A stretch of 59,780 nt of DNA from Thoreauomyces humboldtii (lineage: Eukaryota > Chytridiomycota > Chytridiomycetes > Spizellomycetales > Powellomycetaceae): contig JADGJA010000043.1 in NCBI GenBank assembly GCA_027596035.1, positions 1 to 59,780 of the forward strand, in the 5' to 3' direction. The stretch's first letter is position 1. Each line of letters begins with the position of its first letter. A program made the translations under genes and the position numbers. The notes beneath the pieces are model-generated. The model was given only the letters and a program-made list of their open reading frames with translations, ran no database searches and was not told the DNA's origin. Below are positions 1 through 59,780 of the stretch, piece by piece.

Positions 1-297
1 CCCCACCAACATTCCTCTCCCCGTGCCCCCCCACTGTCCACACTTGACGGGGAGTCGGTGAGAAGACCATCTTGTGCAGGCCCGCATGACCATATGGGTT
101 TCGCGTACAGCATTGATCAAAGACGGTGGAAACGGTGTCGTCGATAGAAGCAAGCACATAACTCCTCTCTTAACCTCCGACTATCCGCTCTTGACCATAA
201 TAATATCGGGCTCTGGCGCTGAACAGCTTGCCCAACCAGACTCGCCAGCGGAGCCACGCATCTTGGGACCACAGCCCATCCCAACAAAACGACCCCT
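1..297. other. upstream region, no gene recognised
   Basis: This stretch lies before the first ATG used for the CNBD/F-box gene. It is C-rich at the left edge. Reading frames here overlap in several phases and none resembles a known protein. It probably holds the 5' UTR and promoter of the downstream gene, but an upstream exon cannot be excluded. Confidence 0.4.
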
Positions 298-3200
298 ATG
301 GCCGCCCCCAGTCCCCTCACGGTCGAGCCGCCGTCTCGAAGCTCATCGCCATCGCCCTCAATTTCATCCAACAAGTCGAACTTCGGTGGCACAACGTATC
401 GTTCGTCCATCGATAATTCCATCCGTTCCTTTCTCCACAGCCATGTGCTCTTCAAGGACCTTGAGGATGATGATTTCATCAACACGGTCGCAGCCAGCAT
501 GCAGACCAGGATATACGGAGACTCCAGTTACGTCATCCGGCAGGGCGAGGTCGGGCGGGCCCTGTTTTTCGTCCTGCGAGGTTGCATCGAGGTCGTCAGC
601 GAGGACGGGGAGACCGTCATCAATGTCATGAAGGAGCAGAGCTTTTTTGGAGAGATCGGCGTTCTCTTCAGCGTCCCGAGGTAGGAGAGTGCGAGACCGG
701 AGAGGGAGTTGCCACGGCTGGCTCGCCATGGGAACACCACGCCAGGGATCGTCTTGAAACTGATCCTTTCTGATGGTTCCAGAACTGCATCCTGTCGGGC
801 GCGAGGGCGGTGCATCGTCTTGACGTTGACGAAAGGAGCGCTCCAGAAGGCCGCCGCTTTGCACCACGAAGTGGCCGATAAGATTCGTCTCATCGCAGAG
901 GAGCGATTCGCGACTTATGTGAAGCAAAAGGACAGCGCCATGCTGGTGGAGTTTGGGCAGGAGCTTCGATTGGGAATGACTCAAGCAGACCTGAAAAAGG
1001 TACCGGAAGGATGAACGAAGGATGTTCTGATCCATGCGGTACCGGGCATCTCCTTTACACAATCTTTTTTACCCAGGTCCCGCTGTTCCGGGACTGCTCC
1101 GTTGGCTTTCTTCATATGCTTGCGCTCACTCTTACGCCATTACAATATCGGCAAGGCGAAATCATCATCCGGAAGGGGGATGCAGCGTCTGAGATGTACT
1201 TTGTCGTGCAAGGAGTTGCCGAGGTTTTCTCAGAGGAAGACAACACATCCTTTGCCGAATTTCCACCGGGTTCTTTCTTTGGAGAAGTCGGTGTGTTCCT
1301 CCAGATAAAGAGGACAGGGTCAGTGAGATGCGCGAGCAACCAGGTCGCAGTGTTCAAGCTCGACCGGGGCGATCTCGACAACCTTCTCAAGCAGTATCCG
1401 GAAGTGCGAGCCGTCATTCAGAAGGAAGCAAAAATCCGATTCCAGTACAATGAGGAACGCGAAAAGAGCAAAATCGGCAAACAGATGCAGGAGGAGACGG
1501 AGATCGAGGTTGTTCGAGAGAAGATCAAGACGGTAAGATTGTCGATGCGCGTTCGCTCATGACAGTGCTCTCCTTACCCATGTTCAATGTTTGTTGTTAG
1601 GTCCCACTTTTCAAGGATGCGGATGTCGGCCTTCTCCACCAGCTTGCACTCGTTATGAAGTTGAAGGTGTTTTCACCAGGCACTGCCGTGATTCGGAAGG
1701 ACGAGGTTGGACACTCTATGTACTTTGTGCTTGACGGCACGGCAGAGGTGGTGTCCGAAGATGGAACGGCAGTTTACGCAGAGCTCGTACCGAACTCCTA
1801 TTTCGGAGAAGTGGCGCTGTAAGTCAACCCGGTGCATGGTAATCTTTAGGTCATCGCTTAACCTCCGACGTAGCCTCTTCGCAGTCAACCGGACTGCAAC
1901 TGTCCGGTCCCGCACTCAGACGACAATGTTCGAGCTTTCCAAAGATGCCCTGACAACTGTGCTTGCTCAGTATCCTAGCTTTGAGCAGAACATGAAGGAT
2001 AGGGCCGAAGCCAATCTGGAACTTTTCCAAAACCGGCAGAAAAAGGTGGAGGAAATTTCCGACAAGGCCGCCAAGAGAGACGACTTGTCGGTCGAAGCTA
2101 CCGCGGCGAGGCTGAAGTTGGTACGTAGCTCCTGGTGCCGACCACTCCAATGGCGGACATCATGTACTTACTCTGCATTCCCCATTATGTTTAGGTTCCA
2201 CTATTTCAGAACTGCGACGATGGATTTCTTCGCGAAGTTGCTTTGGGAACGTCGGTACGACAGGACCCATCGCAAACGCTTATCGTGCGAAAGGGGGCTG
2301 TATCACGAGAGATGTTCTTCATTGTTCATGGAACGGTCGAGATTGTATCAGAGGACGGTCAGACTGTCTACGATGCAGTGCAACCTGGTGGATTTTTCGG
2401 AGAAATCGGTTTGCTTCGAGGGATCAACCGTACGGCGTCGGTGCGCGTCGGTGGGCACTCCGTCTGCAGCATGGTGGTCCTGACGGCGGATGCGCTACGG
2501 AACGTCTTTCAGATGTATCCTGAGCAGTATCAAAACATTGTCATCGAAGCTGACAAGCGCTTTCGAGTGACTGAGGCGAGGAGACTAGAATCCGAGGAGT
2601 CGAAGAGAGCAGACGACCTTGCAGCATCATCGGGGAGCCTTGTAGAAAGTATGGGCGAGGAACCGGAGGCAGTAAAGGCTGGCGAGGAGCTTTGGGATTC
2701 AGCCGCTGCTCATATCAAGGGATCCGTGGACTCATCGGAAGCGTCTCAGGATGCGAAGTCCAATCCAGCTCCCGCCTCCTGGAAGGACGAGAGTCAACCG
2801 AAACCGCATCGAACAAACAGCCTTCAGAAGTTATTTCGAAGGAAGCGCGGTGGGAGCATTAGCAGTGGAAACGTCAGCACCAATTGCAGCACGTCAAGTC
2901 TCACTTCGCCGCAAGGATCTTCGACAAAAGAGCTGCCCGCGAGTTCGAAGGAAAGCGGAGGGAAAAGCGGGGTTACCATGATTCCTGTGCAGCCGATGGG
3001 GTTCAAAACGATTGCACCGGGGCTTGCGGCCAAACCCGAGCTCAAGAAGGTAAGCTCGGTCTGGTCTGTGCCGTCAGCCGCCTGATATCTGACAATCAGG
3101 ACATTGCAGAGCTCATCTCGCGTTTCTCGAATGTTCAACAATTTGAAATTCAATCGAAAAACCAGCAGCTCGCACAAAGCCACTCCCTCAACTGCTATCC

Positions 3201-4548
3201 GCACGGATCGATCCTCTAGCGATAGTTTTTCTCAGTCTACGGCGTCCGTCGAGACGACGCTGAATTCGGAAGACTCGGGTCCCGCGCCTTCTATCTCTCC
3301 CGTTCGGAGCACGACTGTACGATATGGACTTCAAAACCCGGCGTTCCCAGGCACACAGGGAATTGTAGCTTACCTCAATCCGCTGGATCGACTTAAGTTG
3401 CGACTTTTGTCTAAACGCTGGAATGAAGCCCTACGGAATCCGGTTCACTGGGAAACCTTGGACTTCTCGTCCATCTTCTCGGTTGCGGCACCTAAAACGT
3501 TTACGTCGCTATGGGAACTATCTGGCGAGCACCTCATGACTCTGCAACTAAAATCCTGCTGGCGGATCGACGACATTGCTTTGAAGGCACTCGCCCGACT
3601 CTGTCCAAATGTGCGGTCCTTATCCTTATCAAATTGCTGGAAATTCACCGAGGACGGGTTGAGCTTTTTGACTCAAGGTCTTCTGAATATACGCGAGGTG
3701 GATCTAAGCTACTGCGGTCAGATCAACGGCACGAGTTTTCAAAGACATCGATGGCACCGGCTCAGGATGTTGGACCTTACGTATTGCAAACAGATTGGAG
3801 ATGACAGTCTCGAAGCTCTACTGAGCAGGATCAGCGATCTCACACATCTCAGAATACGGAGGTGCATCAAGATGACAGACTCGGGCATGTTCAGCATTGT
3901 CCGCTACTGTCGGTGAGTTGCGAAGTTGCTTTAGCGATATAAAGTTTGCCAGAGGAGCCCTTTGCTGACCATCTTCTTAGTCAGTTGCAAGTGCTGGATG
4001 CCGCGGACTGTGACCGGTTCACGGACCGGTGTCTCAAGTGGCTGGCGACCAGCAACAAAGATCTGCACTACCTTGACTTTACCTTTTGCAAGAGGATAAC
4101 GAATGCTGGACTGTACGAGCTGTCCTTGGGCCAACAAGCTTTCACACACCTCGATTTCAGCTACTGCGGTCACCTCACGGACGCCTCCATCGTTTTTTTC
4201 ACGTCGGGCGTTCAAGACCTACGGTTCCTATCCCTTCGAGGCTGTCGGAACGTTACCAACAACGTCATGAAGCACCTGATTCGCACCGCGCCGATGCTGC
4301 GGACGCTCGACGTGACGGGATGTCCTTTGGTGACGGTCGAGGGCAAGCAGACTCTCGAAGCAAGCCTCAAGCGGTGCCGAGTGCTGGTGACAGTCCCGAC
4401 GAGGCTGGATCCGTCGCGGGTCCGTGCGCAGGAGCGTCAATACCACGAGGTGTTTCAAAGCGGACCAGCAGATAAGATGAGGAAGCGACCCGTGCCGGTA
4501 TCGTTGATGCTTCCTGCGGCGAGCGCGGCGCCCATCCTTGCGCGGTGA
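298..4548 (+). CDS. Tandem cyclic-nucleotide-binding (x4), F-box and LRR protein
   Basis: I read eight exons: 298-680, 783-999, 1077-1532, 1601-1818, 1874-2120, 2195-3049, 3110-3912 and 3981-4548. All phases close, giving about 1,248 aa. Four CNBD modules lie at about residues 42-165, 201-325, 353-480 and 508-640. Each keeps a phosphate-binding cassette of the type FGE(I/V)...RT(A/G)(S/T): PRTAS, KRTGS, NRTAT and NRTAS. The Glu and Arg that contact the ribose and phosphate are therefore present in all four. A low-complexity linker follows, then an F-box-like helix set (about 862-912, with NPLDRLKLRLLSKRWNEAL) and at least eight cysteine-containing LRRs of the FBXL type to the C-terminus. F-box/LRR proteins are substrate adaptors of SCF ubiquitin ligases, so control of an SCF adaptor by cAMP or cGMP is my inference. 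No membrane segment or kinase domain is visible. The 298 start is the first ATG in frame. Confidence 0.88.
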
Positions 4549-4785
4549 TCAGACGGGCAGCTTGATTTTTGGAGGAGAGGGGGCGAGGAGGGCGAGGAGG
4601 GAGAGCATACCCTTGTAAATATCTACTTCGACAATTTTTATTTTGCTGGGCTTCCGCCGGCCGTCTCCCATGATAAGATGTCGCTCGCTCATGAGTCATC
4701 ACATGTCTCGAGCTGTCGAGTCTCCGCTTCAATGATCAGGATTCCTCGTCTCTGACCGTTGCCATCCCACACGAGAGAATCGCAG

Positions 4786-7008
4786 ATGGACACGACAAAA
4801 AAGTCGTTCCAGAGTCCAGAAGGCGTCTTCAAACTTCACCATGAACTCAGACTGGAACCAAACTCGGTGCCTGGGAACTCTTGCGTAGCGTTCGTCACCA
4901 ACAAGACTTCTAGCGGCCTGGAGGAGGGGCCTAGTCAACTCGATGACATAGTCAACCAACCTGCGAAGTTTGTGGAAGTCTCGGTCAACGGGGACGGTAT
5001 ATCTTACGGGACTATTGCTTTTCCTGTGGATGGCCGCAATCTGACTGACATCGACTGTCGCGTGGCAGAAAAGGGCAGCTTCTCCTTTGTTCAGAGGGAC
5101 AAGAGCAAAGCAGCGAAGAAAGTGAAGGCAGCCATAGCGAAACCGAACACAGGATTCGTATCGCGAGTTGTTGCGAACGAGAACATTGCCAAAATACTCT
5201 CCCATCGGCCGAGTGAGAGCACGTATATGCTGGTGAATGGTGGAAGGTCAGTCACATGGAGAGACTATCCCTGCAAAGCAAAGGTACCGAACGGAGGGGA
5301 TGACGGATTCGCCGCTGCGGCCTGAGGAACGACGTTCTGAATGGACATACGAAGGACCCGCTTTCTACCATTCACTTCCGGGATGCAATAGCGACGAGCA
5401 TGGACATCAACATGCTTACCAAGGAGAATATCGACACTGTGATTGGTGTGGCAAGATAGTTCACGTTCCTACGGGTATGCGATGGTGGAAAGGAACGCTG
5501 AAAGCTAGCCACCGGCAGGATTCAACACGGGAGACATCCTGAGTTATTCCCCAATCACGGGCAAATTTGTTAGGCTGAACAAGCAGGTATTACATGCTAG
5601 CCGTACGGCCCGTGCTTGCGACAAAGCCTGATGTTTTCCATAGGGCTCTGTCAATAAATATGGTGTAACATGCATTAAATGGATGCCGGTGCGTTCTTGT
5701 AGCGGAAGCAAGTAAGATTCGTCTTCAGAGCTGAGTTTTGTTACATCTGCAGCCTCGAGGTTTACGGGATGATGAGAACATGTTTGTCGCGGGCTTTGAG
5801 GACGGTAGCGTAGTGATATTTGACCGTGAGAAAGAGGACCCTGCGAATGCCTTCACACCTGCATTTTCCGATCAAGATTCGTAAGTAGTTTCCCTAGGCG
5901 GCGAACTCTCGCTACATCTGAAGCCTCTGGCAACGTTCTTCTAGGAACCTCTTTGCGACGACCAAGCCTTCGAAAAGCCATAAATCTAATCCGTTCAGTT
6001 GGTGGCAAGCTGGCCGGAAAGCAATCACGGGTAAAGAAAGAATTGGGCAGATTTGCGCCTCCTTCCTTCGTGGAACTTATCTTTGGGGTTTTCAGCTATC
6101 GCTTTCTCGCCGGATCTCCAACATGCTGCCATAGCCTCGGCGGATGGACGTTTACGAATTGTCGACCATCTTCAGGAAACACTGGTAGAAAGTTATAAGG
6201 GGTATTATGGAGGCATCACTTGCGTTGATTATTCACCAGGTAACAGGCAACTTTCGTATGCACTACCTCCCTTATCAAAAGAGGCTTTTGCTAGGGCAAA
6301 ATCTGGGAGACATATACTGGCGCTAACTGGAAAACTAACCCTTGATCTATTGGTAGACGGAAAGTACATACTGACGGGAGGACAGGTACCCATACGGATG
6401 AAACCCATGACCGTCATGCTCCCTATTCATGTCAAAAAGTTTAGGACGATATCGTAACAATATGGCAGTTCCAGCGCGGGATTGTCGCAAGGTGCCACGG
6501 GCACTCGTCTTGGGTCAGTGGGGTGGCTTTCGATCCACACCTGTGTACCGAGTCTAGCTACAGGCTTGCGAGCGTAGGAGGTAAGCCAAATTGAGTGGAC
6601 GCGCCAAAGCGAGACCGTCGAGTTCTAACATAACTCGTGATACCGAAAGACGATACTCGTCTCTTTCTCTGGGAATTCTCGCTAGCTCAATTAGCCCGTC
6701 CCAAAGCGGTGAGTGCGAAGTTCTTGCATCCCGTTAGATCCTACTGATATCGTCCGATGAAAAATCACCAGAACAACCACAGAAAGTACCGTCAGGAAAC
6801 CTCCCAACTTACGCCGGAAGATGGAAGCGACGGTGCATACCCTGTCTTTTCCAAGACTGAGGTTGCCACCCTCGCGCCTTTAGAGTCCGAAGGGTTCTGT
6901 CTGCATGATGTCCCAATATGCTCGTTAACTTTTAGGGAGGACTCATTGGTGACCGTGGACGCTCAAGGTTACATTCGGATATGGCTACGGCCTTCCGTAC
7001 AGTCATAG
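4786..7008 (+). CDS. WDR20: WDR20/CreC-family WD40 protein (deubiquitinase cofactor)
   Basis: I read eleven exons: 4786-5283, 5355-5445, 5519-5586, 5644-5688, 5753-5880, 5945-6030, 6096-6239, 6357-6385, 6445-6580, 6650-6708 and 6772-7008. All phases close, giving about 506 aa. Family landmarks appear in order: an IGFNTGDI...[11 protein letters not shown] segment, [45 protein letters not shown], and [14 protein letters not shown] followed by [18 protein letters not shown] last WD-like unit ends IRIWLRP, as in WDR20. Known role: WDR20 (CreC in Aspergillus, with CreB) activates the USP12/46-type deubiquitinase. Fungal CreC acts in carbon catabolite repression. The ATG at 4786 was chosen because an in-frame upstream extension begins only with TTG. 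The gene converges on PIG-U with 171 bp between stops. Confidence 0.9.
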
Positions 7009-7179
7009 CCGTTTTCCCGGCATTACCATCATACTCTGGGAACGTGGGAAGCGTGCTCAAATCCCGTGCGTGTAGAAGCAGAGGATTCTACATTTTCTTC
7101 CCCCCATCCACAAATTCACCCATCCCAGTTGCGAACTCCATGGGATCATGTACTATGGCACACAATAGACTACGGCGTA

Positions 7180-9339
7180 TTATTGATGAACTAATTCGAC
7201 TCTCTTGCGCCGCAAATCGGGATTCAGTCTTTCCCACTCGCGTAGAATCAGAGCCAGGCCCGAATCCGTGAGCAGAATAACTTGTGCCAACCCAAAAACT
7301 AGGGTAATGGCAAAGTAGAAATTGGCGTTACCGCTTCCGGCATACACCCAGAGGTAATAGAACAGTGGCCCGAGAACCGAGGCAAACATGATCGCGGTAA
7401 ACACGAGGAACGTGTGCCGCATATCTGGGACGAGGGTGGCAAATGCTTAGACTCACCCGAGGAGATAGAGAAAGCATTGAGAGCTTACATTTGTACAACT
7501 CCCTGTGCATCGCAAGGAACGCAAATGCGAGAGCGGTGTCTCCCACAGAAGGATAGGACTTGAAAATGGCCATGATGGCCGTCATGGTGTATACAACGAA
7601 AAGTGGGTGATTTCTAAAGCGAGGCGCAGACACGTCAGAAACCAGAGTCACTGCGTTGGATGCGAATGTCGGAAACCGCCATACTTGAACACCATTGTAA
7701 GCGGTATAGCAAATACAAATACCATGATTTGAAAGACGGCCAGAAAGAGAGGTCGGAACTGCTCGAACATCTCCATGAAGAAATACCAGTAAAGACCAAT
7801 ATTTGGCGTAAGGTCCGGCACTGTAAGACTGGGGATGCAACTATAAGGATACATGAAGCGGGGGAGCTCATAGCGGACATATGACTTACATGACGCCGTA
7901 TGTCGATGGAAGGAACTGCCACGTTCCCACTAGCAGGTAGGACAGTCCAAGTAGTGACGCAAGACTTGCCATGAAGACCGATACAGAAGCCTTCGCTTCC
8001 TGCATAACCTGATGAGAGAAAAATCGATTTAGCCGAAGCTCAACCCTGGACTATCGTTCATGACAGTACCGGTCGACCCGAGTGCTGGGCTAGGAGCAAT
8101 GTAGCTGGGGCCACTAGCATTGCAGGATACAGACTGAGGTACGCGGCGACCGCCAACGCAAGCATGGACGCATTCCGATTCCCTGCACGAAAGCTTGTGA
8201 TAAGTCCGCGTGACACGATCTGTCGATGTTTGGGCAACTCACCCTTGGTGGCAAACTCGATCCCTTTTGCGATAGCAAGAATCGTGAAGACGAGCGAGGA
8301 TAGCGCCAAACACGCCAATATGCTGTAAGGGTTCATCAAATAGAGTGCGCCGACGTTTTCAGGATGAAGCAGAACATCAACGGGTTGCGTAGGGTCGTCG
8401 GACGCCGGACGTAAAATCTTGATGGCGGGACCGACCGTTTCTCCTTGCACGATCTTGTCGTCATCGCCTTCCAGCCATGGCGGGAAAGGAGATGTTGGTG
8501 CGGGAGGTTGATCGTCATCTTCAGCATCAGCCAGTCCTTCAGATGATCCTTTGCATGGTCCTTTCGTGGCTTCCGTAATCGCAGCTCCAGTTGGCTCGCC
8601 ACCGACCGTGGACGCGCGGCGATGAAGCCAGGATGAGCCTTCAGATGCAGTCTCGGCTCTTGGTATTGGGAGCTCAGCTTCGTGAGGCAGATTTGACTCA
8701 GGTCCATCCACACGCCCGGCGCGGGCAGCTATTGGCATCGACGCCATGAGGGCCACATCAGCATCACTCGCTGGCCAGACTTCGTCAATCTGCAGGGCAC
8801 GTTTATGTTGCCCTATTGCAACGAGGGACCGTGCAATCGCATAATCGATGAACGTGAACAGCAGAGGAACAAGGACCGGTGGGAGGAAGTTGAAGACTAG
8901 TAGCAGCAACGGAGCCTAGAGCAACCACAGTCAGACTCTTAAAGTAGGCCGCAGCGAGCGCCAGCAGCCCGTACGTCGCAGTCGGACCTGGTGGAAGACG
9001 CCGCCCTCATACGGCGGAATGCCGTGTTGATACAAGAACAACCCCTCTTGTACTAAGCGGTGGTCAGTATAATCCACCTGGCTCCTCGGTTTCCAAATGA
9101 AACGTACGGCGCTTCCAGCTGGAGAGAGGGGTGCTGGCTTCTATCCGGCTCTGCAAGAAGCTGCTGGCATCGGTGTAGAAAAATAAGAGGATTCGCAAGA
9201 CAATGCCAACCGCGACTGGAATTCGAACAACGGGATCTTCAGCAGCCGGAAGACGAAGACTATCTAAAACGGTACTAAGAGCCGCTGTGCCGACCGCTGC
9301 AGCTGCAGTGGCTTGTTCTAATCGTGACGGAAGTGGCAT
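7180..9339 (-). CDS. PIGU: GPI transamidase subunit PIG-U/GAB1
   Basis: I read eight exons on the minus strand: 9339-9108, 9052-8988, 8915-8243, 8182-8070, 8008-7890, 7828-7685, 7613-7489 and 7424-7180. Phases close, giving about 571 aa. PIG-U is a multi-pass ER membrane subunit of the GPI transamidase, which attaches GPI anchors to proteins. Diagnostic segments are [94 protein letters not shown] and [18 protein letters not shown] near the C-terminus. The protein is longer than the human form (435 aa). The extra length is a hydrophilic, Pro/Asp/Glu-rich insertion at about residues 150-280 (nt 8370-8770), before the YLMNPYSI helix, plus an extended N-terminus. The start at 9339 is the only ATG in frame before the conserved first helix. 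Confidence 0.93.
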
Positions 9340-9559
9340 TACCGATGGTGCGATGTTTGAGTTCTCACCATGTCAACTTTGGACGCGAAACTCGAATGGC
9401 ATCGCTGTCGAAACGCTGGCAAAAATCGAGGGCACACCGCCTCGGCACCGCCTGCAAGGCTGTTGATCACGAGGGGGATCGCAAGGTGGGATAACAGGAG
9501 GCATATATCGCCTTAATATGTATAGGTAAAGAGTAGTTAGCCTTCATGATCTCTTCGAA

Positions 9560-12500
9560 CTACTTCAGCATTGCGCGAACTTCTTGCGCCGCCGGAACCG
9601 TTTGCATCCGTTTCGGGGAGAGTAGGGCAGCGACGCCCAGGAGTGAAGATGTTTCCGTTGCGTCGGCATTTCCGAACATCTAAAAATATTGGATAAGACG
9701 ATTAGCGTCGAAACAGAGTCTGGTAGCTCATTCGTAATTCCCTTACGAGGGTTCCCAATCCCACAATTGCGCGCAACTCGCTGTCTGCATCTGGCTTTTC
9801 GCTAGCTGCAGAGTCTTGCAGGAACTAGCAATATTATATGATTAGCATGTTCGATTCTCTCGCAGAGAACTGCCCGACAAACCTCGATAGCAACGGCGAC
9901 TAGATCCACACGAAGAGCATCGTCTTGCTTCTTGGCAATCAGAGTTGAGAAGCTGCAACAACGAGCGGCAACGAAGAGTTGGCCTGTCAGAATGAAGTTC
10001 CTGCCCTCGATAAGGATCGGAATCTCACTTGAGAAGAACAGTCGCCAACGCCATTCGAAGGTTTTTATTCGAAGCTGGTGCTTCTGCGCTCTTAATGATT
10101 CCTAGGATCTGAGGACCATGTAAATGTGAGGTTCGTCAAGAAACAAGTATGCTCGGAGCTGCGCTCACCTCTAATCGCTGTTCCCATACGCTTGCCAGAC
10201 CTTCAGGAGTGGCAAAGAGATTGGACAGCAATCGCAAGGAAAGCATTGCGTTGGTCTCCGCAACCTTCCCAGTTGTGGCAGATGGCAATGCGAGGTGGTT
10301 ACGAATGCTCCGCAGCACCCGTGGGAGAGGTCCATACAGAACCACGAGTCGTAGAATATCGATGCCTGGGTGAAAAGATGTCAGGAAAGCCCGGCAGCAA
10401 CGCTCGCAAAAAGAAATATACCTGGGAACCTCTGCGCGTCTGGCCAATCAAGTGCAACCTTCAACAGAGCATCTTGCGCGGGATCGTCAAGTTGCTTGGG
10501 AAAGGTTGCGGGGGTCTCCAACTCTTTGATTACCATCTCTAGAAGTTTGAGCTCAGATGTGGACAATGCTAAGGAACTGTGCTCCTGAAAGACGGGTTAG
10601 TTTTTGGTGTTTGAGGGCCCGCAGACGGCCTACCATTGATTTTGCGAGTTCTCCGTTGAGTTGGGCAACTTTCGTCAAAATAGCGGGAAGGTTCGCGCTC
10701 TTGAAGAACGAATATGTTGTCTGTTTGGCAATATGAGCAGAGATCAAAGGAAAAAGGGGAAGCCGGGTAAAGACCACGACGCACATTCGGTATCAGCTTT
10801 GTTGCGCTGGGAGAGTGTGACGGCTGCGCTGAAGGTGAGGTTGAAGGTGGAGCCTATCGAACGGTTTAGCTTCTTGCCTTCAAAATTTACTCTGCATTGC
10901 ATACTCACCGACCGCACGCCACCACCGCCAGGTACATATCGCGAACCTCCTGCAACAAAAAGGTCAGCACGCGATGCCGGTTGAGCCTGGGTTGTGACAC
11001 GGTACCGGTGAAAGGGTCTTGATATGTCGAGGATGCTTGGGAACCGAGGGTAGTGTTACCAGCGTTTTTGACGATGAAATCCGCGACGGTTTCGAGGTAA
11101 TCTTGGGGCAGTTCATTCTTCCAAATGAAGTCCTGAGCGGCCTGGTAGGGGTTTTCTATGACCATCCATTTAGACTCTAGCAAACCGAGGAAGCTGCTGG
11201 GTATTATCTCACCCGATGCGTTATAGGGAAGTTTGAGGGGCGGGACTCCGTCGCCAATATCGACATCGAATACGAAATCGTAGTTCTTGCCCAAAAATTC
11301 TTTCTTGCGGTCATTTCCAACCGCATCAACAACCTCCCCAATCTTTACCCACTGGTTTTCAGATGCTGACCACTAAGAAAGTATCTGTCAAACATTGAGG
11401 AGCTTTGAGCCCTTATAAGGAGCAGAAAACCATTTCGTACCTGATGAGCTTCTACCATTCCTCCAGCATTGACCATGAGTACTTGGCCATCCTTTTTTCC
11501 TGGCGCCGACAGTGCCTCGGCCCCCGGTAGTTTTGCCTTGTCCACGTCACCGATTTGACTTGATGGAATTGCTTGACTTGCCAGCGAATCTTCGTAGCTC
11601 TGCACAGCAGGTGTAAGCCAATCAAACCCATCAAGCTCATGCCATAGCTAGATCTTACCTTGACCACCTCGGCGGAAGCAGCCCGATCACTGGATGTGGT
11701 GAAAATACGGGCAAATCCATCGCTAGCGCCACTTAGGATGTCTCCGTTTGGCAGGAATGCAACACTCCAAACAGAGGGGCATGGATGAGGAATCGTTTGC
11801 ACGCACTTTCCATCTGGAAATGAAATCTTTAGCTGGCATAATCGTCGCGAATTGGGCTCTGAAATATAACCTTTCCAGACTCGAACAGAACGGTCCTCTC
11901 CGCAACTTGCGATGTATCCACTCGCAGAAACACTGACGGAGTATACAAAGGACGTGTGGCCATTGAGCTCATTCAGGCAATCCCCCTGCAATGACCATAC
12001 GCGTAGATTTCTTGACAGTGTGTCAGTTAACTTTGTCCCAAATCGAAGCCTTTAGCCAGTCAGACTCACCCATCGTTTGAGCAAGAGACGAAACTCGAAT
12101 CCGAGAAAGCAGCAAGTCCACGGACAGCATCCGTATGTCCGCTGAAGGTGGTTAAAAGCTTGTCACCCATCCATCGTTTAATAGACTTATCAGCGGATCC
12201 TGTCCAGAATTACAGTTCGTCAAATTCGCAGATCGCTGCTTTGCCCACACCACGTGCTCTGTTCAAGCGTACCGGTCAGATAAGATCCATCTGTTAGGCC
12301 TAACACGGCCCAGACAGAGTGCGTATGCTTCACCGTCGAGACGCATTCCCAGTCTCGCCAGACTTTGGCAGTGCTGGAGGCATGGTGGTCAGTTCGACGT
12401 CTAGCAAAACCTCTAGGTGGAAGCATTCCTCACAAGTCCCACGAGCCAGAAATGATGTCTCCGTTCGGCGCCGCAGTGAGCGCGCATACATTCTCCGTAT

Positions 12501-12962
12501 GACCCACAAGCGTATAGAGCGCATCTCCAGGAGCTTTTGGATCAAAGGCCTGAATGGTTTTATCGGATCCTCCGCTGAGGATGAGACCTGAAGATGACAC
12601 CGGTTTGACCCCGGTCAGCGCATTCTTCACGATGGGGGTTCCTTCCTTCCGCCCGAGTGCAGGTACCGTTGGGGTGCTTCGAGCTAGGCTGGAGGAAGGC
12701 AAGCGCGTTCACGTAGTGCGAGTGTCCCCTAAAGACTCCATCTGGTCCGAAGTTGGTCTTGTCCGTACGCTTCCAAGTCATGACGGATGTGTCACGCGAG
12801 GCTGTGGCCACCTCGTCGTCGGTGGCGCCGAGAACTGCCTTGACCTATCGGTATTCACAGCGCTGTTCAAGTAGACTTGACACGAAATGATGAAGCCCGA
12901 AAAGTTTGTAAACATACATCTGTCGTATGACCTGGAAGAACAGCGGAAAGAGCGTAGGACAT
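9560..12962 (-). CDS. DOA1: PLAA/DOA1 (UFD3): WD40, PFU and PUL domains, ubiquitin-binding CDC48 cofactor
   Basis: I read eighteen exons, from the ATG at 12962-12918 through 12844-12667, 12587-12434, 12373-12273, 12199-12070, 12010-11871, 11813-11659, 11599-11441, 11372-11006, 10949-10909, 10823-10785, 10720-10634, 10584-10422, 10365-10169, 10108-10029, 9952-9883, 9824-9747 and 9679-9560. All phases close, giving about 767 aa, close to yeast Doa1 and human PLAA. The seven-bladed WD40 propeller starts MSYALSAVLPGHTTDV. The PFU ubiquitin-binding domain is at about residues 355-450 (WVKIGEVVDA...YDFVFDVDIGDG...NPYQAAQDFIWKN), ending DPFTGGSRYVPG. The PUL domain follows from about 504 (TYSFFKSANLPAILTKV...ELNGEL-type) and binds Cdc48/p97 in the family. 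Known role: ubiquitin homeostasis and sorting of ubiquitinated cargo. Three exons are under 50 nt, so the C-terminal half is unusually fragmented. Confidence 0.93.
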
Positions 12963-13575
12963 CTCGCAAAGGCTTCCCTGAAGTATTGGGAAACGATCTG
13001 ATGGAACTGTGGCCCAAGATCAGTTTCTCGACTGACGAGGCCTCACACGATCTGCCGACGGTCTCGTATGCTGAGCAATCTGATTGCACCACTTACAAGC
13101 GCCTTTTGCGTTGAGACTTTATGAAGGGTTTACCCGCTGGACAGTCGGGATGTCGGTGCAGTGTGTAGTGGTGAGGAGTCGAGGTGCTCAGTGCTGTGTA
13201 AAGGGGTTGCGGATTGGCAACGTCACTCACTCGCGCGCGGGGAAGGCGAAGCCTTCCATTTTCCCACAGTAGGGTATACTAATACCCTGTATGTCCAGAA
13301 GAGTCCAGAATGGCCCGCGACGGTTCCCGGTCCTCGGTAAAGGTAAATCTCCACGCCGTGCCCACGGAACTTGCTCTCTCTCTGCTTCGCTCTCCTCTCC
13401 CCATCCGGTGACAGCCCGTTCATTCTTCCCCCAACAACTACAGCAGATCCCTACGTTTTGCCAAAGGCAATGCTGCAGAGGCTGTCGTCGTCTTCCCGTC
13501 CAGCATCATCACGTCACGTATAGCCCCGGTGTCTTCTGTCAAGCGACGGCTCCCTCCTCTTCCGTCGTTTTCCGC
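12963..13575. promoter_or_regulatory. divergent intergenic region between DOA1 and the SSK1-like gene
   Basis: DOA1 (minus) and the SSK1-like gene (plus) are transcribed away from each other, so this stretch should hold both promoters. An open frame continuous with the SSK1-like CDS extends back to an ATG at 13291. Its translation there is Arg/Ser/His-rich and compositionally unlike the rest, so I treat it as 5' UTR unless transcripts show otherwise. Confidence 0.5.
13271..13288. repeat. 7-bp perfect inverted repeat (dyad)
   Basis: The arms AGGGTAT and ATACCCT are exact reverse complements separated by four bases (ACTA). The dyad sits in the DOA1/SSK1 divergent region, just before the upstream ATG at 13291. 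It could be a symmetric binding site, but a dyad this short can occur by chance. Confidence 0.3.
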
Positions 13576-16500
13576 ATGCTCGTCCCGCGCACCCGCGCTT
13601 CCCCGTGGCTCCCTGCTGGCTGGACCGGTTGGAGTGCTCAACCAGATTCTCCCAGACAAAAAGTTTCGCACTATCGTCGCAGGCATGTTACCAGTAGGAT
13701 CGAGCGGCTGATCGACTGGACGATAGGCGCCGATGGCTTTGATCTGGCTACGCGACCCAAACCTTTGAGTTCAGGCAGTCGCGGCCCCGCAAGAGCCCTG
13801 TTCTTGTTGTCCAAGCGAGAGAGCTCAGACGTTGGCGGAACGAGGCGCTACGCACTCAGATGCCTGTTCGCCGTCTCTGCATATGGGCTTGTTCTCGCAG
13901 TGGACCGGGTCCGAAGCCTTTGGGACGTTCTTACCCAATCAGACGGAATCATTGAATCTGCTTCCGCCTTCGAACCGAGCTTCTCTGTCGTCCCTTATCC
14001 CGTCTGCATCCAACTCCTCGGTGATACGATGACCGTAGCTGCCGTGCTCGCTGCGCTGATAGCGTTGCACTGGAGTCTCCTCAAGCCGGCGCGGATCGCC
14101 ATGGCTTTGGCCGCCTTTGTTTTCGTTCGCGATTCCTTGCTGCAGTCATCGGGGCTGTTCACATCGGACTCTCCCCGGATGCCGGCGGGACTTGGGTTCG
14201 ACCATCTGGATCCCGCCCTGCAATTAGCGCTGAGTTGCGCTGTACAAACATGGAACTCAGTGCGCTTGTCGGCGTATCGTGCGCTAGCGAATCCCCCAAC
14301 CGGCCTAGAAGTAGTGTTGTTTACGCGCACCCTTGTTCTCTCCTGGCTAAACCCTGACAACTACGCCGGGTCTCCCGGTCTCAACATTCCGTTACTGTTG
14401 GCCCTACAATACATTCTTAGCTGCACGGACAGAGCCGCAGCCGAGCTTGAATCCCGTCCTGGGCGACGTGAGATATTCATTGGGAAATCATCCCGAAAAC
14501 CGACACCACGGCCAGGCATCCGGCAAGAAGGGATTGCGGAAATCGTACAAAACACTGTGGACACTCCCGTGGCGTCTCGAACCTCATTGTGGGCAGCGGT
14601 TGCCACCTCTCAGGAATCCAATGCTTGGCGGGAAGGAACAGAGTATTTTGGCAAGGAGCTCACCAATGCCGTGCACGCAGCCAAGCGCGCGATCGATCAT
14701 GCGCATGTACATCCGGTCATGTACGAGCACTACATGCATTTTGTGACTTTTATATCAGGTAAGCAAGGAACCGAGTACCCCATGAGTTTCTTATATATTG
14801 AACTACTCCTATCCGCAGCCCTTGACACTGCGATCGACAATGTGGAACACCTGGCTTGGCAATTAGAGCACTATAATTCTGCGGACGGTTTGCCTAAAGG
14901 AGATCCAGCATCCATCAAGCGACTGCTCTCTCGGATGCTTTTCGATCCCGTCGACGTGAACGAACGTGTTGGCGATGCCATCGCGAACCTCGCGGACGAA
15001 AGGGGGTTAGAACTGATTGTGCACAGTTCAGTGCAGCGAGGGAAGACTCCGGAGGTGTTTTTAGTTGCGGGAGACGAGGACTACGTCCGGCAATTACTGT
15101 TGCAGGTATTTATGAAGATTACGGAGTCTGCTGCTTCGTGTGCACCATGTGGTACAAGATATTTACCTGGTTTACTTCTGCAGATGCTGTACCCAATAGT
15201 AGCAAGCGCGCCTGAGTATACACGTGTGGAGATCAACCTCGACCTTCCGCCTCCATGGTCGGCGAAAGAGGACGTTTTGTCCAATTCGGATGAGCCACGC
15301 AAATTTCACATGGATGTCACTTGGCAGGTATGTCGTTCGAACAGCACATTCGATTTTACTTCCACTTGACTTATGCGCGCGTTTCCTTCTATTCTAGCTC
15401 ATCTACCAGCAGGAACCCGGAAAGCCCTGTCCGTTCGTCGTCAACGATTACATGCACAAAATCTTGCGTGAAATGGGTGGAGAGCTTCGAGGGCCCAAGC
15501 GCGTACCTGGAGCTGCTTCCACACAGCATCTGGTTGAGCTTGCTTTCGAGATGGAGACAATCAAGTATCGCAAAGACATGCCCGAGAGCATGGGTCTCCG
15601 GCTAGCGAAACCCGTGACGTATCGACAGACTGACGAACTGTATCGCTTCGTGAAATCTCTGAGAGATGTTCGCGTCACTCTCCTTGCCCCGGCTCGGTCC
15701 ACATTCACAGCAAATATTGCCCAATATACCGAAAACTGGGGCATGGACTTAACTTGTGAGTTCTCACACTCGTTGTTTCGCACTTTTAACTGCCTCTCAT
15801 CATGATGCTCGAGTAGATGTTGCCACAGAGGACATGGACGTAATCCCCGGGATCCTGACTCAGTTAGATCAAAACATGGAGGAGTATGAACCGCACGGTC
15901 GGCTTCAAGTACTTCGCAACGTAATTATCATCAACGATGACTTTGGCATGCTGGACGTAGTCATCAATCACCGTATCGAGCACCTGCTGGTCGGCACGCT
16001 CGTTATCTACTTTACATCCCCGACGAACCACGCACGAATGAACGAGTACACAGAAATCACAGCCGAGGGGCATGGAGAGCTGATGCCAGAAGTCTACGTC
16101 GTTACCAAACCAGCTGGTCCACGAAAGCTTCTACAAGCTCTAAAGTGGATCATGGCTGACCGACCTGATGAGCCGCACATGGAAGACGGCAAACGGAGAT
16201 CCCGCGTCGGAGATCTTGTCGTAGAAGGTGGAAGGTCAAACCGTGTTACACGATCTCGTATGAAGCAGCAATCGCTTTCATCGTCGGACCCGGCTCGACA
16301 ACCCGGATTCCTCTCCAGTGGAGCTCCCCAGCTCCCTGTCCTTGCCCCGCAAGAGCAGGGGCCATTTGATTCCGCTCCAACGAAGCGCACTGGTCGAGGA
16401 GTTCCTGTCCCTGCACGAACAACGGGCTATTCACCACCTCAACACCATTCGCTCAGCTCGAGATCGGCAGGATCAACATCTTCATCTAACAATTCAATGA

Positions 16501-17815
16501 ACGATCCCCCTCGCTCTCCTACCAATCCTGATCCGGTGGGGAGCCCGAGCGGCATATCTCCAGGGTCCGTGACTCCCGGAGTTTCGAAAGTCAGTCCTCG
16601 CCCAAATCTACCACACAGTATCAGCGCGGCGCCGTCCGCGTTACCGCCGGCTCCGAAGGCCTCCTCCGTTTCCGCACTCCTTTTTTCTCGCATCAAGGTC
16701 CTCATTGCAGAGGACAACCCCATCAACCAAACCATCTTGCGCACTTTCCTTCGGAAAAGAGGCATCTCGGCCACGGTAGCCGCCAACGGGCAAGAAGCCG
16801 TGCAAAAGTTTCAGCAGGGCGTGTTTCATATCATTCTCATGGATATCATCATGCCCGTGATGGACGGAATTCAGGCCACTGCCAGCATCAGGACGTTAGA
16901 ACGTGAACGTGCGCTAGCAATCCAATCCACAAATCTGACACCCATAACGACGCCGGATGTCGTCATTGTTGCTCTGACTGCCAGCTCCCTTCCTGCGGAC
17001 AGAGATGCGGCGCTCAAAGCCGGTTGCAATGACTATCTCATCAAGCCCGTCAGTCTGGGTACGTATGCAGCTGGTCCGAGAACCACCGGTGCTGCGTGGT
17101 ACTCACTACTTGCCTCTCTTCAGTTTGGCTGGAGCGGAAGATTTTGGAATGGGGTGCTATGCAAGCGCTGATCGACTACGACACTCTCTTGTCCTACGTG
17201 CCTGGACCTGCGAGTCCTGGTGCAACAACTCCCGCGGCAGCCTCTCTGTCCAACGACACACTACAAACTCCCAAAAACACACGGTTAAAGGCTAAGATGT
17301 CGGTTTCCACCCCTAATGTTGCGACCAAAGCGTCCCCAAAGCCGACCGACCCCGCAGCGACGGGAAGCGTCGACACGAAGTCGACAGAGAACACCACCTC
17401 GTCGTCCTCGACCGACCCGCACACGACCTCGTCCTCGTCGTTCGACACCACCACCTCCTCCTCCACTAACTCGACCTCGACCTCGACCTCGACCACGAAC
17501 TCCACGGCCTCGAACCATATCCCCACCACCACCGAAGCGCCGCTCCAGACGGCATCCCTCCTGCTTCCAGAGAAACCTCAGCTGAGCACCTCCCCGATGA
17601 CGCGATCGGTGGCATCGGCTCCGGGCGTCATGCAGCTGCCTCCGAACCCGTTCGCGCAGATGCTGGGCGGGGAAGGGGACGGAGCGTCCTTGATGGACGA
17701 GGCGCCTTCCGTGATGGGCAGGAAGGAGGTCATGAGAACGTTGTTGGGAGGCATGCCAGCCGTGCAGAGCCCTGACCCCGTGAACCTACCGGATGATCCT
17801 AATTCCCTGGAGTGA
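13576..17815 (+). CDS. SSK1: SSK1-type response regulator with degenerate hybrid histidine-kinase N-terminus
   Basis: Four exons: 13576-15327, 15398-15755, 15817-17058 and 17124-17815, about 1,347 aa. The same frame stays open back to an ATG at 13291, so the start is uncertain. The receiver (about residues 996-1130) is clearly of SSK1 type: VLIAEDNPINQ with the acidic pair, LMDIIMPVMDG with the phospho-acceptor Asp (about 1044), IVALTASSLPADRDAALKAGCNDYLIKPVSLVWLERKILEWGAMQALID. SSK1 relays osmotic and oxidative stress from a phosphorelay to the HOG-pathway MAPKKK. The long N-terminal part has several hydrophobic stretches (about nt 13840-14420), then an HATPase-like region with an N-box-like GDEDYVRQLLLQVF and a G-box-like VNDYMHKILREMGGEL. 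Next comes a receiver-like fold ending VTKPAGPRKLLQALKWIM. I see neither a clear phospho-His nor intact ATP-binding motifs. The C-terminal tail is a Ser/Thr tract (nt 17380-17520). Confidence 0.87.
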
Positions 17816-18211
17816 ACCACATGAGCCACTTTGCCCCGTCCCTTTGCTTCTGTCCCCTTTCTTTCAATCCTTTTTTTTTTTGGGGGGAGGGAGGTTCTTG
17901 GGCCATGTGCCGAATTAAAGGCTTCCGTTGTGCACACGAACGCTGTTTGCTATGCATGAAACCGCTCAAGTTTCCGACATCAAGTACCTCCAACAGCAGC
18001 GGCAAAGGCAGACGGCAAGCAGGTTGGATCTTCATATCATATAAATTCATGTACAAGCACACACAAAGTCCGCACGGGGACGGTATAAAAGGGTCGCAGA
18101 TGAGTCCGGACAGGTTCAGCTCAGGCGGGGAGTTTGGGGTATTGTTTGAGGGAAAAAAAGGTTGGGAAAGTGACCAAAAAGAGTTAGTGTCGCCACCAGT
18201 CGATGCGCTCT
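17816..18211. other. convergent intergenic region between SSK1-like and zinc-finger genes
   Basis: Both flanking genes end here. It holds an oligo-T/G tract near 17868-17890 and an AATTAAA-like element near 17913, which could serve as 3'-end processing signals. No supportable gene is seen. Confidence 0.45.
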
Positions 18212-20257
18212 TCAGTACCCGCTGTGCGGATACGAAGAAGGGTGTTGATGTCCGGCCGGTGATGGATGCAAAGGGTAGCCAAGGTGATGCTGCTGTTGCA
18301 TCATATTCTCATGATCGCCAGGGTGGTTTGGCATGGGATAGGGCACCATCTTGATGTCGTTTCCGCCGCAATCGGCCGGAAGGTACTGGGAGAACTCGTG
18401 TTGCCGCGGCTGGGACGACGGAGGTTGCGGCGGAGGTTGCGAGGACGACGCTTGTTGTCCCTTCTGCTGATGAGCGACGGCACCCCTGACGACACTCTTG
18501 CGACCCCTCCTCACTCCAGGATGCTCGCAGCGTCCCGCTCGGATGTGTCTCATCATGGCGTCCTGTCGAGTGAACGACACTCCGCAGGGACATGTGTATG
18601 GCTTTTCACCGACGGGAAGATGCGTGGTCGTGTGACGGGTCAGGTCGTGCTTGCGAAGGAATCCCTTGTGGCACTCGTCGCAGATGAAGGAACGTTCGCG
18701 GCCATGGAGCTTGGCATGAGAGCGAAGCGACGAGAGTTTCTTGAACGCCTTACCGCAAGCGCAGGAGAAGAGTCCGAGCGGAGGGCGGAGCTTCGAGGAC
18801 GAGTTGGTGGGCGGTGGGCTGATTCCCGGGTCGTCAGAATCCGAGTCGGAATCGTGATCAAAGTCCTGATCGGACAAATCCGAATACATGCCTGTTGACG
18901 ACGGCTTGGAACGTCGAGAATCCGATGGCTTAGACTCTGACGGCTTTTTCAAATCAACGGATGCCGACAAGCGACTGGGTGCCGTGGCCGCAGCCACCGC
19001 ATCCGCAGGTCGGTTAGCAGGATCTTTCGGCGCGGATACAACCAGGTTGGGAATAAGCTGAGAATCAGCGGCTGTCGATGGCTCCGTGACGATGGAGCCT
19101 CTTGAACCTCCTCCGTCATCCCTCGGAGAGCTTCCTATCAACTCTAGATCGTCAAAGAGGCCTTCCAGATCGGGCGCCGGATACGGCAGTCCGGCGAAGG
19201 CCTCGCTGTATGGTGATGTCAAGAGCGGAGAATGTCCGATCCCCGGCCCGGAGATGGCCGCCGGGGACAATGACCTCGCATCGCGTATTGTGGCAACCTC
19301 TCTACCGTGCTTGTAAGCGTCGGGTACCGACAGCCGGCGAGTCTGGTCGTGCTGGCTGCTTCCGAGGCTGTCGAGTGCCGCAAACAAGTCGAGCCCCATC
19401 GAGTCGTCGAGCCCATCCAAGCTGCTATCACCCAGCTCGTTGCTGGGACCGACATACGGCGAAAACGAGCTTGTCACGCTCAGTGGAGAGTGGGCAAGGA
19501 AGGTGGTGGTGAACGGCGCGGAAGGCGATGCCGACATCAGCGGGCTGGGCGGGTTGCCCAAAGTCACAGAAATCGCCGAGGACAGACTGCTCGACTTGGA
19601 GGGCTGTTGCGGAGGCAGACCATGCTCGGGTGCAGGTGAAGGCTGCAAAACGATGTGTCCGTCAGCTCTGGCGTTGGGTCCTGATCTTCCAGCAGCGTCG
19701 TTCTCTCGGCTGTTCCTAATGAGTGCGGCAGCATCCCAGGCGTTGTCGGGGTGCGAGACGGCTACGGCACCTTCGCGATAAGGCGAGAAGCGATGCGGTG
19801 GGTCCCACTGCAGATTCGCTGTCCGAGCCGCCGCTTGGTCCTTCCGGGCAGGCGTGGCCGCTGTCCGAGGAGGGTCGCCGGGCAGGTAGCCTGGCCCATA
19901 GCCGGCGCGACCTTGAGATTGCTGTTGCGGAGCAGGGTGTTGATTTTGTTGCATGTAATACTGTTGGCCTGGATGAGAAGAGTATTGCTGCGAGGGATAT
20001 GCCCGTTGTGTTGAGGATGGGTGTTGGTAGTATGGGTCAACGTCGTACTGGCGTCGCTGCCGCTCCTGCTGCTGCTCCTGCTGCTGCTGCTGCTGCTGGG
20101 ACCACTGCTGATGCTGTCGTCGTTCATCTTCGGCCTGCTGAGTCTGCAGGCGATGCTGTTCGTCCGAGGAGCGCTGCTGGCCGGCATACGAAGCGTCCAT
20201 GTAGGGAGCGTGATAGCCCCACTGACTGGGGGCCGCAGCTGGCGGGTCGGGAGACAT
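18212..20257 (-). CDS. C2H2 zinc-finger transcription factor, Swi5/Ace2-like finger cluster
   Basis: A single uninterrupted ORF of 681 aa. The N-terminal half is low complexity: Gln/Arg/His-rich near nt 20050-20160, then Ser/Pro-rich with acidic patches. Three consecutive fingers near nt 18520-18790 define the protein. Finger 1 is CACGKAFKKLSSLRSHAKLH (one residue between the cysteines). Finger 2 is CDECHKGFLRKHDLTRHTTTH (canonical). Finger 3 starts CPCGVSFTRQDAMMRH and ends in Cys instead of His. The KGFLRKHDLTRH core resembles Swi5/Ace2-type and related fungal regulators. A basic patch (HPGVRRGRKSVV) after the fingers could be a nuclear signal. The Gln/Pro/Ser tracts look like activation regions. 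Target genes cannot be inferred from sequence, and the Swi5/Ace2 relationship is a motif impression. Confidence 0.82.
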   Translation of the reverse strand: MSPDPPAAAPSQWGYHAPYMDASYAGQQRSSDEQHRLQTQQAEDERRQHQQWSQQQQQQQEQQQERQRRQYDVDPYYQHPSSTQRAYPSQQYSSHPGQQYYMQQNQHPAPQQQSQGRAGYGPGYLPGDPPRTAATPARKDQAAARTANLQWDPPHRFSPYREGAVAVSHPDNAWDAAALIRNSRENDAAGRSGPNARADGHIVLQPSPAPEHGLPPQQPSKSSSLSSAISVTLGNPPSPLMSASPSAPFTTTFLAHSPLSVTSSFSPYVGPSNELGDSSLDGLDDSMGLDLFAALDSLGSSQHDQTRRLSVPDAYKHGREVATIRDARSLSPAAISGPGIGHSPLLTSPYSEAFAGLPYPAPDLEGLFDDLELIGSSPRDDGGGSRGSIVTEPSTAADSQLIPNLVVSAPKDPANRPADAVAAATAPSRLSASVDLKKPSESKPSDSRRSKPSSTGMYSDLSDQDFDHDSDSDSDDPGISPPPTNSSSKLRPPLGLFSCACGKAFKKLSSLRSHAKLHGRERSFICDECHKGFLRKHDLTRHTTTHLPVGEKPYTCPCGVSFTRQDAMMRHIRAGRCEHPGVRRGRKSVVRGAVAHQQKGQQASSSQPPPQPPSSQPRQHEFSQYLPADCGGNDIKMVPYPMPNHPGDHENMMQQQHHLGYPLHPSPAGHQHPSSYPHSGY

Positions 20258-21054
20258 TTTCCGTACTGAAACTGACGTTGAAGGAGGATGAGCGCTGTAG
20301 TCTGGAAGCGTGCGGCCGATGTCAAAGAAGATATGCGGGAGTGTGAAAAGGATAGGATGTGTGAGCGAGTTTGAGCGAGGATATGGAGTTTCTGATGTAT
20401 TTGGGATCTATTAGTAGATAGCATTTTGCTTGTGGGTGTGATGTCAATGGGGACGGGTACTTAGGCTTCCTCTTCTTCTCTCTCCCCTTTTCCCTTGGGG
20501 TTGCTTTGGTTCCTGTGACTACAAGTGTGTGCTGTGTGCACTTTTCGCCAAGGATCAGCGTCGGGCGGACCGGAGAGAGACGAAGTGTGTGACTGTGTGA
20601 GAGGCGAGAGAAAGGGGCGTGGTTCGGCAGGCAGGTTAGAGGATCCCCTCTGACGTCACAGCTTTTTGTTATCACAGCGACGGTTCCCCGAAGCTCTCAT
20701 CATCATCTTATCAGCGCGTCATCATCAGGAAAAGTCGCTCATCCGGACGGTTCGGACGCAAGTTGGTTCGGGAAGTGAAGTAGCCAGCCCTCCGAGATCC
20801 TCCGTGTCCTCCGAGTTTCCCGTCTTTCCCCTTTCCCCCCCATCGCAAAGAGAGGTCCTCCTCCTCTCACCGGGCCACCCACCGCCGACAAGCGCACAAC
20901 CTCAATTGACCGTGTGGGCACCGCAGAGTACATTGACATTTCTGAATCTCTAGTTACCATTCCGCTTTGTTCCTGTTTGCTTTTCTTTCGCTCAAGCTTC
21001 TTTCGTTTCCGGACCTCTACGCCACCACGACTACCCCGGCGCTAGCCCCGACGC
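20258..21054. promoter_or_regulatory. divergent intergenic region upstream of the zinc-finger gene and the acidic orphan
   Basis: About 800 bp between two diverging starts. It is CT/GA-rich in blocks, with GTGTGTGACTGTGTGAG near 20584-20601 and pyrimidine runs around 20820-20880. It probably holds long 5' UTRs. A plus-strand frame at 20666-20953 is Ser/Pro-rich and is not a convincing gene. Confidence 0.4.
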
Positions 21055-21747
21055 ATGGGTCGCTCACGCAACCGACCACTGCCCACGTCACGGCTCGCAT
21101 TCTTCCTCACCCTCACGTCCGAAAAGCTCTTTCCACAGAAGGGGAGGCGGCCTCCAGACCTGTGGCGCCAGGTCGTGATGCAGAACTTTGTGACCTTTGT
21201 CCGAACCATCTTTTACGACGAGATGGACAGGGCTTGGAACGACGACGACTCGGGAATCGACATCGTGTGGGATGACGTCTCCTCGTCGTCGTCGTCGGAA
21301 GACGATCCGGGCGACGTTGACAAGGAGAAGGGCACCGACGGACGACCGTCGCAGTCGCAGCCGCCACCGCTGATCGCACCTGCTTGCGAAGGTCAAGGTC
21401 AAGGTCAGGGGATCGACGAGGATGACGAGGAGGGAGAAGCCGCTCGGTCCATAGTGCAGGAGTGGATCCAGAAGATTGACTTTTTCACCGGGCTGGGCGA
21501 TTCCCTTTCCGAGCGTGACTCTTCCCCTTTGTCGTCGCAAAGTGATCACATGCCCGGTGCCATCCCGGACTCACATCGGGAACCCTCTCCTGAACCTATC
21601 GAGGCACTGCCGACCACGTCACCACCCACTGTTCCACCCTCCAAAGTACCTGTTTCTTCCACGCTCTCTTCCCCGGACGCCCCTCCTATCGAAATCCCGT
21701 CCGATATACTGGCCTTGCTGTCGTTCGATATGGACTTTGAACTCTAG
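21055..21747 (+). CDS. acidic Ser/Pro-rich protein of unknown function
   Basis: A single ORF of 230 aa with no family I recognise. The N-terminus (residues 1-45) is basic. Residues 45-80 hold a hydrophobic/acidic patch (MQNFVTFVRTIFYDEMDRAW) followed by DDDSGIDIVWDD and a Ser run. A short Gln-Gly repeat (GQGQGQG) precedes a second acidic block, DEDDEEGE. The rest is Pro/Ser/Thr-rich and ends IPSDILALLSFDMDFEL, an amphipathic acidic tail resembling short transactivation motifs. It diverges from the zinc-finger gene. An intron or different start is possible because there is no homology to guide it. Confidence 0.5.
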   Translation: MGRSRNRPLPTSRLAFFLTLTSEKLFPQKGRRPPDLWRQVVMQNFVTFVRTIFYDEMDRAWNDDDSGIDIVWDDVSSSSSSEDDPGDVDKEKGTDGRPSQSQPPPLIAPACEGQGQGQGIDEDDEEGEAARSIVQEWIQKIDFFTGLGDSLSERDSSPLSSQSDHMPGAIPDSHREPSPEPIEALPTTSPPTVPPSKVPVSSTLSSPDAPPIEIPSDILALLSFDMDFEL

Positions 21748-22004
21748 TTGGCGTACTCCCTACCTTCGGTTGGGATACCTAGTTTCACCCCCACTCCCCT
21801 GCACATTAAGTCGTTAGACGTCCGTCGGGCTGGATCCCGACTGGCCAGAATGTAAATACAAAAAGTCGTCAATTGGTCAAGTATGCTCGGGCACTATCCA
21901 CACAGATATGCAAAAATAAAGGTAAAAAGATACGTGTATGACGTTGCAGCTCGGTTCGCGGGTCGGCGAATCGCGATGGCGCGGATCGTTGGGTCTGGGT
22001 AAGA

Positions 22005-22798
22005 TCACAAGCCGACGCTTCCTTGTCGCAACCCTTCTATGGTGGCATCGATTCCCTCCTTCATCACGACCTCGACGTCCTCCAGTTCGAGAAGGATCTT
22101 GTCGACCACCTCCTCCAGCCCCACCCTCCCCTTCCACGAGTTCCTCTGAAACGAGCTGACGGCGGCCTCCTCGACCAACCTGGCGGCGTAGCTCAATGCA
22201 CCCAGTGCGGACACCTCTGCGCGTTGCTTGAACACGGTCCCCTCCCCGTCCCCGCTCTCCGAGAACTCGCACGTCTCCTCCACGTCCACGATGGACCGCA
22301 TAGACAGGTTGGACGATACGGCGGTGTACCTTCTCCCCCGCGGGTCCAGGATGGACGTCTCCCGGAAGAAGGCCACCTCGGGGATGGGGAGAAGCCTGCG
22401 CACGAGAGCAGGCGCTTGCTGCTTGACCGAGACGAGACCTGCTCACGATCGAAAGGACAACAAACTCTGGATCAGTTGTCCATCGTGGATCGCGAGGGCA
22501 AGATGTAGAGGAAGGGAAGGAAAGGGGGTTTCCGACGTACGTTCCGTATGAAGCGTGCCTGTTTTCGGACAGACTCTCCGTTCTAACGTGTCCACCGATA
22601 GCACGTGTTCGCTGAAAGGAACGGAAAACAAAACGCCATCGACCGACACTGTGAGCACCGAGCCCCTCGAGCAAGGCATCATTCGGATCGACCTTCCGTC
22701 GGCGCTTACGATTTCTGATTTGGGTACTTCCTCCAGTTCGCTGTTGTGACGGTGGAAAATGGATGCGCGAACAGGTACTGGTTCTCAGTGAATTTCAT
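22005..22798 (-). CDS. PRELI/MSF1-domain (UPS family) mitochondrial lipid-transfer protein
   Basis: Three exons, 22798-22710, 22611-22541 and 22438-22005; phases close to give 197 aa, the usual length for the family. The N-terminus MKFTENQYLFAHPFSTVTTANWRKYPN matches the family start (hydrophobic strand, HP-W/F, VT, KYPN). HVLSVDTLERRV, TGTLHTERL, RRLLPIPEVAFFRETSILDP and VEETCEF follow. Known role: PRELI/UPS proteins work with the small TRIAP1/Mdm35 partner in the mitochondrial intermembrane space. They carry phosphatidic acid (UPS1) or phosphatidylserine (UPS2) between membranes. I cannot say which subtype this is. It starts only about 140 bp from the small gene upstream. Confidence 0.88.
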
Positions 22799-22941
22799 TA
22801 TGGCGTGAGGTGTGGCCAGTGCTGGGCTGGGGTTGTTTCGATTATGGTGAAATAGCACGGCCGAGTTTATGGATTCGGCTTCAGGTCAAATGTTCCGGGG
22901 TGATTATCGCCACCCTCTGGCGGCAACGTCCAAGTGCTCAC

Positions 22942-23328
22942 TCAGTGTATAAAAGTGATTTCTGCCTGCGGGAAGACAAATGTGAATTGCCTGTAAGAAA
23001 CACGCTGTGGTGACCCTGATGCAGCCTACACACCTCCAATCTGAAATGATTATGCTTGATATATAGATGCGCTGATGCTGGTCAATAACGTTCAGGATGA
23101 TTGCAGATACAAGTTCCAGCAGCAAATATGGCAGAGTGACTGGAGTTCCTCCAAGGGCGCGTTGGAATGACCAGATGAAGAAGGCTATCATACTGTCGGC
23201 AAGAACCGCATAAGCGAAGTGCACAGCCACCGGCGGTACTTTGCACGGCCGCAGCAACCCGCGTCCCGCTCTGTCAGAAAGGCTTACCGATCCGTGTCCG
23301 CAAAAAGTCCGTCTATGTGAAAAGCCAT
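22942..23328 (-). CDS. small predicted protein, 82 aa, three exons, unknown
   Basis: A model with 23328-23288, 23192-23034 and 22990-22942 has canonical GT...AG borders, and all phases close on a stop. The central exon encodes a strongly hydrophobic/helical stretch (IAFFIWSF, then LPYLLLELVSAIILNVIDQHQRI). I do not recognise the family. The ATG (23328-23326) overlaps the opposing ATG of the plus-strand gene within one CCATGG. An internal ATG at 23191, just inside exon 2, is an alternative start. The longer read-through frame over 22904-23257 would be a different product. Support rests only on splice signals and non-random composition. Confidence 0.4.
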
Positions 23329-23912
23329 GGCGTCTCTATCTACGCGACCACCGTCACAGCCGTATCAGCCAACTGCTCCCGCATCGGCAGCTCCCAGTAG
23401 TTCTCGGCCGCGCCGAGCAAACACGCCTCGCGCCGCAGCTAACGACGACGAACCGTATGCAGAGTCCGAGGCAGATGGTTCGGAAGCTCCCATCACCAGT
23501 TCCACCAAGGCTTTCGAGCGACCCCAAAGCGAGGAGCAGCAAAGGATTGCCGCTGGAAACGAGGGGAGAAACACGGATCCGGACACTCTCTGGGAGACAC
23601 ACATGATGGCTCCCAGTCCGAGTCAGACCTACTGGCAGATCATGGTCCTTAGCGATCGCAAAGTGGTGCTGAGAGACTGGCCGAGAAAGAGGTATTGGAT
23701 CGCTTCACTGAGGTATCTCGCATCGCTTCTGCGCCCCATTAATTGCGCGTGGTTACAGGTTCAGCACAAAGTGGACACGAGACGGTGCGATCAATCCAGG
23801 AGAGACTACCATCGCCTTTGCGGATGTTCACGAGCATGAGGAGCGTCTGAAGTCCATATTCGGAGACACGGTCTGGGAAAAGCTGTGCGAGCTTTGTGGG
23901 ATTCAAACGTAA
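23327..23912 (+). CDS. protein of unknown function, disordered N-terminus with Trp-rich C-terminal region
   Basis: Two exons, 23327-23712 and 23759-23912; phase 2 closes across a 46-bp intron, giving 179 aa. Residues 1-85 are Pro/Ser/Ala-rich and probably disordered. Residues 86-179 look like a folded region rich in Trp and charged residues (LWETHMM, SQTYWQIMVLSDRKVVLRDW, KRYWIASLRFSTKWTRDGA), ending VWEKLCELCGIQT with two cysteines. No family is recognised. It is transcribed divergently from the small minus-strand model, with overlapping start codons, and it converges on the CCDC191-like gene. Confidence 0.6.
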
Positions 23913-24140
23913 TGATGAGCATTGGCAGACCTTTGAATAAAGAGAGAGAGATCAAAGTACAAGAAATTCAACAGTTCACTCGGCTGCGCTTGCGATGGCT
24001 AAGGAAGAATAAGATGCGGCGGGTAGAAGGGCATCATACTGCTCAGCGTCCTCTTCTACAGGATCCTGTCCTCGAATGGTTTCGATTTCCAGCTTGGAAC
24101 CAAATGACGAGTATTGTAGCATTTCCTGATACACGCAGCG

Positions 24141-27100
24141 TCAGAATCCAGGCCCCCAACCTCCTCCGCTCTGCTGTCTCACCTTGACACGGTCTCTCAG
24201 CATCTGCTTCCGAAGCTCCCTCCATTTGCGTTCCTTTTCTTCCGCTACAAATTCTCGCCATGTTCGGATCACTCGTTTGGGCACCAGTCTGAAAGCGAAA
24301 ACAGCATCAACAGGCTGCCGAATTCCCAGGAAACGCTGAAATGACATCCATACTTTCTGGCCAGAACGTCAGCGCGCTCGCACATGACCGCATCTCGAGC
24401 AATGCGATGACCGGAGGCAACGGAAAAGGTTGACCTCCAGACTCGGAGAACTGATCGCAAAAAGTTATAGCGAGACAGAGACTGCGCAGCGCGCTCGGAT
24501 TTCCGATGCAGCTCTCGGTTCTGTAAGGAGAATTAGGACTCTGCATAGGTTGACAGCACGAGCAGAAATACTGACCGTGATCCAGTTCTTCCACACATCC
24601 TTATGCGTTCTTGCTTTCCATACGGCGCAAGCATTGTCCTCTCGGTTCTGTTCCCGAGCTCGCCAAGCCCGAACCCATACTTTCATCCACCGCGCTTCCC
24701 ACATTCGTGTTGCAAGCACTGTGTCGTGGGTCCTTCGATCGCACCAAGCCTTGAGAGTCATCTTCATGATCCACTTTCCCCTGAATCCTTCGACAGCATC
24801 TCTGATCGCCTGTTGCCTCGCGCGAGTCGCTTCAGCTGCAGCCTCCAGCCGCTTTCGTTCGTCTCGAAGCGCTTGCTTCTCGGCCTGAGATGCTGCTGCC
24901 GCAGCAAGCTCCGCCATATGGGCCTCTTCCACACGGGCTTGCTCAGCGGCGGCGCGAGTCGCGGCCAGGGCCTGTCGACGCTCCTGACGTTCCTTTTGTC
25001 GAAGCTCCATCTCTGGAGAAGTCGATCATGTCAAGCGATATTGTAGAATTGGCAACCAACAGAACCGTACCTGTGATAAGTTGCACATCCCTAGCTGTTC
25101 TGATGGGCGCTCGGGGTTTTGGCTTACAACGGGACTGCGGTGAAACTGGTATTGGCAGCTTTGGTGGTCTCGGCGCACTCCCTGCTGCCACGACGGACTC
25201 CCCCACACTCGTCGTTTTGTCCCGTATGAGCTGTGATGGCTCGCTGGCGATGGGCTGGGAGGGTTCTTGAGACTCGATCCCGGACCTTTCTTCGAGAGCG
25301 CGTTTAGCTTCGAGCGCTTCTAGCTCCTGCTGGCGCGCTTCAATTTTCTGTTTTTCTTCAAGCTTGGCGAGCATCTCTTTCATTCGTGCTGCACGCTGCT
25401 CATGCCGAACTCGCAATTTGCGCTCCTCTCCTACAAAAGCTCTCAATGTGAGCGACGATCTGAAAGCTTTCCGCGAGACCCTTGAAACGTACGTTCTGTT
25501 CGAGCCCAGCCCATCCATCCAACAAAGACCTTTGAAAGAATAGTAGCACGCTGGAATCTGAGGGCTTGAAGAGCGGTTTCTTGTGCGCGCTTGAGCTGTT
25601 GCGCAAGCTCCGCGGCCGCTCTGCAGGTGAACGCATCAGTATGATAAGACTTGTTGATGAAAACACTGCATGTGCCTACCGCTGTGACCGTCGGCACCTT
25701 TGAACCCGGCGCCATCGCTGCCACGTCAAGTTTGCGAGTCTCCATCTTCTGATAACCTGTCAGACGCGTAAGGAAAATGATACGTTCACAATCCGTAGCC
25801 TGTCGAAGCACTTACTTGAAAGCGGTCTAGTACTTCCTTTTCCTGAAGTACCGCGTTCTTCCATGCTGAGATGCGGGCCTGTTGGATTCCGCAATCAGCA
25901 TACTACTTCAGAAAGAGATCCAGAATGCTTACCTGCAATGTCTTGAGACGCCAAATTGCATACATTTTCTCAGCACTCTGATAACCTGCTTCTATAAATT
26001 CCAGGCGCCGCTCGCGCTGTAGCTTCTCTTTCTTATCTTCCTCGAACTTCAACGCTCTGTCGAAAGCCTCGGACGGGGATACGGGATGGGGTACTTTTGT
26101 CGTTTGCTGAGCAGACGTCGTGGTCGGAAGCTTGCTAGGCTCGATGTTGTCATATCTACCGTAGGCTTCGTCTTCCAGGATTCGCCTGTACTCCTCATCA
26201 CTGCTCAAGGTCAGAGACTTTGAGCTCATAGCCGTTGGGGCGCACGATTTTTACACTTACTTACACGACGGATTCTCGACATTGCCTCAGACCCTTATGT
26301 TGCTTTCCTAGCCTCAACGCTTTCTTTCGTTCCATTTCACCTTCGATTGCGGCCCTTGCGGCTCTGACAGCGAGATCCATTTTCCAGCTATCCTCGCCGA
26401 GCACTCCACTGCCTCGGGCCCTGCTACAATAGGTCAGCGAACTTATATGTTGAATGACGCTGATCCTCTGAACTCCCAGAAAAGTCGCACCGTGTTCGTC
26501 CAACAGTTTTCCGTTGCAACCCTTCGACCAGCTTCTGCTGTTTCAGCGCAGCCTTTGCCTCCAGTTCTTCGGCCCGTATTCGGCGTGTAGATTCTCGACG
26601 CTCCCGGGCCAGCGCCTGCCGTGCCGCAATGGTCGTGCGGGAATCGGGATGCAAGCGCGTGGTGTCGATGTGAACTGACTGCAAGGATTGGTCTTCGAAA
26701 CTCAGCTGAAACATCTCCGCGTCTATTCCGATTCAGACTGACCTTCACGACACCGTCTTGTACAGCATCTTGGACAATCTCTCTGATCTGCCCTCGTTGG
26801 GTTGCGGCACACAATCGCTCTTCCAGATCGTTTGCATCGGCTTCTCGCAGGCGGGTTCGAAAGGTCGTGCTGGCATCATCACCGGCACTGTTTTTCGTTT
26901 CGGCGTTGCTCATCCAATGCGTCAGCAATGCTCTTGCTGGAATTTTTTTTTCGTATACTTAGTTTTGGTAGATTCGAGCAGTATAGATTCCAAGATGAAC
27001 TTACCTTCAATCATGGCTTCGTCAGTGCTTTCGGTCACGATGCTTTCGAAGACCATTGCTTCGGACGCATTCCAGGCTTCCTTGACACCACCGTTTTCTC

Positions 27101-27287
27101 CCCATCCTGACTGCGCCAGCCGGGCGTGGTGCCGATCAGCGGAGAAGAAACCGCCTGGCGGAGCGGTCGTACTTGCAGACACGTCCGCTTCCCATGGCGT
27201 GGACAGCTAAAGGACATCATGCATCAGGAAGGATTCTGATTAGCAACTGGTGCAGACGAGGGTCTTTACCTCCTCGTGGTCTTCCAT
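24141..27287 (-). CDS. CCDC191: coiled-coil protein with SFI1-like Trp repeats, CCDC191-like
   Basis: A thirteen-exon model: 27287-27270, 27206-27005, 26936-26743, 26705-26491, 26423-26265, 26200-25933, 25878-25816, 25756-25680, 25620-25493, 25430-25071, 25012-24576, 24520-24354 and 24288-24141. All phases close, about 811 aa. The N-terminal part (AWNASEAMVFESIV... then ALLTHWM) resembles the start of animal CCDC191. The middle and C-terminal parts are Arg/Glu/Ala coiled coils with regularly spaced W-containing units such as AWKNAV, VIRRWRLANLTWQRWRR, LKAWCDRR, WVRAWRAREQN, VWKNW, VLRVWRS and VIRTWREF. These are reminiscent of SFI1/centrin-binding helices. Such proteins are found at centrioles and cilia. 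The 18-nt first exon and the exact C-terminus (read-through versus another intron after 24192) are uncertain. Confidence 0.7.
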
Positions 27288-27651
27288 ACTGAGCATCGGC
27301 TACAGTTTGAGGCTGCGAACGATCTGACGGCATTCCGTTCACTTCCCTTGCTTTTGGACAGCACGTCAAAGAGCGCGTTGTCCGAAAGTCCGGCAAACCG
27401 CGCAGTCCCAAGGTTTGATAGCTCATTTTTTTGAGGCGGAAGATGACAAAAGAAGGACCCAAACCACATTTACCAAGCCGCAATGTGGTAGGAAGAGTGT
27501 TAGGGAGAGAGATTCGTCTGCGTGGTAGTAGTGAAAGACGATGCTGAGACCGGAGTACAAGCTGAAGTACCCGCTCTGGGTTGAAGCTATCAGACTCCCT
27601 CGTCTGAGACGCTGTGGCTGAACAACATTAAAATGAGATAATGCAATATAT
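27288..27651. promoter_or_regulatory. intergenic region: CCDC191-like upstream / NEO1 3' end
   Basis: Both neighbours are on the minus strand, so this should hold the NEO1 3' UTR followed by the promoter of the CCDC191-like gene. Minus-strand frames upstream of 27287 could extend the first exon, but none joins convincingly. A TTAAAATGAGATAATG stretch near 27628 is A/T-rich and could include a 3'-end signal. Confidence 0.35.
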
Positions 27652-30600
27652 TCAGCCCTCCAGTTTAGTGTAGCTTGGGGGGTTCCACTTCCACTTCATG
27701 AGCTTGAGCATGTATAAGGGCAAACTGCTCACGGCTGTGATAACAGCTGTTTTCCAGACGGATGTTGTAGTAAGAATGAAGGTAAGGTCTGCACAGAAAA
27801 ACACATCAATGAAACTAAGAAAAAGTAAACGGCGCAAAAGTCCACTTTAAAAGACTTACCGAAGTCGGCTTTGAGTACCCACATCGATGAGATATACAGT
27901 GCGACGGTGATGACCTCAGAGTAGATCATATAGGGATGCCTGGTAAACGATATCAGCTTCGCTAGATAATCCGACATGCCGCCCTCCAGATACATGTAGG
28001 GGACATACCAAGTATAAATTTCGAGAGCAACCATGAGAAGTTCATTGAAAATAAGGGCCGTAAAGGATATGGAAACAATATTAACAAACTCGGCTTCAAA
28101 GAGCCATGTCGCGAGCATCATGATGGCGCCCCCTGTAGAATGAATGAGAAGCTGAACCTGGTCGAGCGGCAAAACGAAGTCACCCACCTTGATACACGCT
28201 GATGGTTAGCCAGATAAAAAACGTTTTGAACGATAGAGATCGACCCTGCGTGAGAGATGTCCTAATAAGTGAATTGGGGAGTTCTGGATCACGCATCATT
28301 CATTACCTTGCGCAGCTCCTTGTACAGTTCCGGATACAGCAACGCGGTATCCTCGCTGACATCCTTATCCAGAACAAGCGAAAAGACTGGAGCCATTGTG
28401 AAGAGAGTCGCATAGCCGACCAGGAGCATTCCCTGTTGCAAAGAACCTCAATTAGATCGGGGAGCTTCGTAGGAGGAATCGCACTCAGGCCTGGACAAAC
28501 CTGGTACAAAGCGATCGGAGCAAAATAGAATATAGATGAGAAGACGGCCTGCATCACCGAAATGATGAGTCCACGATGTATGACGAACTGACTGAGTTTT
28601 GCCGATCTTTTATCTGTAGAAATTGTCAGCGCCCCGATTCCGATATCGTCGATGCGGGGCGGGCTTACAGCTGTTTCGACCGTGCCATAGCAGAAGTCTC
28701 GTAAGGTGGCTGAATTGAGTCACAGAGAAGTCTGCGGCAAGAGATGCCTGTTTGCCCTCCTTTCCTACAATTCCAACACCGACGTGGGCGGCCTGGATCA
28801 TCGAGACATCGTTTCCGCCGTCTCCTATAGCACAGGTTCGCTGCCCAGTATGCTTCTTGATCAGCTTGGTGATCTCCGCCTTTTGGGTTGGCGAGCACCG
28901 ACAGCACACCACGGCCGGAAGTCTTATAGCCATTTCGATGAATTCCAATCGATGTCGGTCGAGATACGTTTGCAATGATTCTCCATCAATGACAAGGCAA
29001 CAGTCAGTCTTGCCTTGAAGGTTGTTCAGTTCCTCCATCGCCTGCGAAGGACTTGTGAGTTTCGCTATCTGGTAGATTTCCTGATTGCGAGAGACGAGCT
29101 TCGTCGACACGGCAATGCATGTGGCAGTCTCGATCTTGTCGCCCGTCAACATCCAGATGCGCAAGCCAGCGTTTCGGAGGAGCTCGAGCGTCGTCTTGAC
29201 GTCGTCCTGCAGCTTGTCCTCGACTCCGGTGAGGCCGAGAAGTTCTAAATCGCACTCTAAGGTCTCGCTGATGACTTTTTGCATGGAGGCGTTGCGATCG
29301 CTGACACTAATCTTTGCTTCCGTGTATCGACGGTTGAATTCGCGCAGAGCGTCCTCAGATAATCGTTTTCGACCTATGACCAGAGTGCGAAGACCCTCGC
29401 GGGCCATATTGCCGCATTCTTCATCAAGCCAGTCGTTGTATTGCACGATCTTGCTCATGATCGCATCGGCGCCTTTTTGATAGAAGAAGATTTCCCCAGT
29501 ACTGGCATCTCTGACAATGATACCCATGCGTTTCGTTTCCGATGTGAAGGGGAAAACCTCGAGAATCTCAAAATCAAGCATCTGGTTGTCTGCGGCACGG
29601 ATGCGGATGCTTTGCCGGTCCCGAAAGTAGAGCGCAAGACCGACCGACTCTGTCCACTTTACGATGGCCACTTCGTCCGGGGAAGACGCCTGATATGTAA
29701 TTTCACCATCATCGGCGATGACAGGCGTGACGTTATGACAGAGGGCTAGTGCCTGAACAATGTCCCGAACCCTGGAAGCGATATCTCTCGCACGCTTGTA
29801 ACGGAAGGTCGGCTCGGTGCCTGGCATGCCGCATCGGAATAAGTGATTCGGAGTCAGTCAATCTCCCATACGTGGTTGGTTTTACCTTGCCGTGCACCAT
29901 AGGCCGAGATTAAATGCTCGCGAACGTCTTCCATAGAATCCCCGCCGTACGACATGGTACCCATGTGCAGTCGCTTCAGCTCCATATCTGATGATTTGGT
30001 ATGAGCTCTGGTGGTATCACAGACCGAAGCAATCCTGACTTCCTCACCATTTTTTGTAAGAGTGCCTGTTTTGTCCGTGAGCAGATACCCTATCCGACCG
30101 AGCTCTTCCGGAATGGTACTTGTGCGTACTACGGTGTCAGGAATGTTTTCATCACGCATGATTTGCTGCGAGTAGACGGTCTTGCCCATGTCAAGGTTCA
30201 CACGCAAGCTGCAGGGCTTTGATATTAGAGACGGCTAAACTGGAGCGTTACTGAGCCTTCTATTACCTGATTGGTATGATGGATGAGAATAGGATCAAGA
30301 ACCTAAACATGTAGATGTACCAAAGTCCTCGGAACCCATTGAGAGCAACCATCGCTACAGACAAGATGAGAGTAACCACTGCGAGGATCTTAAACGTAGT
30401 TGTCAGTACATAGACTATTTGCGTCAATGATATACACTTTCGCACTTACTTTGGACAAGCGATTGATTTCCAGATCAAGCTGGCCCACTTTAGTGCTTGG
30501 AAAACTTGTGTTCATGACAGCTCGAGTGTCAATGCCGGTATACGTGACCATCCCCAACGCATTTCCGGAAGCTATCACAGTGTTTGCCCATAGAGTGTTC

Positions 30601-32165
30601 TCGGCACTGAGCGGCTCCACGTGATCTCCTTCCTATTTCAAAACGAAACATCAGATTTTGCCGAAGTTCTCATCAGAAATAATGCTTACCGGTGGTATTT
30701 GAAAGCTCATGTTACCAACAAAAGTATGAATGTCTTTCTGAGGTTTCTCGGCTAGGTGCGTTGAGGTTGAGAACGATAGCTGATACAGAGCGTCTACGGT
30801 TTTGGCACGCCTTACCATAGACATTAGCGGTGGCACGAAGGAGAGCTTGGTCGCTGGCGAGCTTTTGCGTATATGGCACCGCAACTCTGCGTGCACCTGT
30901 GTCTTAGCATTTCCAATAAACAGGACAGCGCAGAGCAGAGCAAGATCTCCATCCTACCTGAGTTTCCAATCGGTTTCACCGTCTAGCTGGTCGGTTCGAA
31001 TGAAGCAAGCACCAGATAACTCTGTCGTACGAAGCAGGACACAGTCGGCAGGAACCTGAGTCGATCAGCGTGTTCAGCTGAGCGAAAAAGACACTTAATC
31101 CCAAGGTTTTCACAAACCCGCTGGTTTTTTTCCATGAGAATCAGATCTCCAACCTTGATAGCTGAGCTCGGGATCTCCTCAAACCCATCATCTATCAGTC
31201 TTCGATAGATCTGAGAATTAGCTTCCTGCGCAGGTGGATTAGCACAGAGTGGTGGCATGGCGCCTCAAAAATCTATTGTACCTCATCTCGTTTGTATCGC
31301 TTCCAATCGTCCCAACCTTCTTTGCCGGTAGTAACCACCAGAACAAAGGAAAGCGGTGCAAAGTAGGTAAAAAGGTATCCTAAGTTGTCCCATGGCAAAT
31401 ATTCAGAGTCGTGAAGCCGGAAGAGGCAGAAAGTCTGGTGCAGGTATAAACAGGTACATACCGATCTTCAAAGCAGGCACAAATTGCGAAAGAGCGACGA
31501 GTAAAAAGTAGAGGTTGAAAAAAAACTTAAACTGGAGTCGGAGCAGATATCAGGGACAATGGACACGCGGTCGCTTGTTTTGCAGCATAGATTCCCTCGT
31601 ACCTGCTCATACAGCACGATAGGGATGAAAGAAGCAAGATTGTATTTCTGATTGCGGATAACATTGGCTGGGAACCCCGCGTTCGCTGCACTACCTTTGC
31701 AGAACAATAAGGAATGTCAAAGAGAGAAGACTCCATGCGAAAAACAGACGATAGCAGAATGCGGCGCACCATTCATGACAATGGTGCGTGGCGCCTTTGA
31801 CGCGCCATTCCCCCAAATCAAACGTCTAAACCAGCTAGTCCTCGGAGCAGGTTTTGGAAACGATCCAACATCCAGCGTGTGCGTTGGAAGCAGCTGACCC
31901 AAAGAAAGCCAGACGCGGAGAAGCTTTAGTCGTGTCTTCGACAACACCTGCCAGATCTGGGCAACGGCCGATGCCTACATACGTCCATGGAGGAAGAGGA
32001 GTGTGTATGGCGACGCGGCGAATGTGACTCGATCAGAGGTTCCTCATCGTCAAGAGAGTCGGCACTGCTTTGACGCTCCATTTGCTGCTTCTTTCGATCA
32101 GGTAGGAACGTTTGCAAACGAATGTCCATTGTCTTGCTGAGGCTGCGGCGCGCTCGAACCAGCAT
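27652..32165 (-). CDS. NEO1: P4-type phospholipid flippase, NEO1/ATP9 family
   Basis: A multi-exon gene. The order of motifs follows NEO1/ATP9: [33 protein letters not shown] (about 31600-31680); [16 protein letters not shown] (about 31120-31170); [14 protein letters not shown] with the P4 dephosphorylation motif (about 30960-31000); [29 protein letters not shown]. Then come [27 protein letters not shown] with the phosphorylated Asp (about 30060-30100), [99 protein letters not shown], and six C-terminal membrane segments ending [14 protein letters not shown]1 is the essential flippase of Golgi/endosome membranes and, unlike other P4-ATPases, needs no CDC50 partner. Candidate starts are 32165 and 32129. 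The N-terminus is a Ser/Arg-rich cytosolic tail. Confidence 0.95.
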
Positions 32166-32836
32166 GCAGGCGCCCCGGCAATTTGGTTATTAGCTGGATG
32201 GAGGGGCGCAAACCGACTACACACGATGTAGTAATGCAATGAGGTGCACCAGAACACGACCGAAACAGATAAGGACGAGATGTTGCAGGGAGCAGCGGTG
32301 AGGGGTCCCAGGGTACCAAGTATCTCCCTTCGATCTAATTTCGGGATGCAATGACACTCGTCAATATGCCCTTTGGCCGCCACGTGGTAACTCTTGGTCG
32401 TTACGGGACTGGAGACGGGAAATAGGAAGGGTAGCAGGTTGAGTAACGGCTTTGCTGGAAGAGGTTCCGCTGGGGGAACGGGAAAGAATTACCGGTAGAC
32501 GATGACTGGCGAACGATGTGACTCACATCCTTGTCACCGCAGTCCTGTGATTGCTGTCGAGCTTGTCCGAACGGATCTTTCTGGGTCGGACACTCCGGTT
32601 TTCATTCCAGCTTCATTCTGACACTGCGACACTTTCGCAGCCAACACGACCGTAGTGAACAAACATACGCTGTACCATCCCTGCGCCGACAATAAAGGAC
32701 TCACGCTCATTCGAAAACGATCTTTGTTAAAAAGTGGGTTTCCTGCAAGTCGCCCGCCTCTATACACCTCTATTTTGCTTGAGACCCCAGCCACGGCATG
32801 CCGCCCTCCCGAACCCAACCGTCCGAAAAGTCCACA
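32166..32836. promoter_or_regulatory. divergent intergenic region NEO1/CHMP7
   Basis: The two genes diverge from here. Frames at 32033-32383 and 32534-33001 on the minus strand are not protein-like. An upstream in-frame ATG for CHMP7 at 32798 would add 13 residues. No distinct motif is seen. Confidence 0.4.
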
Positions 32837-34574
32837 ATGACTCTTCAAACGTATCTCTCGACTTTGCCTGGTTGGGTGGGCACGGACGAAGAGTCCAATC
32901 AGCGTATCCAAACCCTTTTCGGCAAGTTCCCACCCGTGCGAACAAGGGAAAACGCTGCTGTTTGGGATGAAAAGATAAATTTCTGGCGGGGGGTCATACA
33001 TGACTGTTGCAAGAAGGGTTTTCTGGGAAACGATATCGCAGCGTTCGAAGCGAAAGGGCTGGAGGCCAAGTTTGCAAGGCGGAGGCTATCACCGCTATGC
33101 TTGCAAGTTGTTTTGGTGAGGGAACCCCGTGTTTTCGCGTACGGCAGGGCCAAAGTCGAGCATCAGTTAATCGATGGGCATCTTGAAACCTCAGGCAGAT
33201 ATGATGCGCACAAATGACCTGGTACCTCTCGCTCAATTCCAGAAACCAGCAGGCTGGGCTTCATGGGCAGTGTCGACTTTGATCGTAGCACCAGTGGCTT
33301 GGGGTTTCTCTCGCATGGTCGGGACGCCGTCTAAGGTTGCCCCCGCGGAAGGTCAATTCGTTGCGACAGAAGTTCTCAAGGTATAGTTTACTTTTTGTTC
33401 GTCATTCTATCTGTGTTGACCTCCAGTCCTCCCTGGCCTCCAGGAAACTTCTGAAGCATTCACGACGCTTTTTGAGCGGGACGCCCATTATGGAGTCGAC
33501 CACGTAATCGCTTTGAGCGAGTTTGAAGACCGTTTTCGTATTGCTGCTGCTCCGCTTGGAGCAAAGCCCTCCACCTTAGACCTGTCCCTTATTCAAACCT
33601 ACCTTCAAACCACTGGCAAGGCTGCCTTTTCGCGAAATCCTGCGCATCCCGAACAAGATGTCAGTGCACCTGCATTCTCTGTACCAGCCAAGACGCTGAC
33701 TGTCCAACCTTCAACTTTTTAGCTGGTCAAAATCCGCCCATCACAAGATAACTCAAAGCAACCCATCACCATCACTGAAACGGATCGTGGAATCGTGCAA
33801 TTGAAGGCAACAGTCAAGCGTTTGAACGTACAAGTCGAAGCGCTAGAACTGGAAATAAACAGGTGGGCATCATTGGATCGGCCATGCGTGTTTACATTCC
33901 CGACCTTTTAATCTCTTGGATTTCGTTCTCTCAGCCTTACCTCGCAATCAAAGGAATGTTTGCGTATGGGTCAAAAGCCACGTGCCATGTACTTCATTCG
34001 CCGAAGAAAACTCGTAGCAAACCTGCTCGAAAAGCGTATCGCTTCTCTGGAAACCATCCAGGGAGTCATAGGAAAAATCCGAGGAGCCGAAACGGAAGCA
34101 GAGGTAGAACATTGGCAATTCCTTCTCTTGCCCGTTATCAGCACTCATCCCTGCGCGCAGATTTTTACGGCATTTCGACTGGGAACGTCTTCTTTGTCAT
34201 CCTTCATGGCCGAGTCCGGCCTTACGGCTGACAAGGTGGAAGAAGGCATGGAGAAGCTGCAGGACACTCTGGCCGACCAAGCCGAGATCGACCAGGCGAT
34301 CGAAAGTGGTCAGTCGGCCATCAACAGCTCCAGCGGAGTCGATAATGATGAGCTGGAGAAAGAGCTCGACGAACTCCTCGAAGAACAGTTCGTGGAACGG
34401 ATGCAAGGGTTGCCATCCGTACCGAGCGCACTTCCCTTCGAAGCCCCGCCGGTGAAGGGCAAAAAGACGGCCGCCGAGTTCGCCGAAATAGACGCGGAGT
34501 TGGAAGCCATGCTGCAGGAGGAGCAACGAGCCTCTGCGCCTCGGAAAAGGATGGCAGATCCTATGTTGGCGTAG
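32837..34574 (+). CDS. CHMP7: ESCRT-III-related protein CHMP7
   Basis: Six exons, 32837-33115, 33195-33380, 33444-33659, 33723-33862, 33935-34103 and 34161-34574, close to 467 aa, against about 450 in animals. The N-terminal half matches the CHMP7-specific winged-helix pair: LPGWVGTDEESNQRIQTLF, WDEKINFWRGVIHD, then a segment around SWAVSTLIVAPVAWGFSRMVG that corresponds to the membrane-associating hydrophobic part. The C-terminal half is Snf7-like: MGQKPRAMYFIRRRKL, LLEKRIASLETIQGVI, FRLGTSSLSSFM, then DNDELEKELDELLEEQF. It ends with a MIM1-like helix (EIDAELEAMLQEEQ) that would bind VPS4. Known role: CHMP7/Chm7 recruits ESCRT-III to the nuclear envelope for sealing and surveillance. It converges on MVK with only 56 bp between the stop codons. 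Confidence 0.9.
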
Positions 34575-34630
34575 GCACATGTTTTTGTAGTCAGTCCTTC
34601 TATCTAAAGGCTAGGCGGACCTAATCTGAC

Positions 34631-36379
34631 TTAATGCTCGCCGATACGACGTAACACCGATTCGATCGGTAGCGCCGAACAAAACTCATCCCAATTGTCA
34701 TTATGAGATAGATGACGGGTGATTACTCCACCGCAGCCCACCTCCGTCTCGTAGCACTGGAACCCTTCCTGATGCAATAGAGCCTTAACAAGCTCAACCT
34801 TTTCGGATTCGGTTTCTGTGCGGCAAGGTCCGGTTAGTATTTCCTGCGCTCTAGTCGCTTTGAAGGCAAGACTATACACAGACCATTCCGCAGCAATGTC
34901 AAGGCACATCCTCCGCCCCCAGCTCCTGTCAGCTTGGATCGAAGGCCATACAACGCAGTTATTTGGCGAACCATCTCCAAGGAAGGATGGCTCACGCCAC
35001 ACGCAGCCATAACGCCGTGGTTCATGTCTATTAACGTCTAACCGGGCATCACAGGATGTCAAATTCCCGTTCGCCTAAAAGTGTTTTTCAGCGACTCACC
35101 TCCATGACGTCGTACATTTCTGCGTTACCTATGGTCTTTTGTTCTGATTTCCAATGTTAGGAAACACTCAAAACGCACCAGAAGTGGTCGAAATTGCTCA
35201 CCAACGTCGTGAAACAGCTGCTTACACTCATCAGATATTCCTTGGCAGGACTCAATCAAAGGATCCATGACGGAGGGAAACTGAAACCTCATAAGCAACT
35301 GCGTGAGGCGTTTTCCGTGAAGACTGAAGGCGCATACCCGTAGTTTCCGAAGCCTAACGCCCTCCACCTGCCGTTTCGTGTCTTTTGGGACTAGCGTATT
35401 TGTGAGCAAAAATCTGATAGAGCTGAACCTGCACCGCCAAGTCGAGATTCAGCAAGAATGAAATGGCAAATGAAGGATAACGGGACATGGCCCTACCCAG
35501 GTATAGGTTCCAACTTTCGCTGAGCAAAGAGCTGTGCCCCTCCGTACGTTGCAATCGAGTTGTCCAGACCTGACGGATTCCCGTGCATGACCTTTTCGGC
35601 CATGAACGCCCACTCGTTGACAACCCTCAAGTCAAGATCCCTATCGTCAAGAGCGAGTAGACCAGCGGCCAGCGCGACGCTGTATGAAGCTGAAGATCCG
35701 AGACCTGCGCCGACGGGAAGCTGGGACCTCACGCAAACTACCAGCGATGGCAACCTACGCGAGCTGCAGGGTCAAAAGAATTGCACCGGAGCTTTGTAGC
35801 AAGAACCAAGCAGTTCCACAGCAATCCACCCATTGACCCACATGATGTTATAGATGGAAAGGTAAAGATGAAGGAAAGCAAGGACAGCCTGTGCGGTAGC
35901 TGCCTGTTGCTGGGGGCCAATTGCTGCCCGCAACTCGCTTTCGACATCGGCAGTCAGAGATGATGCGGTATTCCACCGGGCCTCTGTATGGTTTTACAAT
36001 GAGACCGCAAACGGCGAGATCCACTACATTTTGCTAGTAGAGCCCGTACCGGCGTAGTATTTTGATGCCAGTAACTCCAGTTGGTCCAGGGGCATGGTGA
36101 ACGGCTTAGATTGCAAATCCGGAAGGCTGAGGCTGAGACCGGAGACAGGCACACGCTTGATCCAAGCATAAGTTCTCAGCCCCAGACTCGCAGCTACAGC
36201 GGCCTATCGTTGGAGGTAAAGTCAGCAATTCCAGAACGCGCCAGCTCGCTGGAAGGTTCGAGCTTTACCTTCCCGTAGACAACCGCATGTTCGCCGAAGA
36301 GGATGACCTTTCCTGGTGCTGATGAGAGCACGGCTTGTGATGGGGGATCTCTCACTAAACTTGGTATAGCGTCCATCAT
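34631..36379 (-). CDS. MVK: mevalonate kinase (GHMP kinase)
   Basis: A multi-exon gene with all three GHMP motifs. Motif 1 is SSAPGKVILFGEHAVVYG (about 36271-36330). Motif 2 is PVGAGLGSSASYSVALA, the ATP-binding loop (about 35665-35730), followed by KVMHGNPSGLDNSIATYGG with the conserved catalytic Asp/Asn neighbourhood. Motif 3 is SKLTGAGGGGCALTLL (about 34890-34940). LTNTLVPKDTKRQV, MNHGVMAACGVSHPSLE and a final ETEVGCGGV agree with the family. The enzyme phosphorylates mevalonate to 5-phosphomevalonate on the way to sterols and isoprenoids. The start at 36379 gives MMDAIPSLV; the frame upstream has no other ATG. The exon interior to 36379-34631 was read motif by motif, not to base resolution. 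Confidence 0.95.
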
Positions 36380-37482
36380 GTAACTGTTGGTTTCGAATGT
36401 GCGGACGGCGTTGGGTCCCAAAAACTCGGTCGACCAAGTGATGAACGCGCGATTACTTTCATTATGCCCGTTGTAGCTTTATTAAATGATTCACGGAAAC
36501 GCCCGCCGCTCCGCCCTTGCTCGCATGGACAGCAGATGGTTTTGAGAACGAGAGCGCACCGTCCGAGCAAAGCGAAAGGTGGCCAGGATCGAAGTGTGTA
36601 CTGTATGGGCAGGAAAAAGAAATTGTAGCGCACCCGTAGGCTCCAAGACACCCACGTAAAACGTTGAAATGAACCACCTCGGCGCGTCTTTGTGTCTTCA
36701 CGGTGTGTGATGGGGATAGAGTGCTGTTTTACGTGTGTGTGGTGGGATTATAGTGCTGTTTTCTACTATAGTCGGTGTGTGGTCAGGTTAAAGTATTGAC
36801 GATTTAGACACACGAAATGTTAAATATAGACCACAGCATGAATGTTCCGAATTCAGTGTTCACCATCCGTCTCGATTGCAAGCTAATTGCCATGAAAAAT
36901 CGAAGGAGGAAGAGCAAGAAAGCAACCTTTTCCAAGGATAACATTCAGCCCTCAGCTAATACCGGTATGCAAAAGACCGGTCCTGCTGTCGACAGGTACG
37001 GCACGGTTACGGGTACAGGTATTTAACAATGAGCGGCAGCACACCGGCATCCGTACGTCGGGCTTCTTCCTAGCCTGTGACCCAGTATGCTTCTATGTCT
37101 AGCAAAGTATTAACTCCGATCAAGCGTTGCTTTACCCACCACGCTTTTCCAATTTCCTCGCAGCTTTTGGTTTATACCACTTGCCGGGAGTACTTTGCGT
37201 TATACGCATCCCGAAGCTTTACTCAGGCGATGTCCGGCTTGTCAAGTTTAGTAGCTGAGGTTGCCCCACCGGACATACGGTATCTCAGGGCTGGCCGCCC
37301 AGTTGAGCACCTTCTTGTACGTTCCCTCGAACACCAGGCTTCGGCGTTGCGGGGTGACCGCCGCACGTCCGCTCATGATTAAGAGCCACATGTTATAGAT
37401 TTCATTTATCGAAGAAGCACCCCTTTGATGATGGCACAGAACTAGTTTAGGGTATAAAATCAGACCAGCGCTGCGCATAATG
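36380..37482. other. 1.1-kb intergenic region: MVK promoter / HEATR4-like 3' end
   Basis: The MVK promoter lies at the left and the 3' end of the HEATR4-like gene at the right. It contains the two-copy repeat at 36703-36764. It also has a minus-strand frame at about 37248-37430 whose translation looks protein-like (ending LNWAASPEIPYVRWGNLSY). That frame could be a last exon of the HEATR4-like gene, but no splice junction in the right phase was found. Confidence 0.4.
36703..36764. repeat. imperfect tandem repeat, two copies of about 31 bp
   Basis: Two adjacent units share GTGTGTG, GGGAT and TAGTGCTGTTTT or AGAGTGCTGTTTT cores. They run 36703-36732 and 36733-36764, with a fragment (GGTGTGTGG) recurring near 36774. 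It is a local duplication in the MVK upstream region with no recognised function. Confidence 0.6.
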
Positions 37483-40400
37483 TCAGTGTTGCATGACAGG
37501 TACATCCACGTGCTGCCAGTGTCGAATGAGCGGCACGCCGGGAAGCTTTCTGGTAATCTCCGGCATCTTTGCATCGGCCCTCTTCCTGGCTTTGTGACCG
37601 TGAATGCTCTTGATGTCCGGCATGTGATCGTCGGGTCGCTCCAGATCCTCGTCGAGTTCTTCCTCTGCTTCGGGGATTTCTGCAACCTCGGCAGTGACCC
37701 GGCTTTGGCCCGCCATCTCTCGGACCTGATCGATGACCGCTTCGAGTTCCTTCTCGGCCACCAAAGAGGTTCGAAGGAACACTTCCACTTCCGACGGAGG
37801 GCGGTTCGCAAGGATGTGAGGATAGGCAATCATAATCTGCGGCCGCGAAGATGAGGACGACGTCGGCAACTGTGACGGTGCACTCAAAGTATTGGCCAAA
37901 GAATCCTTGCTGGAGCTCGTCGGCTCTGAGGAAGCCAGCACTGCGGCTTCCGCCAGGGTCAGCGATGGTCCGATTAGCCCGACGGCGATGAGCGTACGCT
38001 CCGCTTCTTTTCGTACTGGCAACGATGCATCCGTCTCTAAGAGTGTGTAAACCGCTTCTTGTAGCTCTTTAACGTGAGAGAGAAGGCCAAGTTTGTGGGC
38101 AGATTCGATGGCCTCCGCTCGGACGCTCGAATGGGGATCATGATACAACACACAGCGCAAGGCAGCACGGACCTGCGGATCGACATTGCCCTGGTTTCCG
38201 ACCGCTGTTGGGGCTTTTTCAGGAGCTATATCGAACTCAATGGGCTGTCGAGGACTTTCCTTACCTTTGACGGCGTAAGCCCGAACATGCCACGCAAAGT
38301 CGTTAAATCTGTCAAGCAGGGCGTTCAAGATGTCGCGATCCTGCATTTGAATGATGCAGGCAAGCTAAAGCGCAAGTTGAAAATCATCAGTCATAGTGTC
38401 AAGTGTCCCAGTACAGCCCTGAGTTTACCTTACAAGCCTCGATACGAACACTTGTGAACTCGTCCACTAGGCAGTTGAGATAAGGCGTGACTGCTGCTGG
38501 TTGCAGGACCCCCAGCCTGGTCAAGGATCGAAGCGCATCTATTCGGCGTAGCGGATCGGGGGATCCAAGCAGGTTGTCAATCCACTCGATGACCATATTC
38601 CCTTTTCCCAGACGGCCCAGCGTTAGAGCGGCGACATCTCGAACTTCTGAGCTCCAGTCATTCCACATCAGGGTAAGCAGACTTTGGAAGCTCTTCTGCA
38701 ACAGCGCAACCCTGAGATCTGGCTCTTCAGTGAGGTGAGTAGAGGGACGCGAACTCGGGGTGGACACGCGGGTCGCCGTTGTCGTAGACGGACGAGAGGG
38801 ATCGGAGCCGCCTGATTGCGGCGTGCCCGCCTCGCTCGAATAGTCCTCTGGGGCCAGCTTTTGGATCCATCGCTCCAGGAGCAGAACCGAATCGTGCCGA
38901 ACCTTCCAACTTGTACTTGCGGTGGTGGCCAAAATACCTACCAGCACCTGTTCCGCGTACTGAGGTCCCAGGTTGGCCAGAAGATCTATGGCTTTCCGTC
39001 TCCGGGAGATTTCCACTTCACCTAAAGATCTGAGCAGTATCGATAGGACTACTGGCGTAATCTCGTTCTGTCGGGCCATCGTTGTAGCGGACAGCCATCG
39101 ATCGCCGTCATTTCCATCCTGCAACATCTCTTCCAGAACTTTACGGAACGCGATAGCTTCCCATCTTCCAAGAACAGGGTTGTTCTCTACGGCCGTGTAA
39201 ATTTTGAAAGCTTCGAAACGCAGGGAGTGGTCATCCGAATCGTCGCAGAGGGCGACCATCAGCACCTTGCAAAGGGCAGCATAAGCGGGGCTCCCGGGTT
39301 CTGGAGGCTCACGAAGAGTGGCGTAAGGCGTGCCGAGAAAGTCGGTGATATCGTTCCCAGCAGTGCTGGTGGATGTCTCGTTGATCCCCACAAGGTTGTG
39401 GTTGGGCTTGGACCGCTCGGTGGCCACACGCTTTACTGGAAAAAAACCCAGAAAAAGATAAAGATCGGCCCGCGCTTTTGCAATAGGCAAGAATCTCTTA
39501 CAGAGTATAACTAGCCGGGCTAGAGAGAAATCCGCAGGCGACGTTGTCAATGTTTCGAAGCGAGGCAGATTTCCTAGCTGCACGTTGGTGGATGCGCCAT
39601 TCTTGGACTTTCTTCCGAATATATAGAGATCAGTGTCTCAATGGCGAAAAGGATTTCAATATGCAGATAAGGCCCTACTTTTCCCAAAATCTGCAGGAAC
39701 TTGATCGAAAAATCGGCAGAAAGCAGGTCGCTGACGATGTCTACCTGCTTGGCGGGACTATCACTTGCATCCTCAGTTTCGTCCGCATCCTCATCATCCA
39801 CAGCCGATTGATCGTCTTCGTCTTTAAACTCCTTTACGTGTGGTATCACGAGATCAATGCCTCGGGCGGTTGTATCCTTTTCCCGAACTGACGAAGGCAG
39901 CTTCCCGTCATCGGCAGCCTTCATGGCTCGCTTGAATTCCCCGGGATTGTAACCCCCAGTGAATCGATTTGGCGTGCGGGGTGGAGCAGAAGATGATGAG
40001 GTGGCTCTGCTGTCTTGTTCATCAGGGATCGTCCATTTGGTTCCGGTAAGAGTCATCCGAAGCAAAGCATCTACGTTCATGGAAGTCAAAACCGTATGCG
40101 AAGTCCCGGTTCCCTCACGTGTAAGTCGCTTGAGGAAGCGCACCGTCGATCGCGACAGAGTCTTGTGAGGAAGTTCAGGTGGAGATGGGGGCGGTGGTTG
40201 GAACGTGGACGCCTGTCGACTTCTCATAACGCTACCTCGAGTGGATCTTCGAGATGAGGTCAAGCGCATGGGTTCTCCTCCTGCTGATGACGACTGCCGA
40301 GCGTCTTCGATCACCGAGATGCGCACGGTGCGCTTGAGCTTTAGGCCGTCATCCTGTCCAACTTGGTCTGTCTCCGCAGACTTTCGGTTTTGAGCCTGCA

Positions 40401-41166
40401 GTATAGAAGTGTCCTCGCTTGTCTGATCGCCTTCGGTCTTGTGAATCCCCTCTTTCGATCCTTTGATTTTCGACGTGGCTCCAGAGTAAGGCCGTTCCGT
40501 GCCCTTTGGCGGCATCATGCTGAGCCACTGACTTTTGTGCAACCCATGGCCTTCCCTCGCCAGCGGCACGAGCTCATCCACAGGTTTTGTCTCCTCCGGG
40601 GTCTGAAAGATGGTCTTCATCCCATAGCCGAGGAACTCGCCAACCTTTGCGCGGACCTGCGGGTCGAACTGCAGTCGAAAACGTCCTTCGGCCCGCCGCG
40701 CCTCGGCCGCTTTCTCCTTTTCGACGACGGCTATGGCCTGCTCATACTCTTCGATCTCCTGCTTCTGGCTCTCGAGAGCAGGCGGCAGATTCGGCGGTCT
40801 TCGAATGGTTCGCCTTCGACTTGCTTTGACGTAAGGCTGGTCGATTGCCGCAGCAACAGGGTTCTCGTGATGCCGCGAGCTTAGATTTCTGGTTCTCCGA
40901 TTGGACTCCTTGTCAAACGCAGAAGCGGAGGATTTGCCCACACGCAGCGTGCTGAGGAGAGCCTTCCGGTGGGGTCGCCCATATTGCTGACCTGGTAAAG
41001 GCTCTACTCTGGGATCGTGAACGGTCATCCCGCGGTAACCTCGGATGCCGTCCAGGGCTGATCCATCGCTTTGCAAGGTAGCGAGTACATGATCTGATGC
41101 AGACTTGCGATTGAAAGATGGTGGCTCACGCATAGTTGGAGCAAGGACACTGATTCCCAATTGCAT
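37483..41166 (-). CDS. HEATR4: HEAT-repeat protein, HEATR4-like
   Basis: Three large open blocks (41166-39574, about 39583-38410, about 38350-37483) form one gene with short introns between them, roughly 1,150-1,200 aa. The N-terminal third is basic and disordered (Arg/Ser/Pro-rich, with a coiled segment near nt 40700-40800). The middle and C-terminal parts are tandem HEAT helices: VLSILLRSLGEVEISRRRKAIDLLANLG, WKVRHDSVLLLERWIQ, WSSEVRDVAALTLGRLG, DPLRRIDALRSLTRLGVLQ, SVRIEAC and SSVRAEAIESAHKLGLL. The series IDALRSLTRLG, VRIEAC, WHVRAYAVK and QVRAALRCVLYHDPHSSVRAEA parallels vertebrate HEATR4, a protein found in ciliated organisms. The assignment rests on that resemblance and on the dynein-2 neighbour. 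The C-terminal end is tentative. Confidence 0.68.
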
Positions 41167-41693
41167 TAGCGAGGGTCCTTGCTCTGAACGGCTTTAGGCA
41201 GTACAGGATTTGTACTGGGGGAAAAGTATTACGTAAGCAGTGAGCCGCCTGATGGACTGACAAGCCAAGCCGCCTCTTCTCCTCCTGCCTCCTTTTTGTT
41301 TCCCTCCCCCCCGTCCCCGAGGTTCCCAAAAGCGTCCCCAGCACACGCTTCCTTCAACAATGGCACCTTCCAACTCACAACCATCCCGTTCAGACCCGTG
41401 AGACTCTCATAGGCGTTGGACGCCATCTTACTTGCGGCTCTGTATGGGAAGTTCTGGGTGTTGGGTTTCCTACCGCACGCTACCCCGCCGGTTCGATGCT
41501 TCACCACAGAGTTCCGGCGTTCATATACAGCGGAGCGAATAGTAATCTTCAAATGCAGTGTAGTTTTGGCCCTCGTGATTTGACGTGTCGCTCGGGCCTG
41601 GTTTGGCTGTAGTCATTTTCCATCTCGGAAGAAGCCATATTTACAAAGGGGGTCAGTCAGTGATTAGTAGGGAGCCTCAGGTGCCCCAGCTCT
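41167..41693. promoter_or_regulatory. intergenic region: HEATR4-like upstream / dynein-2 3' end
   Basis: This should hold the dynein-2 heavy chain 3' UTR and the HEATR4-like promoter. A minus-strand frame at 41229-41552 is Gly/Glu/Ala-rich towards its end and matches nothing I know. I see no other structure. Confidence 0.35.
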
Positions 41694-44600
41694 TCACTCG
41701 TCCTTCAAGAAGAGTGCCACCCCGGCCAGAATCCAGGCGTCAGCGTCGCCATCTACTGGCATGCTCACGTTGCACACGAGCTTTTCCCGTCTCGATCCCG
41801 TGTACATCGGGACTTCGAGCGCGCCCTTGAGCGACTGTGGAGCGTTCTTCGCCACCCATGTGACCTTGCACAACGGCGCTTGGACAAAGGTAGGGTCTTC
41901 TGCTTGCGACTCGGACAAGCGTTTGCCGTTGAACGTGCATCCTTGCAGAAGCAAGCCGTCGATCGTAACCGTTGTCAGATTGGACGCTGGGCCTTCCCCC
42001 CAAGTGGTCGCCAGGCGTAAGTCGTCTATTGGTATATGCACTGCCGAACGTTTCGGTTAGCACGAACATGGCCAATCATGGTCCCGAGGGCTTTGGATGT
42101 ACTTACAGATTCGAGACGTGTGTTGTCGAAGCGCATTGAGGAACGTAACCGGATTGAAGAAGCCGGCCATCTTGATAGACTCTCCGAACAGTATGCCGGC
42201 CTCTGACTTCTCTCGCCATTGATTTACGGCGATGCTATTAAAAATGGCCTCTCGAAGGAATAGCTGTGCCGTCTCCGGGCCTTCCCATGAGTTCATCCAA
42301 CTACGTTCCGGCTGAAAGTTAGAGAAATGCCGATTTTAGACAGAGGCTTGACCTTCGTTTACCTTTTGGGCGTCTCGTTCTTTAACAGTTCATGGGCAAC
42401 CGCAACGATATCGTTTGTGAGCGGAGAGGACCCCCGTGTTACTCGCGAAATCGCTTCCAGGTCTGCATTGATGCGTCGAAGAAGATCCACAGCATTCGTG
42501 AGCTCCTGTGAAAATACCATGTTGATTTAGCGAGAGGCAAGCAAAAGAGCCACATGACGATTGTCAACGTACAAGTGAAAGGAACGAATTAATAGGATCC
42601 GCTTCAGGATCTTGTACGATCTTTCTTTGCAAAAGATCCGTGCCAGTAGTCAATTTTCGCCACAGAAGCAAAAACGGCGAAAGTTCTCGAGTCCATCGTT
42701 CCTTATCAAATCTTTGTGATTGCACGTCAACCTGGCGAAGAATTTTGAGCTGACCGATGACCAACTGGCTACTGTTCCGCTGAAATGTGCGGTCGATATT
42801 GGCCGGCAACCCGAAGGAGGCCACGTTGTCGATTTCGGGAAGTTCTCGAATGATGTTCCGGTAAGCAGCGTACTCTGCAGTGCTCGGAATGTTCAGCCCC
42901 CTGGCCAACTTGCGAGTTGGGGTGCGTCCGTTCACCAAGAAAACGTCATCGTTGAAGAACTGCGCCAAATATGTACGGAGCTTAAGGGCGTCATAGACGT
43001 CATCGATCCTGCCTCCATAGATAGCATTCTCCAGCAGTCCATGCAAAACACCCCATTGGGGTGTCTTCGTGTTGTTGCACATAGTTGCCACGAGATCAGC
43101 GCTCGAGCGAAGGTCGGCAGCAGAGTATTCGTAGAACTTTTGCCATCCTTGCGGAAGGTAGGTGCGACGCTCCTGAATAACAGCGTGGAACCACGCTAGT
43201 GCAAAAAGAGCTTGGGCTCGGTGAACTGGGCCGTTCGCAATGAATTCCGGCGACCAGGCCTCGTACGTTCGTTGCAAGTTTTTCTTGACGCCCGGAGGAG
43301 CTTCAACGGTGATCTTGAGGGAATTCTGTGAAAGGCTTGCGGGGAACTTCGCGTGAGCCTCCGATGTCATCCACAAGCGGAAGCTAGCGTGATGCTTCAG
43401 AGAGCTGAGTTCCTTTTCAAGCGATGGTAGCCAGGTGGTGACTAGGTGAACGTTTTGGAGGCACACCCAACCTCCTTTGCTGGATGCATCCCTCACAAGA
43501 CTAATCGCCAGATCGCCCTGACCTTGGCCCATCGCTATTTGATGGTACTGATCGGCGCCAACGACCCGCAGTGCCAATTCTTTTAATTCTTGTGATGGGT
43601 CTGCTCCAGCTGTGGTGATGAAGAGGACAGGCTCTTTGGGAATCGATTCATCCTTATGAAGTTTTTCCAAGTTGAGAGCGAGCGGGGCTAGATTACTCAT
43701 GCCTAAAGCGTCGCAACAGAACTTGTTCATTGCACTCAGCAGTCGGTCTGGTCTTAAAGCTTGTGTAACGAGGAGATGCTGGAATGCGGTCAAACTTGCG
43801 CGTGGCTGTTCGGTTTCGCAAGCTGGATGTTTCATGAATCTGTGCCAGGTTTCGACGTCCGCGAGATTGAGCGCCTGTCCCAGAGCGGGCAGGATTATTT
43901 GCAGTTGCTTCATCATAGCAACGCGTTCCACGGGGACCCAGTTGGGAAGCTCTTTGGTGGCTTCGTCATCCGTTGCTACAGCGGAACCCGTGAAGTGCTC
44001 CCATTCGTTAGATTCGAACAGGGCAGGATGTAGAAGGTGTACCAGATGTAGAGCAAACATCTGACGATCTTCCTTGAATAACGATCGGGAGACGTGATTG
44101 TAAATGAGCTTCTCGAGCGTACTTGTTAACAGATGTATTCTGAGCTCCGTTCCGTCATTCGTAGCCGATCCTTCGGACCTGAGGGCTTGTTCGTACAAGC
44201 GCAGGAAGGATGATAAGGAGAACTGATACATGTTGTTCAGTTTGACGAGATCGCTAACGACGAAGTACAATGCACTTCCGAAATCGGAAAGGCTGGTGAA
44301 CTGATCTCGTTGAACGTCAAGTGCCGTTTGAAGCCGTGCAGACTCCTCGAGCCCGGTTGCAATGGTGGTGCTCTTGTCGCGAGTCTCGTTGAGCGAGGCA
44401 ATGAGCGTCTTATTCTCCAAAATATTTCCTTGTGAGCTCGCAAGTTCAGCTAGTAGGGATTCTTCAAGTTTGCTGAGTTGAATTTTGAGCTCGTCCTCCT
44501 TTTCGAGCAGTTTCATCTTCTCCAGCTCCAACTCAGGTCGCTCGTGCTTCAGAGTTACGCCAAGCAATTGACCTGCCAGGCCAGCCCTAGTCACTGTGAA

Positions 44601-47600
44601 GTTAACGCCCTGAACATATCCAGCAGCATCCGACGGGATGCTGAATTCAGAGCGGCTGGTGACAAGATAGAGGCGGAAGTCATCGTTGTAATCAACAGTT
44701 TTCTCTCCGAGCTGCATCACAGCTCGAGGACCTTGTTTTTGCAGGTCTTTGCGGATGATTGGGTAAAGAAATGACTCTACGGATGTCATCTCCTGAATGA
44801 TCAGAGTCTTGCCGAATCGCACTGCCAGCTCGACTGCTCGAACAAAGGTCTCGTCGTGCTGATTGATGACTTCAGGTTTTCTATCGGCAAGATGAGTCTT
44901 CAACCAATTCACAGCTTGACCGGAGGGGTCAATGATCAAGGGCGTAGTGCCCCCGTTGAGAATCATTACGGCGTTCTCATTGGAAAGGGCGTCGGCAGGC
45001 AGACCCTCCGCCTTCCAGACAAGTTGTTCGCTTTCGGTGCTCATGACGCTACGGAAGCTGAATTCCTGAACGTCGAGCCTCTCTTGCCATTCCGCTGCAC
45101 AGGCTCGGCGGCGATCTTCTGGTGCAGGAGCGAGATAAGTGATGAAAGCAGCGGCAAGAAGGGACTTTTTTGCAAGGTTTTCGAGAGATCCTTTAATTTC
45201 TTGTGCCTGCGCAGCCCATCGCTTGCCTTCTCCTGAAAGTTTGCCGAGCAACCCTTGAGCCACTTGGATCGTTTCGGTCGCTTTTTCCAGGTTGGCGCGT
45301 AAAGTCTCGGCCTCACGGGTGCGTCCGCCAAAATCGTCCTTTAATGCGGCGACCTTGGCATCAACTAACGCAAGCTCACGACCGAGATTGGTTACACGTT
45401 CCCGTGACGAATCTAGAGATTTCGTCAATCGAGCCAGATCCGCCTCCAATGGGGATATTTTCTCTAGGATAGAGGAGTACTGAAGATTGGCCTTGACCCA
45501 GGTTGCAAGCGGGGCGGCAGCTACGGAAACCCTCTTGATCGTAGCTTCCTCGAACGAGTCCTTTTTCTGTCGCAGGAGCTCCCCAACCGAATCGCGCACT
45601 TGCTTGGTGATATTCCGTGCGTCGAAATTCATGATCTCATCCTTGACCGTTCTCTTTCCGAGGAAGGACTTCATACTATTCCAGGACATGTCGAGGATCC
45701 CCATGATTTTGAGAACCCCTTCTAATACATCCCGGATTGCAGGTGGGGGCGCTCTAAGCGATCTGATCTCGGCTAGACTGTCAGATCGAATTTCTCCAAC
45801 AGCTGCTTTCGAAGCCCGCACTATGGGTTCGACCTCTGCGAGCTCCTCCTCAATCCCGTGCTTTCTTTTTAAAAGCTTTTCCTCCTCGTCTTTCAGCTGC
45901 ACGGTCAGCACCTCCATTTCTTTCTTCTGCTCTGAAGCATTGACCATGCTGTCCGTGATCTGTTTCAAAGCAGCATCGGCTTCCTTTTGCTTGACTGCTA
46001 ACTCAAGACCTTGCTCCTTGGCTTCTGCCGAAAGCGTATCGACATATTTGGCCGCTTCCGTCATCTTTGTCAAGCCGCCGCTAAGGTACTTAAGTTTCTT
46101 TTCGAGTGAGTCTCGCTTAGAACAGTACACCCGGTTGTAAGTTGCCCCGTAATCAGAAAAGTGCTTGGGGGTGGCACCTTGAGAAATGCAGCTGCCATGA
46201 ATATACATCATCTGCTTAATCAGGACCTCCTGGTTCTCGAATTGCGAAAGCGCCTGACTGGTAGCGAACCGTTCCCTGGCCATGTTCAGCATGCTCTCAG
46301 GAGTCCAGCCTTCTAGCCATCCTATCTGGCAGCGCGTGTAAAGGGCTGGATTTGCTTCGCATCTTGAAATGAAGTCGGCGGAGCCTGAATCGAGCAATAG
46401 TACTACACGGAGATGGCGACGCACTCTGGCAACGAAAAATTCAAAGACTGTCCCTCGAAAGCCTTCCTCCGAGTGTCTGTCCTTGAGTGAAGACAAGAGC
46501 GCCTCGAGCTCTTCCGGTGCATAAAGCCCGGGAACTTCACCACCGCTAAGAATGCTGTTGATGCTCTCGACGAAAGATGGGTCCGGGAGCTGGTGATCTT
46601 CCATAACAAGCACAGCGTCTTCACCTGCGACACCGACAGCTTGCAGGATCTGCTTGAGATCAACCGCGAAAGCCTTCATACCGTAGGCGCGACCCACGCT
46701 GGGTGAATATAGCTTCAAGCCTAGCATGTGGGCCACAATCAACACCATTTGAAGTCGTCCCACGCCTGGCCGCCCGGCTAGCAGTAACGAGCCCCCCGAA
46801 AGCCCAAGAACGCGCTCTATATGGCCAATGTGCTCCAGGGCTTCCGGAATCAGACACATGTTCATATCCCGATAGTCTCGTTCGTAAACTTTCAGAGCAT
46901 CCTGAACGGACTTTTTGTAGTCCTCCAAAGACACCCTAGTCAGCCCGCGGGCAGCGTGCAGGTCTAATGATGACGTCTTGGCTGCACTCGTATATACCAT
47001 CTCCTTACCAACGAGTTCGTAACTCCAATCGCTTTTCAAGACGTTCGCAAGTATCGTGCCAAACTTCTGCTTTGCATCTGGTGTTACGAGGCGATCCTGG
47101 AAGAGCCGCTTGGCTTCGTACGCGACCACATCCAGCAGCTCTTCTTGTTCAGAGCTGATGTACTCGTATCGAGCCAAGCCGAGAATCCATCGAGTGATAT
47201 CACGTGGCGTAAATAGGTAGTGAGGTTTCATGTCGGGAGTAAAGCGCTTGGTCACTTCGTCGTAGATGGAAATCATTGAAGAAGCAAGCTTTTGTATACT
47301 TCTAGGCAGAGACCAAGTCTTATGCCCCGTTACTGCATGCGCAAGAATCGGCTGGAGCAAGAGTTTGTAGATAGCCTGTAGCTGCTCTTTGTCAGGATAT
47401 GCTATGTAACATTGTCGGATGACGGAAGTGAAGCGTGTAGACAATTTTTGGCGGCCCATAGTTGTTGACGGATTCATGGACGCAACAATCTGCACCCCCT
47501 CAATGCCGACCCATTCCAGATTCTGATCGTAAAAGCCCTGATAAGTCAGTAGCTGCTGCAAGAACTGCACCAGTTCGACCGTGTCGTATTTGTCGGGCTT

Positions 47601-50600
47601 TGGAAGGTTGATATCCTTGAGATACAAAATCAGCCTCTCTGCGTCTCGTGGCCGCATCACACGACCCGTTGTTGTCTGGGCCCCTATGCATGTCTGTTTG
47701 AGACGTTGAAGTATATGCGAAGACCGGGTTTGGGCACTGCAGTGCACAGTGGCAATGGAAGTAGACTTAAGCTTGGAAAAACAATGCCGCAGCAGCATAT
47801 GCTTTCCCGCTCCTTCCGGTCCAACAAGCAAGCAAGGCTCGCCTCCTTGAATCCAGGGCATAAGCTGAGCGATAGCTTTCTGAACATCTGCGGTCTCTAT
47901 GACTGGTATATGGTCCGGGTCCTCGAAGTCAGATATCGAAAGCTCTTGAGTGTTTTTGAGCTCGTATACCGCCGCTTGACCATTAGCTCCTACATAGAAG
48001 TCCAGCGTTCGTTTCGGATCCGGAGCGGACTCGCCAGCCCATTTCAGAACTTCGTTAGCAAAGGTGAGGCGCTGGTCAAGGAAGAGATTCGCCCCTAGGC
48101 CGCGAATAAGGCCATAAAGAAATTCCAGCCTGTCGGTGGCCTTGCGAAGATGGGAGAGTCCGTTCTTGACTAGTCCAACTTTTGTGGTTTCGACGACCAG
48201 GTCTCCGTTTTGCAGGATCCAGTCAACACCCTTGTAGAAATATGCATCGATCCACTCAGAAACTCCTCGATTTTCCTCTGGTAAGTTTTTAAGCCAGCCT
48301 CGAACTAGTGCACTGATATCAAGTGTTTCCTCTGACAGGTAGATCATTCCCATTCGACTCACTGTCGCGGGAGAAGCGAATTTCAGGTTGTGTGACTCGA
48401 ATATAAAGTTGACATTGGGACCAAATTGGATTCGTTCCCCATTGGGCATCGTGAGAAGCCTATTGTCGTCCAATACCGAGTTGAGTGATTCCACCCATTC
48501 CGGATCGATATCTCCATCAGACAGAATCCATGTGTGAACCTGGGTTGGTTCGGCAACCGCCTGACGCGAAGCTGACGTCAGCACACCATCGTACCATTCC
48601 CTGGTGTCGATGTCCATGTGCCCAAGAAGCCGGCTACGGTCGATGGCTTTTGGATTTACGGTATGCTGACGGAGAGTCTGTCCAACTTTCTGCCAAGCGA
48701 TGCGAAGTACTCGCCACAGAGTGCTCTTCCCTGAACCGGAGGGCCCTACAACCACGACACCCATGCGTTGCCTGCATGCTTGGTAAAACTGGTATATCTT
48801 CTCGGCTTGCGATTCGATGTAGATGAGATTAAGCTCGTCATACGCTTCTCGTACTGCTTTAGCTAGGTCCTCATAGTCTACTTCCTCGAGAGGCACGTCT
48901 GGGAAGACGTCTTTCATGAGACCGTCAAAACGTAAGCTGTCGGCAAAGGTCAACTTTGACAAGGTATTGACTCGCAATGCTTTCACCATGATAGCGCTTT
49001 CCTTTCTGTTGTCCACCGTTTCTTTACGCTTCGATTCGTGCAAGAGACGACCAGCTAAGCCAAGGACGGCTTTCAAAGGTCGAAGACCCCAATCATAGTG
49101 TTGTTGAAGTGAGAGGAGCTGTTTGCACAGCGTAAAGACTGACACGACCTTGCTTCCCAGTTCTTTCCCTTGCTGGAATCCTTCGGAAAAGAGAATGACC
49201 TCGGAAATCAATTCGTTGTCTGGATGCGTCATAGCGATTGAACGGAACAACTGCTTGAGGTTGTCAGGAAGTTTTTGACGCCCACCGTACCCCTTGCCGG
49301 CTGGATTGAGAGTGACAAAGATACCCGAGTTGGCATCGAGGTCGACAGTTTTTCCTAGAAGCTCCACCACGGGGAGCTTTTGTTTCAGTGCCGCCTGAAT
49401 GACTTGGATCTGTTGAGACACCGCTGACAGTACCGCCTCCTCGAGACGATTGAACTCGTCGAAGCAGCCCCAAGCACCGCATTTCACAAGGCCAACAAAG
49501 ATCCGTCCCATGCTCTTGTAATCGATTCCCTCGTCACAGTTGAAGACCAGTACTTGTCGTCCGAATAGAACGCCCAGCGCTTTGACGGATTCCGTTTTCC
49601 CGGTTCCGGCTGGTCCGAAGGGGTTGCCGCCAAATCCACTTGCCATGGCCTGAGTGAGTGTAAGATAGCACTTGTCCGTCAAGGGAGTGTGCACCAGCTT
49701 TGGCGGAATCCCTTGATACTCATAGGTATACGCAAACTCAGCGTCGCTCATGCGGATAACGCAAGAGTCATCGCTGTCCGTATAAAAGCGGAGCTGACGT
49801 TTCCATGTCCAATCGTCCAGCGTGGTGGTTTGTGCTGCCTGTAATTGGGTGACGACGTCAATGAGATGGATAATGTCCAAGATGAGCGACTTGATTTTTA
49901 GTTCCACGACTGCGCGCTCAGTAGAGTCCTCGACGGCGGAAGAGTCGAATGTTGTGTATTCATTGAGGTGCTCGCGAAGATCATGGGCAAGCTGAACGAA
50001 GCTCCCACCTTGAGCAATCGCGGTCTCCACAGCTGCAGTAAAGTGGAGGTACTCTGCTAGAGTTAGAATTTGAGACGGATACTTGAAAAGATCGGTGACC
50101 GTAAGGCATTGTGCTAGCAATGACTTGAGCGTGGACTTCATTTCCTTAGCGAAATCTTCCAGCCAACACTCAACCTCATCGGTGATCTTTACAGGATTGT
50201 GCAACACCACTGTCTCCCCATCGATGCTTCGCATTGACACGATATTTTTGATGCTTTCGTCGAACTGAACACTGTGGACGCCAGCAAAGAGCTTTTTCAG
50301 ATGTGCCTGAATGACTGTCGGGTTTTTGGCCTGTCCGAGAATCTCGAGCAAGTCTTCGTCGCCGATGAAGTAGAAGCGAGCAAACTTTGCTCGCTTCTGC
50401 TCCAAAAACTCATTCAGTGCCTTCTGACATCGCTCGAGCTGATCGACGAGGGTCACGAGAGTGTCTTTCACATTGCTGTAAGAGAGCAGGGACATCACAC
50501 GGGCATCCTTCGATACAGATGCCATGATCATGCGGAAGTCGTCATCGATCCTGGCGAAGCGGTGCTGCTCGTTGGGGAGCGCACCTCGACTGAAGATGGG

Positions 50601-53600
50601 TTCCAGATAAACCCATTTTCGCTGAACCGTGTTGAGGTTGCGCAAGCATTCTTCAAGATCTACAAGCTTGCGCTCCCAAATCACAGCTTTGTCCGCAAAG
50701 TGCTTGAAATACGGCGAGTCTTTAAGTGACTGAAGAAGGGACTGATTGTCACCAACTTGAGTAAGCAGGTCCCTCCAATCTTTGATAAGCTGTACGTTGG
50801 TACCCTTGACGTCCTGGTAGTCGGTCAGCGTGAAGCTTGTCCCGGCGCCCCACACATCTAATTCTTGAATCGCTTCTCGTATGGAAATTTCGCCTTGTGC
50901 CCGACTGTTGAGCTCCTTGACCTCATGCATGTGCTCAAGAACCGAATCCTTTGCACTTAGGATTTGCGAGAATGTCAGGTCCGAGAGGTTGATACCCTTC
51001 GGCATGCCAGTGATACGGAAGAGTTCACCCCAATGTTCAGCAGTCCAGTTGTCCCCACGCATGAACTTCAGTACTGGAAGCGTATCACGGTATGAATCGA
51101 TGTCGCGTTGGATCTGCGCGGATATGGCGTCCAAGTGCTTCCCTCGAATCTTTTCCGACCATCGCGCGAGCAAGTCCTCGAAAACGGGGATTTTGTTGCG
51201 GAAAGAGATCCAGTCTTCCTTTCTGATCGAGTTCACCTCTTCCATGTACTGGCCATACATTCCCCACATGTCCTCGCTCGTAGCGATGTCGTCGGTGAGA
51301 GCCGCGACTTCTGGAAACTCGGGTGCTTCCAAGCCGAAGTGTGCGCAATCTTCAGTAAGCTGCGCTGCAGACTTATGAATTTCGGAAAACTCTACCCTTC
51401 GATCTTTGATGAACTGAACGGCTTCGATGGCTGCTTGGGGTTTGTTTGCATCCTCAAGTTTTGGCTTCAACTGATGCCAGCGAGCAGCAAATTTATCTAC
51501 TTCCGTCAGGAAAGCCTGACGCCTTCCTTCGATCTGAGTACGAAGTACGTCGACCTGCTCCTTGATCATCAAGTCGTGGCTTTCAAGCATGATTTCAAGC
51601 TTCGCCCATCGAGACTGAACGGACGACACGTCAATGCCGCCCCCTGCGACGGATTTCAAGAGTTTGTTTTTAGCATCCGCTGCTTCGAAGTTCGACTTGA
51701 TAGACATCTGGGCGCCGGCGAGCTCGTCATGTCGCGAATTAGCTTCCCCGATTTCCGCTAAAGTGGTCGGCCTCTTGCTGAGCATCTCTGTGCCTTTGAC
51801 AACGAAGTCATCCACTGAGGCCATATGACGCGATACTGCTTTTCGTAACACGCCTACCATCGAATCGAACAAGCGTTGAAACTGATCATCGATACTGGCC
51901 TTGACTGGCGCTGTCGAGACGGTGATGCAGTCCACCTTAATCTCCGCTGGAAGCTGTTCAGCTTCCTTCCCTTTGGTCTTCAGCATACGGAAGTTGATCT
52001 CGAAATCCGAGATGTCCAGAAGAGCTTCTTCTACAAACTCTTCTAGATCAACGGTTCCGAGGATTACCCAATCCTTGAAGATATCCTGAACCTTTGCTAG
52101 ATCCTCGAAGAGAGTCTCTGCTTTCTGGTAGACAGTAGACAGGGATTCAGCGTTGTTGTCGATCATATGTCTGAAGACGTCAACCTCGCCGAGGCCCCTG
52201 AACGTGGATGGTATGTTGAGGAACTTTTTCATTTCGCGGTAGTATTTTGCGCGGACTTCTTCGAAAGGCGGCCGAAATTGCAGTTTTTGTTGTTTGAAGA
52301 CGAGATCGATCTTGATTTCGGGTAAGCTCTGATTGAGATTTTCAAGACCCACTCGAAACTGGTACTCTAGAGCCTTGTAGAGTTGATAGTCCCAATGATT
52401 TCGCCAGGAAAGAGTATTCTCCAGATCAATTCCATCTTCCTGTACTAGGTTGATAGTTCCGCGGATGGAGCTGAGAATCTCCTTCCACCGCGTCTGATTC
52501 TTGACGAGGTCTACGCTCATAAGCGCAAGGACCTGGTCACAGATGGTGGAGTGCGATTTGCGAAGTTTCCTGTTGGATGCCGTAAGACGGTCTGCCGCCT
52601 GTTGAACTTGAGTGATGTATTCCTCCAACTCTTGAGGGGAATCCCATGTTATACCGGCGTTCGAGCGGTCATCCCGTGCTAGGCCACGAGGGTTCTTTAC
52701 AAGGCGCTCGAATGCTAATGCGGGTTGCAACAGCATCGCTTGCTGAGATGGCAGCATTTGATGATCGATGGTGTTATAAAAGTGCGCGACTTGTTTAAGG
52801 ACGACTCCATGACGGTAGTACCGTTGGGCGGTTTCCGCAACTTTTTGCAACTGAGTTGGTACTCCGAAGCCCATGGACAGTAATTGCCTGATCTCTCGGA
52901 TAAGGGTCACAAGCTGGTCGCTAAAGTTGACTTTCAATTTTCCGTCGGTATAGTCCAGATCCATAAGTCTACCCGCTTGTTTAAGGGCCATGGGTCCCTC
53001 GGAATCTGCGACTGCATCCTCAATGTCTGCCATCCATTCAGAAAACTGTTCTGTCTCGTACTTTTTCAGGCCTTCACAAAGACTACTCGATGCTTCATGA
53101 TAGCCTGTTTTCGTTCCGAAACAGTTGTCGACAAATCTGTCCGTTTCTTCAAGCTTGCATAGTTTTCATCAAAAACCTAAATTTCGTCTCAATCCGTGCA
53201 GGGAACGCCTCACCTTGATCGCAGACTGCCGAGCCCAGACGATATTATTTACAGCGTTCGGTAGATTTTTACTTTTGTGCTCCTGGGATGATGAACGTCA
53301 GTGAAAGAACCGAGTACAATGGAGGCTATCAACTTACCGTAGCTTGCATCTGGCGCTCTTGAAAGTCGATTTGCAGGTTTTTGAGTCCACTTGTAAGCTG
53401 ACCCAGAAGAGCGTCTCGTTCTGAACCTGACAGATGCATGAGCACATCTCTCTACCGCGAAGAAAACCCGGTAGGGAAGGACAACCTAGCTGTCTTGCAA
53501 ACGACTCGCGCTTGATCAAATCTGAGTAGCGTTGAAACTCGCGCAGGAGTTGAGTAGTAGATCCTTGAAGTCCACCGAACAGTGCTCTTAGCCGGGTTGT

Positions 53601-55355
53601 TGCTCGAAGCTCCACAGATTCGAGAGCCTTGTAATAGCGCATGACTGCGCTCTACCGCCGAGACACAATGAGAGCCAGTACTTGGTCCAGATCAATATAG
53701 ACCTTTTTAAACGCACCTTCCAAGTAGCTTCTGTGTATTTGTTGACGTGTAAAGGGTTCACTTTGGCAAAAATATCAAGCGCCTCTTCCATGTGGAGTTC
53801 GCGTTGCTCTTCGGGAGCCAGAAGCTGTGACAAGAGCTCGTGGGTGCTTCTCAAGGTTTGGATCTATGGAAAAGACAGATTTCAGGCAGATGTAAGAGCC
53901 TGAAACAATTAGGTATGTTATCATACCTCTCGGAGGCGAGCAATAAAGAATGGAAGCTGCTCGTGCTCCACGGCAGGGCCGCTCCACTGATGGGGTTTAA
54001 AGTTCGGCCATAGACGGCCAGTGAGGGTCTGTATAGCAGACTGCCAAAGTACCAATAGTGCAATTCCCTCCTTCACTGGTTCCTTGATCTAGGTGAACAG
54101 CCTGTTGAGCATGCTTGACTAACCACACAAAGCTGTATGCTGTCGAACTTACTTTTGCGAAGGTTTCGGTCATTACATTGTAACTGGATAGTTTCTCTTG
54201 AACGCAGCCTATCAATTGTTCTGTGAGAGTAGCAAGCAAATGTATCATGCGTGCTTCTGGGTATTCCGGAAAGTCCGCCTGCCGCCTGAAGGTGAAGGTA
54301 AATTCTTCGTAACATGTGAGACTGCTGAACCGCTCAATAGCGCACCATAAGTCGTCCAGTGCGTCCTGCGTTTGCTCTACTACTTCTAAGACCTCTACCA
54401 TGGACATAGAGCTACACGAAATAACGTAAGTGTACGGAAGATTTATGCATTCCAAAAAAATCCGATTTCCTACCTCATTTTGTCATACTCTATCTTCAAG
54501 GTTTGCAAAGTATCTTTGAAAAGTTGAGCACGAGCTTTGCCGCTCTATCATGAGGATGTTGGTTTATACGTTTCTTTTGGCCTCGAACCGTCGCAGACTA
54601 CCTTCGAGAGCGTAGAGTTTGACGCTTGGTCCACCCAGAACAGGTACTCGTCGTCCAGAGTCAAGATACCGTGGAAATTGTTCTCATCTGTATGAGCAAA
54701 CTCGTGTTCAGCACTTCGAACAGCCAGGATTGGCATAAAAAGTAGCTCTACCAGTGGTAGCTCTGGCGTCTTCTTGGCCATGTCGAATGGTTGTGCCAAG
54801 ACCAAAATCGAGCTCGCTGATCAGCTGTTGCAGTTTAGCCGTGAGACCCCAGCGCTGATCCCTGGTGAGCGATGACATTTAAGTGATGTTGCCCCAGCAT
54901 TCTCGTGCCGAGACCAGCCTACTTCAGTAACACGGGGGCGAAAGTGCCGTGTATGCACTGGTAAAGGGCGTTCGCCGGACTTTCTGTGATGGGGGTGACC
55001 TGTACGACCTCGGAGATGTTTTCCGGCGTGAGGGGTACGGGCCGAGATTTCGCCAAAGCAATGCATCGTGCTGATGTTGGAAGCGATTCCAGTTCCGACA
55101 ATAACTGAACCTGCTTTGTCTATCGTATCGCAAAGTAAAAAAGTCAGCCTTTGCCGCCCTCTACCATGTGAAGCAGACGCGGAAGGAAGAGATACCGACC
55201 TCGTCGTCGTAGCAAAGAAACAGAAGCTGCTGGCTTCGATCCCCGACGAAATGAGCAAATGCTTGGCCCTCGAGGACTGTATCCAAAGATGGAACGCTGC
55301 CCTTGAGCGAAAAGTGCAAGCCTACGACCTGGTGTATCCACTCTTTGGCCTCCAT
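41694..55355 (-). CDS. DYNC2H1: cytoplasmic dynein 2 (IFT dynein) heavy chain
   Basis: About 4,300 residues in family length. One uninterrupted exon of about 10.47 kb (53033-42564, 3,489 aa) is flanked by intron-rich 5' and 3' parts. It encodes the linker (AHFYNTIDHQMLPSQQAMLLQPALAFERL; LQFRPPFEEVRAKYYREMKKFL). AAA1 has Walker A GPAGTGKT (about 49605) and CDEGIDYKSMGRIFVGLVKCGAWGCFDEFNRLEE; AAA2 has GPSGSGKS (about 48735). AAA3 is GPEGAGKH and AAA4 is GRPGVGRL, both altered as is usual in this family. Then come the stalk and MTBD, AAA5 and AAA6, and the C-terminal domain ending GVALFLKDE. Tail exons include GILTLDDEYLFWVDQA and ALYQCIHGTFAPVLLK. The sequence follows DYNC2H1 rather than axonemal or cytoplasmic-1 chains. 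It drives retrograde intraflagellar transport. The first exon is uncertain: an ATG at 55355 (MEAKEWIHQVV) is the best candidate. Confidence 0.97.
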
Positions 55356-55954
55356 TCCATTCGTGGACGTTCTTCAATGCGAAAGGTCGACAAGAACTGG
55401 GGATACGGGCAAGTCAAGGAGCCGAAGACAAGACGGCGTTCCATCAAAGGACATGAAATGGATAGCCGTCGAGTGGGAAAGCACGCGTTTTGGCTGTCCG
55501 ATTGCTCGGACTTTTGACGCGTCCTGGACGTGTCGACTTCCGCGAGAAGGAGGTGCCCACTTCATGTCGTCGAGAAGGATAAGTCCTCTCCCACCCCTCT
55601 CTTTCTGCCGGCGACCACGATACCGGGGTAACTGACTTGGACCGCGTTGAAACTAACCTGCGTGACTCGAGCTCTACAGAACAAGAACAAGCTAGCTGGG
55701 GGCAGGGGCTCTTCAGCTTCGCAATCACCATCTTGGGACCTAAAACTTGACACATGTTCGACTTCGCACTTTTTAAGGTGCTCGTACTGTGAGCCACTTT
55801 TCAGTCTTACGGAAGAGGAGCTGCAGCGAAAATTGGCCAATGATTGAGCTGGAAGTCTGGTCATTCTGCCAATGCCCGAAGAGCACGCCGGAATCATCCA
55901 AAGTTTGCACAATCGTTCTCATTAAATCCAACAATCAACCGCGTTATCCTCTTT
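55356..55954. promoter_or_regulatory. intergenic region: dynein-2 upstream / UBE2H 3' end
   Basis: Both neighbours lie on the minus strand. Several frames are open on both strands, but none is convincing. An upstream dynein first exon could lie here, because the extreme N-terminus was not matched with certainty. Confidence 0.35.
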
Positions 55955-56976
55955 TCAAAGCTCCAGACCCGGTGCATCGTCGTCGCTAAAGTCTCCAACA
56001 GAACTCATGCATTCGTCCGACTCGCTCTCGTCGGTTGCCGCATCCGCCGCTTCCTTTGTCGCATATCTCGTCACATAGTCTGCACGTAAAACTCGGTCAG
56101 AGCAGAGGCCGATGGTCCTCATGATATTTTCGGCAGGATATCTACCCTTCACTTTCAGCTCATAACTCGCCGGCTCCCGCATCAGAAGAGCAGCCGCCTC
56201 GCCGTTGAGGGGGTCCGTTGGGTTTGGATAGCAGAGAAGCTGCGGGAGAAACACTTCGAAAATGTTGATCATGTCTGTGGGAACAGGATTGCGATTAGAC
56301 GCTCGCTTCGCTCTCCGGTGAGACTTCAGAGCACCCACCAAACATTGGGCTCCACGTCTGGTTTATGACATCAAGACAGACTGAGCCACTTCTGTTCCGA
56401 AAGCGGGACGCAAAGTATGGGACGGTTTTAGCCAGAGCAATGATGGCTACAAGCTGGAGGATGAGGATTCATCAGCCTCGAGGTATGCTTACAATTCGTC
56501 GATGTTTGGATGGAAGATCTTATTCATGAAGCCGATGGAGGGTGACTTGTATGGGTATTGGTCCGGCAACTCAACGTGGACCTTCCAAACTCCGCCAACA
56601 AACGCAGCTGAGTTGTACGGATCTCGATCAGCAGATGAGGGGTACACGAGCGTCACGCGTGATGCGGACACACAGGAATGCATAGAACTCACTGTCTTTT
56701 GGTCCATGGAACCAAACGTAAAATTCTAGGAGAAAATCCCATTATTGTGCGGGTTAGTGCTCCAGCTACTGGAAAGAGAGACGAGTAAAAGGATATCGCT
56801 GCACGGTTGTACCTTGCATGTTGTCGTTGACGAGTGTCACCTCGTAGTCGCTCATGAGCCTGCACAGATGGTTGGGGCAAACAATCTTAGCATTTGAGCA
56901 AGGAGGGGAGAAAACAGAAGTGGCCATCGTACAGTTTCATGACGTCCGTCTCTATCCGCCTTCTAGGAGACGACAT
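55955..56976 (-). CDS. UBE2H: ubiquitin-conjugating enzyme E2, UBE2H/UBC8 type
   Basis: Six short exons. The start [15 protein letters not shown] (ATG at 56976) is joined to [26 protein letters not shown], then [34 protein letters not shown]. Next come [14 protein letters not shown] with the catalytic Cys (about nt 56375) and [30 protein letters not shown]. The tail is acidic, ending [12 protein letters not shown], as in UBE2H. Known role: in yeast Ubc8 is the E2 of the GID/CTLH ligase that degrades gluconeogenic enzymes. The acidic tail contacts the ligase. The gene is head to head with the PPR gene. Confidence 0.94.
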
Positions 56977-57418
56977 GGTTGGTGGTTCGGAGTGGGAATA
57001 TAACCCTGCTGAGGTGGCGGAGCTTTGGGTGGGTGTCGCAAGCGTTTGTGGGTCGTCTCTAGAGCAGTGGTCGGAACGGACGGGTAGGTGAGGGATTGAC
57101 GGTCTCGCGAGGTAGATATCTGGGCTCAATCGTATGTCCGGGCGAAAGAAGACCGGGAGACGCTAAAGTGGATGGGTAGGCACTATAGGCAGTTGTGGGA
57201 ATGGCGGGGTACTGGGGAAATGGGGGGCAGCAAAGCACGTCGGACGTTGGGGAGGTCATCGGGCAGGCAGTCGCAAGGTCTCTCGCGAGCGGTCGTTTGC
57301 GATAGCGGTGCGCGTTTACTGTCGACTTTTGGGAAGAAGTCTTTGCGAGATTTCCTACTTCAGCTTCGGTAGCTTTTCACAGCAGTCGGCCTCTTCTCAA
57401 CGACCCCCTTCCACAGCA
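56977..57418. promoter_or_regulatory. bidirectional promoter region UBE2H/PPR
   Basis: Two genes diverge from this 440-bp stretch, which should contain both promoters. The frame of the PPR gene is open back to 57308, but without an ATG. No motif is assigned. Confidence 0.5.
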
Positions 57419-59197
57419 ATGTCCTGCTCAGCACTACCGAAGCTCACGGCACGATCAGGGCTCTTCGTCTCTAGGGCAGTACCGGCTGCTGCCGCCGTCA
57501 CATGCTTTGCAAGGACGCGCTCTCTCGCCACGGCGGTCACTGCCGGCCAAGGACGAGTCACTCGAGCTCGCCGGCAAATGGAGACTGCTGACATCGCGGA
57601 CCCCCTGCCCCTCGGCAACGCAAAGGCTCAACCTTTGATCCTCCTACGAAACGCTATCGCTTTGCAGAACTACAATGCTGCAGTGACGTCCTTTGAGCTC
57701 GTGCAAACGACCAAGGCGCCCGGCCTGGCTGCTGGTGATCTCGTCGCACTTATCAAGCTCATTGCGCGGACAAGCTCAGGCAGCAATCCTCACCGGATAG
57801 CCCAGCAGGCTTTAGAAATTACGACCACTGCATCCTCGGCAGGACTCGTCTTTGACGCAGAAGCGTCCGCTGCCCTGGTGCAACTGTGGGCGAAAACCGG
57901 GGACATAGGCGCCGCAGTTCGCGCAGCTCACACCGCAGTTGCGGCGGGTCCGACCGCTACTGGAAAGAGGCAGATTCATGAATCGCTTGTTGTTGCACTC
58001 GCCCAGTGCAACCACCCGGATGCAGCTGCCAAACTGATGACGCGCTCGGAACTACCCACCGCGGAAAGCTACGCTGCTGTCATCAAAGGATTCGCGGAAA
58101 ATGGGGCGATCGAGAAGGCGGTAGCTACGTACGACAAGATGATTGTTGCAGGCATGGCGCCTTCCGCACAGTCTCTTGAAGCCCTCATTCACGGCTACGC
58201 GGCCATCGGACGTATCACTTCTGCCCACAAATACTTCGACGAGTTCAAGAAGCGCAATCTGAAGCAAGGGACCGAGGCGTTTACAGGAATGATTCGCGTG
58301 CATGCTATGAGGGGAAATGTTGGGGATGCGGTGGACTTCTATAGGAGGATGCGAGAAGCAGGCGTAGAGGCATCCGCTGCTACCTACGCACATCTCATCC
58401 GCGCATATGCCAAGCAAAAGGACGTCGCGGGTGCGGTACGCTTCTTTCATAAAAAGGAGTTGATTAAAGGCTTCCGCTTCTCCCTTGACATGTATGCAGC
58501 CATGATCGAAACGTACGCCTCCGTCGGTCAGCTGGACCTGGCATGGCGGATGCTCGGTCAAGCCCTGCCAGCCACGACGCATACTGGCATCCCCACCAAA
58601 CTCGTTGCGCCACTAGCCGCCGATGCTATTGGAAAACACCCAGATTATGTTAAGGACATGCTCCGCGTCGCACGCATTCCTGCGCAACAACATGCATCCG
58701 TTCTTGGCAGTCTGGTCGAGGCTTTGCTCAACTCACCTGACGCTCGCAACAAGGAGCATGCCATCACCATGTACCGCACCGTCAGTACCTCCTTCCCTTC
58801 CGGTGCACCAGGAGACCACGCCCACAACCTTGAGCTTCTTGCTCACGCTTCCTCGGGCGACCTTGCCAAGGCAATCTTGGCCTTCAAGGCGATCCGAGCA
58901 ACTGGACAGAAACCTGACGCATCCGTATATCTCGAGCTCATTAAAGGATATGCGGCCAACGGAGAAAAGGAAGCCATCAACGAGTTGCTGACCAACATGA
59001 CTGCGGACAGCGTCCCACCAAACCTCGAGGTCTTTGAGGCCGCTCTGCAAGGATTGGGTGCCGATACGACTCGCCTTGCAGATATCGGCAGTCAGATAGC
59101 GGACTCCGGATTGGTAGCCTCCTCGAGTTTGAGTCATCCAAACGTTCTAGCCGCTGTCAAGGCGAGCGGCAAGCCATTCCTCATCGACACCCTTTGA
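57419..59197 (+). CDS. mitochondrial pentatricopeptide-repeat (PPR) protein
   Basis: A single intron-free ORF, 592 aa from the ATG at 57419. The first 50 residues (MSCSALPKLTARSGLFVSRA... CFARTRSLATAV) are Arg/Ser/Ala-rich without acids, as in a mitochondrial presequence. PPR units follow, clearest at residues 230-420: ESYAAVIKGFAENGAIEKAVATYDKMIVAGMAPS, SLEALIHGYAAIGRITSAHKYFDEFKKRNLKQG, AFTGMIRVHAMRGNVGDAVDFYRRMREAGVEAS and TYAHLIRAYAKQKDVAGAVRFFHKK. A further unit near the end starts SVYLELIKGYAANGEKEAINELL. PPR proteins bind single-stranded organellar RNA, usually for stability, processing or translation. The target is unknown. Confidence 0.87.
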   Translation: MSCSALPKLTARSGLFVSRAVPAAAAVTCFARTRSLATAVTAGQGRVTRARRQMETADIADPLPLGNAKAQPLILLRNAIALQNYNAAVTSFELVQTTKAPGLAAGDLVALIKLIARTSSGSNPHRIAQQALEITTTASSAGLVFDAEASAALVQLWAKTGDIGAAVRAAHTAVAAGPTATGKRQIHESLVVALAQCNHPDAAAKLMTRSELPTAESYAAVIKGFAENGAIEKAVATYDKMIVAGMAPSAQSLEALIHGYAAIGRITSAHKYFDEFKKRNLKQGTEAFTGMIRVHAMRGNVGDAVDFYRRMREAGVEASAATYAHLIRAYAKQKDVAGAVRFFHKKELIKGFRFSLDMYAAMIETYASVGQLDLAWRMLGQALPATTHTGIPTKLVAPLAADAIGKHPDYVKDMLRVARIPAQQHASVLGSLVEALLNSPDARNKEHAITMYRTVSTSFPSGAPGDHAHNLELLAHASSGDLAKAILAFKAIRATGQKPDASVYLELIKGYAANGEKEAINELLTNMTADSVPPNLEVFEAALQGLGADTTRLADIGSQIADSGLVASSSLSHPNVLAAVKASGKPFLIDTL

Positions 59198-59520
59198 GGC
59201 AGATGCTGTACTTCGGCAACATTCCTATGTTTTCTTTCCACCCCTTCCTTTTCTTGCACATGCATACCGTCTTCCAATAGATTTATCCTATTTTCAGGGT
59301 CGCGTAAGGTCCATCTTCAAAAACCCTTGCGCATCGCCGAGAAGGCGATGGCCTTGACATCCAAGTGACGTTAGCAATAAGAACTGGCGCGCAGGAGCTA
59401 TGTCCTACTCCCTCTCATAACCTGCTCTGATCCAGAGCGATCGCGTTCCTACCCACTTATGCACTGTCGACGATCTGCCCACGGGTTATCTCATGATACG
59501 ATATATGTACAAATTCCGGG
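59198..59520. other. convergent intergenic region at right edge
   Basis: The PPR gene ends at 59197 and a minus-strand gene ends near 59521, so this should contain both 3' UTRs. It is pyrimidine-rich just after the PPR stop. No gene is seen. Confidence 0.4.
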
Positions 59521-59780
59521 CTACTGAGCGGAAACAGGAGCAGTTCCACCCTCGGCGGCGGCCAGCGTCGTGACGGGAGTGGGTCCTGTAGACATGTTGA
59601 AACCTCCCCCTGAAAACCTTGGTCCCGGACCAGGATGCGGTCGCAGCGGTGGATTCAATGACGTTGTGTCGTACCTGGATCGACCAGGTGGGATACATTA
59701 ACAAGACGACCTCCGTAGATTCCGTGTTGCGCTTCAACTTACTTGGCAACATCCCCTTCTTCCCCCCGTCCCCTGACGAC
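59521..59780 (-). CDS. C-terminal fragment of an unknown gene, truncated by the window edge
   Basis: A minus-strand terminal exon reads GGFNMSTGPTPVTTLAAAEG and ends TAPVSAQ before the stop at 59523-59521, with a good acceptor near 59612. The preceding exon at the edge ends at a GTAAGT donor near 59750. No domain is left to identify the protein. The join is plausible in phase but unsupported by homology. Confidence 0.4.

Follow-up and report, generated by a model that had tools for sequence, protein, structure and literature searches.

Several described systems share parts of the protein reported here. In the plant hormone receptors TIR1 and COI1, an F-box/leucine-rich repeat (LRR) adaptor is switched by a small molecule that lies in the LRR and acts as a substrate glue. 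Plasmodium PKG carries four tandem cyclic-nucleotide-binding domains (CNBDs), one of them degenerate, ahead of its C-terminal effector, and in trypanosomatid PKAR1 an LRR precedes the CNBDs. We know of no CNBDs in, and no cyclic-nucleotide regulation of, FBXL2 and FBXL17. These two SCF (SKP1-CUL1-F-box) adaptors have been solved with SKP1 (6o60, 6w66, and 6wcq). According to the available part of one report, an RNI-like LRR domain and CNBDs occur together in PKAR1, and the ligands of the PKA regulatory subunits of trypanosomatids are nucleoside analogues, not cAMP (PMC11006142).

The Thoreauomyces humboldtii protein shares with FBXL2 and FBXL17 an F-box followed by LRRs, in sequence and in modeled fold. 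Its nucleotide pockets are separate domains, whereas TIR1 and COI1 hold their ligand within the LRR; its LRR part matched TIR1 weakly in a PDB sequence search (E 1.1e-4). The best Foldseek matches of the modeled CNBD part are to Plasmodium PKG (5dyl, 4rz7, and others), for single domains only; PKG differs in that its effector is a kinase, and the protein studied here keeps the pocket residues in all four CNBDs. Trypanosomatid PKAR1, in contrast, is a kinase regulator with a nucleoside ligand, and the available part of the report mentions no F-box (PMC11006142).

One gene model for CNBDs, F-box, and LRRs

The window (i.e., the whole stretch of 59,780 nucleotides that was analyzed) comes from T. 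humboldtii, which the taxonomy record places among the chytrids, as a reading of the sequence alone (the sequence-only reading) had supposed. This fungus makes zoospores. Splicing positions 298 to 4548 at GT-AG sites yielded one open frame of 1248 amino acids, with seven GT-AG introns of 55 to 102 bases (Table 1). In a protein search, the spliced product was identical over its full length (100% identity) to the deposited T. humboldtii model HKX48_005868 (P0001), and in a Pfam scan it contained four stretches matching cNMP_binding (PF00027; E 1.1e-67, 224 bits). The fusion of CNBDs, F-box, and LRRs is thus real and belongs to one gene model; the four CNBDs fused to an F-box and LRRs that the sequence-only reading had described are borne out by both the Pfam search and the identical deposited model.

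TABLE 1 Features of the gene (positions in the window; residues of the spliced protein)
Feature	Position	Strand	Remarks
Whole coding region: four CNBDs, F-box, LRR	298..4548	+	Eight exons, 1248 aa; by splicing; identical to HKX48_005868
Exons	298-680, 783-999, 1077-1532, 1601-1818, 1874-2120, 2195-3049, 3110-3912, 3981-4548	+	
CNBD 1, residues 45-168, intron inside	430..903	+	Profile E 1e-50 (seed contains this domain); Pfam
Phosphate-binding cassette 1, FGEIGVLFSVPRTAS, split by intron 681-782	646..792	+	Glu, Arg in 36/36 proteins having domain 1
CNBD 2, residues 197-320, intron inside	988..1436	+	Profile E 8e-51 (seed contains this domain); Pfam
Phosphate-binding cassette 2, FGEVGVFLQIKRTGS	1278..1322	+	Glu, Arg in 38/38
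CNBD 3, residues 349-471, introns inside	1521..2012	+	Profile E 2e-52 (seed contains this domain); Pfam
Phosphate-binding cassette 3, FGEVALLFAVNRTAT, split by intron 1819-1873	1802..1901	+	Glu in 37/38, Arg in 38/38
CNBD 4, residues 504-629, intron inside	2109..2560	+	Profile E 2e-50 (seed contains this domain); Pfam
Phosphate-binding cassette 4, FGEIGLLRGINRTAS	2396..2440	+	Glu, Arg in 38/38
Linear motif SLQKLFRR in linker	2819..2842	+	Pattern in 22/38 of the branch, strictly between last CNBD and F-box
Linker intron, sole gap between CNBD part and F-box/LRR part	3050..3109	+	GT-AG, 60 bases
F-box, residues 867-917	3332..3484	+	PF00646, 21.0 bits (cut-off, 20.5)
FBXL-kind LRRs, residues 918-1185, split by intron 3913-3980	3485..4356	+	LRR_6, E 1e-14

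Because the only sequence dividing the two halves is this short linker intron, they are unlikely to be two genes. The protein search also returned 37 further four-CNBD proteins (38 with the T. humboldtii protein; hereafter, the four-CNBD branch), the named ones all from zoosporic fungi, and 36 of the 38 have the order CNBDs, F-box, LRR. Only P0027 and P0032 depart from it, being annotated without LRRs, which could point to an annotation or assembly artefact that fused neighboring CNBD and FBXL genes; however, P0027 stops within the F-box and looks like a truncated model, and a like order recurs in a sister branch from many fungi. Split genes or misassembly were therefore rejected, and the artefact is close to refuted.

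Two branches in fungi

The sister branch, whose members carry a single CNBD or a pair, occurs in chytrids, Mucoromycota, and Ascomycota, including one such gene in the T. humboldtii genome itself; its hosts include fungi that lack zoospores. Its members resemble the four-CNBD proteins in having N-terminal CNBD(s), a linker, an F-box (weaker in chytrid members), and LRRs, with the pocket residues mostly kept, and differ in CNBD number and in a conserved PKA-like RRxS site of their own. The two branches fell on opposite sides of the family tree (support, 100/100), in which the exact places of two long branches (P0031 and P0036) are unsure and the mucoromycetes fail to group together. In a tree based on few columns, CNBD 1 of the four-CNBD branch clustered with the first CNBD of the sister branch (support, 99/89).

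Part of this family is already catalogued. The Pfam family PF16643 (cNMPbd_u2) corresponds to the linker of the ascomycete form and was detected in 4 of a set of 32 one/two-CNBD proteins; it was absent from the Pfam matches of the T. humboldtii protein and from the 19 families matched by 25 four-CNBD proteins. Database names of one/two-CNBD members include F-box/LRR-repeat protein 7, F-box protein PpaB, and anaphase-promoting complex subunit Hcn1; the open-access literature yielded no related paper for F-box protein PpaB by name. An NCBIfam scan gave matches that were all far under their cut-offs. The N-terminal dimerization/docking domain of the PKA regulatory subunit was not among the 12 Pfam families matched by the T. 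humboldtii protein at E ≤1. A PKA regulatory subunit was also sought in the genome by RIIa, which matched neither this genome nor any control genome and is therefore uninformative.

A unique architecture was rejected, given the like order in the sister branch of many fungi. No characterized protein of CNBD plus F-box/LRR make-up was found among the listed results of open-access literature searches, and on this point the novelty claimed in the sequence-only reading stands; the implied rarity of the combination does not, since it is widespread in fungi and PF16643 covers part of the ascomycete form. The four-CNBD form is a new version of a catalogued fungal family.

Nucleotide pockets and candidate ligands

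The Glu and Arg of the phosphate-binding cassette are present in all four T. humboldtii cassettes, as is a Thr directly after the Arg, both as originally read. The four-CNBD branch has 150 CNBDs in its 38 proteins; all 150 retain the Arg and 149 the Glu, counting the five pieces of P0028 as four merged domains and assigning the three that P0037 and P0038 each have to positions 2 to 4 (a labeling borne out for the first of them). The single missing Glu is in cassette 3 of P0028, whose protein is without that stretch; in some proteins (P0007 and P0030), the annotated domain 1 is shortened. All eight pocket Glu/Arg columns were among the 70 invariant columns, counted by hand, of a 25-sequence alignment with a mean column identity of 30%. 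In a tree of domains from 10 proteins (few columns), CNBD positions 1 to 4 made four distinct clades, indicating that the array is old, and despite this age none of the four positions has a decayed pocket. This retention of Glu and Arg is a strong sign that all four CNBDs bind a cyclic nucleotide and, by analogy with relatives, cAMP or cGMP is most likely the ligand of all four.

A different ligand, such as a nucleoside, would have a precedent in the trypanosomatid PKA regulatory subunits: T. brucei PKAR1 is described, in the available part of the report, as cAMP independent and as binding nucleoside analogues (PMC11006142). The title of the T. brucei subunit structure 6h4g names the changes E311A, T318R, and V319A, from which we read that the wild type has Thr in place of the phosphate-binding Arg. 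The four-CNBD branch, in contrast, has the Arg in every domain counted, and we regard such a ligand as very unlikely.

The Thr after the cassette Arg was found in 34/36, 25/38, 38/38, and 36/38 of domains 1 to 4, respectively, of the four-CNBD branch, and in 36/47 single, 154/183 first, and 142/183 second domains of the sister branch. HCN channels have Thr at this position, yet prefer cAMP. The residue is probably not decisive for the ligand, and Thr as proof of cGMP was rejected because it is common in both branches. The genome gave 12 matches to class III cyclases and 15 of the PDE1 type, and seemingly contains both guanylyl-like and adenylyl-like cyclases; the ligand may be either cAMP or cGMP. 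A role of the architecture in zoospores or cGMP signaling specifically, as first envisaged, found no support, given the commonness of the Thr, the zoospore-less hosts of the sister branch, and the two apparent kinds of cyclase. The restriction of named four-CNBD members to zoosporic fungi agrees with the zoospore idea and does not prove it.

The F-box/LRR half and its possible coupling to the CNBDs

The PF00646 match of the T. humboldtii protein spans profile positions 12 to 42 of 43. A whole-genome scan recovered this F-box at C368:3362-3454 (E 7.9e-5) as one of 51 matches, and a family F-box profile whose seed includes the sequence itself gave E 2.9e-21. PF00646 was detected at E ≤0.01 in 22 of the 25 aligned four-CNBD proteins, and the family profile, which is partly circular as it was built from these 25, found an F-box in 37/38. 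The F-box call is thus marginal alone and firmer across the family. A Trp in the match is invariant (25/25; W747 of P0009). LRRs were present in 36/38 four-CNBD proteins, and the stretch coded by 3110-3910 matched FBXL2 (6o60_C) in a PDB sequence search (E 1.1e-37). The mean majority fraction was 0.62 to 0.74 for the CNBDs, 0.61 for the LRR, 0.46 for the F-box, and 0.37 for the linker, which puts the LRR close behind the CNBDs in conservation.

The predicted structure is that of the relative P0009, with a pTM of 0.40 and a linker mostly at pLDDT <50, for which reason it is silent on contact between the CNBDs and the F-box/LRR part. By Foldseek, the F-box/LRR part matched two proteins solved with SKP1, namely FBXL17 and, at a TM-score by target of 0.73 and an rmsd of 3.9, FBXL2 in the GGTase3-FBXL2-SKP1 complex. 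The CNBD part showed the CNBD fold, with top matches to Plasmodium PKG at a TM-score of ~0.2 and an rmsd of ~18 to 22, so that only single CNBDs match and not their arrangement. Foldseek also returned chain 9fqr_Xk, which belongs to a structure of the bovine sperm axoneme.

With 5 SKP1-family and 23 cullin-family matches in the genome, the F-box/LRR part is likely, by analogy with relatives, to bind SKP1, and the LRR array is a predicted substrate receptor of the FBXL class. Pfam, the family profile, and the Foldseek matches of P0009 all agree with the SKP1-binding F-box/LRR adaptor proposed initially. A scaffold role of the F-box/LRR part apart from any SCF, whether with SKP1 only or independent of SKP1, might be suggested by the marginal PF00646 score, by the chytrid paralogue C297 (family F-box profile, E 0.086 only), and by the sister branch, in which only 12 of the 32 proteins had PF00646 at E ≤0.01. 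The F-box frequencies in the four-CNBD branch and the invariant Trp argue against it, as do the nearest solved F-box/LRR folds, which come from SKP1 complexes; we consider it improbable.

The linker is otherwise poorly conserved among four-CNBD proteins. The SLQKLFRR-type pattern was found in 23/38 over a slightly longer stretch than in Table 1 (3.6 expected from shuffles). An RRxS-plus-hydrophobic site after the last CNBD was present in 228/231 sister-branch proteins (11.7 expected), being absent from P0210, P0239, and P0259, and in 5/38 of the four-CNBD branch (1.7 expected). Both motifs were seen first and counted later, so these comparisons are post hoc, and many of the counted proteins are close kin. 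The counts took the first 45% of the sequence past the last CNBD, which may enter the F-box; the matches of P0005 and P0008 and the second of P0024 fall in the F-box region. The near-universal site suggests that PKA may act on or dock to the sister branch. A one-strand motif scan of five genome loci returned only the known C297 motif and one false match.

We give about even chances to the reading that the protein is an SCF substrate adaptor in which the four domains of the N-terminal half serve as a cyclic-nucleotide sensor, with a second messenger tuning substrate breakdown. Here cAMP or cGMP would bind all four tandem CNBDs and rearrange them (compare PKA regulatory subunits, Epac, and the four-CNBD PKG of Plasmodium). 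Acting via the long linker, the rearrangement might change how readily substrate reaches the LRR face or SKP1 reaches the F-box, and the second messenger would thereby tune degradation of a conserved substrate class. The single gene model, domain order, conserved pocket residues, and descent are established; ligand binding and SKP1 binding are expected from relatives; the gating, the ligand's identity, and the substrate are what we infer. Precise mechanical coupling is not favored because the linker is poorly conserved.

That same linker would suit an SCF adaptor whose ligase is ungated and whose ligand-binding CNBDs are a scaffold that sets localization or stability (e.g., at the flagellar apparatus or with the PKA catalytic subunit). 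The zoosporic hosts of the named four-CNBD matches, the axoneme match, and the sister-branch RRxS site (many close kin) point the same way. Four separate intact pockets, however, suggest that occupancy is read out, and the PKA-like site is scarce in the four-CNBD branch itself; we judge the ungated scaffold rather unlikely.

More broadly, and with somewhat less confidence than for the sensor-adaptor reading itself, these proteins may form an ancient fungal ubiquitin-ligase family that cyclic nucleotides switch directly and of which fungi that still swim have kept a version with four sensors. If so, cyclic-nucleotide effectors would include ubiquitin ligases as well as kinases, channels, and exchange factors. 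If the ligase is gated by its CNBDs, fungal protein breakdown would come under direct second-messenger control, without an intervening kinase, and a readout of all four pockets could make for a steep or a graded response. As the four-CNBD branch tracks zoosporic fungi among named members, it may be relevant to the steering of the swimming stage by cyclic nucleotides.

Architecture of the window protein and its four-CNBD relatives

The genome of Thoreauomyces humboldtii, a chytrid of the order Spizellomycetales (lineage look-up), comprises 20.7 Mb in 823 contigs, the window being contig C368. Splicing the eight exons of the window gene at GT-AG introns gave a protein of 1248 residues, identical over its full length to a deposited hypothetical protein of this species (HKX48_005868). 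A Pfam domain search found all three domain types that the sequence-only reading had placed in one protein (i.e., four cNMP_binding stretches [cyclic nucleotide-binding domains; CNBDs], an F-box, and LRR_6 repeats), and that observation stands. The F-box passed narrowly (21.0 bits versus a cutoff of 20.5). PF00646 was detected (E ≤0.01) in 22 of 25 aligned four-CNBD proteins, and a family profile built from these 25 matched 37 of 38, so that, by sequence comparison, the assignment appears firmer across the family than in the window protein alone.

A homologue search with the window protein yielded 61 proteins (E ≤0.001) from 7993 scored candidates. The first 38 matches (P0001 to P0038, P0001 being the window protein) constitute the four-CNBD branch. 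Profiles detected four CNBDs in 35 of these and three in P0037 and P0038; the five pieces found in P0028 were merged to four. LRRs were present in 36 proteins (all but P0027 and P0032), invariably in the order CNBDs, F-box, LRR. P0012 (Irineochytrium annulatum; 1708 aa) is also annotated with a protein kinase domain, which may be a gene-model fusion. Host taxonomy covers 34 of the 38 proteins (P0021, P0023, P0025, and P0030 are left out). Thoreauomyces, Quaeritorhiza, Zopfochytrium, Irineochytrium, Polychytrium, and Synchytrium belong to Chytridiomycota by lineage look-up, as presumably do the remaining named hosts, except for one Gonapodya (Monoblepharomycota) and one Olpidium (Olpidiomycota), both looked up. 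To our knowledge, all named hosts are zoosporic. Lower in the same 61-protein list, Chlamydoabsidia P0041 and Cordyceps P0043 each have two CNBDs.

A sister family and the descent of the four-CNBD array

With P0043 (two CNBD stretches) as the query, 1388 proteins were found. The best 120 of the 1388, whose named members we take to be ascomycetes, carry precomputed CNBD and LRR annotations and, in most cases, an F-box and PF16643 (a Pfam linker family). The T. humboldtii genome itself has a second such gene (locus L050; Table), whose product has one CNBD retaining the cassette Glu and Arg, LRRs, and a weak F-box (E, 0.086; family profile), and groups with the sister family in the tree. Within an intron of this gene (2219-2778), a short palindrome-like motif rich in GC (gccgcgcgaagcgcgg) recurs in several imperfect copies, as spotted by eye. 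The L050 product retrieved 164 proteins; judging by their names, the 120 of 164 listed presumably represent chytrids, Neocallimastigomycota, Mucoromycota, and Ascomycota. At least 17 named species (18 with T. humboldtii) occur in both this list (120 of 164) and the four-CNBD list of the window query, the second protein lacking a precomputed CNBD in 3 of the 17 (B. salamandrivorans, Chytridium lagenaria, and Entophlyctis luteolus). Another locus, L051 (G000:C660:3000-12253; minus strand, ~6579-9041), holds a gene with several CNBD pieces resembling those of the window gene; no F-box or LRR was seen by eye in its printed reading frames.

An unrooted tree of the region after the last CNBD (52 chosen proteins) placed 17 four-CNBD rows on one side of a branch and 35 others (chytrid, mucoromycete, and ascomycete) on the opposite side (support, 100/100). 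In a second unrooted tree (75 single CNBDs; few columns), CNBD positions 1, 2, 3, and 4 each formed one group, as did the first and second CNBDs of the sister family, and position 1 grouped with the sister-family first CNBD (support, 99/89). Because of this split and position-wise grouping, an ancestral CNBD/F-box/LRR protein probably predates the separation of the two branches, and the array of four was probably complete before the sampled species diverged. If the root lies between the branches, the four-CNBD form is ancient, and fungi that make no zoospores have lost it; alternatively, it may be a rapidly diverging duplicate in chytrids.

Cassette conservation and the ligand

The Glu and Arg of the phosphate-binding cassettes, read earlier as kept in all four CNBDs, are nearly universal across the 38 proteins. 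Glu is present in 36/36, 38/38, 37/38, and 38/38 of domains 1 to 4, respectively, and Arg in 36/36, 38/38, 38/38, and 38/38. Domain 1 is absent from P0037 and P0038, and the single missing Glu is that of P0028, an annotated protein without that stretch of domain 3. All eight Glu/Arg columns are invariant in the 25-row alignment, in which mean column identity is 30%. This conservation argues that each of the four domains is likely to bind a nucleotide carrying a cyclic phosphate. For the sister family, we used 237 proteins from the search listings, excluding six that lacked a CNBD and another that showed three pieces. Of 47 single CNBDs, 44 retained Glu and 45 retained Arg. First domains (n = 183) had Arg in all 183 and Glu (152) or Asp (31), whereas of 183 second domains, 178 retained Glu and 182 retained Arg.

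Thr after the cassette Arg is indeed frequent in all four domains (34/36, 25/38, 38/38, and 36/38), but it is frequent in the sister branch as well and neither discriminates between cAMP and cGMP nor proves the latter. A search of the genome gave 12 matches to class III cyclases. In this class, a Glu/Cys pair at the purine site marks guanylyl cyclases and a Lys/Asp pair marks adenylyl cyclases. Motifs of both types occur (Table), so both messengers may be present in the organism.

Features located in the T. humboldtii genome (G000) and in the window
Feature	Location	Description
Second CNBD/F-box/LRR gene	L050 (G000:C297:14500-21000), 1714-5109	Three exons; 922 aa
RRxS-plus-hydrophobic site (example)	Residues 380-384 of L050 product	Sister-family linker
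S-L-x-x-L-F plus basic residues motif	Window 2819-2842	Linker otherwise variable
Class III cyclase domain, guanylyl-type	G000:C485:2422-2985	Purine-site Glu/Cys
Class III cyclase domain, adenylyl-type	C563:1352-4010	Lys/Asp across two pieces taken together
Class III cyclase domain, mixed	C36:13440-14012	Purine-site Glu/Ala

Linker, putative ligase part, and overall reading

In the sister family, RRxS plus a hydrophobic residue lies in the region after the last CNBD in 228 of 231 proteins (11.7 expected from shuffles), with a longer form ending SVAVW or SIAVW in 86 of 231; chytrid and mucoromycete members often have RRASVAVW. RRxS is the PKA consensus, and by sequence the site resembles one that PKA would phosphorylate or dock to. 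It is not shared by the four-CNBD branch (5/38 versus 1.7 expected), where a looser R[RK]x[ST] occurs in 26/38 (14.7 expected). There, [STPGAN][LFIM]xx[LIM]F occurs in 23/38 (3.6 expected; 22/38 strictly ahead of the F-box) and, with trailing basic residues, in 17/38 (0.35 expected), all of these linker patterns having been chosen post hoc after viewing sequences of which many are close kin.

The residues encoded by 3110-3910 match FBXL2 in PDB (E, 1.1e-37). An AlphaFold2 model of the relative P0009 (25 sequences; mean pLDDT, 75.3; pTM, 0.40) had LRRs mostly above 90 and a linker mostly below 50 pLDDT. By Foldseek, its F-box/LRR part resembled the fold that FBXL2 and FBXL17 adopt in complex with SKP1 (TM-score by target, 0.73). 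Its CNBD part matched PKA regulatory subunits and, with the best E-values, PKG of Plasmodium, yet with TM-scores of ~0.2 these PKG matches point to CNBDs of a like type in the model, not to a like arrangement of domains. Mean majority fractions (25 rows) were 0.62 to 0.74 for the CNBDs, 0.37 for the linker, 0.46 for the F-box, and 0.61 for the LRRs. SKP1-family and cullin-family matches are present in the genome.

No characterized CNBD/F-box/LRR protein appeared among the matches listed in the open-access literature (subscription journals being mostly outside its scope), which is weak evidence of absence. The combination is not unique, given 37 further four-CNBD proteins and the sister family. 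Sequence conservation supports both a putative sensing half and a putative adaptor half, and the best available reading of the gene product is a second-messenger-controlled ubiquitin-ligase adaptor, the coupling of the halves being putative. The window gene is thus not peculiar to this genome; it is a four-sensor variant of a widespread and apparently uncharacterized fungal family.
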